64,000 nt of DNA, taken from the NCBI RefSeq assembly GCF_004310335.1, contig NZ_SIRS01000002.1:372001-436000 (forward strand). Direction: 5' to 3'. The notes under the pieces are model-generated. The model had not been told where the DNA came from. It ran no database searches and saw nothing but the letters and a program-made list of their open reading frames with translations. The DNA is from Hyunsoonleella pacifica (GTDB taxonomy: Bacteria; Bacteroidota; Bacteroidia; Flavobacteriales; Flavobacteriaceae). Made by a program: the position numbers and the translations under genes. Shown here in pieces: positions 1 to 64,000 of this stretch (position 1 is its first letter; each line of letters begins with the position of its first letter).

Positions 1-2
1 GT

Positions 3-65
3 GCAAAATATGGGTATTATGGTGCTCCTAAAAAGAAAAAATGGTATTCGCTAAAAAGAACATAA
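3..65 (+). CDS. C-terminal end of an upstream gene (partial)
   Basis: An open frame runs in from the left edge and stops at 63-65. The visible tail reads AKYGYYGAPKKKKWYSLKRT: Gly/Tyr-rich, then basic. Such tails occur on polysaccharide tyrosine autokinases, and the nearby sugar transferase and CapD-like genes fit that context. Twenty residues are too few for an assignment, so the product is left open. A strong terminator follows at once, which supports a real gene end here. Confidence 0.4.
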   Translation, partial: AKYGYYGAPKKKKWYSLKRT

Positions 66-67
66 AT

Positions 68-105
68 AAAAAAGACCTGATAGTTTAAACTATCAGGTCT
101 TTTTT
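68..105. terminator. Bidirectional terminator between the partial gene and aroB
   Basis: A perfect 19-base inverted repeat is centred between 86 and 87. The arm contains GACCTGATAGTTT and is flanked by A and T runs, so it has a T tract in both directions. It lies between convergent genes and can serve both. Confidence 0.85.
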
Positions 106-120
106 ATTACTATTTAATTT

Positions 121-1188
121 TTAATTAGAATAATAATCAAAAGCATCCAAAATAACATTTTCTTCAACTATACAATCTATTTTAGTCTTACCAATATCTT
201 CCAGTAGAACAAAATTTATATTACCATGAGAGTTCTTTTTATCATATTTAAGCAATTCTATAATTGAAGTATAGTCATTGTCCTCAAATTCAACTTTCTC
301 ATAGTATTTACGAATCAACTCTTTAATACTTTTAGCTTTATTTTCTGGAAAACCAACTAATTCTTTAGATATATAAATGGCTAAAATCATGCCTATGGCT
401 ATTGCTTCTCCATGGAGTAAGTCTACCTTGCTAGGGTTACTTAAAAAATAAGACTCTATGGCATGTCCCAAGGTATGTCCAAAATTTAAAGTTTTTCTTA
501 GCCCATTTTCTCTAGGGTCTTTATCTACTACATCTTTTTTAATTAAAACCGATTCGTAAATCAACTCGTCTAAATCTGCTAAAGTAAGCTCAGAAAAATT
601 ATTAAATTTATTCCAATAGATTTCATTACTAATTAGCCCATGTTTTAACATTTCCGCTAATCCCGACCTCATTTGCTCCTGAGGAAGTGTATCAAGATAT
701 TTAGTGTCTATTAAAACTATATCTGGTATGCTAATTACTCCTATTTGGTTTTTTAAAGTCCCTAAATCAACTCCAGTTTTACCACCTACAGAAGCGTCAA
801 CCATAGCTAATAGCGAAGTAGGTACATTGATATATGCAATGCCTCTTTTAAATGTAGAAGCTACAAAACCTCCTAAATCAGTAACAACGCCTCCACCGAT
901 ATTAATCAGTAAACCTTTTCGGTCTCCATCTAGATCAGATAAAGAGTTCCACACTCCAACACATGTTTCTATGGTTTTATATATCTCACCTGCTTCAATT
1001 TCTATAATTTCTATACTATTAGAGCTGTCTAGATTAGATAAGAAATAAGGAAGACAATACTCATGAGTATTACTATCTACAAGAATAAATATCTTGGAAA
1101 AATTATTTTTCTTTATATGTTGGTTTAGTGCAGGATAACAAACTTCATTGAAATGAATTATACCACTATTTGCAGTTATGGAGTCCAT
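121..1188 (-). CDS. aroB: 3-dehydroquinate synthase
   Basis: Second step of the shikimate pathway: converts DAHP to 3-dehydroquinate in the cytoplasm, using NAD+ and a divalent metal. The 355-residue protein has family-typical length. The NAD-binding GGGVVTDLGGFVA is at about residues 98-110, PTSLLAMVDASVGGKTG at about 123-139, and the metal/active-site FGHTLGHAIE and HGEAIAIGM follow. It starts at an ATG and is transcribed divergently from proline dehydrogenase. No other shikimate gene is in the window. Confidence 0.97.
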   Translation of the reverse strand: MDSITANSGIIHFNEVCYPALNQHIKKNNFSKIFILVDSNTHEYCLPYFLSNLDSSNSIEIIEIEAGEIYKTIETCVGVWNSLSDLDGDRKGLLINIGGGVVTDLGGFVASTFKRGIAYINVPTSLLAMVDASVGGKTGVDLGTLKNQIGVISIPDIVLIDTKYLDTLPQEQMRSGLAEMLKHGLISNEIYWNKFNNFSELTLADLDELIYESVLIKKDVVDKDPRENGLRKTLNFGHTLGHAIESYFLSNPSKVDLLHGEAIAIGMILAIYISKELVGFPENKAKSIKELIRKYYEKVEFEDNDYTSIIELLKYDKKNSHGNINFVLLEDIGKTKIDCIVEENVILDAFDYYSN

Positions 1189-1255
1189 ATCTAAATTGAT
1201 TAATTTGCGTGCGAAATTAAGGAGATTTTAATAAAATTGGTAATGGTACTATAAT

Positions 1256-1263
1256 TATATTTG
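1256..1263 (+). promoter_or_regulatory. Probable promoter -7 box of proline dehydrogenase
   Basis: TATATTTG matches the Bacteroidetes -7 consensus TAnnTTTG and sits 13 bases before the ATG at 1277. A TTG lies at 1237-1239, slightly closer than the usual -33 spacing. Confidence 0.5.
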
Positions 1264-1276
1264 TGAAAACATTGAT

Positions 1277-2452
1277 ATGCTTTACAAGAATATTTTTGAT
1301 AATACCAATATTGCATTTAGTCTAAAGAGCGACTCTGAGTTAGAACGTGCTTATTTTCTGTTTAAAATGATTTCGGTTGAGCCCTTAGTGAGAATTGGAA
1401 CCGCTGCAACTAATTTTGCTTTAAAAGCTAATTTACCTATAGAAGGTCTTATTCGCTCTACAGTATTTGATCATTTTTGTGGCGGTATAAATGAAGAGGA
1501 TTGTTTGCCTGTGATAAATAGAATGTATGAAAAAGGTGTAAGCTCTGTTTTAGACTATTCAGTAGAAGGAAAAGAAAGCGAGGAGGAGTTCGATAATGCA
1601 TTACAAACAGTCTTAAAAATTATTGAATTTGCTAAAGCTTTAGATGCTATTCCTATTGCTGTTTTTAAACCATCTGGTTTTGGGCGCTTTGAACTTTATG
1701 AAAAGAAAAACAAAAATTTGAAGTTAAATATTGATGAAACTGAAGAGTGGAAAAGAGTAGAAGCCAGATTTCATGCTGTTTGTAAAAAAGCTAAAGCTTA
1801 TGATGTTGCAGTTTTGATAGATGCCGAGGAGAGCTGGATACAAGACGCAGCTGATGTTTTGATAACCCAAATGATGAAAGTATATAACACAGAAAAAGCA
1901 ATTGTATATAACACATTACAAATGTATAGGCATGATAGAATGAACTTCTTGAAAAATGAACATGCGAAAGCTAAAACTGATGGTTATTATTTAGGTTATA
2001 AACTTGTGAGAGGCGCTTACATGGAAAAGGAAAATGATAGAGCTAAAGAAATGAAATATAAATCTCCTATTTGTAAAAGTAAGCAGGCAACTGATGAGAA
2101 CTTTAATACAGCATTAAGATATATGACAGACTATCTAGATTGTATGTCTATTTTCGCAGGAACTCACAATGAAGAAAGTTGTTATTTGTTAATGAAATTA
2201 ATGTCTGAAAAAAATATTTTGAATAATGATCCATGTATATGGTTTGGCCAGTTATATGGCATGAGTGATCATATAAGTTTTAATTTAGCAAATCTAGGTT
2301 ATAATATAGCAAAGTACGTACCATTTGGCCCAGTAAAAGATGTTATGCCATATTTAATTAGGAGAGCAGAAGAAAACACTTCAGTAGCTGGACAAACAGG
2401 TAGGGAATTAGCACTTATTAAGAAAGAAAAGCAGAGGCGAAAACTACTCTAA
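1277..2452 (+). CDS. Proline dehydrogenase
   Basis: FAD-dependent oxidation of proline to pyrroline-5-carboxylate, the first step of proline catabolism. This is the stand-alone 391-residue form without the P5C dehydrogenase half of PutA. The C-terminal barrel holds recognisable PRODH motifs: KLVRGAYMEKE, GTHNEES, and near the C-terminus FGPVKDVMPYLIRRAEEN, whose RR binds the substrate carboxylate in the family. It has its own promoter and overlaps the end of the convergent CapD-like gene by a few bases. No P5C dehydrogenase gene is nearby. Confidence 0.95.
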   Translation: MLYKNIFDNTNIAFSLKSDSELERAYFLFKMISVEPLVRIGTAATNFALKANLPIEGLIRSTVFDHFCGGINEEDCLPVINRMYEKGVSSVLDYSVEGKESEEEFDNALQTVLKIIEFAKALDAIPIAVFKPSGFGRFELYEKKNKNLKLNIDETEEWKRVEARFHAVCKKAKAYDVAVLIDAEESWIQDAADVLITQMMKVYNTEKAIVYNTLQMYRHDRMNFLKNEHAKAKTDGYYLGYKLVRGAYMEKENDRAKEMKYKSPICKSKQATDENFNTALRYMTDYLDCMSIFAGTHNEESCYLLMKLMSEKNILNNDPCIWFGQLYGMSDHISFNLANLGYNIAKYVPFGPVKDVMPYLIRRAEENTSVAGQTGRELALIKKEKQRRKLL

Positions 2453-3528
2453 GTTCCGCATATCTCCATTAGTAAACTTTTTATCATATCCAATGAAGTA
2501 TCGTTATTAATGCTATCGAGCCTTTTTATGTCTAAATCTTTAGTTATGTGATTGTTGTCTATAAGGAAAAATATCTTTTCGTTTCCAGAACTTATAAGGG
2601 ATTCATTACTAGCTACGATAGACTCATGAAGCTTCTCACCTGGATGTAGTTTAGTAACATTAATTAATGTTTCATGCTTGGGTTTTAATATAGAAATTAG
2701 TGCTTTAGCTAAATCCACTATCTTTATTGGCTTACCCATATCAAATGAAACTTTGCTATGATTTTTAATATTAAGTTTAGCAAGCTCTAATATAAGGGAG
2801 CAAGCTTCGTTCATATCAATAAATAATCTTGAAACCTCTTTATCTGTAATCGCTATTTGTTCGCCCTTTTTAAGTTGTTTTATAAATAGTGGTACAACAG
2901 AACCATTAGAACCAAAAATATTTCCAAATCGCGCAGAGACAAACTTGGTATATGTTGAGCTATTATTCAAATTGGTTAGATATTTTTCAGCAATAGATTT
3001 TGTCATTCCCATTACTCCAACAGGATTAACAGCTTTATCAGTTGAAATAAAAATGAACCGTTTTGAGGAATACTCTAGAGCTAATTGAGAAAGTAATTGT
3101 GTTGCAAAAATATTTGTTTTTACAGCTTCATACGGGTTATCTTCAACGAGCGCTACATGCTTGTATGCTGCTGTATGAAAAATTAAAGTTGGTTTATAGA
3201 GCTTAAAGATATGGGACATTTGTGGTTTATTTCTAATGTCTCCTAAGATAAACTTTATGTTGTTTGATTGATTATTGGTAATGCCTTGTTTAAGAAAGAA
3301 CAATGGTGTTTCAGCATTATCTACTAAAATAAGTTTTTTGAATTGTGATGATAATAACTTTTTTACTAGACCACTTCCAATGGAACCAGCTGCACCGGTT
3401 ATTAAAATAGTTTCTTCTGAAAAGTCATAGTTTGAAGAGGTATTAACTGTAATTTTACCCTCTGAAAGTAGCCCACAAGCTTCAATTAAACCTTTAATCC
3501 TTTTAAAAACTTCAATATCCATTTTCAT
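2449..3528 (-). CDS. CapD/FlaA1-like UDP-sugar epimerase/dehydratase
   Basis: Nucleotide-sugar-modifying SDR for surface polysaccharide or protein glycosylation. The Rossmann motif TGAAGSIGSG is at about residues 44-53. The family block YKHVALVEDNPYEAVKTN is followed by FISTDKAVNPVGVMGMTK, carrying the catalytic Thr/Asp/Lys region of inverting 4,6-dehydratases. At 359 residues it is the short soluble form, without the membrane segments of long CapD/WbpM proteins. It lies just downstream of an initiating sugar transferase, as in flavobacterial capsule or exopolysaccharide loci. The exact sugar product cannot be read from sequence. Confidence 0.9.
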   Translation of the reverse strand: MKMDIEVFKRIKGLIEACGLLSEGKITVNTSSNYDFSEETILITGAAGSIGSGLVKKLLSSQFKKLILVDNAETPLFFLKQGITNNQSNNIKFILGDIRNKPQMSHIFKLYKPTLIFHTAAYKHVALVEDNPYEAVKTNIFATQLLSQLALEYSSKRFIFISTDKAVNPVGVMGMTKSIAEKYLTNLNNSSTYTKFVSARFGNIFGSNGSVVPLFIKQLKKGEQIAITDKEVSRLFIDMNEACSLILELAKLNIKNHSKVSFDMGKPIKIVDLAKALISILKPKHETLINVTKLHPGEKLHESIVASNESLISSGNEKIFFLIDNNHITKDLDIKRLDSINNDTSLDMIKSLLMEICGT

Positions 3529-3581
3529 AAAAACACTTACGATGTGAAATTATTAATAATTAAAGGATATTCCAATTTAGA

Positions 3582-4175
3582 TTATTTAGCTATAACTCTA
3601 TATATGGTTTTAAATATTAATTTTAAATCAAATAAGAAGTGTCGTTGCTTCAAATAACGTTTATTATAACTTAGCTTGTCAGGTATAATAGTTTCAATAA
3701 AGTACTTTTCTGGATCTTCAGCTTTTTTTAATAATTCTACTTCATCTCTATATTCTAAAGAAGCTAAACCAGTAATACCTGGTTTTAATTTAAAAATTAT
3801 TAAATCCTCAGGTTTATAAAAATTAACATAATATCTAAGTTCAGGCCTTGGACCTACAAAACTCATTTCGCCTTTGATGATGTTAACTAGTTGCGGAAAT
3901 TCATCAATTTTATATTTCCTTAAGAAGTATCCTATTTTGGTAACCCTAGAGTCGTTGTCGCCAATAGTAAGTAACCCTTTTTTTTGAGATTTAAGGTACA
4001 TAGTTCGGAATTTATAAATATTAAAATCCTTATTATGTTGACCTACACGTTCTTGAATAAATAAAATAGGACCTTTAGAATCTAATTTTATAACTATAGC
4101 AATAATAATTAAGAAAGGGGATAGCAGTATTAAACCTATCAAAGCAAAAAAAAGATCAAACACACGTTTTATCAT
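3582..4175 (-). CDS. Initiating sugar (phosphoglycosyl) transferase
   Basis: Transfers a sugar-1-phosphate from UDP-sugar to undecaprenyl phosphate at the inner membrane, starting a polysaccharide repeat unit. The 197-residue protein has one N-terminal hydrophobic segment (about residues 3-29). The core motifs of small PglC-type monotopic enzymes follow: FIQERVGQHNKDFNIYKFRTM and, later, IIKGEMSFVGPRPELRYY. The long WbaP membrane domain is absent. Its ATG overlaps the stop of the upstream small membrane gene by four bases, so translation of the two is probably coupled. Confidence 0.93.
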   Translation of the reverse strand: MIKRVFDLFFALIGLILLSPFLIIIAIVIKLDSKGPILFIQERVGQHNKDFNIYKFRTMYLKSQKKGLLTIGDNDSRVTKIGYFLRKYKIDEFPQLVNIIKGEMSFVGPRPELRYYVNFYKPEDLIIFKLKPGITGLASLEYRDEVELLKKAEDPEKYFIETIIPDKLSYNKRYLKQRHFLFDLKLIFKTIYRVIAK

Positions 4176-4531
4176 TCTTGGAAAGAAAGATTAGTAATGG
4201 TAACTAGACTATCGCAATTTTCGATAATTATTTCTATATCCTTATCGTTTAGAAGGCTTTCAATTAGGTAAGTGCCACATGGTTCTTGCCTTGGCTCGCT
4301 TTTGGAAAAGTTTACATCTCCTGTCTCTATCAAAGACTTAATCGTAATTGTATCAAATTCTTGTAACGCACTATTGGAGTATTTAAAAGGTTTTGAGTTA
4401 ATGTTTTTTAACACTCTTGCTTCAGGACCATAAGCGCAAGATGTTTTTTTTCCACTTAAGAAAAAAGCTAAAATTATTAATCCTATAGCGAAACCACCAA
4501 GATAGTAGCCTATACGTTGTATCAATTTCAT
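4172..4531 (-). CDS. Small membrane-anchored protein (DUF4258-like)
   Basis: A 119-residue protein with one N-terminal membrane segment (about residues 9-26, GYYLGGFAIGLIILAFFLSG) and a soluble domain containing GPEARVLKNI and a conserved-looking Cys pair. From memory it resembles flavobacterial DUF4258-type proteins encoded beside alanine dehydrogenase, but I cannot verify this. It lies 29 bases after ald and overlaps the sugar transferase by four bases. Function unknown; the coupling is probably shared transcription rather than shared pathway. Confidence 0.75.
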   Translation of the reverse strand: MKLIQRIGYYLGGFAIGLIILAFFLSGKKTSCAYGPEARVLKNINSKPFKYSNSALQEFDTITIKSLIETGDVNFSKSEPRQEPCGTYLIESLLNDKDIEIIIENCDSLVTITNLSFQE

Positions 4532-4560
4532 TTACAAAGTTTAAACGAGTTAACGGTAGA

Positions 4561-5760
4561 TTAAAAAATTAGCAGGTTAATGTCACTATACTTTAAGTCA
4601 AACCATTCGCCTACAGATTTATTAGTTAAAATACCGTGGTAAAAGTACAACCCATTTTTTAGACCTTTATCAAATCTTAAAGAATTTTCTATACCACCAT
4701 CTTCAGCTATTTTCATAAGGTAGGGTGTGAAAATATTACTAATTGAGATAGAAGCAGTTCTGGAGTATCTGGCAGGTATGTTAGGCACACAATAATGTAT
4801 AACACCATGTTTTATAAAAGTTGGCTCTATGTGAGATGTTACTTCACTGGTTTCAAAACACCCCCCCATATCAATACTCACATCAATTATTACGGCTCCT
4901 TTTTTCATGTGTTGTACCATTGCTTCAGTTACTACTACTGGAGCTCTATTTATTCCTCTCACAGCGCCAATAACAACATCACAACGTTTTAGTGCCTTAA
5001 GTAAATTCTTTGGTTGAATAGTGGATGTAAATAATGACTTTCCTAAATTAGTCTGTATACGTCTCAATTTTGTTATTGAATTATCAAAAACTTTAATTCC
5101 AGTACCCAGACCTATAGCGCTTCTTGCAGCATACTCTCCAACAGTACCAGCTCCTAAAATAACTACTTCAATAGGGGGAACACCACTAATGTTTCCTAGC
5201 ATTAAGCCTAAACTATTTTTGTCATTTGATAATAACTCCGACGCTATCAAAACAGAAGCTGTACCAGCAATTTCACTTAAGGAACGCACAGCTGGGTAGG
5301 TGCCATCTTCATCTTTAATAAATTCAAAAGCTAAAGCAGTAATACGCTTAGCAGCTAAAGCTTCAAAATATTTTTTGGTTTGTGTCTTTAACTGAAGTGC
5401 AGAAATTAAAATTGCTTGCGGGTTCATCAATTTTATTTGCTCTAAACTAGGGGGCTCAACCTTAAGTATCATTGGACACGAATATACCTTTGTAGTATCA
5501 CTAGAAATTTCCGCTCCGGCTTCACTGTAATCCTTATCACTAAATCTAGCACCTTTACCAGCACCAGACTCTATCAAAACTTTATGGCCATTACTTACTA
5601 ATGCAGATACCGCATCTGGAGTTAAGCAAATTCGGTTTTCTTGATAAGTTGTTTCTTTAGGAACTCCTATATAAAGTTGTCTTTTATGTTTTAAAATTTC
5701 TAATTTTTCTTCTTGCGGAAGTAATTGTTGCTTTGTAAAAGGCGACAAGGATTGAGACAT
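4561..5760 (-). CDS. ald: Alanine dehydrogenase
   Basis: NAD-dependent interconversion of alanine and pyruvate plus ammonia. The N-terminal signature IGVPKETTYQENRICLTP with the substrate-binding Arg/Lys region, and the NAD motif VVILGAGTVGEYAA, are clear. The family motif DVSIDMGGCFETS follows. The start is placed at the ATG giving MSQSLSPFTKQQ, the usual flavobacterial N-terminus; an in-frame start six codons earlier (5778) is less likely. It is divergent from the TonB receptor. Confidence 0.95.
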   Translation of the reverse strand: MSQSLSPFTKQQLLPQEEKLEILKHKRQLYIGVPKETTYQENRICLTPDAVSALVSNGHKVLIESGAGKGARFSDKDYSEAGAEISSDTTKVYSCPMILKVEPPSLEQIKLMNPQAILISALQLKTQTKKYFEALAAKRITALAFEFIKDEDGTYPAVRSLSEIAGTASVLIASELLSNDKNSLGLMLGNISGVPPIEVVILGAGTVGEYAARSAIGLGTGIKVFDNSITKLRRIQTNLGKSLFTSTIQPKNLLKALKRCDVVIGAVRGINRAPVVVTEAMVQHMKKGAVIIDVSIDMGGCFETSEVTSHIEPTFIKHGVIHYCVPNIPARYSRTASISISNIFTPYLMKIAEDGGIENSLRFDKGLKNGLYFYHGILTNKSVGEWFDLKYSDINLLIF

Positions 5761-5921
5761 CGTAAAAATATTTATCAAAATTGAAATTACAAATATTTTT
5801 GGTTTTATAAATATTTTAAATGCGAATAATTTAATAGTGCAGTATGCTGATTAACAAATAAGTAAGAATATAAGTTAGGTAACTTACGGTATTAGCCCAC
5901 TGTACTTTAATTTAATTGTTC

Positions 5922-5929
5922 TAATTTTG
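5922..5929 (+). promoter_or_regulatory. Probable -7 box of the TonB receptor
   Basis: TAATTTTG is an exact TAnnTTTG match 18 bases before the ATG at 5948. No convincing -33 element is visible. The box overlaps the upstream in-frame TTG at 5927, which argues against that TTG as a start. Confidence 0.5.
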
Positions 5930-5947
5930 TATAGTATCGTATCGTTT

Positions 5948-8371
5948 ATGTACAGGAGAATCACACTACTTTTTGCTTTATTTTTGTCTTTTTGGGGATT
6001 CTCTCAAAACTACAGTATCCAAGGGATTGTAAACGATGAAAATCAATTAGATGTTGCATTTGCAAATGTAATATTAGAGGATTCTCAAAACCAAGATAGG
6101 GTATTGGGAACAACCACAGACGAAAAGGGTTTTTTTAAGTTTGAAGACTTAACTGCAAAGACATATACTTTAACCATAAGTTTTTTAGGTTTTGAGAGTT
6201 TTTCCACAAAAATAAATCTGATTGGAAATGTTGATTTCAAAACTATAGTTTTAAAAAAAGCAGAGGAAACTCTTGATGAGGTAGTTGTTACTGCAAAACG
6301 TCCTACTGTAAAACGATTGGTTGATCGTATTGTTTTTAATGTTGAAAATTCTACCTTATCCAATGGTAATGTTCTAGATGTTTTAAAGCACACACCTGGT
6401 GTCATCGTGGATGGTTCCATTTCTGTAAAAAATACGTCTCCTGTAGTTTATATAAACGATAGGCGGGTACATTTATCCATTGATGAAGTGCAGCAACTTT
6501 TAGAAGCAACTCCAGCTAATAATATCAAGTCAGTTGAAGTGATTACCAATCCACCGGCAAAGTACGATGCAGAGGGAGGAGCAGTGTTAAATATAAAAAC
6601 AAGTAAAAATATTATTGCAGGTTACCATGGTAGTGTTTTTGGTAATTATCAACAAGGATTTCAATTCCCTAAATTTTCATTAGGAACAAGTCATTTCTTT
6701 AAATCTAAAAAACTAAGTGCATACATCAATTATAATATTAGTCCTCGTAAAGATTTTAGAAACAATTTAGAGGAAATTAATTTCATTGATAATAATAGTA
6801 TAGTATCCAGTTGGGAAACAGATTTTAAACGAGAACGTGAGTCAGATAACCAAAATATAACAGGTACAATCACTTATGATTTTAATGAACGTAACAGTTT
6901 AAACTTTACAGCAAATACTTTAATAGCTCCAAGAGAAAATTCCAGAACTCGAGTAAATAGCGTAACAGAAGTATTTGGTGCTAATCAAGCATTAGATTCT
7001 ACGTTTCGAACCTTTAATAATTTAGTTTCAGAAAAATTTAATTTGGCTTTTTCATTGGGATATCAGCATAAATTCAAAAGAGAAGGCGAACTACTATCTA
7101 TAGACTTACATCATACAGATTATGATTTTTCTGAATTCCAAAATGTAGATACTGGCTATTTTTTACCAAACGCTTCATCATCTTTTAGAGATAATCGATT
7201 TCAAACATTTTCAAGCCAAGATATTAAATTGAGTACAGCTCAAGTCGATTACAGATTACCATCAGAAGGAGGTTCAATTTTTGAAGCAGGAATAAAAGCA
7301 GTAAGTATAAATTCTGACAATATTTTAGATCAATTTAGTTTTGAAAATGGTATTAGAGAGGATGATTTAGACAATTCTGATGTTTTTATTTATGATGAAA
7401 AAAATTATGCAGCTTATATTAGTTACGAAAAAGACTGGGAGCGTTGGAGTTTAAAGACGGGTTTACGGGTAGAAGTGACTGAAACCGAAGGAGAATCATT
7501 ATCTACAAGTGCGACAAATATAAATGACTATACAAATCTCTTCCCATCTTTTTATCTTTTAAATCGCTTGAAAAATGAAGACGAAATATATTTGAGTTAT
7601 AACAGACGTATTTATAGACCACGGTATAGACAATTGAATCCATTTCGATATTTTTTAAATGATAATGCGTTTATTACAGGAGACCCAAGTTTGCTTCCCG
7701 AAATAGATGATAGTTTTACCTTGGGTTATACTCTGAAAAATAAATATACCTTTGAAATCTATTACCGTTATGAGAAAAACCCAACTTTAGAATTACCTAT
7801 TCAGGATAATGATAATAGGTTGTTAAAATATGTATTTACTAATATAGATCATAATGAATCTTATGGCTTAGACTTTACCACTTATACCGAAATTACTAGA
7901 GATTGGAATATTTATGTGTTATCATCTTTATTTTTTTATGAAAATAATTTTTTTGCAGTTGGAACAAATAATGAACTTTTAAATAATGAAAGGTGGTCTG
8001 TATATGCTAGTGTAGTTAATTATTTTAATTTTTTAAAAGATAAAAGTCTAACAGCTGATATTGGTGTAGATTACATTAGCTCCGTATTTGTTGGTCCAAG
8101 TAATATTAGTAGTAGACTAGGAGTAGATATTAATTTAAATAAAACCTTTTGGAATAGTAGAGCGTCTCTAAATATTGGAGTGAGAGATATATTTAATACT
8201 AGAAACTTTACCCAAACCACTAGATATTTAAACCAAGATTGGTTTGTAAATGACAATTTAGAAAATAGGCTAATTGTATTAGGATTTAATTATAAGTTAG
8301 GCAATTACAGATTAAATTCCAAAAAGAAAGAAATTGATTTGAAGGAGAGAGAAAGATTAGAGCTAAATTAA
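5948..8371 (+). CDS. TonB-dependent outer-membrane receptor
   Basis: An outer-membrane barrel probably importing a ligand with energy from TonB. A signal peptide ends in FWGFSQ. It is followed by a carboxypeptidase-regulatory-like domain (YSIQGIVNDENQ through LTISFLGFESFS), a TonB-box/plug region (LDEVVVTAKRPTVKR, then VLKHTPGVIVDG), and a long beta-barrel of the OMP_b-brl_3 type. No SusD partner is adjacent, so it does not look like a glycan-uptake pair. The ATG at 5948 is preferred over an upstream TTG because the signal peptide then starts MYRRITLLFAL. Ligand unknown. Confidence 0.92.
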   Translation: MYRRITLLFALFLSFWGFSQNYSIQGIVNDENQLDVAFANVILEDSQNQDRVLGTTTDEKGFFKFEDLTAKTYTLTISFLGFESFSTKINLIGNVDFKTIVLKKAEETLDEVVVTAKRPTVKRLVDRIVFNVENSTLSNGNVLDVLKHTPGVIVDGSISVKNTSPVVYINDRRVHLSIDEVQQLLEATPANNIKSVEVITNPPAKYDAEGGAVLNIKTSKNIIAGYHGSVFGNYQQGFQFPKFSLGTSHFFKSKKLSAYINYNISPRKDFRNNLEEINFIDNNSIVSSWETDFKRERESDNQNITGTITYDFNERNSLNFTANTLIAPRENSRTRVNSVTEVFGANQALDSTFRTFNNLVSEKFNLAFSLGYQHKFKREGELLSIDLHHTDYDFSEFQNVDTGYFLPNASSSFRDNRFQTFSSQDIKLSTAQVDYRLPSEGGSIFEAGIKAVSINSDNILDQFSFENGIREDDLDNSDVFIYDEKNYAAYISYEKDWERWSLKTGLRVEVTETEGESLSTSATNINDYTNLFPSFYLLNRLKNEDEIYLSYNRRIYRPRYRQLNPFRYFLNDNAFITGDPSLLPEIDDSFTLGYTLKNKYTFEIYYRYEKNPTLELPIQDNDNRLLKYVFTNIDHNESYGLDFTTYTEITRDWNIYVLSSLFFYENNFFAVGTNNELLNNERWSVYASVVNYFNFLKDKSLTADIGVDYISSVFVGPSNISSRLGVDINLNKTFWNSRASLNIGVRDIFNTRNFTQTTRYLNQDWFVNDNLENRLIVLGFNYKLGNYRLNSKKKEIDLKERERLELN

Positions 8372-8372
8372 T

Positions 8373-8915
8373 TTAGAAATATTGTTTGATTTTCCCCCAG
8401 AAATTCTTAGGTGTTGCTTTAAATTCATCTTCTAACTCTTGTAAGCTTTTATCTGCTTCGTTCATTCTATTAAATATACGAGCTCTTATTAAATAGATTG
8501 ATGGAATTACTATAGCCATAACAGGTATCATATATATGAGTTGAAATTCATCTAGATACGAATTTTCTTCATTGAAGATTCCTAAAATTTGATAGAGATA
8601 CATAACTATAGGAACCAAGAGAGTATGATACCACCAATGACGGCAAGTAAAAAACCATATAAAAATGAGAAAAAGAGGTACAACCTTACCTGTTAAAACC
8701 CACATTGCCGAGTTTGCATTCTCATAAAAGTTACTGTGATAAACAAATAAAAAAGTGTCCCAAGTTTCAGTCTCTGGAACACTTTCATATAAGTAAAATA
8801 AATAGGGAGTAATAGCTATTAGCGTAGCTATAATACTACCTAGCAATATGCTGTATTTATCCGTGCTTACCGGGTTTGCATAATCTTTTTTCAATTTTTG
8901 CTGTCTGATCTGCAT
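8373..8915 (-). CDS. Membrane protein of unknown function
   Basis: About 180 residues with four likely membrane segments: around YSILLGSIIATLIAITPYLF, KVVPLFLIFIWFF, HTLLVPIVMYLYQILGIF and LIYMIPVMAIVIPSIYLI. A charged C-terminal tail follows, rich in Glu and Lys. I recognise no family. The ATG at 8915 is used; a GTG at 8939 is in frame. The first 57 bases overlap, in another frame, the end of a small signal-peptide ORF that begins at 9000. The gene converges on the TonB receptor with one base between them. Confidence 0.7.
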   Translation of the reverse strand: MQIRQQKLKKDYANPVSTDKYSILLGSIIATLIAITPYLFYLYESVPETETWDTFLFVYHSNFYENANSAMWVLTGKVVPLFLIFIWFFTCRHWWYHTLLVPIVMYLYQILGIFNEENSYLDEFQLIYMIPVMAIVIPSIYLIRARIFNRMNEADKSLQELEDEFKATPKNFWGKIKQYF

Positions 8916-9000
8916 TTGAATTGTATGTGTTTGCAGCACTTGCTAAAAACAACATACCTCCGAAAATTGCTAAGGCAATTACATACTTTTTAGTTTTCAT
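8857..9000 (-). CDS. Possible small secreted peptide (47 residues)
   Basis: The ORF begins MKTKKYVIALAIFGGMLFLA, a textbook signal peptide with a likely cleavage after ASA. The mature part is short and hydrophilic, ending CKPGKHG. A possible -7 box (9032-9039, minus) lies about 32 bases upstream of the ATG. It overlaps the following membrane protein gene by 57 bases in a different frame. It may be a true overlapping gene, or the signal-peptide end of a gene broken by a frameshift. Flavobacteria encode many such small exported peptides. Confidence 0.45.
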   Translation of the reverse strand: MKTKKYVIALAIFGGMLFLASAANTYNSNADQTAKIEKRLCKPGKHG

Positions 9001-9031
9001 TTCTTTAAGGGATTTAATTAATTAATTACCC

Positions 9032-9039
9032 CAAAGGTA
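9032..9039 (-). promoter_or_regulatory. Possible -7 box for the small secreted peptide ORF
   Basis: On the minus strand this reads TACCTTTG, an exact TAnnTTTG match. No clear -33 box is seen at the expected distance. Confidence 0.35.
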
Positions 9040-9197
9040 TGTAAAGACTAAGGCTGTATCTTTTGATATATGTTAAAAAAATGTTAAAAACATTGATTTT
9101 TAAAAATATCGTTGTGGGTTTCCCGTAATCTTTTAAAAATATGTAAGATATGCTGGTTTTCTTATGCTATATTTGGGCTATCGGTTAAGTTTATATT

Positions 9198-9614
9198 TTA
9201 AATTTTCACTTTAATAGTTCTTAAATTCTGATTATTTTCCTCTAGAAAAATTTCACAAAATTTATAATCTAATATTGGTTTAATGATCTCTGCCCATTCT
9301 ATTACAATCCAATGATTTGTGTATAAATACTCCTCAATACCGAAATTGTATGTTTCTTCAATATCTTGAATTCTATACAAATCTAAATGATAGAGCAGAC
9401 CTTCATCTACCTTATATTCATTAATGATTGAAAAGGTGGGGCTACTTACTTCATCAGCACTTCCTAATGCTTTCGCAATACTTTTTACAAGTGTTGTTTT
9501 ACCTACTCCCATTTTACCATGAAGTAAAATAGTCTTAGAATTTACTGTTTTTATAAGCCTTTCTGCAACACCATCAACTTCATTTAAACTATAAGTAGTT
9601 TCCAAATCAATCAT
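9198..9614 (-). CDS. tsaE: tRNA threonylcarbamoyladenosine biosynthesis ATPase TsaE
   Basis: ATPase of the TsaB/TsaD/TsaE complex that makes t6A37 on ANN-decoding tRNAs. The 138-residue length is normal. The Walker A motif HGKMGVGKTT is at about residues 33-42. SSPTFSIINEY and LYHLDLYRI, both characteristic of TsaE, follow, then the acidic IEWAE segment. It lies downstream of porX on the same strand with an 85-base gap. Confidence 0.95.
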   Translation of the reverse strand: MIDLETTYSLNEVDGVAERLIKTVNSKTILLHGKMGVGKTTLVKSIAKALGSADEVSSPTFSIINEYKVDEGLLYHLDLYRIQDIEETYNFGIEEYLYTNHWIVIEWAEIIKPILDYKFCEIFLEENNQNLRTIKVKI

Positions 9615-9699
9615 TCAATTTCAAGCAATATTACACAAAAAAAATTAAAAAAACTAATAAATTTTGCACTTCATCGATGTTTTCTGTATTACAAAGATT

Positions 9700-11247
9700 T
9701 TATTTAGATGTGAAAACGGTAAACGGAATAATCATTTCCTCTAATGATACGCCTCCATGCTGATATGTGTTTCTATAATAACTCACATAATGGTTGTAGT
9801 TGTTTGGATAAGCAAAAAACAAATCGCCTTTCGCGAAAATAAAGGAACTACTCATATTAATAGATGGCAAGTGGATGTTTTTAGGGTTATCCGCCAGTAA
9901 TACATCTTTTTTATCAAAGGTTAAGCTTCTTCCCGTTTTATAACGTAAGTTTAAACTTGTATCTCTATCTCCAATAACCTTGGATGGATTTTTTACATTT
10001 ATGGTGCCGTGATCTGTAGTTAAAATTAATTTAAAGCCTAGGTGTTGCGCTTGTTGAATCATTTCTAATAGCGGAGAGTTTTTAAACCAGCTTAATGTTA
10101 GTGAGCGGTAGGCTTTATCGTTAGATGCTAGTTCTTTAACAACTTCCATCTCGGTTTTAGCATGAGACAGCATGTCTACAAAATTATATACTACTACAGT
10201 TAAATCGTTGTTTTTTAATGATTTAAAATTGTCAACTAATTTTTTACCGTTTTTCAGGTTTGTAATTTTGTGATACTCATAATTTAAATTGTTTAATCCA
10301 AGACGCTGCATTTGGGTTTCTAAAAAATCGGCTTCATGTAAATTCTTTCCACCTTCGTCTGTGTCATTTTTCCAGTATTGCGGATATAGCTTTTCCATTT
10401 CGCTCGGCATTAGTCCAGAGAAAATAGCATTTCTGGCATATTGCGTTGCAGTAGGTAGAATACTAAAAAAGGCTTCTTCTTGTTCCTTTTTATAATAGTT
10501 GTTTATAACGGGTTCAAAAACTTTCCATTGGTCATACCTTAAGTTATCTACAACTACTAGAAGTGTTGGTTGTTCTTTACTAAGCTCTGGTACAATTTTA
10601 TCTTTAAATAGAGTGTGGGACATAATTGGAGCTGCAGATGTATCATCAAACCAATCCGGGTAGTTTTTATCAATAAATTTCCCAAACTGGATGTTGGCTT
10701 CAGTTTTTTGTGATTCTAGTATCTCAAACATACCTGCATCTTCAATATCTTCTAGTTGAATTTCCCAGTAAATTAATTTCTGGTATAAGTTTACCCAGTC
10801 TTCATAAGAATTAACCATAGCTAAATCCATAGCTATTTTTCTAAATTCTTGTTGGTAGTTTGATGTTGTTTTTTCAGATACTAATCTGGAATGATCTAAA
10901 TTCTTTTTTAGGCTCAGTAAAATTTGATTTGGGTTTACAGGTTTTATAAGGTAGTCGGCTATTTTATTGCCAATAGCTTCTTCCATTATATATTCCTCTT
11001 CACTTTTGGTTATCATTACCACAGGAAGGTTGTCCTTCTTTTCCTTTATCTCGTTTAATGTTTCTAAACCAGTGAGCCCAGGCATATTCTCATCTAAAAA
11101 AACAATATCAAAATTAGTGTCTTCGATAATATCGATAGCTTCAGTTCCACTATTACAAGTGGTTACTTTATAGTTTTTCTTTTCAAGGAATAGTATGTGC
11201 GGTTTTAATAAATCAATTTCATCATCAACCCAAAGTATGTTAATCAT
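9700..11247 (-). CDS. porX: PorX-type response regulator with PglZ phosphatase-like domain
   Basis: An orphan two-component regulator that, in studied Bacteroidetes, works with the PorY kinase to control type IX secretion genes. The N-terminal receiver domain starts MINILWVDDEID, with the phospho-acceptor Asp at about residue 52 in FLDENMPG and the receiver Lys in YLIKPVNP. A helical linker leads to a PglZ/alkaline-phosphatase-superfamily domain (LLVVVDNLRYDQW, LTTDHGTI). The length of 515 is typical. A T9SS cargo protein at 51.7-52.7 kb shows that the secretion system is used. Confidence 0.94.
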   Translation of the reverse strand: MINILWVDDEIDLLKPHILFLEKKNYKVTTCNSGTEAIDIIEDTNFDIVFLDENMPGLTGLETLNEIKEKKDNLPVVMITKSEEEYIMEEAIGNKIADYLIKPVNPNQILLSLKKNLDHSRLVSEKTTSNYQQEFRKIAMDLAMVNSYEDWVNLYQKLIYWEIQLEDIEDAGMFEILESQKTEANIQFGKFIDKNYPDWFDDTSAAPIMSHTLFKDKIVPELSKEQPTLLVVVDNLRYDQWKVFEPVINNYYKKEQEEAFFSILPTATQYARNAIFSGLMPSEMEKLYPQYWKNDTDEGGKNLHEADFLETQMQRLGLNNLNYEYHKITNLKNGKKLVDNFKSLKNNDLTVVVYNFVDMLSHAKTEMEVVKELASNDKAYRSLTLSWFKNSPLLEMIQQAQHLGFKLILTTDHGTINVKNPSKVIGDRDTSLNLRYKTGRSLTFDKKDVLLADNPKNIHLPSINMSSSFIFAKGDLFFAYPNNYNHYVSYYRNTYQHGGVSLEEMIIPFTVFTSK

Positions 11248-11295
11248 ATTATCTCTATTTTATGAAATGTAGTCCCCAATTGGACTTCATATATT

Positions 11296-11303
11296 TATAT
11301 TTG
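11296..11303 (+). promoter_or_regulatory. Probable -7 box of the HD-domain gene
   Basis: TATATTTG is an exact TAnnTTTG match 25 bases upstream of the TTG start at 11328. Confidence 0.45.
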
Positions 11304-11327
11304 TAAAAATTAGTAAACTTTCAAAGT

Positions 11328-12539
11328 TTGAATAAACTTAAAATATTAAACGACCCAATTTACGGATTTATTACTATTCCAAATTCGTTAGTTTTTGATA
11401 TCATTCAGCATAAATACTTCCAACGTCTTAGACGAATTACCCAGATGGGGATGTCTTATTTAGTGTATCCAGGGGCACATCACACAAGGTTTCATCATGC
11501 TATAGGATGTATTTACCTTATGCAAAAGGCAGTGAATGTACTTCGTTATAAGGAAGTTACAATTTCTAAAGAAGAAGAAGATGCATTGTATATGGCTATT
11601 GTGTTACATGATATTGGTCATGGTCCATTTTCCCATGCTATGGAGCATAGTATAGTAAATGGTGTATCTCATGAGCAAATTTCGTTGTTGTTTATGGAGC
11701 GTTTGAATGAAGAATTTAACGGAAGTTTAACGCTTGCTATCAAAATATTTAAGGGCGAGTACCATCGTTCTTTTATGTGTCAGCTTATTTCTGGACAACT
11801 GGATATTGATAGAGCTGATTATTTAAAGCGAGATAGTTTTTATACTGGTGTTGCAGAAGGTAATGTAAATAGTGAACGTTTAATTACCATGCTAAATGTA
11901 GTTGATGATGAATTGGTTGTTGAGGAAAAAGGCATTTACAGCGTAGAAAAATTTATTATTGCCCGCCGTTTTATGTATTGGCAGGTATATTTACATAAAA
12001 CAGGCTTAGTGGCAGAACAACTAATGATGCGGGTGTTGTCTAGAGCTAAGGAACTAACCAGTAAAGGTTGGAATTTAGAGGCGAGCAAAGCACTTAAGTA
12101 TTTTTTGCAGAATGATATTTCAATAGACAATTTTACTGATAAAACATTAGATGTTTTTAATGAGCTAGATGATTATGACATCGTATCAGCAATGAAATCT
12201 TGGAAAAGCAGTGATGATTTTGTGCTTCAAAAATTATGTGAAATGATAATTGACAGGGTATTATTAAAAATAAAAATAAAGAAAAAGCCTATTAAGACAA
12301 ATGATTTAGAAAAGTATTTGAGTAGGGTTACTAAGGAATATAATATTAGTAATGAAGAGGCAAAATATTTTGTGTTTGCTGGAGATATTTTTAATCAAGC
12401 CTATCAAACCAAAAAACAGAATATTAATATTCTATACAAGTCTGGAAAAATTCAAGATATTGTTAAGGCTACAGATCATTTAAACCTTAAGGCTTTATCT
12501 AAACCTGTTACTAAATATTATATATGCTATCCAAAATAG
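11328..12539 (+). CDS. HD-superfamily phosphohydrolase
   Basis: A 403-residue metal-dependent phosphohydrolase of the dGTPase/COG1078 type. Metal ligands are visible: the first His in YPGAHHTRFHHAIG, the HD doublet in VLHDIGHGPFSHAME, and the distal Asp in DIDRADYLKRDS. The substrate could be dGTP, another nucleotide or a signalling nucleotide; sequence does not decide. Translation appears to begin at a TTG (N-terminus MNKLKILNDPIYGF). It is transcribed divergently from porX. Confidence 0.9.
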   Translation: MNKLKILNDPIYGFITIPNSLVFDIIQHKYFQRLRRITQMGMSYLVYPGAHHTRFHHAIGCIYLMQKAVNVLRYKEVTISKEEEDALYMAIVLHDIGHGPFSHAMEHSIVNGVSHEQISLLFMERLNEEFNGSLTLAIKIFKGEYHRSFMCQLISGQLDIDRADYLKRDSFYTGVAEGNVNSERLITMLNVVDDELVVEEKGIYSVEKFIIARRFMYWQVYLHKTGLVAEQLMMRVLSRAKELTSKGWNLEASKALKYFLQNDISIDNFTDKTLDVFNELDDYDIVSAMKSWKSSDDFVLQKLCEMIIDRVLLKIKIKKKPIKTNDLEKYLSRVTKEYNISNEEAKYFVFAGDIFNQAYQTKKQNINILYKSGKIQDIVKATDHLNLKALSKPVTKYYICYPK

Positions 12540-12629
12540 AAACGAGTGCATAATTTTCTGATTATTAAAATGTTTACAACCATAGAATATCTTAAAAAAG
12601 AAGGCGTTATAACTTTATTACATTTTTCC

Positions 12630-12637
12630 TATTTTTG
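12630..12637 (+). promoter_or_regulatory. Probable -7 box of the lpx cluster
   Basis: TATTTTTG fits TAnnTTTG and lies 34 bases before the GTG start of lpxD. It would drive the tightly packed lpxD to lpxD-like run. Confidence 0.45.
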
Positions 12638-12671
12638 CTCAAATTATTAAAACTGAACTAACTCAAAACGT

Positions 12672-13697
12672 GTGAAATTCACAGCACAACAAATAGCAGA
12701 TATTCTTGAAGGGGATATTGTTGGCGATGCAAATATTAAAGTATCAAAACTTGCAAAAATTGAAGAAGGTGTTGAAGGGGCTTTAACATTCTTGGCGAAT
12801 CCTAAATATACATCCTATATATATTCAACAAAGGCTTCAATCACAATAGTAAATAAAACTTTTGAGCCTGAAGAAAGCTTAACAACAACTCTAATTAAGG
12901 TTGATGATGCCTACAAATCGTTTTCAAAACTTTTAGAATATTACAATCAGGTAAAACTTAATAAGTTTGGTGTAGAGCAACCATCATTTATTTCTGATTC
13001 CTCTTCTTATGGAGAAAATATATATATAGGTGCTTTCTCTTATATAGGAGAAAACGTTGTTCTTGGAAATAACGTAAAAATATTTCCTAATTCATACATA
13101 GGAGATAATGTTAAGATTGGAGATAATACCATAGTTTTTGCAGGAGCAAAAATATATTCAGAATGTGTTATTGGAAACCACTGCGTCATTAATTCGGGAG
13201 CTATTATTGGAGCTGACGGATTTGGTTTTGCACCTAATGAAAAGGGAGAGTACCAAAAAGTACCACAAACAGGTAATGTAATTTTAGAAGACTTTGTAGA
13301 TATAGGTGCAGCAACTACTATAGATAGAGCTACTTTAGGCTCTACCATTATAAAAAAGGGCGTTAAGCTAGACAATCAAATCCAAATCGCTCATAACGTT
13401 GAAATAGGTAAAAACACTGTAATTGCTGCTCAAACTGGTATAGCTGGTTCTACCAAAATTGGCGAAAATTGTCAAATAGGAGGTCAAGTAGGTATCGTTG
13501 GCCATATCACTATAGGTAACAATGTTAAAATTCAAGCCCAATCTGGTATTGGGAGAAATGTAAAAGATGATGAGGTATTGCAAGGATCACCAGCTTTAGC
13601 TTATGGTGATTACAATAAATCTTATGTACACTTTAAGAACTTACCCCAAATTATTAAAAAAATTAACGATATAGAAAAAAACTATGGCAATAGTTAA
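12672..13697 (+). CDS. lpxD: UDP-3-O-acylglucosamine N-acyltransferase
   Basis: Third step of lipid A synthesis: adds an N-linked acyl chain from acyl-ACP to UDP-3-O-acyl-glucosamine. The N-terminal uridine-binding domain (residues 1-100) contains [12 protein letters not shown]. The left-handed beta-helix of hexapeptide repeats follows, with the diagnostic [13 protein letters not shown] and the catalytic His in [11 protein letters not shown]. The start is a GTG, giving [12 protein letters not shown]. Its end overlaps the start of lpxC-fabZ by 14 bases, indicating one operon. Confidence 0.97.
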
Positions 13698-15090
13698 TAC
13701 TAATACTAAACAAAAAACTATAAATAATGAGGTGTCTCTTACTGGTGTCGGTTTGCACACTGGTAAAAACGTAACCTTAACTTTTAAGCCATCTAAGGCA
13801 AACTCTGGTTTAGCTTTTAAACGAGTAGATTTAGAAGGGGCTCCTGTTATAGAAGCAGATGCAAACTATGTAACCAATACCCAAAGAGGAACTTGCTTGG
13901 AAAAGAATGGTGTAATGATTCAAACTTCAGAGCATGTTCTAGCAGCATTAGTTGGTTTAGATGTAGATAATGTTATTATCGAGCTCAATGCATCAGAGCC
14001 TCCAATAATGGATGGTTCATCAAAGTTCTTTATTAAAGCCATAGAAGAGGCAGGAATAGTAGAGTTGGATGCTACAAGAGAAGAGTTTGTGGTGTCTGAT
14101 GTTATATCGTATACTGATGAAGAAAGTGGTAGTGAAATTTTGGTAATGCCAGCTAAAGAGTATCAAATTACTACTATGGTAGACTTTGGTACCAAAGTTT
14201 TAGGTACTCAAAATGCCACATTGAATCAGATTTCAGATTTTAAAAATGAAATATCAAATTCAAGAACATTTAGCTTTTTACATGAAATAGAAATGCTTCT
14301 GGAAAATGGTTTAATAAAAGGAGGCGATTTAAATAATGCTATAGTCTATGTTGATAAGCCATTGTCTCCTGAAACTATGGAAAAGTTAAGGGTGGCTTTT
14401 AATAAAGAAAATATAGCTGTAAAGCCTAATGGTATTTTAGATAATTTAACATTACATCATCCAAATGAAGCAGCAAGACATAAGTTATTAGATGTTCTTG
14501 GGGATTTAGCTTTAGTAGGAACACGAATCCGCGGAAAAATTATAGCTAATAAACCTGGACATTTTGTAAATACTCAGTTTGCTAAAAAATTATCTAAAAT
14601 AATTAAGAATGAAAGGCGTAATAATGTGCCTAATATAGATTTGAATCAAGAACCGCTTATGGATGTGACTCAAATCATGAATATGTTACCGCACCGTCAA
14701 CCATTTTTGTTACTGGATAAAGTGTTTGAGCTTTCAGATAAGCATGTTGTTGGGATGAAGAATGTGACGATGAATGAAGAGTTTTTTAAAGGTCACTTTC
14801 CTGGAGCACCAGTAATGCCTGGTGTTTTAATAGTAGAAGCAATGGCACAAACAGGAGGTATACTTGTATTGAGCACCGTTCCAGATCCAGAAAACTATCT
14901 AACATTTTTCATGAAAATGGATAATGTTAAGTTTAAAAGAAAAGTAAGCCCTGGAGATACTTTAATTTTTAAGTGTACATTAATCACTCCTATCAGAAGA
15001 GGAATTTGCCATATGCAGGGGTACGCTTATGCAAATGGGAAGTTATGTGCGGAAGCAGAATTGATGGCACAGATTTCCAAAGTAAAATAA
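13684..15090 (+). CDS. lpxC-fabZ: Bifunctional UDP-3-O-acyl-GlcNAc deacetylase / 3-hydroxyacyl-ACP dehydratase
   Basis: A fusion of the committed lipid A enzyme LpxC with the fatty-acid dehydratase FabZ, an arrangement common in Bacteroidetes. The LpxC half (about residues 1-310) shows the zinc motif [11 protein letters not shown] and [17 protein letters not shown]. The FabZ half (about 320-468) has [13 protein letters not shown] and the active-site His/Glu in [20 protein letters not shown]. The two halves compete for related hydroxyacyl-ACP pools, so the fusion may help balance phospholipid and lipid A. It overlaps lpxD. Confidence 0.97.
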
Positions 15091-15104
15091 TTAAAACATA
15101 AAAA

Positions 15105-15890
15105 ATGAATCAACCTTTAGCATACGTGCATCCTGGCGCAAAAATTGCAAAAAATGTTGTAATAGAGCCATTTACTACTATTAATAATAATGTGGTAATA
15201 GGGGAAGGTACTTGGATAGGTAGTAATGTTACCATAATGGAAGGCGCACGTATCGGTAAAAATTGTAATATATTTCCAGGTTCAGTTATTTCGGCAGTTC
15301 CTCAAGATTTAAAATATAATGATGAGGATACAACTGTTGAAATTGGAGATAATGTAACTATTAGAGAATGTGTTACAATTAATAGAGGTACTGCAGATAG
15401 AATGAAAACCGTTATTGGTAACAATTGCCTAATAATGGCATATTGCCATATAGCACATGATTGTATAGTAGGCGATAATTGTATTTTTTCTAATAATAGT
15501 ACACTTGCAGGGCATATAAATATAGGAGATCACGTTGTATTAGCAGGTATGACAGCAGTTCATCAGTTTGTATCTGTTGGTAATCATGCTTTTGTAACGG
15601 GAGGTTCTTTGGTAAGAAAAGATGTGCCACCTTATGTTAAAGCTGCTCGCGAGCCTCTATCTTATGTAGGTATTAATTCTGTTGGATTAAGAAGAAGAGG
15701 GTTTACAACTGAAAAGATTAGAGAAATTCAAGATATTTATAGAATCTTATATCAAAAGAATTATAATAATACACAAGCTTCTGAAATAATTGAAGCAGAA
15801 ATGCAAGCAACCCCAGAGCGAGATGAAATTCTTCAATTTATTAAGAATTCGCATAGAGGTATAATGAAAGGGTACTTTAAATCAAATTAA
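15105..15890 (+). CDS. lpxA: Acyl-ACP--UDP-GlcNAc O-acyltransferase
   Basis: First step of lipid A synthesis. The 261-residue trimeric left-handed beta-helix has hexapeptide repeats from residue 1. The catalytic His lies in MAYCHIAHDC. The C-terminal helical domain contains VGINSVGLRRRGF, typical of LpxA and absent from LpxD. It lies 14 bases after lpxC-fabZ and 18 bases before efp, within the same transcription unit. Confidence 0.97.
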   Translation: MNQPLAYVHPGAKIAKNVVIEPFTTINNNVVIGEGTWIGSNVTIMEGARIGKNCNIFPGSVISAVPQDLKYNDEDTTVEIGDNVTIRECVTINRGTADRMKTVIGNNCLIMAYCHIAHDCIVGDNCIFSNNSTLAGHINIGDHVVLAGMTAVHQFVSVGNHAFVTGGSLVRKDVPPYVKAAREPLSYVGINSVGLRRRGFTTEKIREIQDIYRILYQKNYNNTQASEIIEAEMQATPERDEILQFIKNSHRGIMKGYFKSN

Positions 15891-15908
15891 AAATAGCAAC
15901 AAAATTAT

Positions 15909-16475
15909 ATGGTAACTACAAGTGATATTAGAAACGGATTGTGCATTAGATATAATAATGATATTTATAAAATAGTTGAATTCTTGCATGTTAAACCTGG
16001 AAAAGGACCGGCATTTGTTAGAACTAAACTAAAAAGTGTTACAAACGGTAAAGTAATTGATAATACATTTTCTGCTGGACATAAATTAGATGACGTTCGT
16101 GTAGAAACTCATAAGTTTCAATATCTATATAATGATGGTGAATTTTATCATTTTATGAATGAAGCAGATTACACGCAAATACGTTTATTAGAAGCTGCTT
16201 TAGATAATCCTGGATTAATGAAAGAAGGGGAAGTGGTAACAGTATTAATTAATACTGAAGATGATATGCCTTTATCAGTAGATTTACCAGCAAGTGTTAT
16301 TTTGGAAGTAACGCATACAGAACCAGGAGTAAAAGGTAATACAGCTACTAATGCAACTAAACCAGCTACTGTTGAAACTGGAGCTACAGTAAATGTACCG
16401 CTATTTATTAATGAAGGAGATAAAATTAAGGTTGAAACTGAAAAGGGTACATATAAAGAACGAATTAAAGAATAA
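15909..16475 (+). CDS. efp: Elongation factor P
   Basis: Rescues ribosomes stalled on polyproline. It has normal length at 188 residues, with the KOW-like N-domain, the tip loop HVKPGKGPAFVRTK carrying the Lys at about position 34, and two OB domains. The tip is the Lys type, as in EpmA-modified or unmodified EF-P; no modifying enzyme is in the window. It is inserted in the lipid A cluster, which is common in Bacteroidetes. Confidence 0.97.
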   Translation: MVTTSDIRNGLCIRYNNDIYKIVEFLHVKPGKGPAFVRTKLKSVTNGKVIDNTFSAGHKLDDVRVETHKFQYLYNDGEFYHFMNEADYTQIRLLEAALDNPGLMKEGEVVTVLINTEDDMPLSVDLPASVILEVTHTEPGVKGNTATNATKPATVETGATVNVPLFINEGDKIKVETEKGTYKERIKE

Positions 16476-16481
16476 TAATAG

Positions 16482-17426
16482 TTGAAGTTTCCAAAACAAC
16501 AATCTTTAAAAAATATAGCACAATTAATCAATTGTGAGTTTGTAGGACATGATGATTTTCCTGTTTTAGGAATGAATGAGATTCATGTGGTCGAGCCAGG
16601 AGATATTGTATTCGTGGATCATCCTAAATATTATGATAAAGCACTACAGTCTGCAGCCACCATTATTCTAATAAACAAAAAAGTAGATTGTCCAGAAGGG
16701 AAAGCACTTTTAATTAGTGATGATCCATTTAGAGATTTCAATAAATTATCTCATCACTTTAAACCATTTCAGGCCTCTAACATATCAATTTCTGATACAG
16801 CTGAAATAGGAGAAAATACAGTTATTCAACCTAATACCTTTATTGGTCATAATGTAAAGATTGGAGAAAATTGTATCATTCATTCAAATGTAAGTATCTA
16901 TGATGATGCTATTATAGGAGATAATGTTACCATTCATGCAGGTACTATATTAGGAGCTAATGCTTTTTATTACAAAAATAGACCAGAAGGCTTTGATAGG
17001 TTATTGTCATGTGGAAGAGTAGTAATAGAAGATAATGTAGATATTGGTGCTTCTTGTACCATTGATAGAGGCGTAACTGGAGACACAACAATAAAAAAAG
17101 GGACTAAAATTGATAATCTTGTTCAAATTGGACACGATACAATTATAGGAGAAAAATGCCTGATTGCTTCACAAGTTGGTATTGCTGGTTGCGTGGTAAT
17201 AGAAGATGAAGTAACCATTTGGGGGCAAGTGGGTATTACAAGCGGTATAACAATTGGTAAAAAAGCAGTTATTTCAGCTAAAGCAGGTGTGAGTAAATCT
17301 TTAGAAGGCGGTAAGGGCTATTTTGGAATTCCTGCTGATGATTTCCGTTCAAAATACAAAGAAATTGCTTCAATTAGAAAAATTCCAGAAATCTTGGAAA
17401 CTTTAAAAAAACAAAGTGGTAAGTAG
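16482..17426 (+). CDS. Second LpxD-like N-acyltransferase
   Basis: A 314-residue LpxD paralogue starting at a TTG six bases after efp (N-terminus [16 protein letters not shown]). It has the N-terminal uridine-binding-like domain and the beta-helix. The catalytic-His segment is kept as [12 protein letters not shown], but GADGFGF of true LpxD is replaced by GANAFYY. It may use a different acyl chain or substrate, or have a non-lipid A role. The ending differs from the first copy and is shorter. Confidence 0.88.
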
Positions 17427-17457
17427 TTTATTTTTCCCTGAAAATAAATTACTTTTG
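17427..17457 (+). promoter_or_regulatory. Promoter of sucD
   Basis: TTTA at 17427-17430, a 19-base spacer, then TACTTTTG at 17450-17457: a good Bacteroidetes -33/-7 pair. It starts right after the LpxD-like stop codon. The transcript would begin near 17464, which excludes the in-frame TTG at 17459 as the sucD start. Confidence 0.65.
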
Positions 17458-17491
17458 CTTGACTCAAAAAATAAACGAAAAATTATCACAA

Positions 17492-18364
17492 ATGAGCGTT
17501 TTAGTAAATAAAGATTCAAAAATTATAGTTCAAGGTTTTACAGGTAGTGAAGGTACATTTCATGCTAGTCAAATGATTGAATATGGTACCAATGTTGTAG
17601 GAGGTGTTACACCAGGAAAAGGAGGGCAAACACATTTAGATAAACCTGTATTTAATACAGTACAAGAAGCTGTAGAAAAAGCAGGAGCTGATACTACTAT
17701 TATTTTTGTACCCCCTGCATTTGCTGCTGATGCTATTATGGAAGCTGCTGATGCAGGAATAAAAGTGATTATCACTATAACAGAAGGAATTCCTGTAGCA
17801 GATATGATTACTGCTTCAAATTATATAAAAGATAAAGGATCAAGATTAATCGGTCCTAATTGTCCAGGTGTAATTACTCCTGGCGAAGCTAAAGTTGGTA
17901 TCATGCCAGGTTTTGTATTTAAGCAAGGTAAAATAGGTATTGTTTCTAAATCAGGAACATTAACATATGAAGCTGCAGATCAAGTTGTAAAACAAGGTTT
18001 GGGAATTACCACTGCAATAGGAATTGGAGGAGATCCAATTATTGGTACTACAACAAGAGAAGCTGTTGAATTATTAATTAATGACCCTGAAACTGAAGCA
18101 GTAGTTATGATTGGAGAAATAGGAGGTCAACTAGAAGCAGATGCAGCTAACTGGTACAAGGAAAGTGGTAGTAAAAAGCCAATAGTTGGTTTTATTGCAG
18201 GTGAAACTGCACCAGCAGGTCGTACCATGGGGCATGCAGGAGCAATAGTAGGAGGTAGTGATGATACAGCCCAAGCAAAGAAAAAGATTATGCGTGAGTG
18301 TGGTATCCATGTTGTAGATTCTCCTGCAGAAATAGGAAAAAAAGTAGCCGAAGTTATTGGCTAA
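17492..18364 (+). CDS. sucD: Succinyl-CoA ligase, alpha subunit
   Basis: TCA-cycle substrate-level phosphorylation. N-terminal CoA-binding Rossmann domain: [20 protein letters not shown], then GGVTPGKGG. The ligase domain has GPNCPGVI and the phospho-His loop GHAGAIVGG. The start is set at the ATG giving MSVLVNKDS, the usual family N-terminus, 11 codons after a TTG excluded by the promoter. The beta subunit gene is not adjacent. Confidence 0.95.
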
Positions 18365-18383
18365 ATACATATCAAAATCAATG

Positions 18384-18414
18384 AAAACCTTACAAATATT
18401 GTGAGGTTTTTTTA
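18384..18414 (+). terminator. Terminator after sucD
   Basis: Stem AAAACCTTAC / GTGAGGTTTT (one G-T wobble) with a seven-base loop, then a run of T. It starts 19 bases after the sucD stop. Confidence 0.75.
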
Positions 18415-18443
18415 TTTAGAGCAACTTCTATTTATTATATTTG
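18415..18443 (+). promoter_or_regulatory. Promoter of fabG
   Basis: TTTA at 18415-18418, a 17-base spacer, then TATATTTG at 18436-18443, an exact TAnnTTTG. It lies directly after the sucD terminator and 48 bases before the fabG ATG. Confidence 0.55.
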
Positions 18444-18491
18444 AATAAACAGAAAATGCTTATTATTAAATTAAAATAACTAACTACACTA

Positions 18492-19238
18492 ATGAAATTA
18501 TTAGAAGGAAAAACAGCAATAATTACAGGTGCCAGTCGTGGTATTGGAAGAGGGATAGCAAAAGTTTTTGCAGAACAAGGCGCTAATGTAGCCTTTACCT
18601 ATAGTTCTTCTGTTGAAGCTGCTAACGAACTAGAAAAAGAATTGAAAGATGCTGGAGTAAACGCAAAAGGTTATCAAAGTAATGCAGCAAGCTTTGATGA
18701 AGCTCAAAAATTAGCAGCAGATGTGTTGAGTGATTTTGGAAGTATTGATGTTTTAGTTAACAATGCAGGTATCACAAAAGACAATTTATTAATGCGCATA
18801 AGTGAGGAAGATTTTGATAAAGTTATTGAAGTTAACCTTAAATCTGTTTTTAATATGACAAAAGCAGTACAACGTACTATGTTAAAACAGAGAAAGGGTT
18901 CCATAATTAATATGAGTTCTGTTGTAGGAGTAAAAGGTAATGCTGGGCAAACAAATTATGCAGCATCTAAAGCTGGAATTATTGGTTTTTCTAAATCGGT
19001 AGCTTTAGAACTGGGTTCAAGAAATATTAGAAGTAACGTCATTGCTCCAGGTTTTATTGAAACTGAAATGACTGCTAAGTTAGATGAAGAAGTTGTAAAA
19101 GGGTGGAGAGCAGGAATTCCTTTAAAACGCGGTGGCGCACCTGAAGATGTAGCAAATGCATGTGTGTTTTTGGCAAGTGATATGAGTGCCTATATTACTG
19201 GGCAAACATTAAATGTTGATGGTGGAATGCTTACATAG
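18492..19238 (+). CDS. fabG: 3-oxoacyl-ACP reductase
   Basis: NADPH-dependent reduction step of fatty acid elongation. This is a classical SDR of 248 residues: TGASRGIGRG at about 14-23, NNAG, the catalytic Ser/Tyr/Lys in NMSSVVGVKGNAGQTNYAASKAG, and the C-terminal NVDGGM typical of FabG. It has its own promoter. The next gene begins 12 bases after the stop and is probably cotranscribed, although unrelated in function. Confidence 0.94.
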   Translation: MKLLEGKTAIITGASRGIGRGIAKVFAEQGANVAFTYSSSVEAANELEKELKDAGVNAKGYQSNAASFDEAQKLAADVLSDFGSIDVLVNNAGITKDNLLMRISEEDFDKVIEVNLKSVFNMTKAVQRTMLKQRKGSIINMSSVVGVKGNAGQTNYAASKAGIIGFSKSVALELGSRNIRSNVIAPGFIETEMTAKLDEEVVKGWRAGIPLKRGGAPEDVANACVFLASDMSAYITGQTLNVDGGMLT

Positions 19239-19250
19239 TTTAAAGTTTTA

Positions 19251-21281
19251 ATGCAAACAGAAATACTTTTGTATATTATATTATCTGGAATTATAGCGCT
19301 ACTTGTAGCGCTTTTTCAGTATAAGTATAAATCAAAATATAAAGGTAAATTATCCTTAGTTTTTACATTTTTACGTTTTTTAACGGTTTTTGCGTTATTA
19401 CTATTATTGATAAACCCAAAGTTTACTCAAGTTAAAGTTTATACAGAAACCCCCAATCTCATATTAGCTATAGATAATTCTAATTCGATAGCACACTTAA
19501 ATCAAGAAGAAGATGCTTTAAAGCTTTTAGAATCATTAAAAAACGATCCTAAATTGAATAAAAATTTTGATTTAGAGATGTTTTCTTTTGATGAAGCACT
19601 CAAAAATTCAAAAGCGTTTAATTTTAAGTCGCAAGGAAGTAATATAGATGCAGCATTACGTGAAATTTCAGAAGTTTATAAAAACGATATTGCTCCTATT
19701 GTATTAATCTCAGACGGAAACCAAACATTTGGAAATGATTATTCTGTTTCAAATGTGTATTCACAGCCTGTTTACCCAATAATATTAGGAGATACAGTAA
19801 CTTATACCGATTTAAAAATAAAACAACTTAATGTTAATAAATATGCTTTTTTAAAGAATAAATTTCCTGTTGAAGCTATTTTAGTATATCAGGGTAATAA
19901 GCGTATTTCTTCTAGATTTAGTGTGTCATCAAATGGAAGAATAATATTTAGTAAAAAAATAAATTTCTCAAAAGAAAATAATTCAGAAATCATTCAATTT
20001 ACATTACCAGCTAATAGAGTAGGTATTCGTAGTTATGTTGCAACGCTAGAGCCATTACAAACAGAAAAAAACACTATAAATAATTCAAAGAATTTTGCTG
20101 TTGAAGTTATCGATCAAAAAACTAAAATAGCAATAGTAAGCGATATACTTCATCCTGATATTGGTGCATTTAAGAAAAGTATTGAAACTAATGAGCAGCG
20201 ATCAGTTTCAATTTTAAATCCTTTTGAAATTTTAGATAGAATAAATGAATTTCAGTTAATTATACTATATCAACCAAGCAATAAGTTTAAAAGACTATAC
20301 CAATCATTGAATACCTTATCGGTAAATACATTTACAGTAATTGGCTCAAAAACCGAACTAGGATTTTTAAATAATACGAACGAAATTTTAACACACGAGA
20401 ATACTGGGCAAGTTGAAGATTTTCAACCTAGATTAAACCTGAATTTTTCTCCCTTTTTAGTAGAAGATATCAATTTTGAAAGTTTTCCACCACTAAAGGG
20501 AGCTTTTGGTGCCTCTAAATTTTCTGTTCCATTTGAAACCTTATTAGATAAAACAGTTTTGGGTATTCAAAAAGAAGAGCCATTGTTGGCAACCCTAGAA
20601 TATAATGGAAGACGTGAAGCTATACTATTTGGAGAAGGTATTTGGAGATGGCGTGCTCAGAGCTTTATTAATGAAAAATCGTTTTCTAATTTTGATAATT
20701 TTATTGGAAAGTTAGTACAGTATTTAGCTTCAAATAAAAGAAAAACAAGATTAACAGTAGACTATGAATCGTTTTATACAGGAAGTGCTAATATCATTTT
20801 TAAATCACAAATTTTTGATAAGAACTATGAGTTTGATGCGCGACAGTCTCTTGAATTAATTCTAGAAAACATTATTTCAAAAGAAAAGCAGGTGCTACCT
20901 TTTGTACTTAAAAATAATAATTATCAAATAGATTTAACAGGTATAGAGGCTTCAAAATATAATTTTTTAGTACGTTCAAAAAATGAAAATATATCAAAAT
21001 CTGGAAGCTTTGAAGTGTTAGAATATAATATTGAACAACAATTTTTAAATGCTGATGTAACGAAGTTGCAACAATTAGCTACTAATACAAACGGTAAGGC
21101 TTATTTTGTAAATTCAACGGATGCTTTAATTTCAGAATTGCTGTCTAATGAAAGCTATAAGCCTATCCAAAAAAGCGATAAAAATACTGTACCTTTGATT
21201 GATTGGAAATACCTATTAGGTTTTTTAGTGTTAACACTATCAGCTGAATGGTTTTTAAGAAAATATAACGGATTAATTTAA
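19251..21281 (+). CDS. VWA-like membrane protein
   Basis: 676 residues. Two N-terminal membrane segments (about 5-22 and 36-55) precede a von Willebrand A-like domain. There the metal-site motif appears as DNSNSI, a variant of DxSxS, followed by LISDGNQTFG. A long beta-rich middle follows, then a C-terminal membrane segment (YLLGFLVLTLSAEWFL). The layout resembles BatA/BatB-type or glutamine-amidotransferase-like VWA membrane proteins of Bacteroidetes. It probably assembles or senses something in the periplasm; the partner is unknown. Confidence 0.75.
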   Translation: MQTEILLYIILSGIIALLVALFQYKYKSKYKGKLSLVFTFLRFLTVFALLLLLINPKFTQVKVYTETPNLILAIDNSNSIAHLNQEEDALKLLESLKNDPKLNKNFDLEMFSFDEALKNSKAFNFKSQGSNIDAALREISEVYKNDIAPIVLISDGNQTFGNDYSVSNVYSQPVYPIILGDTVTYTDLKIKQLNVNKYAFLKNKFPVEAILVYQGNKRISSRFSVSSNGRIIFSKKINFSKENNSEIIQFTLPANRVGIRSYVATLEPLQTEKNTINNSKNFAVEVIDQKTKIAIVSDILHPDIGAFKKSIETNEQRSVSILNPFEILDRINEFQLIILYQPSNKFKRLYQSLNTLSVNTFTVIGSKTELGFLNNTNEILTHENTGQVEDFQPRLNLNFSPFLVEDINFESFPPLKGAFGASKFSVPFETLLDKTVLGIQKEEPLLATLEYNGRREAILFGEGIWRWRAQSFINEKSFSNFDNFIGKLVQYLASNKRKTRLTVDYESFYTGSANIIFKSQIFDKNYEFDARQSLELILENIISKEKQVLPFVLKNNNYQIDLTGIEASKYNFLVRSKNENISKSGSFEVLEYNIEQQFLNADVTKLQQLATNTNGKAYFVNSTDALISELLSNESYKPIQKSDKNTVPLIDWKYLLGFLVLTLSAEWFLRKYNGLI

Positions 21282-21291
21282 ATATATAATT

Positions 21292-22104
21292 ATGGAAAAA
21301 TTACCAAAAATAGCAGTACCTGTAATAGTATTAGTTGTCATTCTATTTGTGCTTATTGCTAAATCTGCAGTAACAATTGGACCTGGAGAAGGCGGAGTGA
21401 TCTTTGAACGTTTTGGGGATGGTATTAACACTGAAAAAACATATGGAGAAGGTTTTCACATTGTAGCACCATGGAATGATATGTTAATATTTAAAGTTAG
21501 ACAACAATCTATTTCAGATAAAATGAATGTGCTTTCAGTTGATGGTCTGCAGGTATCCGTTAATGGTACAATATGGTTTGAACCTGAATATGAAAACCTA
21601 GGGAGTTTAATAAAAACAAAAGGGAAAGATTTTGTTGTTGAGTTATTAGATCCAGCAATTAATTCAGCGGCAAGGAGTGTTGTAGGGCGTTATACACCAG
21701 AACAATTGTATTCAAGTAAACGTGATGTTATAGAACAAGAAATTTTGGAAGAAGTTCGTAAAGAGCTTGAAGGACAGTACTTAAATGTTAAGCGAGTATT
21801 AGTTGAGGATGTAACTTTACCACCATCAATTAAAGATGCTATTGAACGAAAACTAAAGCAGGAACAGGAATCTTTAGAATACGAGTTTAGATTAGTAACC
21901 GCATCAAAAGAAGCTGAAAAACAGCGTATTGAAGCACAGGGTAAAGCGGATGCAAATCGTATATTAAGTGCTTCTTTAACAGATAAGATTCTTCAAGATA
22001 AAGGTATAGAAGCTACAACAAAATTATCAGAATCACCTAATAGTAAAGTAATTGTTATTGGTTCTGGTGATAGTGGATTACCTATCATTTTGGGAAATCA
22101 ATAA
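21292..22104 (+). CDS. Prohibitin-family (SPFH/Band 7) protein
   Basis: 270 residues: one N-terminal membrane anchor (VIVLVVILFVLIA), an SPFH domain starting at VTIGPGEGGVIFERFG, and a long charged coiled coil (about 170-230, KLKQEQESLEYEFRLVTASKEAEKQRIEAQG). Such proteins form large membrane rings that organise FtsH-type proteases or membrane domains. It begins 10 bases after the VWA-like gene, suggesting the two act together at the membrane, which is inference. Confidence 0.9.
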   Translation: MEKLPKIAVPVIVLVVILFVLIAKSAVTIGPGEGGVIFERFGDGINTEKTYGEGFHIVAPWNDMLIFKVRQQSISDKMNVLSVDGLQVSVNGTIWFEPEYENLGSLIKTKGKDFVVELLDPAINSAARSVVGRYTPEQLYSSKRDVIEQEILEEVRKELEGQYLNVKRVLVEDVTLPPSIKDAIERKLKQEQESLEYEFRLVTASKEAEKQRIEAQGKADANRILSASLTDKILQDKGIEATTKLSESPNSKVIVIGSGDSGLPIILGNQ

Positions 22105-22180
22105 TTTATAATCAGGTCTTTTAATTATAATTTTTAAAATTTAATATTTCTTTAAATTATTTTAATAATTATAAATTTAA

Positions 22181-22213
22181 TTTGGAATAATAGAGATAAA
22201 TTATAGATATTTG
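22181..22213 (+). promoter_or_regulatory. Promoter of the his leader and operon
   Basis: TTTG at 22181-22184, a 21-base spacer, then GATATTTG at 22206-22213 (one mismatch to TAnnTTTG). Transcription would start near 22220, nine bases before the leader peptide ATG. Confidence 0.6.
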
Positions 22214-22228
22214 CACCAAATAATAGAA

Positions 22229-22282
22229 ATGACTTTTACTCAAACACATCATCATTTTTGCATTTGCTCTCAAGCGAAGTAA
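22229..22282 (+). CDS. hisL: His operon leader peptide
   Basis: A 17-residue ORF, MTFTQTHHHFCICSQAK, with three consecutive CAT codons at 22247-22255. It lies between the promoter and a terminator 31 bases after its stop, ahead of the complete his operon. That is the classical setting for ribosome-mediated attenuation. With low charged tRNA-His the ribosome should stall on the CAT codons and leave 22268-22276 free for antitermination. Confidence 0.85.
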   Translation: MTFTQTHHHFCICSQAK

Positions 22283-22326
22283 AAATGTATTGAGTAAAAT
22301 CAACATATATTTAAACCCGTTTGAGA
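22268..22326 (+). promoter_or_regulatory. His attenuator: antiterminator pairing
   Basis: TCTCAAGCG (22268-22276, the end of the leader ORF) can pair with CGTTTGAGA (22318-22326), nine pairs with one G-U. This occupies the left arm of the terminator. A second possible pairing, TTTTACTCAA (22234-22243) with TTGAGTAAAA (22290-22299), is a perfect ten-base match that would enclose the first strand and disfavour antitermination. Ribosome position decides which forms. Confidence 0.75.
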
Positions 22327-22345
22327 CTGTTCAAGCGGGTTTTTT
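22313..22345 (+). terminator. His attenuator terminator
   Basis: Stem AAACCCGTTTGA (22313-22324) with TCAAGCGGGTTT (22331-22342), 12 pairs with one G-U wobble and a six-base loop, followed by six T. It lies 46 bases upstream of hisG, with no other gene between, so its only evident role is conditional termination of the his operon. Confidence 0.85.
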
Positions 22346-22390
22346 AATTTTAATTTAGCTTGGTAGTTTCAAATTCAGAAAAACAAGAAA

Positions 22391-23248
22391 ATGAGTAAAT
22401 TAAGAATTGCAGTACAGAAATCTGGCAGATTGAACGAAGATTCAATGCGTTTATTAAAAGATATAGGTATCTCTATTGATAATGGAAAAGACCAATTAAA
22501 AGCTTCGGCTAAAGGTTTTCCAGTGGAAGTTTTCTACCTGAGAAACGGAGATATTCCTCAGTACTTAAAAGATGGTGTTGTAGATGTGGCTATTATTGGC
22601 GAAAACGTACTAATCGAAAAAGGTGATGGTATCGATTTTGTAGAACGTTTAGGCTTTTCTAAATGCAAAGTATCTATAGCTGTTCCCAAAGATTCTAAGG
22701 CAAATTCATTAAAGGATCTAAACGGCAAACGTATTGCAACATCCTATCCAGAAACCGTTAAAAAGTTTTTAAAAGCACAAAATATAGAAGCACAATTGCA
22801 TAAAATTAACGGTTCTGTAGAGATTGCACCTAATATTGGTTTAGCAGAAGGTATTTGCGATATTGTATCAAGTGGAAGTACCTTATTTAAAAACGGTCTA
22901 AAAGAAATAGAAGTATTACTAACCTCTGAAGCTGTTTTAGCTGTATCTCCAAAGATGGATAGTGAGCGACAGGCAATTTTAGAAACCATACAGTTTAGAA
23001 TTCAGTCGGTTTTAAAAGGCAGACAATCAAAATATGTATTGCTAAATGCTCCTAATGATAAACTAGATGCGATTATTAAAGTATTACCAGGTATGAAAAG
23101 CCCAACGGTATTACCACTTGCTGAAGAAGGTTGGAGCTCTGTACATTCTGTAATTCCAAAGCACCAGTTTTGGGAAGTTATTGACGAATTAAAGGCTAAT
23201 GGCGCACAAGGGATACTAGTTTGTCCAATTGAAAAAATGGTACTTTAA
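22391..23248 (+). CDS. hisG: ATP phosphoribosyltransferase, long form
   Basis: First, committed step of histidine synthesis: condenses ATP and PRPP. At 285 residues it is the long form with a C-terminal regulatory (ACT-like) domain, so it should be feedback-inhibited by histidine without HisZ. The PRPP-binding segment IVSSGSTLFKNGLKEI is visible, and the regulatory domain contains LPGMKSPTVLPL. It is the first structural gene after the attenuator. Confidence 0.97.
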   Translation: MSKLRIAVQKSGRLNEDSMRLLKDIGISIDNGKDQLKASAKGFPVEVFYLRNGDIPQYLKDGVVDVAIIGENVLIEKGDGIDFVERLGFSKCKVSIAVPKDSKANSLKDLNGKRIATSYPETVKKFLKAQNIEAQLHKINGSVEIAPNIGLAEGICDIVSSGSTLFKNGLKEIEVLLTSEAVLAVSPKMDSERQAILETIQFRIQSVLKGRQSKYVLLNAPNDKLDAIIKVLPGMKSPTVLPLAEEGWSSVHSVIPKHQFWEVIDELKANGAQGILVCPIEKMVL

Positions 23249-23256
23249 TTTTTTTT

Positions 23257-23286
23257 GTCATTCATGCGGAGGCAGGAATCTTGTCA
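23257..23286. repeat. Degenerate palindromic repeat between hisG and hisD
   Basis: GTCATTCATGCGG next to GGCAGGAATCTTG is a decayed relative of the longer elements at 25631, 28344 and 29192. It fills most of the 59-base gap. Confidence 0.6.
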
Positions 23287-23307
23287 ATTTAGTTTTGAAA
23301 AAGTCTT

Positions 23308-24594
23308 ATGAAAACAATATTTAATCCAGATAAAAGTGAATGGTCCGAAATTTTAAAAAGACCAACCCAAACCGTTGGAGATATCGAGGATACTGTAAAC
23401 ACAGTATTTGAGGATGTTTCTACAAATAGGGATAGTGCTATTAAGCAATATACTCAAAAGTTTGATGGTGTTTCTTTAGATTCCAATGTGGTAACTTCCG
23501 AAGAAATTGAAGAAGCCATTCAATTGGTTTCTGAAAAATTACAAGATGCCATCAAAAAAGCAAAGGGAAATATTGAAGCGTTTCACAATGCTCAAAGAAC
23601 GTCAAAAATTGAGATAGAAACCGCAAATGGTGTTAAATGCTGGCAAGAAAAGCGTCCCATCCAAAAGGTTGGTTTATACATTCCAGGAGGGACAGCACCA
23701 TTGTTTTCAACAGTTTTAATGTTGGCAATTCCTGCGCAAATTGCAGGCTGTAAAGAGATTGTATTATGCTCGCCACCCAATAAAGAAGGTAAGTTAGCAT
23801 CAGAGATTTTGTTTGCTGCACACCTTTGTGGGGTAACCAAAATTATTAAAGTTGGTGGTATTCAAGCCATTGCAGGTTTAACTTTTGGTACACAAAGCAT
23901 TCCAAAAGTTTACAAAATTTTTGGACCAGGCAATCAATTTGTAACAGTAGCAAAACAAATAGCCACTAAATATGGTGTTGCTATTGATATGCCTGCAGGA
24001 CCAAGCGAATTGTTGGTGGTAGCAGATAAAACGGCAAATGCAGCGTATGTAGCTTCAGATTTATTGAGTCAAGCAGAACACGGTGTAGACAGTCAAGTTA
24101 TTTTGGTATCTACATCCAAAGCATTAATTGATAGTGTTTCAGAAGAAGTTTCTAAACAGTTAGAAGCATTGCCAAGAAAAGCCATCGCCGAAAAAGCTAT
24201 CGCAAATTCAAAATTAATTTATGTTGAAGATGATGCAACAGCCATAGAAATGATTGATGAATATGGTCCTGAACACTATATTATCTGTTGTAAAAACGAA
24301 GACCTTTATATTGATAACATAAATAATGCAGGATCAGTTTTTATAGGAGATTATACGCCCGAAAGTGCGGGAGATTATGCCTCTGGAACCAATCATACAT
24401 TACCCACGAATGGATTTTCTAAAGCCTATTCTGGAGTGAATTTAGATAGCTTTATGAAGAGCATGACATTTCAAAAAATATCTAAAGAAGGTATTTTGAA
24501 TATTGGCGAAACTATCGAGTTAATGGCAGAAGCAGAAGGCTTACAGGCGCACAAAAATGCTGTGAGCATTCGATTAAAGGATTTGAAACAATGA
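23308..24594 (+). CDS. hisD: Histidinol dehydrogenase
   Basis: Zinc- and NAD-dependent oxidation of histidinol to histidine, the last two steps. 428 residues. Signatures: KVGLYIPGGTAPLFSTVLM, the GPGNQFVTVAK segment, MPAGPSELLVVAD, and the zinc-ligand region LSQAEHGVDSQ. The final ATGA overlaps the hisC start by four bases, so translation is probably coupled. Confidence 0.97.
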   Translation: MKTIFNPDKSEWSEILKRPTQTVGDIEDTVNTVFEDVSTNRDSAIKQYTQKFDGVSLDSNVVTSEEIEEAIQLVSEKLQDAIKKAKGNIEAFHNAQRTSKIEIETANGVKCWQEKRPIQKVGLYIPGGTAPLFSTVLMLAIPAQIAGCKEIVLCSPPNKEGKLASEILFAAHLCGVTKIIKVGGIQAIAGLTFGTQSIPKVYKIFGPGNQFVTVAKQIATKYGVAIDMPAGPSELLVVADKTANAAYVASDLLSQAEHGVDSQVILVSTSKALIDSVSEEVSKQLEALPRKAIAEKAIANSKLIYVEDDATAIEMIDEYGPEHYIICCKNEDLYIDNINNAGSVFIGDYTPESAGDYASGTNHTLPTNGFSKAYSGVNLDSFMKSMTFQKISKEGILNIGETIELMAEAEGLQAHKNAVSIRLKDLKQ

Positions 24595-25628
24595 GTATTC
24601 AAGATTTAATAAGACCAACTGTAAAAGCGTTAAAACCATATTCATCAGCAAGAGATGAATATCAAGGTAATAGTGATGCTATGGTGTTTTTGGATGCCAA
24701 TGAAAACCCGTTTGAAAATGGTGTAAATCGTTATCCAGACCCGCAACAGCGTACTGTAAAATCATTACTTTCAAAAATAAAGTCTATTCCTCAAAAAAAT
24801 ATACTTTTAGGCAATGGTAGCGATGAAGTGCTAGATTTAATTTACCGTGCGTTTTGCGAGCCAAATCAAGACAACATCATTACCTTACCACCAACTTATG
24901 GCATGTATAGTGTATTGGCAAATATTAATGCTGTAGCCATAAAACGTGTGCAGTTGGATGAAAATTTTCAACCTAAAGTTGATGCTATTTTAGAGGAAGC
25001 AGATTCAAACTCTAAATTATTGTTTTTGTGTTCGCCAAATAATCCTACAGCGAATAGTTTTAAAGCTAAATCAATAGAACGATTAGTAAGAGAATTTAAA
25101 GGTATTGTAGTTATTGACGAAGCGTATATCGATTTTTCAAACGAAGAAAGTTGGGCAAGCAGATTGAATGAGTTTCCAAACTTAATCGTCACTCAAACAT
25201 TATCTAAAGCTTATGGCATGGCGGGAATTCGTTTAGGTATATGTTATGCATCCGAGGAAATTATATCGGTTATAAATCGCATTAAGCCACCATATAATGT
25301 TAACGAACTCACGCAACAAAAAGCGATTGCGCAATTAGAGCAAAATGAGTTAACGCAACAGCAAGTAGCATCAATATTAAGCGAGCGCGATATTTTAGTT
25401 GAAGAATTAGATGCTATTAGTTTTGTATCAAAAATTTATCCAACCGATGCTAATTTTGTGTTAGCTAAAGTAGATGATGCCACAAAACGTTACAATGAAT
25501 TGATAGAAAAAGGAATCGTTATTAGAAATAGAACCACACAACCCGGATGCGAAAATTGTTTGCGTTTTACAGTGGGAACTAAGGAAGAAAATGAAGTTTT
25601 AATAAAAGCATTAAAAGCGTTAGAATGA
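24591..25628 (+). CDS. hisC: Histidinol-phosphate aminotransferase
   Basis: PLP-dependent transamination of imidazole-acetol phosphate. Fold-type I enzyme of 345 residues, with LGNGSDEVLDLI, SPNNPTAN, VIDEAYIDF and the PLP-lysine motif TLSKAYGMAGIRLG. It overlaps hisD by four bases. An 83-base gap holding a palindromic repeat separates it from hisB. Confidence 0.97.
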   Translation: MSIQDLIRPTVKALKPYSSARDEYQGNSDAMVFLDANENPFENGVNRYPDPQQRTVKSLLSKIKSIPQKNILLGNGSDEVLDLIYRAFCEPNQDNIITLPPTYGMYSVLANINAVAIKRVQLDENFQPKVDAILEEADSNSKLLFLCSPNNPTANSFKAKSIERLVREFKGIVVIDEAYIDFSNEESWASRLNEFPNLIVTQTLSKAYGMAGIRLGICYASEEIISVINRIKPPYNVNELTQQKAIAQLEQNELTQQQVASILSERDILVEELDAISFVSKIYPTDANFVLAKVDDATKRYNELIEKGIVIRNRTTQPGCENCLRFTVGTKEENEVLIKALKALE

Positions 25629-25630
25629 TT

Positions 25631-25706
25631 TGTCATTCCGCAGGTGATGTGGAATCCGTATAAATTTGAATAACATAAATAGATTCCTGCCTTCGCAGGA
25701 ATGACA
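25631..25706. repeat. Palindromic intergenic element between hisC and hisB
   Basis: The outer ends TGTCATTCC and GGAATGACA are inverted repeats. Inside are two hairpins: CATTCCGCA with TGTGGAATC, and GATTCCTGC with GCAGGAATG around CTTC. The same architecture recurs at 28344-28419 and 29192-29266. It is noncoding and has no T tract after it. Confidence 0.85.
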
Positions 25707-25711
25707 AAAAA

Positions 25712-26848
25712 ATGAAAAAAGTATTATTTATAGACAGAGACGGCACTTTGGTTTTGGAACCGCCAGTAGATTATCAATTAGATAGTCTTGAAAAATTAGA
25801 GTTCTATCCAAAAGTATTTCAATACATGGCGAAAATAGCCAGTGAAATGGATTATGAGTTAGTTATGGTTACCAACCAAGACGGTCTAGGAACAGATAGT
25901 TTTCCTGAAGACACCTTTTGGCCTGCTCAGAATAAAATCATTGATGCCTTTAAAAAGGAAGGTGTAGAATTTTCGGCAATACATATTGATAAAACGTTTC
26001 CTCATGAAAATGCAGAGACACGTAAACCAAGGACAGGGTTGTTAACGCAATATTTTTCAGAAGACTATGATTTGAAGAATTCGTTTGTATTAGGCGATAG
26101 AATTACAGATATGGAGTTGGCCAAAAACCTAGGTGCAAAAGGCATTTATTTGTCTGAAAATCCAGAATTAGGTGCTGATGAGATTGAAAATTCTAAACAA
26201 GATATTTTAGATTGCATAGCCTTAACAAGTACTGATTGGGCTGAGATATACGAGTTTTTAAAGCTGAAAGATAGAGTTGAAGAGATAACTCGCAACACCA
26301 ATGAAACACAGATATATATAAAATTGAATTTAGATGGTTCTGGCAAAAATGATATTGATACTGGTTTGTCGTTTTTCGATCATATGTTAGATCAAATTGG
26401 GCGCCACGGTGCTATGGATTTAACCATTAAAGTAGATGGCGATTTAGAAGTTGACGAGCACCATACCATTGAAGATACAATGATTGCTTTGGGCGAATTG
26501 TTTAATAAAGCCTTAGGCAACAAATTAGGTATAGAGCGCTATGGTTTTTGTTTGCCTATGGATGATTGTTTAGCGCAAGTAGCTGTCGATTTTGGCGGAA
26601 GAAATTGGTTGGAATGGGATGCAGAATTTAAACGTGAAAAAATAGGGGATATGCCAACGGAAATGTTTTTCCACTTATTTAAGTCGTTTACAGATGGTGC
26701 GAAATGTAATTTAAACATAAAAGCAGAAGGCACAAACGAACACCATAAAATTGAAGGGATTTTTAAAGCCTTTGCAAAAGCTATGAAAATGGCTGTAAAA
26801 CGCGATCCTAACAAGATGTTTTTACCAAGTACTAAAGGAATGTTGTAG
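25712..26848 (+). CDS. hisB: Bifunctional histidinol-phosphatase / imidazoleglycerol-phosphate dehydratase
   Basis: Two non-consecutive steps of histidine synthesis in one 378-residue protein. The HAD-type phosphatase occupies about residues 1-165, with the nucleophile motif FIDRDGTLV and the late [10 protein letters not shown]. The dehydratase occupies about 190-378, with [13 protein letters not shown] and DEHHTIEDT (manganese-binding His/Glu clusters). The stop codon is immediately followed by a CCTCCCC-type repeat. Confidence 0.97.
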
Positions 26849-26877
26849 GCCCCACCCAACCTCCCCGAAGGGGAGGA
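26849..26877 (-). repeat. CTCCCC-type palindromic repeat, copy 1
   Basis: GCCCCACCCAACC followed by CTCCCCGAAGGGGAGGA. It is the inverted counterpart of copy 2 at 26924-26952; the pair flanks the first hisH start codon. It begins one base after the hisB stop. Confidence 0.8.
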
Positions 26878-26917
26878 GAAAAAAATGAAATTAATGAATA
26901 ACAATATAAATAAGAGT

Positions 26918-27532
26918 ATGAGTTCCTCCCCTTCGGGGAGGCTAGGAGGGGCTTCTGTTGTAATTATTGATTACGGCGCAGGAAATATAAAAAGCATTCA
27001 ATTTGCTTTTAAGCGGTTAGGGTATGATGCTGTATTATCAAACAACCCAGAAGAAATTAAAGCGGCAGATAAAGTGATATTTCCTGGAGTAGGAGAAGCA
27101 AGTTCCGCAATGAAAATGCTAAGAGAAACCGGATTAAACAAGTTAATCCCAACGCTTAAACAACCTGTATTAGGTATTTGTTTAGGCATGCAATTGATGT
27201 GTTTGCATACTGAAGAGGGTAATACAGAAGGATTAGGCATTTTTCAAACCAAAGTAAAACGCTTTTCAGATGATGTAAAGGTACCGCAAATGGGATGGAA
27301 CATTATTAAGGATTTAAAATCCGAATTATTTACCTATATCAAAGAAAACGAATACATGTATTTGGTGCATAGTTATTATGCAGAACATTGTAATGAAACC
27401 ATTGCTGCTACAGATTATGGCATCAATTATGCGTCGGCATTACAACATGAAAATTTTTATGGCACTCAGTTTCATCCGGAGAAGAGCGGAAATGAAGGTG
27501 TTAAAATATTAAAGAACTTTATAAATATGTAG
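26918..27532 (+). CDS. hisH: Imidazole glycerol phosphate synthase, glutaminase subunit
   Basis: Supplies ammonia to HisF. Class I amidotransferase: catalytic Cys in LGICLGMQLM and the His/Glu of TQFHPEKSG. The domain normally starts near the first residue with V-I-I-D-Y-G-A-G-N. Here no ATG lies at that point; the nearest in-frame ATG is at 26918, so the protein begins [20 protein letters not shown]. Those first residues are encoded by a CTCCCC-type intergenic repeat. Another ATG at 26885 would add 11 more residues. Confidence 0.93.
   Translation: MSSSPSGRLGGASVVIIDYGAGNIKSIQFAFKRLGYDAVLSNNPEEIKAADKVIFPGVGEASSAMKMLRETGLNKLIPTLKQPVLGICLGMQLMCLHTEEGNTEGLGIFQTKVKRFSDDVKVPQMGWNIIKDLKSELFTYIKENEYMYLVHSYYAEHCNETIAATDYGINYASALQHENFYGTQFHPEKSGNEGVKILKNFINM
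26924..26952 (+). repeat. CTCCCC-type palindromic repeat, copy 2, inside hisH
   Basis: TCCTCCCCTTCGGGGAGG followed by CTAGGAGGGGC. It is read through by hisH as [10 protein letters not shown]. Related copies are at 26849-26877 (inverted) and 32939-32966. Confidence 0.85.
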
Positions 27533-27595
27533 CCTTTAGCAGTTGGCTCTTAGCTTTTTGCTAATGGCCAATAGCTAATTGCCAAAAGCTAGAAA
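27533..27595. repeat. AGCT-rich palindromic spacer between hisH and hisA
   Basis: The gap consists of variants of TTAGCTTTTTGC, GCTAATGGCC, AATAGCTAATTGCC and AAAAGCTAG in both orientations, able to fold on themselves. A similar spacer lies between leuC and leuD (43886-43974). The middle of two amino-acid operons is an unusual shared site. Confidence 0.6.
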
Positions 27596-28324
27596 ATGAG
27601 AATAATTCCAGCAATAGACATCATAGATGGTAAATGTGTAAGATTGTCGAAAGGCGATTATAGCACAAAGAAAATATACAACGAGAATCCACTAGAAATT
27701 GCAAAACAATACGAAAATCATGGTATTGAGTATTTGCATTTAGTGGATTTAGATGGTGCTAAAGCAAGTCATATTGTAAATCATAAAGTTTTAGAAACCA
27801 TTGCAACGAAAACCAATTTAAAAATTGATTTTGGTGGCGGTTTAAAAACTGATGAAGACTTACGCATTGCGTTCGAGTCTGGAGCAGGACAAATAACAGG
27901 AGGAAGTATTGCCGTTAAAAAACCAGAGGTTTTTAAAAGTTGGTTATCTAAATTTGGAGCAGACAAAATCATTCTAGGTGCTGATGCTAACAATGAAAAA
28001 ATTGCCATAAGTGGCTGGCTAGAAGAATCAGATGAAGAGTTGATTCCGTTTGTAAAAAACTATATACAGGAAGGTGTGTCGTACGTAATTTGTACAGATA
28101 TAGCCAAGGATGGCATGCTAGAAGGGCCTTCGTTTGATTTGTATGAGAAGATGCTAGGGGAGTTAGAAGGCGTTAAATTGATTGCCTCTGGAGGTATTTC
28201 AAAATTTGAAGAGCTACCAAGATTAGCTGAATTAGGATGTGAAGGCACCATAATAGGAAAAGCCATTTATGAAAATAAAATTAGTCTAAGACAACTTGAG
28301 AGTTATATTCTTAAAAGTAATTAA
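27596..28324 (+). CDS. hisA: ProFAR isomerase
   Basis: Opens the ribose ring of ProFAR by Amadori rearrangement. TIM barrel of 242 residues. Catalytic Asp in the first strand ([15 protein letters not shown]) and the second Asp in [13 protein letters not shown]. The phosphate-binding loops DFGGGLKT and IASGGISKF are present. Followed by a palindromic repeat, then hisF. Confidence 0.97.
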
Positions 28325-28343
28325 ATAAAGATTTTTATAAGAC

Positions 28344-28419
28344 TGTCATTCCGCACTTGATGCGGAATCCACATCAATAAAGTAATATTAAATAGATTCC
28401 TGCCTACGCAGGAATGACA
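28344..28419. repeat. Palindromic intergenic element between hisA and hisF
   Basis: Same build as 25631-25706: TGTCATTCC at one end, GGAATGACA at the other, internal hairpins CATTCCGCACTTGATGCGGA and GATTCCTGCCTACGCAGGAA. It ends four bases before the hisF ATG, so a folded element could occlude translation initiation. Confidence 0.85.
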
Positions 28420-28423
28420 AGAT

Positions 28424-29179
28424 ATGTTAACAAAAAGAATAATACCCTGCTTAGACATTAAAAACGGACGTACCGTAAAAGGTGTGAACTTCGTTGATTT
28501 ACGTGATGCAGGAGACCCTGTGGCATTGGCGAAACAATATGCTGAACAAGGTGCTGATGAATTAGTGTTTCTAGATATTGCCGCTACTTTAGAAAACAGA
28601 GGTACTACTTTAGATATGGTACTACGTGTTGCAGAACAGGTTAATATTCCGTTTACTGTAGGTGGTGGTATTTCCAGTGTAGCACATGTAGATGCCTTAT
28701 TAAAAAATGGCGCAGATAAAGTATCTATTAACTCGTCGGCAGTTAAACGCCCAGAATTAGTCAATGAATTGGCCGACAAGTTTGGTAGCCAATGTGTGGT
28801 GGTAGCTATTGATGCTAAAAAGGTAGATGGACATTGGAAAGTGCATTTAGCAGGAGGAACGATTCCAACGGAGATTGATTTGTTTGAATGGGCAAAAGAG
28901 GTTGAAGAACGTGGTGCAGGCGAAATATTATTTACCTCAATGAATCACGACGGCACTAAAAACGGTTTTGCAAATAAGGCGTTGGCCAAATTATCGGGTA
29001 TGTTAAATATTCCAATTATAGCATCTGGTGGTGCAGGAAATGTGCAGCATTTTGCAGACACATTTAAAGAAGGACAATCTGATGCAGCATTGGCAGCCAG
29101 TGTGTTTCATTTTGGAGAAATTCCAATTCCAGATTTAAAGAAAGCATTAAAAAAACAAGATATAGAAGTACGCATTTAA
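28424..29179 (+). CDS. hisF: Imidazole glycerol phosphate synthase, cyclase subunit
   Basis: Uses ammonia from HisH to form imidazole glycerol phosphate and AICAR. TIM barrel of 251 residues: catalytic Asp in [17 protein letters not shown] and the second Asp in [11 protein letters not shown]. The phosphate loops TVGGGISS and IASGGAGN are present. Palindromic elements lie on both sides. Confidence 0.97.
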
Positions 29180-29191
29180 AATTATGCGTGC

Positions 29192-29266
29192 TGTTATTCC
29201 GCACTTGATGCGGAATCCATACAAAAGACTAATAACTAATAGATTTCTGCCTTCGCAGGAATGACA
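29192..29266. repeat. Palindromic intergenic element between hisF and hisIE
   Basis: TGTTATTCC and GGAATGACA ends with the two-hairpin interior (CCGCACTTGATGCGG; TCTGCCTTCGCAGGA). It is the third full-length copy in the operon and ends eight bases before hisIE. Confidence 0.85.
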
Positions 29267-29273
29267 TAAGATT

Positions 29274-29867
29274 ATGATAATAAAATACGACCAAAACGGA
29301 CTAGTTCCAGCAATAATACAAGATGCTACAACAAAAAATGTACTAATGTTAGGGTATATGAATGAAGAGTCTTATCAAAAGACATTGGAGACTAAGAAAG
29401 TCACTTTTTTCAGTAGAAGTAAGCAGCGTTTATGGACCAAAGGGGAAGAAAGTGGTAACTTTTTAGAGTTGGTGGATATTAAGAACGATTGTGATAAAGA
29501 TACACTTTTAGTTCGCGCAAATCCTGTAGGTCCAATATGTCACACAGGTACCGATACTTGTTGGCACGAGGAAAATACGCCCAATTACGGCTTCTTTTCT
29601 ACATTGGAATATGTCATTGCTGAACGTGTTGCTAATAAAGACACCTCTAAATCTTATGTAGCAAGTTTATTTTCAAAAGGCATTAATAAGGTTGCCCAAA
29701 AAGTAGGTGAGGAGGCTGTAGAAACAGTAATAGAGGCTATGGATAATAATGATGAGCTATTCTTGTATGAATCTGCAGATTTATTATTTCATTACTTAAT
29801 GCTATTACAAGCTAAAGGCTTTACACTAAAGGATATTGAAAAAGAATTAAAAGGTAGGCATAAGTAA
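29274..29867 (+). CDS. hisIE: Bifunctional phosphoribosyl-AMP cyclohydrolase / phosphoribosyl-ATP pyrophosphatase
   Basis: Second and third steps of histidine synthesis, 197 residues. HisI half: LGYMNEESYQKTLETKKVTFFSRSKQRLWTKGEESGN in pieces, with the zinc Cys/His region DCDKDTLL and GPICHTGTDTCW. HisE half: VGEEAVETVIEAMDNNDE, a MazG-like metal site. Last gene of the operon. A weak hairpin at 29882-29905 (TACTACTTTT / AAAATAGTA) without a T tract may mark its end. Confidence 0.97.
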   Translation: MIIKYDQNGLVPAIIQDATTKNVLMLGYMNEESYQKTLETKKVTFFSRSKQRLWTKGEESGNFLELVDIKNDCDKDTLLVRANPVGPICHTGTDTCWHEENTPNYGFFSTLEYVIAERVANKDTSKSYVASLFSKGINKVAQKVGEEAVETVIEAMDNNDELFLYESADLLFHYLMLLQAKGFTLKDIEKELKGRHK

Positions 29868-29934
29868 TATTAAAAATCTTTTACTACTTTTAGCGTAAAA
29901 TAGTACGTAACAACCCCAAAAAGCCTACTATATT

Positions 29935-31338
29935 ATGTTTAAACCTACTACTACCAAATGGTACTTATATTTGTGTATAATTACCTTACTGTCTTCATGT
30001 TATAATGATTCGGATGACCCAAAAAATATTACACCTTCATCTTTAAGTAATACCGACTCCAACAACCCTAACCCATTTAATGGTGTTATGGGATCTATAG
30101 CCGTTTTACCTTATTCGGAAATTTCTACACGAACATACACAATAGAGTTAGAGCGTTGGGATATACCAAATAACAGATCTGAAGCTGTAAAAACAACTGA
30201 TAATATGCAAGCAGCAATAGATTGGGCTATTACAGAAGGTTACGGTATTATTCGTTTGCCAGAAGGGCATTACTTAATAGGGAAATATGGTAACGATATT
30301 TATCAAGCTGGTATTACATTGGATAATAACGTAGCGTTTTTATTAGATGATGATGCTGTTATAGAAATGGCTCCAAACAATAAATGGAATTACTGTGCCA
30401 TAGCAGTAAGAAATAAAGTTAACGTCGTCATTTCTGGAGGAACAATATTAGGCGATAGAGACAACCATATTTACACCCCAAGAGCTGATGGCGCTACAGC
30501 ACATGATGAAGGGCATTTAATTTGTATTGAAGGCGAAAGTCAGTTTGTTACTGTAGAAAATGTAATACTAGGTAAAGCTAATGGCGATGGAATTTTAATG
30601 GTTGGAAATAAGAAGGGCGAAGCTCAAAATTTAAAACATATTACTATCAGGAGGAATAACTTTTCAGATAATAGAAGACAAGGTGTTTCTCTTGTTGGAA
30701 GTGCAGATGTATTAATAGAATTTAACGAAATTCATCATACCAGTGGCACATCGCCTCAGTTTGGTATAGACATAGAAGGAGCAGGCAGAACAAATAAAGA
30801 TATTGCTATTAGAAACAATTATTTTCACAATAATAGAGGTGGCGATATTGTGAATACGGATGGTAAAAATGTACTAGTAGAACATAATATTTTGTTACAA
30901 GGTAATGACAGCGAATATATAGATGGTCCAGTGGTCTACTGGAAAAATGCAGATTGGACCATAAGGCATAATAACATAACTATGCGCACAGTTTCTGTGA
31001 ATAACTGGAATGGAATTTTAATGTATTCAAACGACAATCCAAAAACCAATCCAGCAACAACTTACATACATGATAATACATTAAATAATTGCGGCATGTA
31101 TATGTATAAAGGAGCAGACTTGGAGATTTACAATAACTATATGAACCATGGGCATTTGGCGTTTAAGGAAATGCTCAATTTAACCTTAACCAATAACCAT
31201 GTAGATCATGATAACAAATGTTGGGCTTACCGCTTTTTAGAAGTTAGCGGTAATGCCTCTGGAAATACTTACAATGGAGAAGCATTTGATATCCCTTTAG
31301 TTACAGATGCAACATGGGATGGTTGTTGGATAAGGTAA
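29935..31338 (+). CDS. Right-handed parallel beta-helix lipoprotein
   Basis: 467 residues. A lipoprotein signal ends in ITLLSSC with Cys at about residue 22, followed by a Ser/Asn/Asp-rich linker. The body has repeating beta-helix turns (NVVISGGTILGD, FVTVENVILGKAN, HITIRRNNFSDN, VLIEFNEIHHTSG, VLVEHNILLQ). This is the fold of pectate lyases, NosD and related carbohydrate-active proteins. It is probably anchored in the outer membrane and acts on a polysaccharide; no catalytic set can be assigned with confidence. Confidence 0.85.
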   Translation: MFKPTTTKWYLYLCIITLLSSCYNDSDDPKNITPSSLSNTDSNNPNPFNGVMGSIAVLPYSEISTRTYTIELERWDIPNNRSEAVKTTDNMQAAIDWAITEGYGIIRLPEGHYLIGKYGNDIYQAGITLDNNVAFLLDDDAVIEMAPNNKWNYCAIAVRNKVNVVISGGTILGDRDNHIYTPRADGATAHDEGHLICIEGESQFVTVENVILGKANGDGILMVGNKKGEAQNLKHITIRRNNFSDNRRQGVSLVGSADVLIEFNEIHHTSGTSPQFGIDIEGAGRTNKDIAIRNNYFHNNRGGDIVNTDGKNVLVEHNILLQGNDSEYIDGPVVYWKNADWTIRHNNITMRTVSVNNWNGILMYSNDNPKTNPATTYIHDNTLNNCGMYMYKGADLEIYNNYMNHGHLAFKEMLNLTLTNNHVDHDNKCWAYRFLEVSGNASGNTYNGEAFDIPLVTDATWDGCWIR

Positions 31339-31352
31339 AACTCTATAATTAA

Positions 31353-31772
31353 TTATGATAACCAGCCGTTAGCTTCAGATTTTCTGGCAAACCAAGTAAA
31401 GATAAAAGCAAATACTATTATCATTATGGTCATGACTATACTTGAAGCATAACCATTTATCAAAGCATATCCCATTTGAACTAATACCGCTAAAAGGGAT
31501 AAGTACCAAAGTTTAACAGACCACGATTTTCTGAGTAATAAACCAATAGCAGCTAAAGCACCAGCAAAAACTGCAATAGCAAAAGCAGCGGTAACCCATG
31601 CTGGCATATTTGCATCAATTTCAAGTTGTTCTGGTGTGTACATAGCGCGGTAACTTTCTGTATTATAGGCTTGTTCTAAATAAGCTTTTACACCCATGCC
31701 ATTCCAGATAAGTGCAATAATACTAACAATCCAAAACCAAATTGGTGGTTTGTTTGATGTAGAATTCGACAT
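31353..31772 (-). CDS. Membrane protein of unknown function
   Basis: About 139 residues starting MSNSTSNKPPIWFWIV, with four membrane segments: WIVSIIALIWNGMGV, WVTAAFAIAVFAGALAAIGLL, LWYLSLLAVLVQMGY and IVMTIMIIVFAFIFTWF. A soluble loop after segment one contains an acidic/aromatic stretch (YTPEQLEI). Such four-helix proteins are common in Bacteroidetes, often annotated only as hypothetical. It converges on the beta-helix gene. A start 12 codons earlier (31808) is possible but less likely. Confidence 0.78.
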   Translation of the reverse strand: MSNSTSNKPPIWFWIVSIIALIWNGMGVKAYLEQAYNTESYRAMYTPEQLEIDANMPAWVTAAFAIAVFAGALAAIGLLLRKSWSVKLWYLSLLAVLVQMGYALINGYASSIVMTIMIIVFAFIFTWFARKSEANGWLS

Positions 31773-31869
31773 AATTTTAAAGTATTTAGTAAGTAAATTG
31801 ATATACAATTTATAAATTTTTTGTCACAGTAGATTATATAGACTAATTTTCGTCCTTCGTTTTATTGTT

Positions 31870-32646
31870 ATGAAAAAGTACTTTTACCTTATTAAAATCC
31901 AATATTTAGGCTATCGTTTTCATGGTTGGCAAAAACAGCCCAACCTAAAAACCTTGCACCTTATGGTGGATAGAACATTTAATTATATTTTAGAAGGAAA
32001 GTATTTTAAAACACTAACTTCTGGTAGAACTGATGCCATGGTTTCTGCTGAAAGTGCTGCGTTTGAGTTGTTTTTAAAAGAGCCCATAGCCGATGAAACT
32101 GCGTTTTTAGAACTGTTTAATTACAATTTACCACAAGATATTAGAGCTTTAAGCATAAAGGAGGTTGATGCAGAATTTAATATTATTCAACACTCTAAAA
32201 TTAAAGAATACCTGTATTTGTTTACTTATGGAGAAAAGTGTCACCCCTTTTGCGCACCAATAATGACGACTATTTTAGATGATTTAGATATAGACATTAT
32301 GAAACAAGGCGCTAAACTGTTTGAAGGTAAAAACTACCTATGGTCTTACTGCTATAAACCTACCGAAAATGGTGTTTACACTCGTAATATTCTACAATGC
32401 GAGTTGGTTGAAAATGATATATATACCGCTAATTATTTTCCTGAAAAAACATATTTGTTAAGGGTAAAAGGCAAGGGTTTTATGCGAAATCAAATTCGTT
32501 TAATGATGGGCACCTTGATCGATTTAGGTAAAGGGAAATTAACTTTAAAAGATATTGAGGATAGTTTTGTTCCTGATAGTAAAGTGAAGATGGATTATAT
32601 CGCACCTGCTTCTGGGTTAATTTTGAATTCTATAGAGTTTGAGTAG
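31870..32646 (+). CDS. TruA-family pseudouridine synthase, divergent
   Basis: 258 residues of the tRNA pseudouridine synthase A fold. N-terminal IQYLGYRFHGWQKQP is typical. The catalytic Asp is at about residue 55 in SGRTDAMVSA, where canonical TruA reads GRTDxGVHA. The C-terminal RVKGKGFMRNQIRLMMGTL matches the family. The altered residues after the catalytic Asp and the short length suggest a paralogue of TruA with another RNA target. Canonical truA is not in the window, so this cannot be decided here. Confidence 0.85.
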   Translation: MKKYFYLIKIQYLGYRFHGWQKQPNLKTLHLMVDRTFNYILEGKYFKTLTSGRTDAMVSAESAAFELFLKEPIADETAFLELFNYNLPQDIRALSIKEVDAEFNIIQHSKIKEYLYLFTYGEKCHPFCAPIMTTILDDLDIDIMKQGAKLFEGKNYLWSYCYKPTENGVYTRNILQCELVENDIYTANYFPEKTYLLRVKGKGFMRNQIRLMMGTLIDLGKGKLTLKDIEDSFVPDSKVKMDYIAPASGLILNSIEFE

Positions 32647-32938
32647 AAGTTACGAAGTCTCCTTAAATCTGTTCAAGGAGGAGAAACTTTTGCTGTTGAG
32701 ATTTATGTTTTCCTTCTTGTTCATTTTGCCTTGATGCAAAACGAACCAAAAAATCAAGTTCAAGCCGAGGAATTTTTCAGTCTAAAAACTGAAAACCGAT
32801 TCGAAAACTCCGCGTCGAACTTTCGTTCTCTTGCTCTCGGAGCTTTTCTTCATCTATTCTGCGTCTTGACGTTCAATTCTGCGAATTGATGCGGGTGTTG
32901 ACTTACTTGTTGATTTTTTTATTAGATAAGAGTAGTGT

Positions 32939-32966
32939 TCCTCCCCTTTGGGGAGGTTAGGAGGGC
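32939..32966 (+). repeat. CTCCCC-type palindromic repeat, copy 3
   Basis: TCCTCCCCTTTGGGGAGG followed by TTAGGAGGGC, nearly identical to the copy inside hisH. Confidence 0.8.
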
Positions 32967-33061
32967 TTCCGTTTGAGTGGGTTGCGTTAGAGATAGTAGT
33001 GGCATCCTTTTGCTTTTTTGTGTTTTGCACGAGTTTTGGAAGCTAGAATTAGATTAGTGAT

Positions 33062-33087
33062 AGATTCCTGCCTTCGCAGGAATGACA
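33062..33087. repeat. Half copy of the palindromic intergenic element
   Basis: AGATTCCTGCCTTCGCAGGA then ATGACA: the right half of the elements at 25631, 28344 and 29192, without the left half. Confidence 0.8.
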
Positions 33088-33302
33088 GAAAGCAAAAGAT
33101 ATAACGGATAGCCCGACCCTTGTGGTAGCGCCCAAATATTTAAACAAGGTATTCTCTTAAAACCCTTTAACATCTTCATTTTTATTTAACATAATTTAAG
33201 TTAAATATTTCTTAATGCCGTTAAAACCTGTTAAACCGCTTGACAAAATTGCTATTGCCCATATATTGAAAGTGAGTTTAACTTAAAAAACAAAAATATA
33301 TT

Positions 33303-33806
33303 ATGAGCTATTTAAACATGAATGAAGAAGAATTAATGCCTGTGGTAGTGGAATTGAATGTTTTATTAGCTGACTACCACGTGTATTATCAAAAATTAAG
33401 AAGTAAGCATTGGAACATTATCGGAAAGAATTTTTTCGATTTGCATGAGCAGTTTGAAACCATGTATAACGATGCAAAAGTTAAAATTGATGAAATTGCA
33501 GAACGTATTTTAACATTGCGTTTTCATCCGATGAGTAAGTTGGAGGACTATTTAAAGACTTCAGCTATTTTGGAAGAGGCGCCATTAAAGGAAGATCAGG
33601 ATATGGTTGTAGATACATTAAACGATCATAAATTGTTACTGGCACAAATGAGTAAGGTTATTGAAAAGGCCGAAGCTATTAGTGATGAAGGTACGATTGA
33701 CTTGATGGGAGCTTACATTAGAGAACTAGAAAAAACAAGTTGGATGCTAAATGCATGGACCAAAAAAACGTCGGAAAATTTAAAGGAAAGTATTGTTGAA
33801 GCGTAA
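33303..33806 (+). CDS. dps: Dps-family ferritin-like protein
   Basis: Starvation/oxidative-stress ferritin that oxidises and stores iron, sometimes binding DNA. 167 residues, four-helix bundle. The intersubunit ferroxidase site is visible as KHWNIIGKNFFDLHEQFETMYNDAKVKIDEIAE, read in pieces, with His, Asp and Glu in the expected spacing. No long basic N-terminal tail, so DNA binding is uncertain. First gene of a stress/envelope group running to about 35.9 kb. Confidence 0.93.
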   Translation: MSYLNMNEEELMPVVVELNVLLADYHVYYQKLRSKHWNIIGKNFFDLHEQFETMYNDAKVKIDEIAERILTLRFHPMSKLEDYLKTSAILEEAPLKEDQDMVVDTLNDHKLLLAQMSKVIEKAEAISDEGTIDLMGAYIRELEKTSWMLNAWTKKTSENLKESIVEA

Positions 33807-33862
33807 TAGAATTTATAGACGCTATTGCATAAAACAATATTAACCTTAAAAATTTAAAGACT

Positions 33863-34765
33863 ATGGAAAGTACAATGTCTACGGCATTTGATAACTTATT
33901 GGATAAACTACAAGGCTGGGTAAGTGCCGTAATAGAAAACATACCAAATTTAATTCTGGCCATTTTGGTAATGACAGCCGCTTATTTTGTAGCCAGATAC
34001 ACGAGAAAATTAGTTTTAAAGCTAGTTAATAACAGAGTACCTCAAAAATCTATCGCCAATATTATTGCTAAAATTTCGGCAGTAGTTGTAGTAGCAGCGG
34101 GACTATTTTTAGCCTTGGGAATTATGAACCTAAGTAAAATGCTAACCTCCTTATTGGCAGGTGCCGGTGTTGCAGGTTTAGCTATTGGTTTAGCATTGCA
34201 AGGTACATTATCTAATACCTTTGCTGGTGTAGTAATTTCGTTTAGAAAACGCATACAATTAGGTAATTGGGTGGAAACCAATGGCTTCTCTGGCGAAGTT
34301 GTTGATGTAAACTTAAAGGAGTTTGTTTTAAAAGAAGCAGACAATAACTTGGTAATCATTCCTAATAAAATGATATTAGAAAACCCATTAAAAAATTACT
34401 CATTAACTACCCGTATGCGCGTTGTTTTAGAGTGTGGTGTTGGGTATGAATCTGATTTAGAAGAGGTAGAACGCTTAACAAAAGAGACTATTGCTAATAA
34501 ATTTGACCAAGTTGATGATGCTGATGATGTCGAGTTTTATTATACTGAGTTTGGAGGCAGTTCTATAAACTATATGTGTAGATTCTGGATTGATGCCGAG
34601 AGTATGTTAGAAAGACTAAAGGCAAAAACCACAGCTATTATTGAGATTAAAAAAGCTTATGATAAAGCAGGAATTAATATTCCATTTCCAATTCGAACAC
34701 TTCAGTTTGATAATAAGCTAGCGCTAGACGCATCTACCCGAAATAAAGAATTCTCAAGTAATTAA
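33863..34765 (+). CDS. Small mechanosensitive channel (MscS family)
   Basis: 300 residues, close to E. coli MscS. Membrane segments at about 24-48, 63-85 and the pore helix. The Gly/Ala-rich pore helix reads LLAGAGVAGLAIGLALQGTL, followed by NTFAGVVISFRKRIQLGNWV and the cytoplasmic vestibule (VIIPNKMILENPLKNYS). Opens under hypo-osmotic stress to release solutes. Lies 56 bases after dps. Confidence 0.95.
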   Translation: MESTMSTAFDNLLDKLQGWVSAVIENIPNLILAILVMTAAYFVARYTRKLVLKLVNNRVPQKSIANIIAKISAVVVVAAGLFLALGIMNLSKMLTSLLAGAGVAGLAIGLALQGTLSNTFAGVVISFRKRIQLGNWVETNGFSGEVVDVNLKEFVLKEADNNLVIIPNKMILENPLKNYSLTTRMRVVLECGVGYESDLEEVERLTKETIANKFDQVDDADDVEFYYTEFGGSSINYMCRFWIDAESMLERLKAKTTAIIEIKKAYDKAGINIPFPIRTLQFDNKLALDASTRNKEFSSN

Positions 34766-34855
34766 TTAGAGTAAAAAAGTTAATATTAATATGCGTTAAT
34801 AAACGATGTATTAAAGTTAACAGGTGCAAAATATCTGAGTGATATTTGCATGTAT

Positions 34856-34877
34856 ACTTCTGAGAGTCAGAAGTTTT
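34856..34877 (+). terminator. Hairpin pair between mscS-type gene and YtjA-type gene
   Basis: ACTTCTGA / TCAGAAGT, a perfect eight-pair stem with a three-base loop followed by TTTT. Immediately upstream, 34825-34850 forms another hairpin (TGCAAAATATC with GATATTTGCA, one bulge). Confidence 0.5.
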
Positions 34878-34906
34878 ATATATACTAACTTTTAAATCAT
34901 TATTAA

Positions 34907-35068
34907 ATGTTGCGTTGGACAATAACATTCATAATAATCGCTTTAATCGCCGGAGTACTAGGTTTTGGAGGTATTGCAGGAGCATCAGCTGGAATAGCTA
35001 AAATATGTTTCTATATTTTCATCATACTATTTATAGTCTCTTTGATTAAGGGATTAGTGAAGAAATAA
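34907..35068 (+). CDS. YtjA/DUF1328-family small membrane protein
   Basis: 53 residues with two hydrophobic helices. [20 protein letters not shown], then a small-residue turn ([12 protein letters not shown]), then [19 protein letters not shown]: the standard DUF1328 layout. Found in many bacteria near stress genes; function unknown, often induced by osmotic or envelope stress. Too short for ordinary ORF cut-offs. Sits 31 bases before a small lipoprotein gene, probably cotranscribed. Confidence 0.88.
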
Positions 35069-35098
35069 AAATTAATTAACCTTTAAAATTTAAAAATC

Positions 35099-35272
35099 AT
35101 GAAAAAAATCATATTAACATTAGCCTTACTATTTACAATATCAACTGTATTTACAGGCTGTAGAGAAAAGAAAACAGAAGATAAAATTGAAGAAGCTTTA
35201 GAAGAAGTAAAAGATGAAGCTGGAGATGCTGTTGAAGAGATTGAAGACGAAATTGATGATGCTACGCATTAA
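35099..35272 (+). CDS. Small acidic lipoprotein
   Basis: 57 residues. Signal MKKIILTLALLFTISTVFTG with Cys21 (FTGC) as lipidation site. The mature part is almost wholly charged: alternating Glu/Lys/Asp (EDKIEEALEEVKDEAGDAVE), predicted to be one amphipathic helix or coiled coil. Such peptides resemble LEA-like or YtjA-associated small lipoproteins. It is the middle member of three small envelope genes between the channel and the DUF2461 gene. Function unknown. Confidence 0.8.
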   Translation: MKKIILTLALLFTISTVFTGCREKKTEDKIEEALEEVKDEAGDAVEEIEDEIDDATH

Positions 35273-35331
35273 CTAACAGCCCACTCTAGCAGATATTAAA
35301 GAAAAGATTAACAAAATTAAAAACCACAAAA

Positions 35332-35892
35332 ATGAAAAATTACATATATATAATGGCTTTATTAATTTGTGTACCAATAATGGCACAAGAAAAGCCAACA
35401 GAAATTAAGAAAGAAACTAAAGTAAAGGAAGTGAAGTATACTGATGGTGACAAAACCAAAGAAGGAAAAATAAAAGTAGTTACCAAAGAAACTTCAAAAG
35501 TAAAGCTTGATGCTGATGATAAGTACAAGTTAAATCAAGATAGAGTTCCTACTGACAAAAAGGTAACAACTACGATAATGATTGATAACGATGCAGACAA
35601 AGCTTATGATGTTTTAACTTCTGAAACCTATTACATAAGTGCAGATAAGGATTATAAATTCAGTCCGAATACTTCTGGGTTTATGATGGCATTGGCGAAT
35701 GATAAAAATGAGTTTGTAGAAATAGGAAAAGCGTGGAATACCCACAGTCCAGGAAGTTACATTATTAAAGGCGAAACCTTTAACGGTATTGGTTATTTTG
35801 ATAAAGACGGTAGTTTTATTGTAGAATACTATGATGAAGATTCAGAAAGTATAAAAACCATAACGTATAACGAAAAGGAAGACGCCATGTAA
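35332..35892 (+). CDS. Secreted protein of unknown function
   Basis: 186 residues with a signal peptide (MKNYIYIMALLICVPIMAQ). A Lys/Thr/Glu-rich linker (about 20-75) leads to a C-terminal domain with ISADKDYKFSPNTSGFMMAL and GETFNGIGYFDKDGSFIVEY. I recognise no family. Its position with the small lipoprotein, YtjA-type protein, channel and Dps suggests a periplasmic stress role, which is inference only. Confidence 0.75.
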   Translation: MKNYIYIMALLICVPIMAQEKPTEIKKETKVKEVKYTDGDKTKEGKIKVVTKETSKVKLDADDKYKLNQDRVPTDKKVTTTIMIDNDADKAYDVLTSETYYISADKDYKFSPNTSGFMMALANDKNEFVEIGKAWNTHSPGSYIIKGETFNGIGYFDKDGSFIVEYYDEDSESIKTITYNEKEDAM

Positions 35893-35928
35893 TCACACAT
35901 AGTGTTAAGATAAGTAATAAGTCTCGGG

Positions 35929-35955
35929 GAAACTCGAGACTTTTTGTATTTTAGG
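35929..35955 (+). terminator. Terminator of the stress/envelope group
   Basis: AAGTCTCG / CGAGACTT with an eight-base loop, followed by T. It lies 36 bases after the secreted protein and 24 before the DUF2461 gene. Confidence 0.8.
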
Positions 35956-35978
35956 AGTCTTTAAATTTAATATGTAAT

Positions 35979-36659
35979 ATGAGCCTAACCGTACCAAAAT
36001 CCGTATTTACTTTTTTTAAAAAACTAGAGAAAAACAATAATAGAGACTGGTTTAACGAAAATAAACCAGAGTTTAAAGCGATAGAAGCCGAGGTAAAGCA
36101 GTTTTATAATGCGATTTTCGATAACCTAAACAAGCATGACGAGATTGATAAACTCAAGATTTTTAGAATTTATCGTGATGTACGTTTTTCAAAAAACAAG
36201 TTGCCCTATAAAACTCATTTTGGTGGCTCGTTTCATAGAACAAAACCGCGGTTACGAGGTGGTTACTATTTACATATTCAGCCCAATAACGAAAGTTTTA
36301 TTGCTACAGGCTTTTGGGAACCAGCCAAAGAAGATTTACTAAGAATACGAAAAGAATTTGAAATGGACGATGCTGAAATACGTGAAATTCTTGCAAATAA
36401 AAACTTTAATTCAATTTGGGGAGATAGCTTTATAGGAGACGAAGTAAAAACGGCACCTAAAGGGTTTAATAAGGAGCATAAAGCGATTGACCTGATTAAA
36501 AAGAAACAATATATCTTCACAAAAAAATACACGGACAAAGAGGTTTTAGATGCAGGGTTTTTAAATGAAATAGATAAAGCTTTTAAAGCCATTCGCCCAT
36601 TTTTTGATTATATGAGTGATGTATTGACTACGGATTTGAATGGAGTATCTTTGATTTAA
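35979..36659 (+). CDS. DUF2461 family protein
   Basis: 226 residues matching the DUF2461/TIGR02453 family. Hallmarks: NRDWFNENKPEFK near the N-terminus, FRIYRDVRFSKNKLPYKTH, and the block GGYYLHIQPNNESFIATGFW. Widespread and conserved in Bacteroidetes, biochemical function unknown. Monocistronic, between a terminator and a convergent HEPN-like gene. Confidence 0.9.
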   Translation: MSLTVPKSVFTFFKKLEKNNNRDWFNENKPEFKAIEAEVKQFYNAIFDNLNKHDEIDKLKIFRIYRDVRFSKNKLPYKTHFGGSFHRTKPRLRGGYYLHIQPNNESFIATGFWEPAKEDLLRIRKEFEMDDAEIREILANKNFNSIWGDSFIGDEVKTAPKGFNKEHKAIDLIKKKQYIFTKKYTDKEVLDAGFLNEIDKAFKAIRPFFDYMSDVLTTDLNGVSLI

Positions 36660-36711
36660 AACGTGTTTACGCTTTATCAATGCTAATAAGTCAAATCACA
36701 AGATTTTGTGT

Positions 36712-37461
36712 TTATTTGTCGCAATTGCATTCCTCAATCCAATCAGTTTGGTAATAATTGAAGTATTCTTTTATGATTTGGTAAGACTTAATAAAGTCAA
36801 AATCCAGATAACTTTTATATAATTCACGATAAGATGCAGGAAATCCGTTTTGCATATTTTTTGTATGAACTACATTATCTCTTAACTTCTTTAATTCCAA
36901 TATAAATTCATATTTTTCTGGAAAATCACTAACAAAAGATTTATCCATAATTTGAGGTATGACCTTTTTTAGTTTTGATAAAAAGTCCATTGACCTTTGT
37001 GTTCTTTCCTTGTTGTAAGTTTTTCTGTTGTGCCGAATCTCAAAATCGTCAGGAATTAAGCTATTATTATAAGCCTCAATAGAAGTGAATAAGTTAATTA
37101 TATAATCAGAAGATAATTGAAAGAAATTAAAAAAAGTGTGTGATAAATCATTTAAGTCTCCAAACAATTTAGATTCAAGAATTATTGACTGACTTTTTAT
37201 TAATTCAGTCAGTTTACTTTCCGCATTAGTAAAGTACAGAATTGAAGGTTCTGGTTCTGGAATTATTATTGGTTTTCCATTAACTAAATGAACAAAACCT
37301 TGAATAATTTTCTTGTCTTCAGTTTGTATAAAAGCTTTAGTATAGATTTCAAAGTCAACTTCAGATGGCTTTTTTCCGTATTCATTATCTTTATTAATAT
37401 CATTGATATCAAAATCAAATTTAATATTACCTACAAATTTTCTTTTGGTGTGTGAAGTCAT
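36712..37461 (-). CDS. HEPN-like protein of unknown function
   Basis: 249 residues, largely helical. Near the C-terminus R194-DNVV-H199 fits the Rx4H catalytic motif of HEPN ribonucleases, including the acidic residue after Arg. It follows a helix containing IINLFTSIEAYNNSLIP, which resembles the first HEPN helix. The N-terminal third (about 1-85) is a separate, less helical region. HEPN proteins are often RNases in toxin-antitoxin or defence systems. No nucleotidyltransferase antitoxin is adjacent. Assignment rests on the motif and helix pattern alone. Confidence 0.6.
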   Translation of the reverse strand: MTSHTKRKFVGNIKFDFDINDINKDNEYGKKPSEVDFEIYTKAFIQTEDKKIIQGFVHLVNGKPIIIPEPEPSILYFTNAESKLTELIKSQSIILESKLFGDLNDLSHTFFNFFQLSSDYIINLFTSIEAYNNSLIPDDFEIRHNRKTYNKERTQRSMDFLSKLKKVIPQIMDKSFVSDFPEKYEFILELKKLRDNVVHTKNMQNGFPASYRELYKSYLDFDFIKSYQIIKEYFNYYQTDWIEECNCDK

Positions 37462-37498
37462 GTAAATATCTACTTAAAGATAAAAGCAATTAAATATG

Positions 37499-37915
37499 TT
37501 AAACCGCCGTCAAAAACTCTGGCTTCTCAAATAACTGAATATTACTAATTAAGCGTTGCTTTACAATATTCATCATACGTTTATTTAAAGCTGAAGAGTT
37601 CTGAATATAAATTTCGTATTCTTCCACAGTAAATTGTCCAATAATCATTCCTTTCATAGAGTTACGCAATTTCATATCCTTTTGAATAGCGTTTTCAATA
37701 TAAATCATACGTTTATCAATAGATAAATCATAAAACACCGACTTGTGTTTTGTAATATAGTTTTTGAAAACAGCAATCAATAAATCGTTTTGAAATTTAA
37801 TAATGGGGCGCAATACCAAATTCTGAAACCGTTCATCAGAACTCATATTGTCATTAATTGTGGCTGATAAAATTTCTGGGCGAATACCTTTTAATTTGAA
37901 TTGTCTGGTGTCCAT
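37499..37915 (-). CDS. Conserved protein of unknown function
   Basis: 138 residues, all helical, no signal peptide. The conserved-looking core reads LRPIIKFQNDLLIAVFKNY, then IENAIQKDMKLRNSMKGMIIGQFTVEEY, then NSSALNKRMMNIVKQRL, given in pieces. From memory, flavobacterial relatives are sometimes labelled glyoxalase, but I see no glyoxalase fold or metal ligands. Lies 37 bases upstream of the HEPN-like gene on the same strand, so the two may be cotranscribed. Confidence 0.7.
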   Translation of the reverse strand: MDTRQFKLKGIRPEILSATINDNMSSDERFQNLVLRPIIKFQNDLLIAVFKNYITKHKSVFYDLSIDKRMIYIENAIQKDMKLRNSMKGMIIGQFTVEEYEIYIQNSSALNKRMMNIVKQRLISNIQLFEKPEFLTAV

Positions 37916-38001
37916 TTCTTGTAGATTTTCAATAAAAATATCGAAATATAAAGGCGAAAATGAAAACGAGGTTTTATAATTGTCAACGAGGTTATTAACA
38001 A

Positions 38002-38034
38002 AAAAGGTTGAGCATAGAATATACCCAACCTTTT
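38002..38034 (-). terminator. Terminator after the SDR gene
   Basis: On the minus strand AAAAGGTTG pairs with CAACCTTTT across a 15-base loop; a T run follows (TTTTTTG). It lies 17 bases past the SDR stop. Confidence 0.65.
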
Positions 38035-38051
38035 ATATAGTTATTTGTTTT

Positions 38052-38801
38052 TTAAATCTGACTTAATCCACCATCAACCTCAATTTCAATACCATTGACA
38101 AAAGAAGCATCTTCAGAAGCTAAGAATAGTGCAGTATTTGCTATTTCTTCAGAAGTACCAAATCTTCCTAAAGGTATTTGTTGTCCAAATTCTTGACCTA
38201 ATCCATCAAGAACATCTTGTGGCAATCCCATTTTTCCATAAATAGGTGTTTCTACCGGTCCTGGTGCAATAGAATTTACTCTAATGTCTCTAGATTTTAC
38301 TTCAGAAGTTAAAACTCTAGCATAAGAACGTAATGCACCTTTACTTGCAGAATATACACCAAAACCATCAAAGCCTTTTTGACTTACAATTGATGTTGTA
38401 AATAAAATAGAACCTCCATCATTCATATTAGGAAGTGCTTCTTTTACTGCTAAAATTGGTCCTTTCACATTTATATTGAATATTTCATCATAATGCTCAG
38501 CGGTTATATCTGTAGTTGGAGTAGGAGGAGCAATACCTGCATTTAAAAATAGAACATCAATGTTTCCATATTTCGCTTTTGCTGTTTTAATTAAGTTGGT
38601 ATTATCTTCTGGTTTACCAACGTCAGCTAAAACGGTTATAAAATCGCCCTCAAGGTCTTCAGAAACTTCATCAAGCGCTTCTTGTCTTCTGCCGGAAAGT
38701 ACCACTTTAGCACCCTCTTTTAAAAATAATTTTGCTGTTGCTAAACCTATACCGCTATTAGCGCCTGTAATTACTGCTACTTTGTTTTTTAACTTACTCA
38801 T
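38052..38801 (-). CDS. SDR-family oxidoreductase under TetR control
   Basis: 249-residue classical short-chain dehydrogenase. Cofactor motif TGANSGIGLA at about 13-22 with a following GRR that suggests NADP preference. NAGIA, then catalytic Ser/Tyr/Lys in FTTSIVSQKGFDGFGVYSASKG. C-terminal EVDGG. Substrate unknown. A palindromic operator 16 bases before its ATG matches the one before the adjacent TetR gene, so it is probably the regulator's target. Confidence 0.92.
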   Translation of the reverse strand: MSKLKNKVAVITGANSGIGLATAKLFLKEGAKVVLSGRRQEALDEVSEDLEGDFITVLADVGKPEDNTNLIKTAKAKYGNIDVLFLNAGIAPPTPTTDITAEHYDEIFNINVKGPILAVKEALPNMNDGGSILFTTSIVSQKGFDGFGVYSASKGALRSYARVLTSEVKSRDIRVNSIAPGPVETPIYGKMGLPQDVLDGLGQEFGQQIPLGRFGTSEEIANTALFLASEDASFVNGIEIEVDGGLSQI

Positions 38802-38816
38802 AAATAGATGTTTTTA

Positions 38817-38836
38817 TTTGAAACAATCGTTTCAAA
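38817..38836. promoter_or_regulatory. TetR operator upstream of the SDR gene
   Basis: TTTGAAACAATCGTTTCAAA: perfect eight-base arms around a four-base centre. It lies 16 bases before the SDR start. The near-identical site at 39439-39458 precedes the TetR gene. Confidence 0.8.
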
Positions 38837-38851
38837 TTTGTTTAAAAAAAA

Positions 38852-39433
38852 TTAAATTAATGTTTGTTTTATTGTTTTAATAATACTCTGTAATTCTTGT
38901 TTGTTATTGGTTAATATACTCGTCATTCTAAAACCTTGAATAGAAGAGTAGAGATACAATGCATACGCTTTTGCAGTCATCTTTTTGTTGATTAATAATT
39001 CATTTTGCCCTCTATCAACAATATCTTCTAATATATCAATCATTAAATTTTGATTATTGACTAAAAACTGAGTAATTGGTTTATCATGGTTTGCCATTTC
39101 TGATTTGCAATTCACAATCAAACAGCCTTTGTTATTCTTTTCCTTTATGATATCATTTAAATAAAGTTCAAACAAATTATCAATAGCCTCAAGAGCGTTT
39201 GATGCCTTTAATAATTTATCATTTAATTGTTCCTTATAAAACTCTTGATAGCTGTTTAAGCATTCTAAAAATAAATTATGTTTATTCTCAAACGAGTTAT
39301 ATATGCTAGATCTGTTTAAACCTGTAGCATCTACCAAATCTTGCATAGATGTAGCATTATAACCTTTATCATGAAAGACTTCGGTTGCTTGCTTAATAAC
39401 AAGATTTTTATCAAATGTTTCTACTTTGGGCAT
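38852..39433 (-). CDS. TetR/AcrR-family transcriptional regulator
   Basis: About 193 residues. N-terminal helix-turn-helix: FHDKGYNATSMQDLVDATGL then NRSSIYNSFENKHNLF. The C-terminal ligand-binding half is helical. The start is set at the ATG giving MPKVETFDKNL; the upstream in-frame TTG (39457) lies inside the operator and is rejected. The operator ends five bases before this ATG, so the protein likely represses itself and the downstream SDR gene, releasing both when a small molecule binds. Confidence 0.92.
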   Translation of the reverse strand: MPKVETFDKNLVIKQATEVFHDKGYNATSMQDLVDATGLNRSSIYNSFENKHNLFLECLNSYQEFYKEQLNDKLLKASNALEAIDNLFELYLNDIIKEKNNKGCLIVNCKSEMANHDKPITQFLVNNQNLMIDILEDIVDRGQNELLINKKMTAKAYALYLYSSIQGFRMTSILTNNKQELQSIIKTIKQTLI

Positions 39434-39438
39434 ATCTA

Positions 39439-39458
39439 TTTGAAATGATCGTTTCAAA
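39439..39458. promoter_or_regulatory. TetR operator upstream of the regulator's own gene
   Basis: TTTGAAATGATCGTTTCAAA, one mismatch between the arms. Read on the other strand it aligns with the SDR operator at 17 or more of 20 positions. Confidence 0.8.
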
Positions 39459-39522
39459 ATTAAAACATTTTATTTAAACTGAATGTTAAAATTTTGTTAT
39501 TCATCATAATTGTATAAATGCA

Positions 39523-39530
39523 TACCTTTG
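39523..39530 (+). promoter_or_regulatory. Probable -7 box of the DUF72 gene
   Basis: TACCTTTG, an exact TAnnTTTG, 17 bases before the ATG at 39547. TTTG at 39493-39496 is somewhat far for the -33 box. Confidence 0.5.
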
Positions 39531-39546
39531 AAATAAACAATTTTAT

Positions 39547-40434
39547 ATGAAATTTGGTAGCGTTGAACATCCAGAATTGATAGATTTTACATTCCCAAAA
39601 GACCATCCTGACACCAAGAAAGTTCTAGAGAAAGTTAAGGATGATAACTTCCCCGAAATTTATGTAGGCTGTGCCAAGTGGAATAGGGCAGACTTAAAAG
39701 GGTTTTATCCCAGAGGTACTAAAGACGAATTAGGATATTACTCGTCTCAGTTTAATGCTATTGAAATGAATGCAACGTTTTACCGCATATTTCCTGCGGA
39801 ACAGTTTTCAAAATGGTATGATAAAACACCTGATGGGTTTAAATTTTTCCCTAAGTTAAATCAGGAAATTAGCCATTGGAAACGTTTAAATGAAACTCAG
39901 GCTGTAGTTGATAATTATTTGTACAACGCTTCAAATTTAAAAGAGAAGTTAGGCACTATCTTTTTACAAATGCACAGTAATTTTGCGCCTAAAGATTTTG
40001 ACAGAGTAATAACTTTTGTTGAAGCATGGCCAAAAGAAATTCCATTGGCTATAGAATTTAGACACACCAATTGGTATAACGATAAAGCTATTGCAGAAGA
40101 TTTATACCAATTGTTGGAAACTCATAATATATCCAATGTTATTGTAGACACGGCTGGCAGGCGTGATTTAATGCATATGCGATTAACCAACGCCACGGCC
40201 TTTGTACGCTATGTTGGTGCAAATCACGAAAGCGATTATACACGTTTAGATGATTGGGTGGAGCGCTTAAAATTATGGAAAGATCAAGGTATAAAGGAAA
40301 TTGATTTTTTTATTCATCAGAATATCGAAAAAGAGTCGCCTCTATTATCAGCCTATTTTATTAAAAAATTAAATGCCGCTTTGGGGTGTGATCTTACCAT
40401 CCCAAATGAAGACCCTCAAAAAACACTATTTTAA
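39547..40434 (+). CDS. DUF72 (YecE-like) protein
   Basis: 295 residues, TIM-barrel-like DUF72 family. Signatures: YVGCAKWNRADLKGFYP, YSSQFNAIEMNATFYRI, the Asn/Arg pairs in IEFRHTNWYND, and the late DDWVERLKLWKDQG. Biochemical role unknown. Followed by the thioesterase gene after 15 bases on the same strand, likely one transcript. Confidence 0.92.
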   Translation: MKFGSVEHPELIDFTFPKDHPDTKKVLEKVKDDNFPEIYVGCAKWNRADLKGFYPRGTKDELGYYSSQFNAIEMNATFYRIFPAEQFSKWYDKTPDGFKFFPKLNQEISHWKRLNETQAVVDNYLYNASNLKEKLGTIFLQMHSNFAPKDFDRVITFVEAWPKEIPLAIEFRHTNWYNDKAIAEDLYQLLETHNISNVIVDTAGRRDLMHMRLTNATAFVRYVGANHESDYTRLDDWVERLKLWKDQGIKEIDFFIHQNIEKESPLLSAYFIKKLNAALGCDLTIPNEDPQKTLF

Positions 40435-40449
40435 ATATAAAACCGTATT

Positions 40450-40833
40450 ATGAGATTTCATACCAGAAAATGGATTAAACCTGAAGATTTAAACGCTAAC
40501 GGTACCCTTTTTGGAGGGCGATTATTAGAATGGATAGACGAAGAGGCTGCCTTATATAGTATTGTTCAGCTAGAAAACCAAAAGGTAGTTACCAAATATA
40601 TAAGCGAAATAGATTTTAAAGCCTCTGCAAAACAGGGCGATGTAATTGAAATTGGTATTAAAGCTATAAAATTTGGGAAGGCATCCCTTACTTTGAGTTG
40701 CGAAGTGAGAAACATGATGACTAGAGAAACCATAATTACAATATCTAATATAGTCATGGTGAATGTGGGGCAAGATGGTAAACCCTTAGCCCACGGAAAA
40801 ACAAAAGTTGAGTACGTAAAAGATAGATTGTAA
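40450..40833 (+). CDS. Acyl-CoA thioesterase (hotdog fold)
   Basis: 127 residues. Single hotdog domain of the YciA/BACH type: LNANGTLFGGRLLEWIDEEA holds the catalytic Asn/Asp region, followed by YISEIDFKASAKQGDVIEI and FGKASLTLSCEV. Hydrolyses fatty acyl-CoA; chain-length preference is not readable. Probably cotranscribed with the DUF72 gene. Confidence 0.92.
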   Translation: MRFHTRKWIKPEDLNANGTLFGGRLLEWIDEEAALYSIVQLENQKVVTKYISEIDFKASAKQGDVIEIGIKAIKFGKASLTLSCEVRNMMTRETIITISNIVMVNVGQDGKPLAHGKTKVEYVKDRL

Positions 40834-41366
40834 TAACAAGCACCGGCTTTGTCGTAAAGACTAAATTAAATTCAAGAAATTGAAATACAAATAAGTTGAT
40901 TTTAATTTTATTAAAAAACTCAATTCAGAATTGGGATGTTCCCTCAAAATACCTAATGAAAGTAAACAACAAACATTACTTTAAGTTATGTTTTTGGCTT
41001 ATGTAGCGTCGTTTTTTGTTTAAACAGCCTGATTTGTTGTGGATTTTATCAGAATTTATTGTCAATACGAAAAAAAACAATAGCATATATTACGATTATT
41101 GTATATCAGGTCTATGCTTTTTTTGTTTTTCATAAAAATTAAATTTCCCTATTTTTAATAAATCATCAAATATGAGTATTGTAAACTAATAATCTTACAA
41201 AATTACTTCTAAAACATGATGAAACGCAAATAAAATCGATAAAATTATTGTTTTTTTGAAGATTTGATAATCTAAAAGAAGGATTAAGCTTTTTATTTAA
41301 GACGAAAGCTTTATAGTTTTACACATGTTAACGTATTATCCCAATTACTAACTTAACCCAAGAAGT
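40834..41366. other. Intergenic region without a recognised element
   Basis: 533 very AT-rich bases with no credible ORF. A short hairpin CAATTCAGAATTG lies at 40921-40933. TAGTTTTA at 41314-41321 is one mismatch from the -7 consensus and could serve the PilJ-domain gene. I see no repeat shared with other gaps and no RNA family I recognise. Confidence 0.5.
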
Positions 41367-42206
41367 ATGCGTATTATATTAAATAAAAGCATTGTTTTGA
41401 TTTGCTTCCTTTTCATGACAACTAAATACAGTTCTCAATCTCAAACTTACGGATCGATTTCATATAACAAGGCAGTAAATATTTCAGGAAAGCAAAGAAT
41501 GCTTTCTCAAAAAATGGCCAAGGCTTATTTGTTTTTAGCACACGGTGTTGACAATACAGAGATAAAAAAAGAACTATCCTCTAGTAAATTTATATTTGAA
41601 AAACAGCTGCAGATTATAAAAGAGAACGGTAAGAAGTCTTCTGCAATTAAACTTTTAGTAAAGCAAACCGAAAAATTATGGTATAATTTTAAGGATTTAA
41701 TCAGTGCAGAACCTACACTTGAAAATGCACGTAAAGTACTTGATTTAAATACAGATTTACTCAAATCTTGTCATCAAATAGTGATGCAAATAGAGTCTCT
41801 CTCTGGTTACAGTAGTAAGTATTTTAATAACTACGATCAAGAAGCAGTTATTATAGTTAACAAATCAGGAAAACAACGTATGTTATCTCAACGATTAGGA
41901 TTATATTATTTAGCTTGTACACTTTTTCCAAATGAAAAGGCTGATTACAAGGAGGTGCTAAAAGAAACGTTTGAAGAGTTTGATGATGCCATTGGTTATC
42001 TTTTAATAAGTAGTTACAATACTACAGAATCTGAAGAGGAGATTGGTGAGATAATGGGTATTTGGGAAACTTATGTTTCTAATAAAAAAGAGTTTTATAA
42101 TGGTAAGTTTGATTTAGTTGATGTTTTTAAAACCACTAATAATTTAACAAAACGATTTAATAAGATAACAGGAATTTATGAGGTAGTTGCTAAAAACCGA
42201 CTATAA
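41367..42206 (+). CDS. Periplasmic protein with two PilJ-type sensor domains
   Basis: 279 residues with a signal peptide (MRIILNKSIVLICFLFMTT) and no later membrane segment. Two copies of the PilJ N-terminal (type IV pili methyl-accepting transducer) motif: NISGKQRMLSQKMAKAY at about 38-54 and NKSGKQRMLSQRLGLYY at about 165-181. In known proteins this helical domain is the sensor part of chemoreceptors or kinases and resembles the NarX nitrate-binding box. Here it stands alone with no signalling domain attached. A strong terminator follows. Confidence 0.8.
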   Translation: MRIILNKSIVLICFLFMTTKYSSQSQTYGSISYNKAVNISGKQRMLSQKMAKAYLFLAHGVDNTEIKKELSSSKFIFEKQLQIIKENGKKSSAIKLLVKQTEKLWYNFKDLISAEPTLENARKVLDLNTDLLKSCHQIVMQIESLSGYSSKYFNNYDQEAVIIVNKSGKQRMLSQRLGLYYLACTLFPNEKADYKEVLKETFEEFDDAIGYLLISSYNTTESEEEIGEIMGIWETYVSNKKEFYNGKFDLVDVFKTTNNLTKRFNKITGIYEVVAKNRL

Positions 42207-42240
42207 CTATCGCATCAGTTTTTTAAAAATAAAAATAATG

Positions 42241-42277
42241 AGCATTTGCTAGGGATTAAGCAAGTGCTTTTTTTTTT
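42241..42277 (+). terminator. Terminator after the PilJ-domain gene
   Basis: AGCATTTGCT / AGCAAGTGCT (one G-T pair), eight-base loop, then ten T. It lies 35 bases after the stop. Confidence 0.85.
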
Positions 42278-42365
42278 CAATAAGTTTATTTTCATTGCAT
42301 AAAATGCAATTTTTATGGTGTTCATTGTATATTTTGTAAAAATAAAATAACAATACGGTCTAAAC

Positions 42366-42396
42366 TTTCGATTAAATGTAATTAAATATAACTTTG
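42366..42396 (+). promoter_or_regulatory. Promoter of the leu operon
   Basis: TTTC at 42366-42369, a 19-base spacer, then TAACTTTG at 42389-42396, an exact TAnnTTTG. The 5' UTR is about 70 bases and contains no ATG before leuC, so there is no leader peptide; a small hairpin ACTGA/TCAGT has no T tract. Confidence 0.65.
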
Positions 42397-42471
42397 TATA
42401 CTGTTATAATTTTACTGAAGACAATCAGTTAGTTTTCAGAAATTATTTCAAAAAACAAACCTTTATTATTT

Positions 42472-43881
42472 ATGAGTAAGACATTATTTGACAAAGTGTG
42501 GGATTCGCACGTTGTTAGAAACATAGAAGATGGGCCAGACGTGTTTTTTATAGACCGTCATTTTATACATGAAGTTACAAGTCCAGTAGCTTTTGTTGGT
42601 TTAAAACAACGTGGTATAGGCGTTATGTACCCAGAACGTACATTTGCAACCGCAGACCACAATACACCAACTTGGGATCAACATTTACCAGTTGCAGATC
42701 CTTTATCAGCAAACCAACTGGAGGCTTTGGCTAATAATGCTGCTGAATACGGTATTTCGCATTGGGGATTAGGACACAGAAATAACGGAATTGTTCATAT
42801 TGTAGGCCCTGAAAATGGTATTACATTACCAGGATCTACTATCGTGTGTGGCGATTCACATACCTCTACACATGGTGCTTTTGGTGCTATTGCGTTTGGT
42901 ATTGGTACATCTGAAGTAGAAATGGTTTTATCTACACAATGTATTATGCAACCTAAGCCAAAGAAAATGCGTATTAACGTAAATGGCGAATTAGGTTTTG
43001 GGGTAACACCTAAAGATGTGGCATTATATATCATTTCACAACAAACCACTTCTGGTGCTACAGGTTATTTTGTAGAATATGCAGGAGATGTGTTTGAAAA
43101 TATGACAATGGAAGGTCGTATGACGGTTTGTAACCTTTCTATTGAAATGGGTGCTCGTGGTGGAATGATTGCTCCTGATGAAAAGACGTATGAGTATATT
43201 AAAGGAAGAAAACATACACCAAAAGGTGCAGATTGGGATAAAGCGATGGGCTATTGGAAAACGCTTAAAACCGATGAAGACGCAGTATTTGATGTAGAGT
43301 TTACTTATGATGCAGCCGATATTGAACCAATGATTACTTATGGTACTAATCCAGGAATGGGAATGGGGGTAACACAATCTATTCCAATGGCTGAAGATGT
43401 AAAAGGAGGTGTAGCTACATATAAGAAGTCTTTAGGTTACATGAAGTTTGATGAAGGCGATGATATGATAGGTAAACAAGTGGATTATGTATTCCTTGGA
43501 TCTTGTACAAACGGACGTATTGAAGATTTTAGAGCATTCTGTTCTATAGTTGAAGGGCGTCAAAAGGCAGATAATATTACGGCTTGGTTAGTCCCAGGAT
43601 CGCACAAGGTTGTAGATCAAATAAAAGAGGAAGGTCTAGATAAAATTTTAGAAGCTGCTGGTTTTGTATTAAGAGAGCCAGGATGTTCTGCATGTTTAGC
43701 AATGAATGATGATAAAGTGCCTGCTGGAAAATTAGCAGTATCAACATCTAACAGAAACTTTGAAGGACGTCAAGGACCTGGATCAAGAACTCTATTAGCG
43801 TCGCCTCTTGTTGCAGCTGCTACTGCAGTAACAGGAGTGGTAACAGACCCTAGAACAGTAATGGAGGCAGCGACAGCTTAA
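42472..43881 (+). CDS. leuC: 3-isopropylmalate dehydratase, large subunit
   Basis: Isomerises 2- to 3-isopropylmalate with LeuD, using a [4Fe-4S] cluster. 469 residues, aconitase superfamily. Cluster ligands: Cys in [12 protein letters not shown] and the pair in [11 protein letters not shown]. Early [11 protein letters not shown] and [13 protein letters not shown] are also characteristic. First gene of leuC-D-A-B. A 96-base AGCT-rich palindromic spacer separates it from leuD. Confidence 0.97.
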
Positions 43882-43885
43882 AAAG

Positions 43886-43974
43886 TTATTAGCTTTTGGT
43901 AAATAGCCATTAGCAGAACACAACAATTATAATAGTATGCCAATAGCTAAAAGCTAAAGGCAAAAAGCAAAAAC
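43886..43974. repeat. AGCT-rich palindromic spacer between leuC and leuD
   Basis: Contains TTAGCTTTTGGTAAATAGCC, ATTAGCAG, GCCAATAGCTAAAAGC and TAAAGGCAAAAAGC in mixed orientation, resembling the hisH-hisA spacer at 27533-27595. Confidence 0.6.
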
Positions 43975-43977
43975 AAA

Positions 43978-44577
43978 ATGGCTTACGATAAATTTGAAGT
44001 ATTAACAAGTACAGCATACCCACTACCAATAGAGAATGTGGATACAGATCAAATTATACCAGCTCGCTTCTTAAAAGCTACAGAGCGTAAAGGATTTGGC
44101 GATAACTTTTTCCGTGATTGGAGATACGATTCTGAAGGAAATCCTATAGCAGATTTTCCTTTAAACGATAAGAAATACGAAGGTTCTAAGATTTTAGTAG
44201 GAGGCAAGAACTTTGGTTCTGGATCTTCTAGAGAGCACGCAGCATGGTCAGTTTACGATTTTGGATTACGTTGTGTAATTTCATCATTCTTTGCTGATAT
44301 TTTTAGAAATAACTGTTTGAATATTGGCGTATTGCCAGTACAGGTTTCGGCTGATTTTGCTCAGAAATTATTTGACGCTATTGAAGCGGATCCTAAAGCA
44401 GAAATTAAAGTAGATTTACCAAATCAAACAGTAACCTTACTATCAACTGGAGAGTCTGAATCGTTTGATATTAACGGTTATAAGAAAGGAAATATGTTAA
44501 ATGGTTTTGATGATATAGATTATCTTCAAAATATGAAAGATGAGGTTAAAGCATTTGCTGAGACAAGACCATTTTAA
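43978..44577 (+). CDS. leuD: 3-isopropylmalate dehydratase, small subunit
   Basis: Swivelling domain partner of LeuC. 199 residues with ENVDTDQIIPARFLK near the N-terminus, GGKNFGSGSSREHAAW, and SSFFADIFRNNCLNIG. Followed by a strong hairpin (44609-44643) before leuA. Confidence 0.97.
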   Translation: MAYDKFEVLTSTAYPLPIENVDTDQIIPARFLKATERKGFGDNFFRDWRYDSEGNPIADFPLNDKKYEGSKILVGGKNFGSGSSREHAAWSVYDFGLRCVISSFFADIFRNNCLNIGVLPVQVSADFAQKLFDAIEADPKAEIKVDLPNQTVTLLSTGESESFDINGYKKGNMLNGFDDIDYLQNMKDEVKAFAETRPF

Positions 44578-44608
44578 GTATATTAGCAAAAAATATAACA
44601 ATACATTA

Positions 44609-44643
44609 AAAAAGCATTCCATTTAACAAATGAAATGCTTTTT
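44609..44643 (+). terminator. Intra-operon hairpin between leuD and leuA
   Basis: AAAAAGCATTCCATTT / AAATGAAATGCTTTTT: 15 of 16 positions pair, three-base loop, T run at the right arm end. It would end or reduce transcription before leuA. Confidence 0.7.
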
Positions 44644-44662
44644 GTGAATATAAAAACTGGCA

Positions 44663-46183
44663 ATGTCTAAGCGAAGAATAGAAATAATGGATACGACATT
44701 AAGGGATGGGGAGCAAACCTCCACTGTGTCGTTTTCAGCATCTGAAAAACTAACAATAGCGAAACTTTTACTTGAAGAATTAAAGGTAGATCGTATTGAG
44801 ATTGCTTCGGCTAGAGTTTCAGAAGGTGAGTTTCAAGCGGTAAAAGACATTACAGATTGGGCTGCTGAAAACAATTACCTCGATAAGGTAGAAGTGTTGA
44901 CTTTTGTAGATAAGGGTGTTTCCATTCAGTGGATGAAAGAGGCAGGTGCTAAGGTTCAAAACCTATTAACTAAAGGTTCATTAAATCATTTAACTCATCA
45001 GCTTAAAAAGACTTCTAATCAGCATTTTAAAGAGATAAAGGAAACGATAGCCTTAGCTGCGAACCATGATATTATTACTAATGTATATTTGGAAGATTGG
45101 AGTAATGGCATGCGCAATTCTAAAGATTATGTATATGAGTTTTTAGAGTTTTTAAGTACTCAAAAAGTAGCTAGAATAATGCTCCCCGATACTTTAGGCG
45201 TTTTAACTCCTGAAGAATCGTATACTTTTGTTAAGGAGATAAAAGACAAATATCCAAACTTACATTTTGATTTTCATGCACATAATGATTATGATTTGGG
45301 GGTGGCAAATGCTATTGAAGGTTTAAAAGCCGGTGCAGATGGCTTACACTTAACGGTAAATGGTATGGGAGAGCGTGCAGGAAATGCACCTATGAGTAGT
45401 ACTATTGCCGTAATTAATGATTTTATGCCTGATATTGAAATGGGTGTTAATGAAAAGGTACTTTATACGGTAAGTAAGCTGGTAGAGAATTTTTCTGGGG
45501 TTATGATTCCTGCAAATAAGCCTATTGTTGGTGCAAATGTGTTTACGCAAACGGCTGGAATTCATGCAGATGGCGACAATAAAAAGAACCTGTATTTTAG
45601 TGATTTAATGCCGGAGCGTTTTGGTAGAAAGCGTCAGTATGCTTTAGGTAAAGCGTCTGGTAAAGCAAATATCCAAAAAAATTTACAACAATTAGGTTTA
45701 CAGCTTAATGATGAAGATTTAAAGAAAGTTACCCAACGTATTATAGAACTTGGCGATAAAAAACAAGTGGTTACCAAAGAGGATTTACCATATATAATTT
45801 CTGATGTGCTGGACAGAACCTACGAAGAAAAGATAACGGTAAACTCTTATGTGTTAACACATTCTAAAGGTTTAAAACCTTCTACAACTGTATCTATTAC
45901 TATAGAAGATGAAACCTTTGAAGAAAATGCTCAGGGAGACGGACAGTATGATGCATTTATGAATGCTGTTAAAACGATTTTTAAAAGAAAAAAAATAGAG
46001 CTTCCAAATTTAATTGATTACGCGGTTAGGATTCCTCCGGGGAGTAATTCTGATGCCTTATGTGAAACGATTATTACTTGGAAAAATGCTGAAAAAGAAT
46101 TTAAAACGCGTGGTTTAGATAGTGATCAAACGGTTTCTGCTATTAAAGCTACTGAGAAGATGTTGAATATTGTAGTAAGTTGA
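44663..46183 (+). CDS. leuA: 2-isopropylmalate synthase family protein
   Basis: Condenses acetyl-CoA with a 2-oxo acid. 506 residues. N-terminal MDTTLRDGEQTSTVSFS with the metal Asp; HDYDLGVANAIEGL-type region as FHAHNDYDLGVANA; GMGERAGNAPMS; a C-terminal regulatory domain from about 385 to 506 (SYVLTHSKGLKPSTTVSI). Position between leuD and leuB supports 2-isopropylmalate synthase. It belongs to the divergent LeuA/CimA branch, so citramalate synthase activity cannot be ruled out. Confidence 0.88.
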   Translation: MSKRRIEIMDTTLRDGEQTSTVSFSASEKLTIAKLLLEELKVDRIEIASARVSEGEFQAVKDITDWAAENNYLDKVEVLTFVDKGVSIQWMKEAGAKVQNLLTKGSLNHLTHQLKKTSNQHFKEIKETIALAANHDIITNVYLEDWSNGMRNSKDYVYEFLEFLSTQKVARIMLPDTLGVLTPEESYTFVKEIKDKYPNLHFDFHAHNDYDLGVANAIEGLKAGADGLHLTVNGMGERAGNAPMSSTIAVINDFMPDIEMGVNEKVLYTVSKLVENFSGVMIPANKPIVGANVFTQTAGIHADGDNKKNLYFSDLMPERFGRKRQYALGKASGKANIQKNLQQLGLQLNDEDLKKVTQRIIELGDKKQVVTKEDLPYIISDVLDRTYEEKITVNSYVLTHSKGLKPSTTVSITIEDETFEENAQGDGQYDAFMNAVKTIFKRKKIELPNLIDYAVRIPPGSNSDALCETIITWKNAEKEFKTRGLDSDQTVSAIKATEKMLNIVVS

Positions 46184-46307
46184 TGTGTTGAATTGTTGAT
46201 TTGTGGAATCGCTTAATTGTTACACTAGAAACCCGATTAAACAGTTAAACGCATAAACAGTTACACGATTAATTAAAAAGAATAAATAAAGATTAAATTA
46301 CATATAA
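46184..46307. repeat. AT-rich spacer with repeated motifs between leuA and leuB
   Basis: Contains GATTAAACAGTTAAACGCAT and AAACAGTTACACGATTAA as near-direct repeats, and GCTTAATTGTTACACTAG upstream as a partial inverse. No gene. Confidence 0.45.
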
Positions 46308-47363
46308 ATGAAATTAAACATAGCCCTTTTAGCTGGAGACGGCATAGGACCTGAAGTGATAGACCAAGCAGTGAAAGTAAGTGATGCTGTGGCTGCAAAA
46401 TTTGGACATGAAATTAATTGGAAACCAGCCTTAACGGGTGCTGCCGCTATTGACGCTGTTGGGGAACCTTATCCTGATGAAACCCATGAGATTTGTAAAA
46501 GTAGCGATGCTGTGTTATTTGGAGCTATTGGTCATCCTAAATTTGATAATGATCCATCTGCAAAAGTGCGTCCGGAGCAGGGATTGTTGAAAATGCGTAA
46601 GGCTTTGGGCTTGTTTGCTAATGTACGACCAACTTTTACATTTCCGTCGTTATTGGACAAGTCACCTTTAAAAAAGGAACGTATCGAGGGCACTGATTTG
46701 GTGTTTTTACGTGAATTGACTGGTGGTATTTACTTTGGAGAAAAGGGTAGAAGAGAAGAAGGTGAAACGGCTTTTGACAACTGTGTGTACACCAGAGCAG
46801 AAGTACAACGTTTGGCTAAAAAGGGGTTTGAATTGGCGATGGCTCGTGGTAAAAAATTATGCTGCGTGGATAAAGCGAATGTACTGGAAACATCTAGACT
46901 TTGGAGAGAAACGGTACAGGCTATGGAAACCGATTATCCTGAAGTTGAAGTGAGCTACGAGTTTGTTGATGCTGTAGCCATGCGTTTGGTACAATGGCCA
47001 AATAGCTACGACGTGTTAATTACTGAAAACTTGTTTGGAGATATTTTAACGGATGAAGCTTCTGTGATTTCTGGATCTATGGGATTAATGCCAAGTGCAT
47101 CTTTAGGATCGGATATTGGTTTGTTTGAGCCTATCCATGGATCTTACCCACAGGCTACTGGTTTAAATATTGCAAACCCAATGGCAACAGTACTTTCTGC
47201 TGCTATGATGTTTGAGAACTTTAGTTTACAAGCCGAAGGTAAAGCTATTAGAGATGCTGTAAATAGCGCCCTAGAAAAAGGTATGGTAACTGAAGATTTA
47301 GCTGATGGAGGTACCTCGTATGGTACTAGCGAAGTTGGTGATTGGTTGGCTGCTAATATTTAA
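46308..47363 (+). CDS. leuB: 3-isopropylmalate dehydrogenase
   Basis: NAD-dependent oxidative decarboxylation giving 2-oxoisocaproate. 351 residues. LLAGDGIGPEVIDQA, the substrate-binding Arg set in RPEQGLLKMRKALGLFANVRP, DKANVLETSRLWRE, NLFGDILTDEASVISGSMGL and FEPIHGSYP. Last gene of the leu cluster; a strong terminator follows. Confidence 0.97.
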   Translation: MKLNIALLAGDGIGPEVIDQAVKVSDAVAAKFGHEINWKPALTGAAAIDAVGEPYPDETHEICKSSDAVLFGAIGHPKFDNDPSAKVRPEQGLLKMRKALGLFANVRPTFTFPSLLDKSPLKKERIEGTDLVFLRELTGGIYFGEKGRREEGETAFDNCVYTRAEVQRLAKKGFELAMARGKKLCCVDKANVLETSRLWRETVQAMETDYPEVEVSYEFVDAVAMRLVQWPNSYDVLITENLFGDILTDEASVISGSMGLMPSASLGSDIGLFEPIHGSYPQATGLNIANPMATVLSAAMMFENFSLQAEGKAIRDAVNSALEKGMVTEDLADGGTSYGTSEVGDWLAANI

Positions 47364-47387
47364 ACTTTACTAGGATAAATATATTTA

Positions 47388-47427
47388 GACCTTTCAGGTT
47401 TCAAAAAACCTGAAAGGTCTTTTTTTG
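47388..47427 (+). terminator. Terminator of the leu operon
   Basis: AGACCTTTCAGGTTT / AAACCTGAAAGGTCT, a perfect 15-pair stem with a four-base loop and seven T. It lies 24 bases after leuB, between convergent genes. Confidence 0.9.
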
Positions 47428-48471
47428 TTATTTATTTTTGTTTATGAAGGCGATTACTGTTTCAGAAAATAGTTGGGGTTCTGAAAACATTGGGGAATGT
47501 CCAGATTGTTCAAAAATCACCAATTCTTTTTCGGTTGAACCTAAGTTATCAAAAGATTCTTGTGCAAATGCTATTGGCACTATCATATCATGTTTTCCCC
47601 AAATGGTTAGGGAAGGAATTGTTATTTCTGAAAACTGATCTGTGAGATCGATATTTTCAAATAAGTCTTCATCTAGAATGGATTGTGTTTTTAGCATATT
47701 CCAAATTAACGTTAAAACGTTATACTTATAAATAGTTTTGCCATCTAGATTTTCCTGTTTGTTGATAAGCCCTGAGTCTTCAAGTTTTTCTTCGGCGATA
47801 AACGCTTCACTATTCAACCTATATGCATCATCAATATTCTTGTATTCTTGAGGTGTGTTGTTTGCAAGATCAATAACAGAATTCCAATATTCAACATGAT
47901 TTCCCAATGCTATTTGTTCGTTGCCCACTCTTTTAAAATTATCAATATAGCCCTTGTATAAACCTTTGGTGTTACCAGAGCCGTCTACATTAATCCACCC
48001 TAAAAAGGGGCTTTGGTCTTTAAGCAAGGTCGCTGGTCCTAATGTACCACCCCAACTATGTCCCATTAGAAATAATTTAGAATCCTTTCCATATTTATGT
48101 TGAATCACTTTTACAAGTGCTAAAACATCTTCAGCCATAATATCAATACTGATTCCGCTTTCTGAATAGTTACCTTGCGACATCCCTGATCCTCTTTGAT
48201 CAAAATAGACAACAGCACATTCTTTTTCTATTTCACTTTTAATTGTAGCGTTTCTGTAGCTTAATCCAAAGCCTCCAGGACCTCCATGAAGGATTATAAG
48301 AAAAACTTTTTCTGAGGCATTGCCATGTATATAAGCAGGCATATCCGCATTTTCATGACGTACAAACATGGTTTCATTTAAGTTGTTTAAATTCTCATCA
48401 TTAGAACATGAAAAGGAGGTACATATAACAACTATTAGTACTAATGTATATCTATTTATTATTTTTTTCAT
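47428..48471 (-). CDS. Alpha/beta hydrolase lipoprotein (proline iminopeptidase-like)
   Basis: 347 residues. Lipoprotein signal with lipobox CTSFSC (Cys at about 22). S33-type alpha/beta hydrolase: oxyanion HGGPGGFG, DQRGSG, nucleophile Ser in GHSWGG, Asp in WGKHDMIVP and His in SGHSPMF. Likely an exported aminopeptidase or esterase. Its ATG overlaps the stop of the upstream gene by four bases, so the two are probably cotranslated. Confidence 0.88.
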   Translation of the reverse strand: MKKIINRYTLVLIVVICTSFSCSNDENLNNLNETMFVRHENADMPAYIHGNASEKVFLIILHGGPGGFGLSYRNATIKSEIEKECAVVYFDQRGSGMSQGNYSESGISIDIMAEDVLALVKVIQHKYGKDSKLFLMGHSWGGTLGPATLLKDQSPFLGWINVDGSGNTKGLYKGYIDNFKRVGNEQIALGNHVEYWNSVIDLANNTPQEYKNIDDAYRLNSEAFIAEEKLEDSGLINKQENLDGKTIYKYNVLTLIWNMLKTQSILDEDLFENIDLTDQFSEITIPSLTIWGKHDMIVPIAFAQESFDNLGSTEKELVIFEQSGHSPMFSEPQLFSETVIAFINKNK

Positions 48472-49118
48472 CTCTTTTTTTTCTTTTTGAAATTAAACCG
48501 GTATCCATATTGAAAATTAAAACTTGGTAAAGCTCCTGCGTTGTATGGAGTTCGTAGCATAAAGTTTATGTTAAAATAACGTCCTGTTATTTTTTTACCA
48601 GGTCTTTGTTTTCCAATTCCTATGGAAATAGATGGCGCATAGTATCCTCTTCCTGGAAGAAAAACTTTTGATACGTTGTCTCCATTAACTTCGTATGTTT
48701 CTGGTAAAAAAGAGCGATAATAGCCCAAAGGGTTGAATTCAATACTAAATTCTTTTCCTTTTTTATTGATACGTCTCCAAGTAAGTCCATAATTTGTAAA
48801 AATTCCAGTATCAGTAGAGGTAGAAAAGTTGGTAGTAAAACCTAAATTACCATTTAGCAAAAACTGATGCGTATTTGTTCTTTCTTTGCCTCTTTTATTT
48901 TTTGTTTTTATTGTTTCTTTTAGAAGGTATTCTGAACCAAAACTTAAACCGTTGTTCCAAAAGATATTTCCAGAATAGGCTATCTTGAATTCGGTTCTTT
49001 CTAAAAATGATTTTGAGGAGAGCTTGGGTGGTTCTTTAGTTGTTTCTAGGTTTTGTGTAAATCCTATTCTCCAGAATAGTATTAAACACATGCAGAGTAA
49101 TCGTAGTTTTAATTGCAT
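48468..49118 (-). CDS. Outer-membrane or secreted protein, unknown
   Basis: 216 residues with a signal peptide (MQLKLRLLCMCLILFWRIGFTQ). The rest has alternating hydrophobic/polar strands ending in aromatic residues (FQFLLNGNLGFTTNF, GIFTNYGLTWRRI, YYAPSISIGIGKQ, RYFNINFMLRTPY) and a final FNFQYGYRFNF, consistent with a small beta-barrel. No family recognised. Overlaps the hydrolase gene by four bases. Confidence 0.65.
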   Translation of the reverse strand: MQLKLRLLCMCLILFWRIGFTQNLETTKEPPKLSSKSFLERTEFKIAYSGNIFWNNGLSFGSEYLLKETIKTKNKRGKERTNTHQFLLNGNLGFTTNFSTSTDTGIFTNYGLTWRRINKKGKEFSIEFNPLGYYRSFLPETYEVNGDNVSKVFLPGRGYYAPSISIGIGKQRPGKKITGRYFNINFMLRTPYNAGALPSFNFQYGYRFNFKKKKKR

Positions 49119-49264
49119 ATATATAAGTTATGATTGATGGCGTAAAACTATCTTTATAACTTATCTTTATCTGTTAAAGTATGCGTAATTAAAAATTAAC
49201 AAAATCACAAAAAACCTTACTACATCTAGTTTTATTATGATATTGTTAACTTAATAGTGATTTT

Positions 49265-50533
49265 CTATGTATTTGAGAACTTAGTGGGTAACTCAAAAAT
49301 CTCTAAATCAAAATAAGAGACTGAAGCAAGCACATGATCAAAAATATCAGCCATAATATATTCGTAATTTACCCAACGTTTATCAGAACTAAAGGCATAA
49401 ATTTCTATGGGTAATCCTTGGGGAGTAGGCGCAAGTTGACGTACCATAATGGTCATATCCTTATTAATTGCAGAATGGTTTTCTATGTATGTTTGGATAT
49501 ATTTTCTAAAAACTCCAATATTAGTTAAGTTTCTGCCGTTTATGGCTATAGCTTTGTTGATATTATTGTTTTTATTGTATTTAGAAATATCATTTTGTCT
49601 TGCTTCTAAATATGGTGTTAACAATTCAATTTTTTTAAGATTTTCAATATCATTTTCTAATAGACATTTTATAGAATCTTGTTTGATGTTTAAAGCTCTT
49701 TTAATTCGCCGTCCTTCAGAACTAGTCATTCCTCTCCAATTCTTGAAAGACTCAGATATAAGGGCGTAGGTGGGGATAGTTGTTATTGTTTTATCAAAAT
49801 TTTGAACTTTAACAGTTGCTAACGTAATTTCAGTAACATCTCCATCGGCTCCGTATTTTTCAAAAGTAATCCAATCACCAATGCGTACCATATCATTTAT
49901 AGACACTTGGATACTTGCAACAAAGCCTAGGATTGTATCTTTAAATACTAAGATGATAACGGCAGAAATAGCACCTAATCCAGTTAAGAATTTTAAAAAT
50001 GGAATACCCGTAATTATTGCTATTGCAGACATTATGCCGCCTAACCAAGCAAAAATCATAAAAACCTGAATGTAACTGTCTATAGGTTTATCTTTAAATC
50101 TAGGTAGTGTTTTTAAATAGTCTTTTAGCGTATTTAATATGCTTCTGGCTATCCAAAGTGTTAATATAATAGCAAATACTTTTAGCCCTTTTTCTATGAT
50201 ATTTTCAAAGTCTCCAAAATCAATAAATACATCTGGAACAAATTCTATAGCAACTAAAAGCGGGATAATATGCGCAATATTTGTTGGCACTTTATTGGAT
50301 ATAAGCAAGTCATCAAAATTGGTTTTAGAACGCTTTGCAAACTGGGAAAATGTACCTGTTAGTAATTTTCTAATAATAATATCTATAAGGAAAATTACAA
50401 TTAATAATCCAACAAGAAGAATAAGCATGTTTAGGTATTGAGCAGATTGTTCTGAAATACCTAATTCAATGAGTTTTTCAAAAATCCAGTGTTTTAAACC
50501 TGTTGCGTCTTCAGTAACGTTTTCTTGAATCAT
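49265..50533 (-). CDS. Large MscS-type mechanosensitive channel
   Basis: 422 residues. N-terminal membrane helices (about 30-52, 75-100, 110-130, 150-200), then the MscS pore/beta domain: FLTGLGAISAVIILVFKDTI, NDMVRIGDWITFEKYGADG, TTIPTYALISESFKNWRG. Belongs to the YbdG/YnaI-like branch rather than MscS itself. Gates slowly or under special conditions in characterised relatives. It touches the DUF3817 gene by one base and is likely cotranscribed. Confidence 0.92.
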   Translation of the reverse strand: MIQENVTEDATGLKHWIFEKLIELGISEQSAQYLNMLILLVGLLIVIFLIDIIIRKLLTGTFSQFAKRSKTNFDDLLISNKVPTNIAHIIPLLVAIEFVPDVFIDFGDFENIIEKGLKVFAIILTLWIARSILNTLKDYLKTLPRFKDKPIDSYIQVFMIFAWLGGIMSAIAIITGIPFLKFLTGLGAISAVIILVFKDTILGFVASIQVSINDMVRIGDWITFEKYGADGDVTEITLATVKVQNFDKTITTIPTYALISESFKNWRGMTSSEGRRIKRALNIKQDSIKCLLENDIENLKKIELLTPYLEARQNDISKYNKNNNINKAIAINGRNLTNIGVFRKYIQTYIENHSAINKDMTIMVRQLAPTPQGLPIEIYAFSSDKRWVNYEYIMADIFDHVLASVSYFDLEIFELPTKFSNT

Positions 50534-50820
50534 TAGGCAGATTTTAAATATTTTCTATCAATGTAGAAAGTGCCAAATGGTATAATTGCAGCTATTAGTA
50601 CAATTGCAAAGGTTTTATTATCCCATTTAAACTCTGGTTTTATTAGTGCCGCTAAAGCAATATAAGCCACAAATAATAGTCCATGAGGCATACCTAAGAG
50701 TTTAACATATTGTGGATCATCTAAAAGGTATTTTATTGGTGTAGCAATAAAAAGTAATAGAATATAGGATATGCCTTCTAAGAAAGCTACTATTCTGAAT
50801 ATATTTAAAAATGAAAACAT
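50533..50820 (-). CDS. DUF3817 membrane protein
   Basis: 95 residues, three membrane segments. The DUF3817 pattern is clear: FRIVAFLEGISYILLLF, PHGLLFVAYIALAAL, and a final FAIVLIAAIIPFGTFYIDRK. The central His in MPHG is conserved in the family. Function unknown. It overlaps the channel gene by one base at its stop codon. Confidence 0.9.
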   Translation of the reverse strand: MFSFLNIFRIVAFLEGISYILLLFIATPIKYLLDDPQYVKLLGMPHGLLFVAYIALAALIKPEFKWDNKTFAIVLIAAIIPFGTFYIDRKYLKSA

Positions 50821-50883
50821 TATTGATATTTTACTGCAAAAGTAGAGCAGAACAATAACAAAATACTATGATTTAAGATTTTT

Positions 50884-51501
50884 TTATAATGCATTAAAAA
50901 TGATAAGACCATAAATAGCAAAACGCACTAAACGTAACGATCCAAATAATACAACATTTTTAAATGGGAATTTTATAATACCTGCCGCAATACAAGAGAT
51001 TGAAAAGGGTAACGGTAGTAATGCACCAACAATTATTAAAAATCCACCCCATTTCTTTGAGTTCTTTAACTGCTTTTGCATTTTAACTTCAAGGTGGTTA
51101 TGTACTGAAGGAATTTTAGTAATCATTTTTCCCAAATGATAAGCTAATAAACCTGCAGTGTAAGACAGTACAGCTAGGATACTTAAGTACCCCCAAGGGT
51201 TTGGCATTTTCCCAGACCATGCTATGAATATTTCTGGTGGAATTAAACCAAGTAGTGTTTCAGATACAAAGAAAAAGCTTAATACGCCTTGAGATGGTAG
51301 TATTTCTGTTAACTTTACTAAAGCGTCATTAATATTAAAGAAGTGATTTATTATGTAAATAACTATAATGGCTCCGGCAATATATGGTAATGCCTTTTTT
51401 ACAGCTTGCCATACAAATGTATAAAAGCCAGTGTAGGTGTAGTATTGATGAAGTAACTGAAGCTTAGATTTGCCAGTTTTGGTTTTTTGTTTCTCTTTCA
51501 T
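50884..51501 (-). CDS. VTT/YqaA-like membrane protein
   Basis: 205 residues with a basic N-terminus and five or so membrane segments (IAGAIIVIYIINHFF, LLGLIPPEIFIAWSG, LSILAVLSYTAGLLAYHLG, GGFLIIVGALLPLPFSISCIAAGI, LFGSLRLVRFAIYGLIIF). The E-x-PPE and GALLPLP elements place it in the VTT/DedA-like superfamily, which includes polyprenyl-phosphate or lipid flippases. Specific substrate not assignable. Confidence 0.8.
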   Translation of the reverse strand: MKEKQKTKTGKSKLQLLHQYYTYTGFYTFVWQAVKKALPYIAGAIIVIYIINHFFNINDALVKLTEILPSQGVLSFFFVSETLLGLIPPEIFIAWSGKMPNPWGYLSILAVLSYTAGLLAYHLGKMITKIPSVHNHLEVKMQKQLKNSKKWGGFLIIVGALLPLPFSISCIAAGIIKFPFKNVVLFGSLRLVRFAIYGLIIFNAL

Positions 51502-51602
51502 AAAACTTTTATCACAACGGGATCAAATATAAGTTTCTAGGGTATTATTTTAAAATTTTAAATGTTAATTAGCTATAGTTTAACAGCTTTTTTAAATAAA
51601 GA

Positions 51603-51628
51603 ATCCGATGAATAAACATTCATCGGAT
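51603..51628. terminator. Hairpin after the T9SS cargo gene
   Basis: ATCCGATGAAT / ATTCATCGGAT, a perfect 11-pair stem with a four-base loop, 28 bases past the stop of the minus-strand gene. The T tract on that strand is interrupted. Confidence 0.65.
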
Positions 51629-51656
51629 ATATTTTGTTTTTTAACTATATAAGTTT

Positions 51657-52667
51657 TTATAATTTGACAAACTTCTCAGTAAAATTTAAGTTGCCGTCCA
51701 TAGCAGTAATCATATAAATTCCACTTTTTAAATCACTAACATCAATAGTTTGTTTTGGTTTTTGAATGCTTATTTCACGAATGGCCTTACCTAGTATATT
51801 TCTTAGGATTAATTTGCCTTTGTAATTTGAGAAATTACTAATCTCTATTTTATCAATAGCTGGATTAGGATATAGCTTTATGCCGTTCACTATATATTTA
51901 TCATCTGTAGAAAGCGTTGAACATGATGACTCACTATTTGTTAGACTAAAAGCATTACTATCACTTACATCGGTTCTACGCAATACCATTTTATCCATAA
52001 AAAAGAAGCTTGATCTTGCGTCAACAATTATGGAATAGTTACCTGGGTTATCAAATGTTGCCCAGATAAATCTAAAAGAATCTCCATCATTAGTATTAGT
52101 AACAAACCCCCAACGTTGTTCTACTGGTAAATTTACAGGATGTCTATTCATAAAAGCTTTGAAATATCCTGATGTACTCGAGCCTTCCGGACAATCTCTG
52201 TCAGGATTACTAGTACAACTTGGTCTAGGCTCAACTACTTGAGTAGAAGTTGCACTACTTTGTTTGGTAGCATAAAAGTCATCAGCAACTATACGTAACC
52301 ATGCATCGTTGTGTTCGCCTCCAGAAGTTCCTGTACCTATGCGTCCTCGCCATGCAAGTCTGTATGTACCGGGATTATTAATTTTGATATTGTAAGTTAT
52401 AGGGGCGCCTGTTAACGCTGAAAATGATTGAGCACCATCCCAATAAATATAAGTAATTGTTGACCCAGATAAATTTGGATCAGCTTCACTCCCTGTCTTC
52501 CAGTTTGATCCATTAGGTAAAATACCAGATTCCATTTCAATAGTTAGTAATCCATTTTGTTCTTCAAAAGGCAATGTTCCATCACAAGTTGCAGTTTGAG
52601 CTGATAATTGTAAACTAATAATTGATAGTAAGAGTACAAGAAAATAGGTAAGTGTAGTTTTTTTCAT
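51657..52667 (-). CDS. T9SS type A secreted protein with carbohydrate-binding-like domain
   Basis: 336 residues. Signal peptide (MKKTTLTYFLVLLLSIISLQ...). A jelly-roll-like domain begins IEMESGILPNGSNWKTG and contains NPGTYRLAWRGRIGTG, similar to CBM6/malectin-type modules, with several Cys likely in disulphides. The last 70 residues form a T9SS type A sorting domain: LYPNPAIDKIEISN, LRNILGKAIREI, DVSDLKSGIYMIT. Secretion would depend on the system that PorX regulates. Lies 86 bases after thrC. Confidence 0.88.
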   Translation of the reverse strand: MKKTTLTYFLVLLLSIISLQLSAQTATCDGTLPFEEQNGLLTIEMESGILPNGSNWKTGSEADPNLSGSTITYIYWDGAQSFSALTGAPITYNIKINNPGTYRLAWRGRIGTGTSGGEHNDAWLRIVADDFYATKQSSATSTQVVEPRPSCTSNPDRDCPEGSSTSGYFKAFMNRHPVNLPVEQRWGFVTNTNDGDSFRFIWATFDNPGNYSIIVDARSSFFFMDKMVLRRTDVSDSNAFSLTNSESSCSTLSTDDKYIVNGIKLYPNPAIDKIEISNFSNYKGKLILRNILGKAIREISIQKPKQTIDVSDLKSGIYMITAMDGNLNFTEKFVKL

Positions 52668-52753
52668 TGCTAAATTTTTTATGTTGCAATTTCAGATAAT
52701 TGATGAATTAAACCATCATGAGGTATCCTGTACTTTCTTTGTTTTTCAAGTAT

Positions 52754-54043
52754 TTACAGTAGAAAATCCTTTAAATCTTGATAATTTGAAATTTGAGTAG
52801 CTACTTTTGGTTTTCCTATAACCGCTTTTATTTGTTTAGGCAAAACTTGTTCTTCTTTAATAGTATCTTCAACAACATCTAAAAACTTAGTTGGGTGTGC
52901 TGTTTCTAGAAATATGCAATGCGCATTTGGGTGCTCTTTTAAGTAAGATTTGCAACCTAAATACCCAACAGCTCCATGCGGATCAGCAACATAGTTGTAA
53001 TTGTTATATATCTCTAGCATAGCTTCTTTAGTTTCTTCATCAGTAAAACTGTAAGAAGATAAATTATGCTTTAAAGTTTCGAACTGATTTTTATAAATCT
53101 CTTGAATTCGTATAAAATTGCTAGGAGCACCAACATCCATAGCATTGCTTATGGTTTGTATAGATGGTTTTGGCTCGTATAATTGAGATATTAAATAGCG
53201 TGTTACAACATTATTAACGTTATTTGATGCTATAAAATGCTTAATAGGAAGTCCTAATTGTTGCGCCATCATACCTGCACAAATATTTCCAAAATTACCA
53301 CTAGGCACTGAAAATACAATATCATCATATTGTTTGTGCAACTGTTTATAGGCAAATATAAAATAGAATAGTTGTGGTAACCAACGTGCTACATTTATAG
53401 AGTTTGCAGAAGTTAATTGCATTTTACTGGTTAATTCTTCATCGAGAAATGCAGTTTTTACCATGGCTTGACAATCGTCAAATGTGCCATTTACTTCTAA
53501 TGCTTTTATATTTTGGCCAAGTGTTGTTAATTGTTTTTCTTGTATATCGCTAACTTTTCCACTAGGATACAAAATCACAACATTAACACCTTTAACTCCA
53601 AGGAAACCATTTGCTACAGCACCACCAGTATCTCCTGAAGTAGCTACTAAAACTGTTACTTCTTCATTATTATTTTGGTTGAAATGTCCCAAACAACGCG
53701 CCATAAAGCGTGCTCCTACATCTTTAAATGCCATAGTTGGTCCATGAAATAATTCTAATGTAGATATATTATCATTTAGCTTTACAACAGGAAAATCAAA
53801 GGATAATGTTTCTTCAACAATAGTTTTTAAAATATCCTCTGGAATTTCAGGAGTTACAAATTGTTTTATAGCTTCAAACGCTATTTCAGTATAAGATAAA
53901 TTATCTAAATTATCCCAAAACGACTGGGAAAGGGGCGTGATATTTTCAGGGAAGTATAAGCCTTTATCTGGAGCTAACCCTTTAATAACAGCATTTTTAA
54001 ATGTTGAATCTGCTGCTTGTTTGTTTAATGAATAATAATTCAT
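52754..54043 (-). CDS. thrC: Threonine synthase
   Basis: PLP-dependent last step of threonine synthesis from phosphohomoserine. 429 residues. N-terminal MNYYSLNKQAADSTFKNAV, PLP Lys in HGPTMAFKDVGARF, VATSGDTGGAVANGF and SGNFGNICAGMMA. Third gene of thrA-B-C, separated from thrB by 101 bases. Confidence 0.97.
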   Translation of the reverse strand: MNYYSLNKQAADSTFKNAVIKGLAPDKGLYFPENITPLSQSFWDNLDNLSYTEIAFEAIKQFVTPEIPEDILKTIVEETLSFDFPVVKLNDNISTLELFHGPTMAFKDVGARFMARCLGHFNQNNNEEVTVLVATSGDTGGAVANGFLGVKGVNVVILYPSGKVSDIQEKQLTTLGQNIKALEVNGTFDDCQAMVKTAFLDEELTSKMQLTSANSINVARWLPQLFYFIFAYKQLHKQYDDIVFSVPSGNFGNICAGMMAQQLGLPIKHFIASNNVNNVVTRYLISQLYEPKPSIQTISNAMDVGAPSNFIRIQEIYKNQFETLKHNLSSYSFTDEETKEAMLEIYNNYNYVADPHGAVGYLGCKSYLKEHPNAHCIFLETAHPTKFLDVVEDTIKEEQVLPKQIKAVIGKPKVATQISNYQDLKDFLL

Positions 54044-54144
54044 AAGTTGTTGAAATAACCGAATACAGAAAATGAAAAATCATTTACTGGAATCGGATTT
54101 AGTTGTATAATGTTATTTCTTTTATTGTCGAAATAATCTGTTAT

Positions 54145-55068
54145 TTAATTAATAATTTTAACTCCTTTAGTATTAATTTTTGATACGTGTATATCAAAAT
54201 TTATACTTGATGATGCGTAAACCTCTTGCATTGCGTCTTTAACTTTATTTGCATTTTCCAGACCTTTACTTAATGTGAAAATTGAAGGTCCGGAACCAGA
54301 GATTCCAGCACCTAAGGCACCTGCATTTAATGATGCTTGTTTTACTTCAGTAAATAGAGGAATCAATTGACTTCTATAAGGCTCAACCACTACATCGGTT
54401 AAGGCACTTTTTATCAAATTATAATCACTAGTATGTAGTGCATGCACTAGGCTACCTAAATTTGCCCACTGTATTATAGCATTATTAAGAGGAACTTCTT
54501 TAGGAAGAATAGCTCTAGATTCAGATGTTTTTATTTCTATTTGTGGATGAATTATTGTTGCATATAAATCATCAGGAGAGGGAATTTCTAATATTTGTAA
54601 AGGCGATATACTTTTTACTAAAGTAAATCCACCGAAAAGAGCAGGAGCAAGGTTGTCAGCATGCTCGCACTTACTGGCTAATGCTTCTCCTTTTATAGCG
54701 AATTCCGTAAGTTGAGTCTTGTCAAATGGTCGACCTATCAATTCATTCATCCCAAAAACACTACCAACTGCACTTGCGGCACTACTGCCAATACCACTTC
54801 CTGGCTTTATATTTTTATAGATTTCAATTTCAAAACCAAAATCAACATCCAAATTCTCGTACATTGCTAATGCGGATACACCTGCAACATTCAATTCTGC
54901 TTCTTTAGGTAAATCAAAGCCTTCAATTGTTGATATAAAAATGCCTTTTTTGTCGATTTTTCTAATTACCATCTCATCTCCTACGTTATCCAAACAGAAG
55001 CCCATAACGTCAAATCCGCAAGATACATTGGCCACTGTGGCAGGAGAAAATAGTCTTATTTCATTCAT
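54145..55068 (-). CDS. thrB: Homoserine kinase
   Basis: GHMP kinase phosphorylating homoserine. The start giving MNEIRLFSPATVANVSCGFD matches the family N-terminus and gives 307 residues, the usual length. The ATP loop PGSGIGSSAASAVGS and late GAGISGSGPSIF are present. An upstream in-frame ATG at 55134, five bases from the thrA stop, would add a 22-residue extension (MELHKESDISCSSAAEHYLI...) not expected in the family. Confidence 0.95.
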   Translation of the reverse strand: MNEIRLFSPATVANVSCGFDVMGFCLDNVGDEMVIRKIDKKGIFISTIEGFDLPKEAELNVAGVSALAMYENLDVDFGFEIEIYKNIKPGSGIGSSAASAVGSVFGMNELIGRPFDKTQLTEFAIKGEALASKCEHADNLAPALFGGFTLVKSISPLQILEIPSPDDLYATIIHPQIEIKTSESRAILPKEVPLNNAIIQWANLGSLVHALHTSDYNLIKSALTDVVVEPYRSQLIPLFTEVKQASLNAGALGAGISGSGPSIFTLSKGLENANKVKDAMQEVYASSSINFDIHVSKINTKGVKIIN

Positions 55069-55139
55069 CTTTTTTATTAAATAATGTTCGGCTGCACTAC
55101 TACAGGAAATATCACTTTCTTTGTGTAATTCCATTTGTT

Positions 55140-57584
55140 TTAATTATTACCTAATCTTATAATATCAGCAAATAATCCTGACGCTGTAACATCTGCACCA
55201 GCACCAGCACCTTTAATAATCATAGGTTGTTGCGAATAACGTTCTGTGTAGAACATTACAATATTATCACTTCCTTCTAAGTTGTAAAATGGGTGTCCAA
55301 CAGGAACTTCTTGTAAGCTTACACTAGCTTTACCATTATCGAATTTCGCAACGTATTTTAGCTGACAATTATTTGCTTTAGCAGAAGCGTATAAACTTTG
55401 GTAATGTGCTTCATCAGCAATTAACGTTTTATAAAACTCCTCTACAGAACCACTTTCCAATCCTGATGGTGATAAGAAAGAAGTATTCTTAATATCTTCT
55501 AGGTTTAGTGTTACGCCACTTTCTCTGGCTAGAATTAAAATCTTACGAGCTACATCAACACCACTTAAATCTATTCTTGGATCAGGTTCAGTATAACCTT
55601 CAGCACCAGCTTGTTTTACTACATCATAAAATTTTGTAGTATCGCTAAAGTTATTAAATACAAAGTTTAAACTTCCAGAAAGTACAGCTTGTATTGAGGT
55701 AACTTTATCACCTGAAGCCACTAAGTTATTTAATGTATCTATAATTGGTAAACCTGCACCAACATTGGTTTCAAACAAAAATGGTGCATTATATTTTAGA
55801 GATAGCTCTTTTAATTCTTGATATTTTTCAAAATCGCTTGAGCAAGCAATTTTATTACAAGCTACAACTGCAATACTTTCTTTCAGGTATTTTTTGTAGA
55901 GATTTGCTACATCTGCATTGGCAGTGACATCTACAAAAATACTATTACGTAAATTCAATGCTTTTGCATTTTGGAAAAATCCTTCTAAAGAAGCAGTTTC
56001 CCCATTACTTAAGTCATCTTTCCAAGTTTTAAGATTTAAACCAGAAGCATCAAATATCATCTTTCTAGAATTTGATAATCCTACAACACGAAGATTGATT
56101 TTAAGGTTTTCTTTAAGATATTTTTTCTGCTGTTTTATTTGTTCTACTAAGCGTTCTCCAACATTACCAACCCCAGTAATAAATACATTTAATTGTTTTG
56201 TTATACTTTCAAAAAAGGCTTCATGTAACGTATTTAATGCTTTTTTTACGTCAGTTTCTTCTATAACAATTGAAATGTTTTTTTCAGAAGCACCTTGAGC
56301 GATAGCCCTAATATTAATATTGTTTTTTCCTAAAGATGAAAACATTTTACCACTAATGCCTTGGTGGTTCTTCATATTATCACCCACTAAAGCCAGGATT
56401 GATAAGTTAGTTTCAACTATAATAGGATCAATTTTATGAAGTGCAATTTCGTTTTCAAATGTTATATCTATGGCAGTTTTAGCAATTTCTACATCTTTTT
56501 CTTCTATACCTATACAAATAGAATGTTCTGAAGAAGACTGAGTGATTAAAATAACATTGATTTTCTCGTTAGAAAGTGTTTCAAATAAACGTTTAGAAAA
56601 TCCAGGAATACCTACCATGCCACTTCCTTGAAGGGTTAACAAAGCGATGTTAGAAATATTACTAATACCTTTAACAGGCTTGCTTGAAATCTCAGGTCTA
56701 TTGGAAATTATAGTACCAACGGCCTCAGGCTCCATAGTATTTTTAATATGAATAGGTATATCTAAATCTAATACAGGTTGTACGGTAGGAGGGTAGAGTA
56801 CTTTTGCTCCAAAATGTGACAACTCCATAGCTTCTTGATATGAAATACTCTGTATAGGTTGTGCTTGTTTTACTAATTTAGGATTAGTTGTAAACATACC
56901 GCTTACATCTGTCCAAATTTCTAGTTGTTCTACATGTAATGCTGCAGCAATAATAGCAGCAGTAAAATCTGAACCACCACGCCCTAATGTAGTTTGTTCT
57001 CCAAATGTAGAGTTGGCTATGAATCCGGGTAAAATAGTAATTGATTCTTTAGCTGAATCAAAATAGTCTTTTATATTATTGTTGGTAATTTTATAATCAA
57101 CCTCAGCTTTAGTAAAGTTAGAGTTTGTAATTACCAATTCTTGAGAATTCTTTCTATTTGCTGAAATATTTCTATTCTTCATGGTTTCAGCTATAATAAA
57201 AGAGGATAACAACTCTCCAAAGCTTACCAATTTATCAGAAGTTTTAGGAGACACTTCATTAATCAAAAATATACCTTCTAATAAACTATATAATTCGCTT
57301 AATTTTTTCTCAGCGTATGCTAAAATAGAAGTATTATTATCAGTATTTAATTCTTTAATAATTGAGTAATGTATAGTTTCAATGGTTTTAAATGTGTCTT
57401 TAAAACTATCGTCCTTACTTTGTGCTTGTCGTCCTGCTAATAACAGTTTATCAGTTATACCACCAACAGCAGAAACCACACATACTACTTTACTATCTTG
57501 TGCATAAGATTGTAATATACTTATGACTTTATTTATATTTTTTGAAGAACCTACAGAAGTTCCTCCGAATTTTAAAACTTTCAT
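55140..57584 (-). CDS. thrA: Bifunctional aspartate kinase / homoserine dehydrogenase
   Basis: First and third steps of the aspartate pathway to threonine. 814 residues. The aspartokinase starts at MKVLKFGGTSVGSS; two ACT-like regulatory segments lie at about 310-450 (VGDNMKNHQGISGKMFSSLG is in the second). The homoserine dehydrogenase begins at FITGVGNVGERLVEQI, with VACNKIACSS and the substrate loop GYTEPDPRIDLSG. Enzyme feedback by threonine is typical of this fusion, and the leader upstream suggests transcriptional control too. Confidence 0.97.
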   Translation of the reverse strand: MKVLKFGGTSVGSSKNINKVISILQSYAQDSKVVCVVSAVGGITDKLLLAGRQAQSKDDSFKDTFKTIETIHYSIIKELNTDNNTSILAYAEKKLSELYSLLEGIFLINEVSPKTSDKLVSFGELLSSFIIAETMKNRNISANRKNSQELVITNSNFTKAEVDYKITNNNIKDYFDSAKESITILPGFIANSTFGEQTTLGRGGSDFTAAIIAAALHVEQLEIWTDVSGMFTTNPKLVKQAQPIQSISYQEAMELSHFGAKVLYPPTVQPVLDLDIPIHIKNTMEPEAVGTIISNRPEISSKPVKGISNISNIALLTLQGSGMVGIPGFSKRLFETLSNEKINVILITQSSSEHSICIGIEEKDVEIAKTAIDITFENEIALHKIDPIIVETNLSILALVGDNMKNHQGISGKMFSSLGKNNINIRAIAQGASEKNISIVIEETDVKKALNTLHEAFFESITKQLNVFITGVGNVGERLVEQIKQQKKYLKENLKINLRVVGLSNSRKMIFDASGLNLKTWKDDLSNGETASLEGFFQNAKALNLRNSIFVDVTANADVANLYKKYLKESIAVVACNKIACSSDFEKYQELKELSLKYNAPFLFETNVGAGLPIIDTLNNLVASGDKVTSIQAVLSGSLNFVFNNFSDTTKFYDVVKQAGAEGYTEPDPRIDLSGVDVARKILILARESGVTLNLEDIKNTSFLSPSGLESGSVEEFYKTLIADEAHYQSLYASAKANNCQLKYVAKFDNGKASVSLQEVPVGHPFYNLEGSDNIVMFYTERYSQQPMIIKGAGAGADVTASGLFADIIRLGNN

Positions 57585-57618
57585 TTATCTAATGAATTGA
57601 AATTGAAATGTAAAATTT

Positions 57619-57644
57619 AAAAAAATGTAATTGTAAAAATTACA
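57619..57644 (-). terminator. Possible thr attenuator terminator
   Basis: On the minus strand TGTAATT / AATTACA with a five-base loop and seven T. The stem is AT-rich, so intrinsic strength is modest. It lies between the leader peptide and thrA. Confidence 0.5.
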
Positions 57645-57667
57645 CGTAAGCCTAGAATAATATATAA

Positions 57668-57775
57668 CTAATAACCCCAAAGGGTTGTTGTATTTGTAGT
57701 TGTAGCTAAAATAGTAGTTGTGTTTGAAGAAAATGTAAACACAGTTATAAATTTATTTTGGCTTAAATGATTCAT
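57668..57775 (-). CDS. thrL: Thr operon leader peptide
   Basis: 35 residues, MNHLSQNKFITVFTFSSN then TTTILATTTNTTTLWGY: 11 Thr and 2 Ile, with three Thr triplets. Located between the thr promoter and thrA with no other gene. This composition is hard to explain except as a Thr (and Ile) sensing leader. An ATG six codons earlier (57793) is in frame but lies at or before the predicted transcript start. The last Thr codon forms part of a hairpin AACCC/GGGTT (57673-57686). Confidence 0.85.
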   Translation of the reverse strand: MNHLSQNKFITVFTFSSNTTTILATTTNTTTLWGY

Positions 57776-57795
57776 TTTCGTTATATAAAACATTC

Positions 57796-57826
57796 CAAAA
57801 GTATTACTTTTAGCCTAATAAAAAAA
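57796..57826 (-). promoter_or_regulatory. Promoter of the thr leader and operon
   Basis: On the minus strand TACTTTTG at 57803-57796 is an exact TAnnTTTG; 19 bases upstream lies a T run (TTTT, 57826-57823) in place of TTTG. Transcription would begin near 57788, about 12 bases before the leader ATG. Confidence 0.6.
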
Positions 57827-57926
57827 CTAAACTTATTTTTTTGCAAGATTCTTATCATCGCTAAATTTTCATTTAAAAAAAACGACTAAATGCGAAAAGA
57901 ATTGAAAGATTGATAATTGATATTTT

Positions 57927-59483
57927 ATGAAGATATTTTCTAAAGAACAAATATATGCAGGGGATAAACTCACTGCAGATCGACAAAACATTACTTCAAC
58001 TGAATTAATGGAAAGAGCAGGCACTCAAATTTTTAATTGGATGCATGCGCGTATGCAAGGTGCACAAGTGCCTGTGCATGTGTTTTGTGGTATTGGGAAT
58101 AATGGGGGTGATGGTTTGGTTTTGGCAAGACATTTGGTAACACATGGTTACAATGTACATACCTATGTTATTAATTACAGTGATAAGCGTTCAAAGGATT
58201 TTTTAATTAATTACGATAGAATAAAAAACGTTACAAAAAAATGGCCAACACTTTTAAAATGTACTGAAGATTTCCCAGAGATACATCCAGATGATATTAT
58301 TGTTGATGCAGTTTTTGGCATTGGTTTAAACAGACCTGTTGCAGACTGGGTAAAAAAATTATTTCAGCACTTTAAAACGACCAAAGCTTTTACTTTATCT
58401 ATTGATATTCCTTCTGGATTGTATACTGACAAGATTGTAGAAGATCCTGAAGCTGTTGTTTATGCAGGTTTTACGTTAAGTTTTGCCTCACCCAAGTTGG
58501 TGTTCTTTTTGCCTGAAACAGCTAAATATACTGTGCAATGGGAAATTTTAGATATTGGTTTAGATCCAGAATATTTGTATACAACTGAGACAGAAGCGCA
58601 ACTTATTGGTAAGCATGAAGTGTTGCCAAATTATATTCCTAGAGATAAGTTTTCTCACAAAGGACAATTTGGTCATGCTTTAATTATTGGCGGAAGCTAT
58701 GGGAAAATAGGAGCTGTAACCTTAACGAGTAGAGCAGCATTATCTGCTGGTGCTGGACTTGTATCTGCTTATGTACCCAAATGTGGTTATTTGCCTTTAC
58801 AGTCTTCCTTTCCTGAGGCTATGGTAATTACAGATGCTGATGAAGAAAATATATCTTCAATTAATTTTGAAATTGAACCTACTGTAGTTGGTCTAGGAAT
58901 AGGAATGGGAATGGAAACAAAGACCATTACAGCTTTTGAAGGGTTTTTAAAATCTAATAAAGTACCCTTAGTTATTGATGCAGATGGGCTTAATATGTTG
59001 GCTAAAAAGAAAGCGTTATTAAAGCTATTACCTGAAAATACTATTGTAACACCGCATCCAAAAGAACTAGAGCGACTAATTGGTGCTTGGAAGGATGATT
59101 TTGAAAAGCTTAAAAAGGTAAAAGCCTTTGCAAAAAAATATAAACTGATTATTGTTATAAAAGGCGCCAATACTATAACTGTATTTAATGAGAGGCTTTT
59201 TGTTAATACAACAGGGAACCCTGGTTTATCTACTGCGGGTAGCGGAGATGTATTAACAGGTATTATAACTGGATTATTGGCGCAAGGTTATCATCCATCA
59301 GTTGCTGCAATTTTTGGAGTGTATTTACATGGAAGGTCTGCTGATATTGCAGTAGAAGATTTTGGGTATCAAAGTTTGATGGCAAGCCATGTGATTGATT
59401 ATTTGGGGGAAGCCTTTATAGATTTATTTAAGCAGCCTGAACCACAACAACAAACTCAACAAGAACCTGATGAGAATGACTAA
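57927..59483 (+). CDS. nnr: Bifunctional NAD(P)HX epimerase/dehydratase
   Basis: Repairs hydrated NAD(P)H. 518 residues in two halves. The YjeF_N epimerase domain comes first: FCGIGNNGGDGLVLARHL, DAVFGIGLNRP and SIDIPSGLYTD. The ADP-dependent dehydratase (YjeF_C/ribokinase-like) starts at about 230: GHALIIGGSYGKIGAVTL, DADGLNML, TPHPKEL, GNPGLSTAGSGDVLTGII. A Gln-rich C-terminal tail (PEPQQQTQQEPDEND) is unusual. Divergent from the thr operon. Confidence 0.96.
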   Translation: MKIFSKEQIYAGDKLTADRQNITSTELMERAGTQIFNWMHARMQGAQVPVHVFCGIGNNGGDGLVLARHLVTHGYNVHTYVINYSDKRSKDFLINYDRIKNVTKKWPTLLKCTEDFPEIHPDDIIVDAVFGIGLNRPVADWVKKLFQHFKTTKAFTLSIDIPSGLYTDKIVEDPEAVVYAGFTLSFASPKLVFFLPETAKYTVQWEILDIGLDPEYLYTTETEAQLIGKHEVLPNYIPRDKFSHKGQFGHALIIGGSYGKIGAVTLTSRAALSAGAGLVSAYVPKCGYLPLQSSFPEAMVITDADEENISSINFEIEPTVVGLGIGMGMETKTITAFEGFLKSNKVPLVIDADGLNMLAKKKALLKLLPENTIVTPHPKELERLIGAWKDDFEKLKKVKAFAKKYKLIIVIKGANTITVFNERLFVNTTGNPGLSTAGSGDVLTGIITGLLAQGYHPSVAAIFGVYLHGRSADIAVEDFGYQSLMASHVIDYLGEAFIDLFKQPEPQQQTQQEPDEND

Positions 59484-59494
59484 CGAATAGAAAT

Positions 59495-59523
59495 AAAAAA
59501 AGCCGCATATTGCGGCTTTTTTT
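59495..59523. terminator. Bidirectional terminator after nnr
   Basis: AGCCGCA / TGCGGCT flanked by A and T runs, three-base loop. Suits both nnr and the convergent TlpA-like gene. Confidence 0.9.
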
Positions 59524-59542
59524 ATGTATGTTATCTGAGTTT

Positions 59543-60919
59543 TCAAATATTAAGTCCTTTAAATACGTTTCTTAACTCTGGATCTGATGGTCTCGGTGCA
59601 TTAGCGTCAACTATATTTCCATTTGGGTCAATTAGTATAAACCTTGGTATACCTTGAATCTCATAGTCTTTTACAAATTTGGAATTCCAGTCGTTATCAG
59701 CAAATAATTGAATTCCACCTAGCTCCTTATCGTTTATCATGGTTTCCCATTTTGAAAAATCTTTTTCCTTGTCAATAGAAACGCTTACAAACTCAATATT
59801 TTTATTATGAAAATCTGTTTCAACTTCTTTTAAAGATGGGATTTCTCTAATACAAGGGCCGCACCATGTAGCCCAAACATCAACATAAACGTACTTGCCT
59901 TTTAAATCGTCTAAAGATGTGGTTTGTCCATTATGATTTCTATAATTAACAAATTTTGGAGAAGGTTTCCCTTTAGATAAACTAGTTAGCTTTATGTACC
60001 TTTCTTTAACAAGAGCATTGTTTTTTTCGTTATCAGAGTAATTAGAGAATAATTTGTAAAAACGTTCTATGTCTTTTGTAAAGCTCATACTATTTGTAGC
60101 AAAAGTAAAGAGCATGTCATTTTTAATATTCTGGTTTTCAATATTACTTACAGTTTTTAAATAAGCTATATCAAGGTCTAAGCTGTCTTTTTTCGATAAA
60201 ATCTGTGCGTCACTTTTAATTTTACTAGATACAAGCAACTTGTAATTCTCTGAGAAAAAGTAATCGTCTTCATTAAAGTAATCTAAGTTTTCAAGTTCAT
60301 TTAAAAAATCAGAAGATACTTTAAAATCATTTTTTTTAGTTACATAAGTATGATACTTTTCATATTCACTCAACCTTGCTAAATAATTATACTTTAGGTC
60401 TCTTTTTTCTAAGGTTTTAAAGCTATCAGGTATACCTGAAAAAGATTCTAGGATGCTATCGCTAGATTTTTTGATACTCTGAAATTTAGATTTGTATTCA
60501 GTTTCATCTAATGAGTATGTATCCCAGCGATTTCCAAGTAGTTTTTTTTCATTTTTATTCTTTTTCAATAAATAAGTATTCACAGATCCTCCTTCTCCAG
60601 AAAATACAAGTGTATTATCGATATCTTTCACATCGTAACTTACATTTAATTTATACCCGGGTTGTATATGTATAAATATAGGATTCGTGCCATCAAAAAT
60701 CACATAAGAGTTTTTATCTGCGTCTAAGGTATCGGTAAAAGTGCCGTCTGCTAAAACATTTAGAGGTTCACTAAAAGTTCTATCAAAACTATTTATGGTA
60801 ACTACTCCTTTTCTATTCATTATTTTTCCTGAAATTATAGCATAATCTACCGGTTTGTTTTCCTTTTGATTACAAGCAAAAAACGTAATTAAAATTAGAG
60901 TGATTAGAATTTTTTTCAT
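59543..60919 (-). CDS. TlpA-like thioredoxin-fold lipoprotein
   Basis: 458 residues. Lipoprotein signal MKKILITLILITFFAC with Cys16. The N-terminal beta-rich part (about 28-120) resembles the DUF4369-type domain in such proteins. A helical middle follows, and a C-terminal TlpA/AhpC-TSA domain has WCGPC at 352-356 in VYVDVWATWCGPCIREIP and the cis-Pro in IQGIPRFILID. Probably a periplasmic disulphide reductase; the partner is unknown. Confidence 0.92.
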   Translation of the reverse strand: MKKILITLILITFFACNQKENKPVDYAIISGKIMNRKGVVTINSFDRTFSEPLNVLADGTFTDTLDADKNSYVIFDGTNPIFIHIQPGYKLNVSYDVKDIDNTLVFSGEGGSVNTYLLKKNKNEKKLLGNRWDTYSLDETEYKSKFQSIKKSSDSILESFSGIPDSFKTLEKRDLKYNYLARLSEYEKYHTYVTKKNDFKVSSDFLNELENLDYFNEDDYFFSENYKLLVSSKIKSDAQILSKKDSLDLDIAYLKTVSNIENQNIKNDMLFTFATNSMSFTKDIERFYKLFSNYSDNEKNNALVKERYIKLTSLSKGKPSPKFVNYRNHNGQTTSLDDLKGKYVYVDVWATWCGPCIREIPSLKEVETDFHNKNIEFVSVSIDKEKDFSKWETMINDKELGGIQLFADNDWNSKFVKDYEIQGIPRFILIDPNGNIVDANAPRPSDPELRNVFKGLNI

Positions 60920-61007
60920 GTCTGATTTTTAAATTTTTTACGAAAATATATATTTAGTTCTATTATAAGGTTTTAATTAACAATAGTTTAAAGTGTTGTT
61001 AACTATT

Positions 61008-61862
61008 TTACAGTTTATGGATTAAATCTTGATATTTTACAGTTTTTGGAATTATATCTAATGCTTTAAGTTCTTTTTGAACATTTATAATTGTTTGTTC
61101 ATCTATTAGTTCTTGAGACCATTCTGTTATGGTTAACCAATCTTGTACATCTTCAATTTGTTGGTTGTATCTATTAGCTATCATTCTATCTATACTTGGT
61201 ATATCTTTAAATTCTGATGTGGTTGCATTGATAATGTTCAATATAGTTTTTAAATCCTCTTCATTTTTTTCAATAAAACTTTCATTTACAGCAATTACAA
61301 AACATGGCCAAGGAGATGGACAATCATCAATCCTTCTAAAAACTCCATCATCAACTAAAGGTTTTGTGGTGTACTTTTCCCAAAGAAAATAGTCTGCATT
61401 GCCATTAGTTAGGCCTTCAACTGCTCCATCTAAATTTTTTATTACTTCAAAATTTAAGTCTTTTTCTAAGTTCCATGCGTTGTTTTCTGCATTTATATAT
61501 GCCATTAAGTGAGAACCAGAACCATATCTGCTTATGGCTGCCTTAGTGCCTTTTAAATCTTCAATTGTTTTATATTTAGAATGATGTGCTACATGAACAC
61601 CCCAAATAAGTGGGGTTTCAACAAATGTTTGCACAATTTTACTTGGGTTTCCTGCAATAATATCTTTTATGATGCCTTCAGTTAGAATTACTGCAATATC
61701 AATATCTCCTTCGCGAAGTCCTTTACACATTGCTCCTGTACCGCCGTGATAATCGTGCCAACGAAGATTTATACCTTCATTTTTATACTCGCCATTTTTG
61801 AGTGTTAAATACCAAGCTAAGTTAAAATGCTCTGGTACACCGCCAATATTTACTGTTTTCAT
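61008..61862 (-). CDS. Signal-less periplasmic-binding-protein-like protein
   Basis: 284 residues with the type II periplasmic binding protein fold but no signal peptide or lipobox: MKTVNIGGVPEHFNLAWYLT from the start. Domain features are DIDIAVILTEGIIKDIIAG, DLKGTKAAISRYGSGSHLMAY and NLDGAVEGLTNGNADYFLWEK. No ABC ATPase or permease is nearby. It resembles the CA3427-like group of cytosolic PBP-fold proteins; an NMT1/ThiY-like or MqnA-like enzyme role is an alternative. Its ATG directly follows the phosphorylase stop. Confidence 0.8.
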   Translation of the reverse strand: MKTVNIGGVPEHFNLAWYLTLKNGEYKNEGINLRWHDYHGGTGAMCKGLREGDIDIAVILTEGIIKDIIAGNPSKIVQTFVETPLIWGVHVAHHSKYKTIEDLKGTKAAISRYGSGSHLMAYINAENNAWNLEKDLNFEVIKNLDGAVEGLTNGNADYFLWEKYTTKPLVDDGVFRRIDDCPSPWPCFVIAVNESFIEKNEEDLKTILNIINATTSEFKDIPSIDRMIANRYNQQIEDVQDWLTITEWSQELIDEQTIINVQKELKALDIIPKTVKYQDLIHKL

Positions 61863-62726
61863 TTAAATTCTTTCTAATGTATAGGTAATTAAATTTTCTA
61901 TGGTTTTAAGTGGATTTTCACTAAATGTACCATTAGCTCTATTGGCAATTATGGCGTTTAAGGATATAGCGTTATGCCCTAGTAATTTAGATAAACCATA
62001 AATTCCTGAGGTTTCCATTTCTAAATTTGTGATTTTAGTGTTCTTATAACGAAAGCTGTCTATTTTTTTATTAAGTAAACTATCTTGTAGTGGTAACCTT
62101 AAAACACGCCCTTGTGGACCATAGAACCCATTTGCTGTAGCTGTTACCCCTTTGACGGTAGCAACACTTTCAAATTTTGATAGTAGTGCTTTTGATCCTT
62201 CTATTATTATTGGCTTTGCTTTGGTAGCACTCCATTGGGTATGTTGTACAAAAGCAGCTTCAATATCTGCATTAGAAATATTTTCTGTTTGATAGGAGTG
62301 AAGCATTCCATTTAAATCTATAGCATATCGACTTATTAGGAAAGAATCAATAGGGATATCTGGTTGCAGTGCGCCAGAAGTCCCAATTCTAATAATATTT
62401 AAACTGTTTAACTGCTTGTTAACGGTTCTTGTTTCAAAGTTAATATTTACTAAAGCATCTAATTCATTTAATACAATATCAATATTATCTGTACCAATAC
62501 CTGTAGATATTACTGAGATTCTTTTATTATTAATTGTTCCTGTTTGGGTTTTAAATTCTCGCTTTTGAGTTTCAAACTCTATACTGTCAAAATGCTTTGT
62601 TATTAAATCAACTCTATCTTGATCTCCTACTAATATTATTGTATCTGCAATAGCATTAGGTTTTAGATTAAGATGATAAATGCTGCCATCTGGATTTAGA
62701 ATGAGTTCTGAAGCTTTAATTTGCAT
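61863..62726 (-). CDS. Nucleoside phosphorylase (uridine phosphorylase-like)
   Basis: 287 residues of the PNP/UDP phosphorylase superfamily: IILVGDQDRVDLITKHF, VISTGIGTDNIDIVLNELDA, IIRIGTSGALQPDIPI, and the substrate/ribose motif ITNLEMETSGIYGLS. The MEMES-like motif is NLEMETSG. The Arg in the RIGTSG loop suggests phosphate binding. Base specificity is not certain. It overlaps the DUF1835 gene by 11 bases and abuts the PBP-like gene, so the three are one translation unit. Confidence 0.9.
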   Translation of the reverse strand: MQIKASELILNPDGSIYHLNLKPNAIADTIILVGDQDRVDLITKHFDSIEFETQKREFKTQTGTINNKRISVISTGIGTDNIDIVLNELDALVNINFETRTVNKQLNSLNIIRIGTSGALQPDIPIDSFLISRYAIDLNGMLHSYQTENISNADIEAAFVQHTQWSATKAKPIIIEGSKALLSKFESVATVKGVTATANGFYGPQGRVLRLPLQDSLLNKKIDSFRYKNTKITNLEMETSGIYGLSKLLGHNAISLNAIIANRANGTFSENPLKTIENLITYTLERI

Positions 62727-63660
62727 TTAAAGGAGACTTAACAAGTTTGTTTTCTAATTTATTAAATTGAAAATCTAGCTTTTTTACACCCCCAAATGTC
62801 ATTTTATCTTTTAACATTTTTGAGGCATTATATTGTCCATGTAGTGTTTCATGCGCTTTTCTATTAAGCTTAATACTACTATCTGTTATAGTGTAAAATG
62901 GTTCTAGATTATCAATAATACGTTTTAATTGTAAATCGCCATAACCATAAAACCCTTGATAATTAAGTGTATAGCCTAATAGGTGGTGTTTGGATTTTAT
63001 ATCATTTTTTTCAATAAGTCTTAGAGTGTTAGTTTCCAAAATGTTGAGTCCAGTAACGGCATCAGGAAAACGTTCTAAATGTGCTTTTAAACAGTTACTT
63101 AAGTATTTGAAAGATGATGATTTTACAATATAAGGTTTAAATAGATTATGATCAACCCCACAGTATATTTGCCAGAGGGTAATTGCTAAATCTAAATCAT
63201 TATTAGTTAATTTAACTTTATCCTTATAATGCTGTATTAGTTGACCTGAAGTAAGTTCTGGTAATCCTTTCAATTCTTTACTACCAGAAACTCTACCACT
63301 ACAAACTAAATACGTGGGTAAGTTTATTTTTTTTTGTTTGAGTAAGTTTATTACAGCTAACATATTAATATGACAAAACAAATCGTACTCAAACCAAAGT
63401 ACTACTTCTGAATACCTTTGATTAGCATTATCTAGTTGTTCTAATGCAAAATTAACCTTGTCCATATCTAAATCTACACTATAAAATTCCCCAAGAAAGT
63501 CTCTCCTAGCTTGAATTAATGCATTGGAATGAACCGTTACCTGTGTTGGGCCTTCACAAAGCATTTCTTGCCACGTAACAATTTCCCCTTCTATTTGTAA
63601 TTCATTTAGATAGGATGTTAAACTTCCTCCATTTGTAATATGTAGAATTTGCTTGCTCAT
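62716..63660 (-). CDS. DUF1835 domain protein
   Basis: 314 residues. Begins MSKQILHITNGGSLTSYLNE, followed by the DUF1835 pattern ITWQEMLCEGPTQ-like (here IVTWQEMLCEGPTQV) and VVLWFEYDLFCHINMLAVI. The C-terminal part has a short helical domain (RKAHETLHGQYNAS). Function unknown; the family may bind a nucleotide-like ligand, which is not shown here. Starts four bases after the SUI1 gene stop and overlaps the phosphorylase gene. Confidence 0.85.
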   Translation of the reverse strand: MSKQILHITNGGSLTSYLNELQIEGEIVTWQEMLCEGPTQVTVHSNALIQARRDFLGEFYSVDLDMDKVNFALEQLDNANQRYSEVVLWFEYDLFCHINMLAVINLLKQKKINLPTYLVCSGRVSGSKELKGLPELTSGQLIQHYKDKVKLTNNDLDLAITLWQIYCGVDHNLFKPYIVKSSSFKYLSNCLKAHLERFPDAVTGLNILETNTLRLIEKNDIKSKHHLLGYTLNYQGFYGYGDLQLKRIIDNLEPFYTITDSSIKLNRKAHETLHGQYNASKMLKDKMTFGGVKKLDFQFNKLENKLVKSPLNAN

Positions 63661-63663
63661 AAA

Positions 63664-63993
63664 TTATCCACCTACACGTTTAACGTTAAACCCTTTGTCT
63701 TTTAATATCTGCATTATTTTATCTCTGTAGTCACCTTGTATTATGATTTTATCATCTTTAAAACTTCCTCCAACGCTAAGCTTAGTTTTTATTTCCTTGG
63801 CTAAAGCTTTAAAATCTTCAGTGGCTCCTGTATAGCCCTCCAGTATGGTTGTGGGTTTACCTTTTCGTTTTTCGTATTTACAAATTATTGGATCGTCCTG
63901 CATCCAGATACTTGTATCCTCTAAAGCATTATGCTCTGTTTCTTCTGGTTTATGATCGGGAAAGAGGTTTTTTAGTTGGTCTTGTAAATCCAT
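63664..63993 (-). CDS. SUI1/YciH-type translation factor
   Basis: 109 residues. An acidic N-terminal stretch (about 1-35) precedes an SUI1/eIF1-like domain: ICKYEKRKGKPTTILEGYTG, LAKEIKTKLSVGGSFKDDKIIIQGDYRDKIMQILKDKGF in pieces, ending VKRVGG. Homologous to bacterial YciH, which affects initiation fidelity. First gene of the minus-strand group; any upstream promoter lies beyond the right edge. Confidence 0.93.
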   Translation of the reverse strand: MDLQDQLKNLFPDHKPEETEHNALEDTSIWMQDDPIICKYEKRKGKPTTILEGYTGATEDFKALAKEIKTKLSVGGSFKDDKIIIQGDYRDKIMQILKDKGFNVKRVGG

Positions 63994-64000
63994 AATAATA

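Follow-up and report, generated by a model that had tools for sequence, protein, structure and literature searches.

A Thr/Ile-rich leader peptide and a conserved GC hairpin upstream of thrABC in Hyunsoonleella pacifica and other Flavobacteriaceae

Introduction

The closest described counterpart of the element treated here is the threonine attenuator of enteric bacteria (thrL; Rfam family RF00506, Thr_leader), with which it shares a Thr/Ile-rich leader peptide upstream of a bifunctional thrA and thrBC. Translation of a leader also decides Rho-dependent termination in Escherichia coli tnaC, and in pyrBI of the same species it directly blocks a hairpin that overlaps the ORF. The accessible part of a study on E. 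coli topAI/toiL likewise describes Rho-dependent termination that is decided by leader translation (PMC12121999). For the four amino-acid leaders in Rfam, a gamma-proteobacterial origin has been suggested in the available portion of PMC3766115. For Flavobacterium psychrophilum, PMC9723704 reports strong clues, in general terms, that operons for amino-acid biosynthesis are preceded by leader-peptide attenuators; the main text, as far as it is accessible, mentions neither threonine nor thrA, and the supplement may list this very leader. In Bacteroides thetaiotaomicron, long 5' UTRs contain sORFs that recall leader peptides (PMC7366714), and threonine is not mentioned in the part of that paper available. 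Our literature search, whose coverage of subscription papers was thin, found no publication that deals with thr leaders of Bacteroidota.

Here we report a Thr/Ile-rich leader upstream of thrABC in Hyunsoonleella pacifica, found in a stretch of 64,000 nucleotides (the window), and its distribution among relatives. The kind of device is known, and its form in Flavobacteriaceae is new and widespread.

Materials and methods

For the first set of loci, thrA was searched in 60 relatives, of which 58 gave a match, and the best 30 loci were taken. The second set was picked by ThrA similarity alone and consisted of the best 80 named loci of 285, some species being shared with the first set. A covariance model was built from 25 sequences of the 57 nt around hairpin 1, including 12 nt of the leader. 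Deduplication left 81 thrA upstream regions, 77 of them with the hairpin pattern (27 from the thrA search, 50 via the covariance model); 77 of 81 is no unbiased rate, because 50 of the 77 were found with the model. The reading frame in all 77 leaders was set by the ACC codon at the hairpin base.

When thrA was searched across the class, 49 of 197 genomes passed the strict cut-off, a few of them only at paralogue level; a search in family f53 of the same class (Sphingobacteriaceae-like, the family name being inferred) matched 52 of 61 genomes. Tests for Thr-rich ORFs covered 76 upstream regions from the class-wide search (L101-L129, L147-L162), relatives' genomes (L163-L166) and f53 (L167-L193). 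A quick tree of 77 ThrA proteins was computed, with a midpoint root for drawing only.

Results

The features of the locus, and those of the his leader used for comparison, are listed in Table 1.

Table 1. Features of the thr and his leader regions in the window
Feature	Position	Strand	Remarks
Leader ORF, 35 aa, 11 Thr and 2 Ile, stop TAG	57775-57668	minus	MNHLSQNKFITVFTFSSNTTTILATTTNTTTLWGY
-7 promoter element, Bacteroidota type TAnnTTTG	57796-57803	minus	TACTTTTG; located in sequence
Hairpin 1, overlapping the last leader codons, ACC (Thr) at base	57673-57686	minus	AACCC-TTTG-GGGTT; located in sequence
Spaced motif 3' of hairpin 1	57655-57666	minus	TATATATTATTC; located in sequence
Hairpin 2	57626-57644	minus	TGTAATT-TTTAC-AATTACA; -3.8 kcal/mol with closing G-T pair
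Seven-T run after hairpin 2, weak terminator candidate in H. pacifica	57619-57625	minus	located in sequence
thrA, bifunctional aspartate kinase/homoserine dehydrogenase I	55140-57584	minus	NCBIfam NF006959, 1033 bits, cut-off 726
thrB, homoserine kinase	54145-55134	minus	TIGR00191, 247 bits, cut-off 168
thrC, threonine synthase	52754-54043	minus	TIGR00260, 289 bits, cut-off 167
his attenuator, textbook layout	22229-22345	plus	leader MTFTQTHHHFCICSQAK; hisG at 22391
his terminator	22316-22345	plus	CCCGTTTGAG..TTCAAGCGGGTTTTTT; strong, U run

The genes follow each other in the order thrA, thrB, thrC on the minus strand, with the ATG of thrA at 57584 and an intergenic region of 342 nt upstream of it. 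An initial annotation of the window had placed a 35-residue ORF with 11 Thr and 2 Ile between a promoter and thrA, and our coordinates, promoter element and NF006959 match agree with this. A second in-frame ATG lies upstream of the leader start at 57793; it would give 41 aa and would probably coincide with or adjoin the transcription start. The Bacteroidota promoter consensus is TAnnTTTG, and this pattern precedes the leader in 71 of the 77 Flavobacteriaceae leaders; it also occurs between hairpin 1 and thrA in 16 of the 77, by chance or otherwise.

When the 342-nt intergenic region was shuffled 3000 times with its dinucleotides preserved, no ATG-ORF (15-60 aa) with at least 8 Thr arose; the best real ORF has 12 Thr when counted from the longer start (57793). 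Among the 307 ATG-ORFs of 20-60 aa in the whole 64-kb window, five reach 20% Thr, and the leader ORF (12 Thr in 41 residues from the longer start) is the Thr-richest. Thr and Ile make up 40.3% of the 20 codons upstream of the ACC codon in the ACC frame of the 77 leaders, the other two frames reaching 8.1% and 5.1%; stops within these codons occur in 0 of 77 sequences versus 55 and 40; four of the 20 scored codons (12 nt) fall inside the covariance model that found 50 of the 77 leaders, which are related sequences and not independent. All 77 leaders have an in-frame ACC at the base of the hairpin. Thr or Ile occupies the two codons preceding it (-2 and -1) in 91% of the leaders; the share is 38% at codon -3 and 66-69% at codons -6 to -4. 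The stop follows 2-9 codons after ACC (exactly 2, 4 or 5 in 72 of 77) and so falls in the loop of hairpin 1, at its end or one codon beyond. Judged by these comparisons, the leader frame and its Thr/Ile composition are under selection. The locus has the short ORF, rich in codons for the product and upstream of a biosynthetic operon, that is expected of a ribosome-mediated transcription attenuator.

The initial annotation held that absence or frame-breaking of the ORF in close relatives would speak against a leader. The relatives kept it: a GC hairpin ACCC..GGG stands 80-159 nt upstream of thrA in 27 of the best 30 loci of the first set (exceptions L018, L021 and L024), and in the second set the hairpin with ACC at its base was found in 78 of 80 loci, an open frame with at least 6 Thr/Ile in 21 codons in 76, TATATA in 73 and the promoter in 76. 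Together with the chance test and the frame bias, this backs the claim of a Thr/Ile leader peptide ahead of thrA. By reading, thrA of L018 has its promoter directly ahead and no leader; L021 and L024 also lack a leader, and their upstream sequence reads as the end of an ilvA-like biosynthetic gene. These three and L090, with a variant hairpin, are the remaining four of the 81 upstream regions.

The covariance model matched 73 of 149 family genomes at 79 places; it misses some true cases (e.g. L023 of G032), and thrA was looked for in the genomes with a match. Of these places, 68 are ahead of thrA, 10 are elsewhere (weak, E 0.055-0.39) and one was not fetched. An association with other genes was rejected, as the 10 matches read as coding or terminator sequence and look like chance. 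Among 146 genomes of the order, 19 matched, 17 of which were Flavobacteriaceae; the two matches outside the family (L142, L146) had no thrA in the stretch examined and were set aside. As far as these matches tell, the leader element goes with thrA.

The leader might be conserved for a role other than Thr/Ile sensing, for example as a small protein with an incidental composition, and an N-terminal likeness within the genus (M-x-H-L-S-Q-N), which goes beyond Thr/Ile, would fit such a role. We regard this as very improbable, however, since Thr and Ile crowd the six codons before the hairpin (0.66-0.91 at five of the six positions), the remaining peptide varies across the family, and 68 of the 78 examined model matches stand ahead of thrA. 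Sensing of Thr/Ile through ribosome stalling is, in our assessment, highly probable.

Hairpin 1, at the end of the ORF, is the best-conserved part of the region and was absent from the initial annotation. In 25 aligned sequences, two C-G pairs are invariant and 23 sequences have C-G at a third; four sequences show changes on both sides of the outer pair, from A-U to U-A or U-G, and the letters and length of the loop vary. Slid versions of the arms pair far less. In the shuffle control, 53 of 500 shuffles scored as high, and this control alone is no proof of pairing because the arms vary so little; the hairpin, as a prediction from these alignments, rests on invariant arms and not on covariation. 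Downstream of it, TATATA (at most one mismatch) begins 5-14 nt past the last G in 62 of the 77 leaders, compared with a mean of 16.2 and a maximum of 26 when the same rule was applied to letter-shuffled stretches (200 rounds); a best-offset rule gives a count of 58, and the commonest offset is exactly 8. TTC follows at offset 17 in 36 of the 77 leaders and CG at 19 or 20 in 37.

Hairpin 2 was seen in the genus of the window and its neighbours. Its alignment comprises 31 of 34 subclade sequences (L006, L008 and L015, in another register, were excluded) and contains 11 compensatory cells, a value that none of the 500 shuffles attained (shuffles: 1.7); by two coarser covariation measures the result was weaker (36 and 45 of 500). 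The AT-rich terminator of the initial annotation corresponds to this hairpin of -3.8 kcal/mol with its seven T, and is present in the window as an intrinsic terminator candidate. As a general terminator it was rejected, since the U run is not conserved across the 77 leaders, of which 13 show five or more T among the 8 nt that follow the best hairpin of -2 kcal/mol or lower. The terminator script called a strong terminator in 2 and an at least weak one in 18 of the 77 Flavobacteriaceae thr leaders, and the stretch between hairpin 1 and thrA is barely more structured than shuffles (mean z -0.45, 77 leaders). By the script, a canonical terminator is nearly absent from Flavobacteriaceae thr leaders.

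The initial annotation had seen no obvious antiterminator; we found none in the window, and permutation tests revealed no antiterminator pairing conserved at a fixed place among the 77 Flavobacteriaceae leaders, nor a conserved partner for the freed 3' arm of hairpin 1. An antiterminator that excludes a terminator, as in ribosome-mediated transcription attenuators, was thus not found. Three candidate pairings were rejected. The GGGG 3' arm pairs with downstream sequence worse than in between-species permutations (P 0.98). Pairing of the 5' part of the leader with the downstream motif gave P about 0.1 over the set and is striking in a few sequences (AACGGAC with GTCCGTT in L026 and L056; AAGCC with GGCTT in part of the genus). 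The last leader codons gave P 0.005 against the downstream stretch over all 77 leaders, which splits into P 0.83 inside the subclade and 0.005 in the 44 sequences that do not belong to it, where the positions are scattered; when 40 pairs of scan windows were tried, the peak (z 2.7) lay elsewhere.

These data bear on the main rival for H. pacifica, a classical switch in which hairpin 1 would be the 1:2 pause hairpin and hairpin 2 with its U run a weak AU-rich 3:4 terminator, the antiterminator having been missed. The compensatory changes in the 31 sequences and the seven T in the window would fit such a switch, as would the P value over all 77 leaders, the classical his leader of the same genome, the classical thr leaders of f53, and a similar hairpin followed by a terminator with a U run, by reading, in the Hymenobacter-like L106 (f62, name guessed). 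We nevertheless consider it rather unlikely: hairpin 2 mostly has only -2.4 to -5.6 kcal/mol in the subclade, T-rich ends and strict terminators are as rare as given above, the GGGG arm finds no partner downstream, and the P value stems from scattered positions outside the subclade.

Control of translation or mRNA stability, with leader translation altering access to the thrA start or protecting the mRNA and no early termination, would agree with the lack of a conserved terminator in the family, and has a precedent in E. coli, where, according to the accessible part of the report, a uORF governs translation first and Rho termination after (PMC12121999). It appears improbable, however, as there is hardly more structure between the hairpin and thrA than in shuffles, and as the one pairing considered, that of the motif TTCCGTCC with the thrA codons GGAGGA, was rejected because the Gly codons vary, even in species with the full motif. 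Translational coupling, suggested in the initial annotation, is unlikely in its strict form because the leader stop and the start of thrA lie 83 nt apart in the window, and roughly 60-110 nt apart in most relatives.

A gene for Rho is present (genome G000; TIGR00767, 642.9 bits, cut-off 509.45). The 60 nt before thrA contain 706 C versus 291 G over the 77 leaders; the two controls gave 344 versus 298 (43 intergenic starts in the window) and 315 versus 286 (30 f53 loci). With 6 C and 2 G in its own 60 nt, the window has too few of either for calling a rut site. The C-rich, G-poor stretch and the Rho gene are compatible with Rho and are no proof of its action.

The initial annotation had left it between an ancient and a convergent regulation. 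Thr-rich ORFs (P at most 0.01, 100 shuffles each) were found in 41 of the 76 upstream regions, in 9 of the 22 families sampled, one of them (L111) looking like chance; within Bacteroidia, where Thr/Ile leader sensing looks old, the first of the two options gains from this. In the ThrA tree, whose type labels are rough patterns that miss some members, the central branch (support 97) separates the ACCC..GGG type, which shares its side with some regions that lack the hairpin, from the GGAGGAAG and ACGGGG types. In family f30, the letters of the hairpin are exchanged (ACGGGG, stop, CCCGT) in 4 of 5 loci, by reading, with a Thr codon at its start and the stop in its loop. Family f53 is mostly of the GGAGGAAG type, and its genus g316 (L167-L170) has an ACCC-type leader and a ThrA that is 57% identical to that of the window and falls on the ACCC side; leader and thrA of g316 were likely transferred jointly.

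Several thrA leaders combine Met and Thr codons: L151 (f49), L152 (f30), L153 and L155 (f46), and L162 (f69), with 3, 2, 3, 5 and 1 Met beyond the start, respectively (example MAGYCLYIILTGMGHMPFATSVTGMTPRG). The ORF of L151 is not significant for Thr alone (P 0.17). These leaders look as if Met, which also derives from homoserine, were sensed too.

Discussion

Transcription in the Flavobacteriaceae thr leader does not seem to be stopped in the textbook way, as the initial annotation had anticipated for the window, a strong terminator being found in 2 of 77 leaders and no antiterminator being conserved. Our preferred reading, with a probability of about one half, is that a translated Thr/Ile leader controls thrABC by ribosome stalling, and that a single hairpin leads to a pause and factor-dependent termination. 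To the placement of codons, stop, hairpin and motif, which can be read directly, it would add translation, stalling, pausing, the direction of control and the role of Rho. A shortage of charged Thr- or Ile-tRNA would stall the ribosome on the codons just upstream of hairpin 1; the stalled ribosome would cover the 5' arm, whose first codon is itself a Thr codon (ACC), so that the hairpin could not form and RNA polymerase would read on into thrA. With sufficient Thr and Ile, the ribosome would get to the stop codon in or just after hairpin 1 and leave, and the hairpin would form while a polymerase about 20 nt further downstream is held at TATATA..TTC/CG. Termination would then occur there or within the next 60 nt through a factor, most likely Rho, or alternatively, in H. 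pacifica, at the weak AU terminator.

Given the size of its footprint, a ribosome on the last Thr/Ile codons reaches over the 5' arm of the hairpin. Formation of hairpin 1 alone would therefore report whether translation has finished, which is why a single-hairpin switch, combined with a hold of the polymerase and factor-dependent release, is our favoured model. A ribosome waiting at the stop would also cover hairpin 1, and the model therefore needs fast release or a long pause. The selection on hairpin 2 in the genus and its neighbours is not needed by this model.

The element may, as we tentatively suggest from its sequence features, represent a new type of attenuator: a single GC hairpin that begins with a codon for the sensed amino acid and has the stop in its loop or at its 3' edge, a spaced TATATA-TTC/CG signal that would hold the polymerase, no pair of terminator and antiterminator, and a direct block by the stalled ribosome. 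This type would be confined to one side of the ThrA tree and would move with its gene between families.

Terminators of the kind CCTTCC..GGAAGGTTTTTTT were seen by reading about 230-280 nt before ilvD in L208, L209, L212, L216 and L218; they perhaps stem from ilv leaders.

The systems of E. coli with which the proposed mechanism can be compared, tnaC, pyrBI and topAI/toiL, respond to tryptophan, UTP or antibiotics and not to a shortage of charged Thr- or Ile-tRNA, and the comparison is one of mechanism. The enteric Thr_leader differs from the Flavobacteriaceae leader, which has no canonical terminator and no antiterminator. RF00506 gave no match in the window stretch (E up to 10) nor in L001 and L012 (E up to 1), and thus none above the gathering score for the window leader; the Rfam search of the window stretch returned only a microRNA match (E 4.8). 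Full-length matches of 31.7-40.7 bits, below the gathering score of 55, were obtained in 6 of 7 tested f53 leaders (L119, L127, L174, L176, L187 and L192), and the Rfam cut-off hence leaves out what appears to be a genuine thr attenuator beyond the gamma-proteobacteria.

The f53 leaders share with the window the Thr/Ile leader upstream of an orthologous thrA, but differ in having GGAGGAAG close to the leader stop, which is able to pair with CTTCCTCC, part of a strong terminator. The script called a strong terminator in 26 of 30 (the call in L170, inside the leader, being false), and complementarity of at least 7 bp to the terminator arm was present in 21 of 30 by a simple search with no permutation control.

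The his attenuator of the window genome shares with the thr leader the leader peptide with cognate codons, a hairpin and a ACATATAT stretch ahead of the biosynthetic gene (here hisG), but differs in its strong intrinsic terminator with a U run. Its antiterminator, CTCAAGCG against CGTTTGAG, was identified by eye. The same script found a strong terminator in all 13 hisG loci (the window genome and 12 relatives). The ACATATAT stretch (22303-22310), just upstream of the his terminator, resembles by reading the TATATA after thr hairpin 1 (57655-57666), and the two leaders possibly share a polymerase pause signal.

Many Flavobacteriaceae and several further families of Bacteroidia are now seen to have a thr leader. 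Flavobacteriaceae keep it without the textbook terminator, whereas the his attenuator of the window genome and its relatives has kept the textbook form. The two leaders therefore offer a clean natural comparison for studying the requirements for a leader peptide to stop RNA polymerase, and the role of the conserved TATATA-TTC/CG signal.
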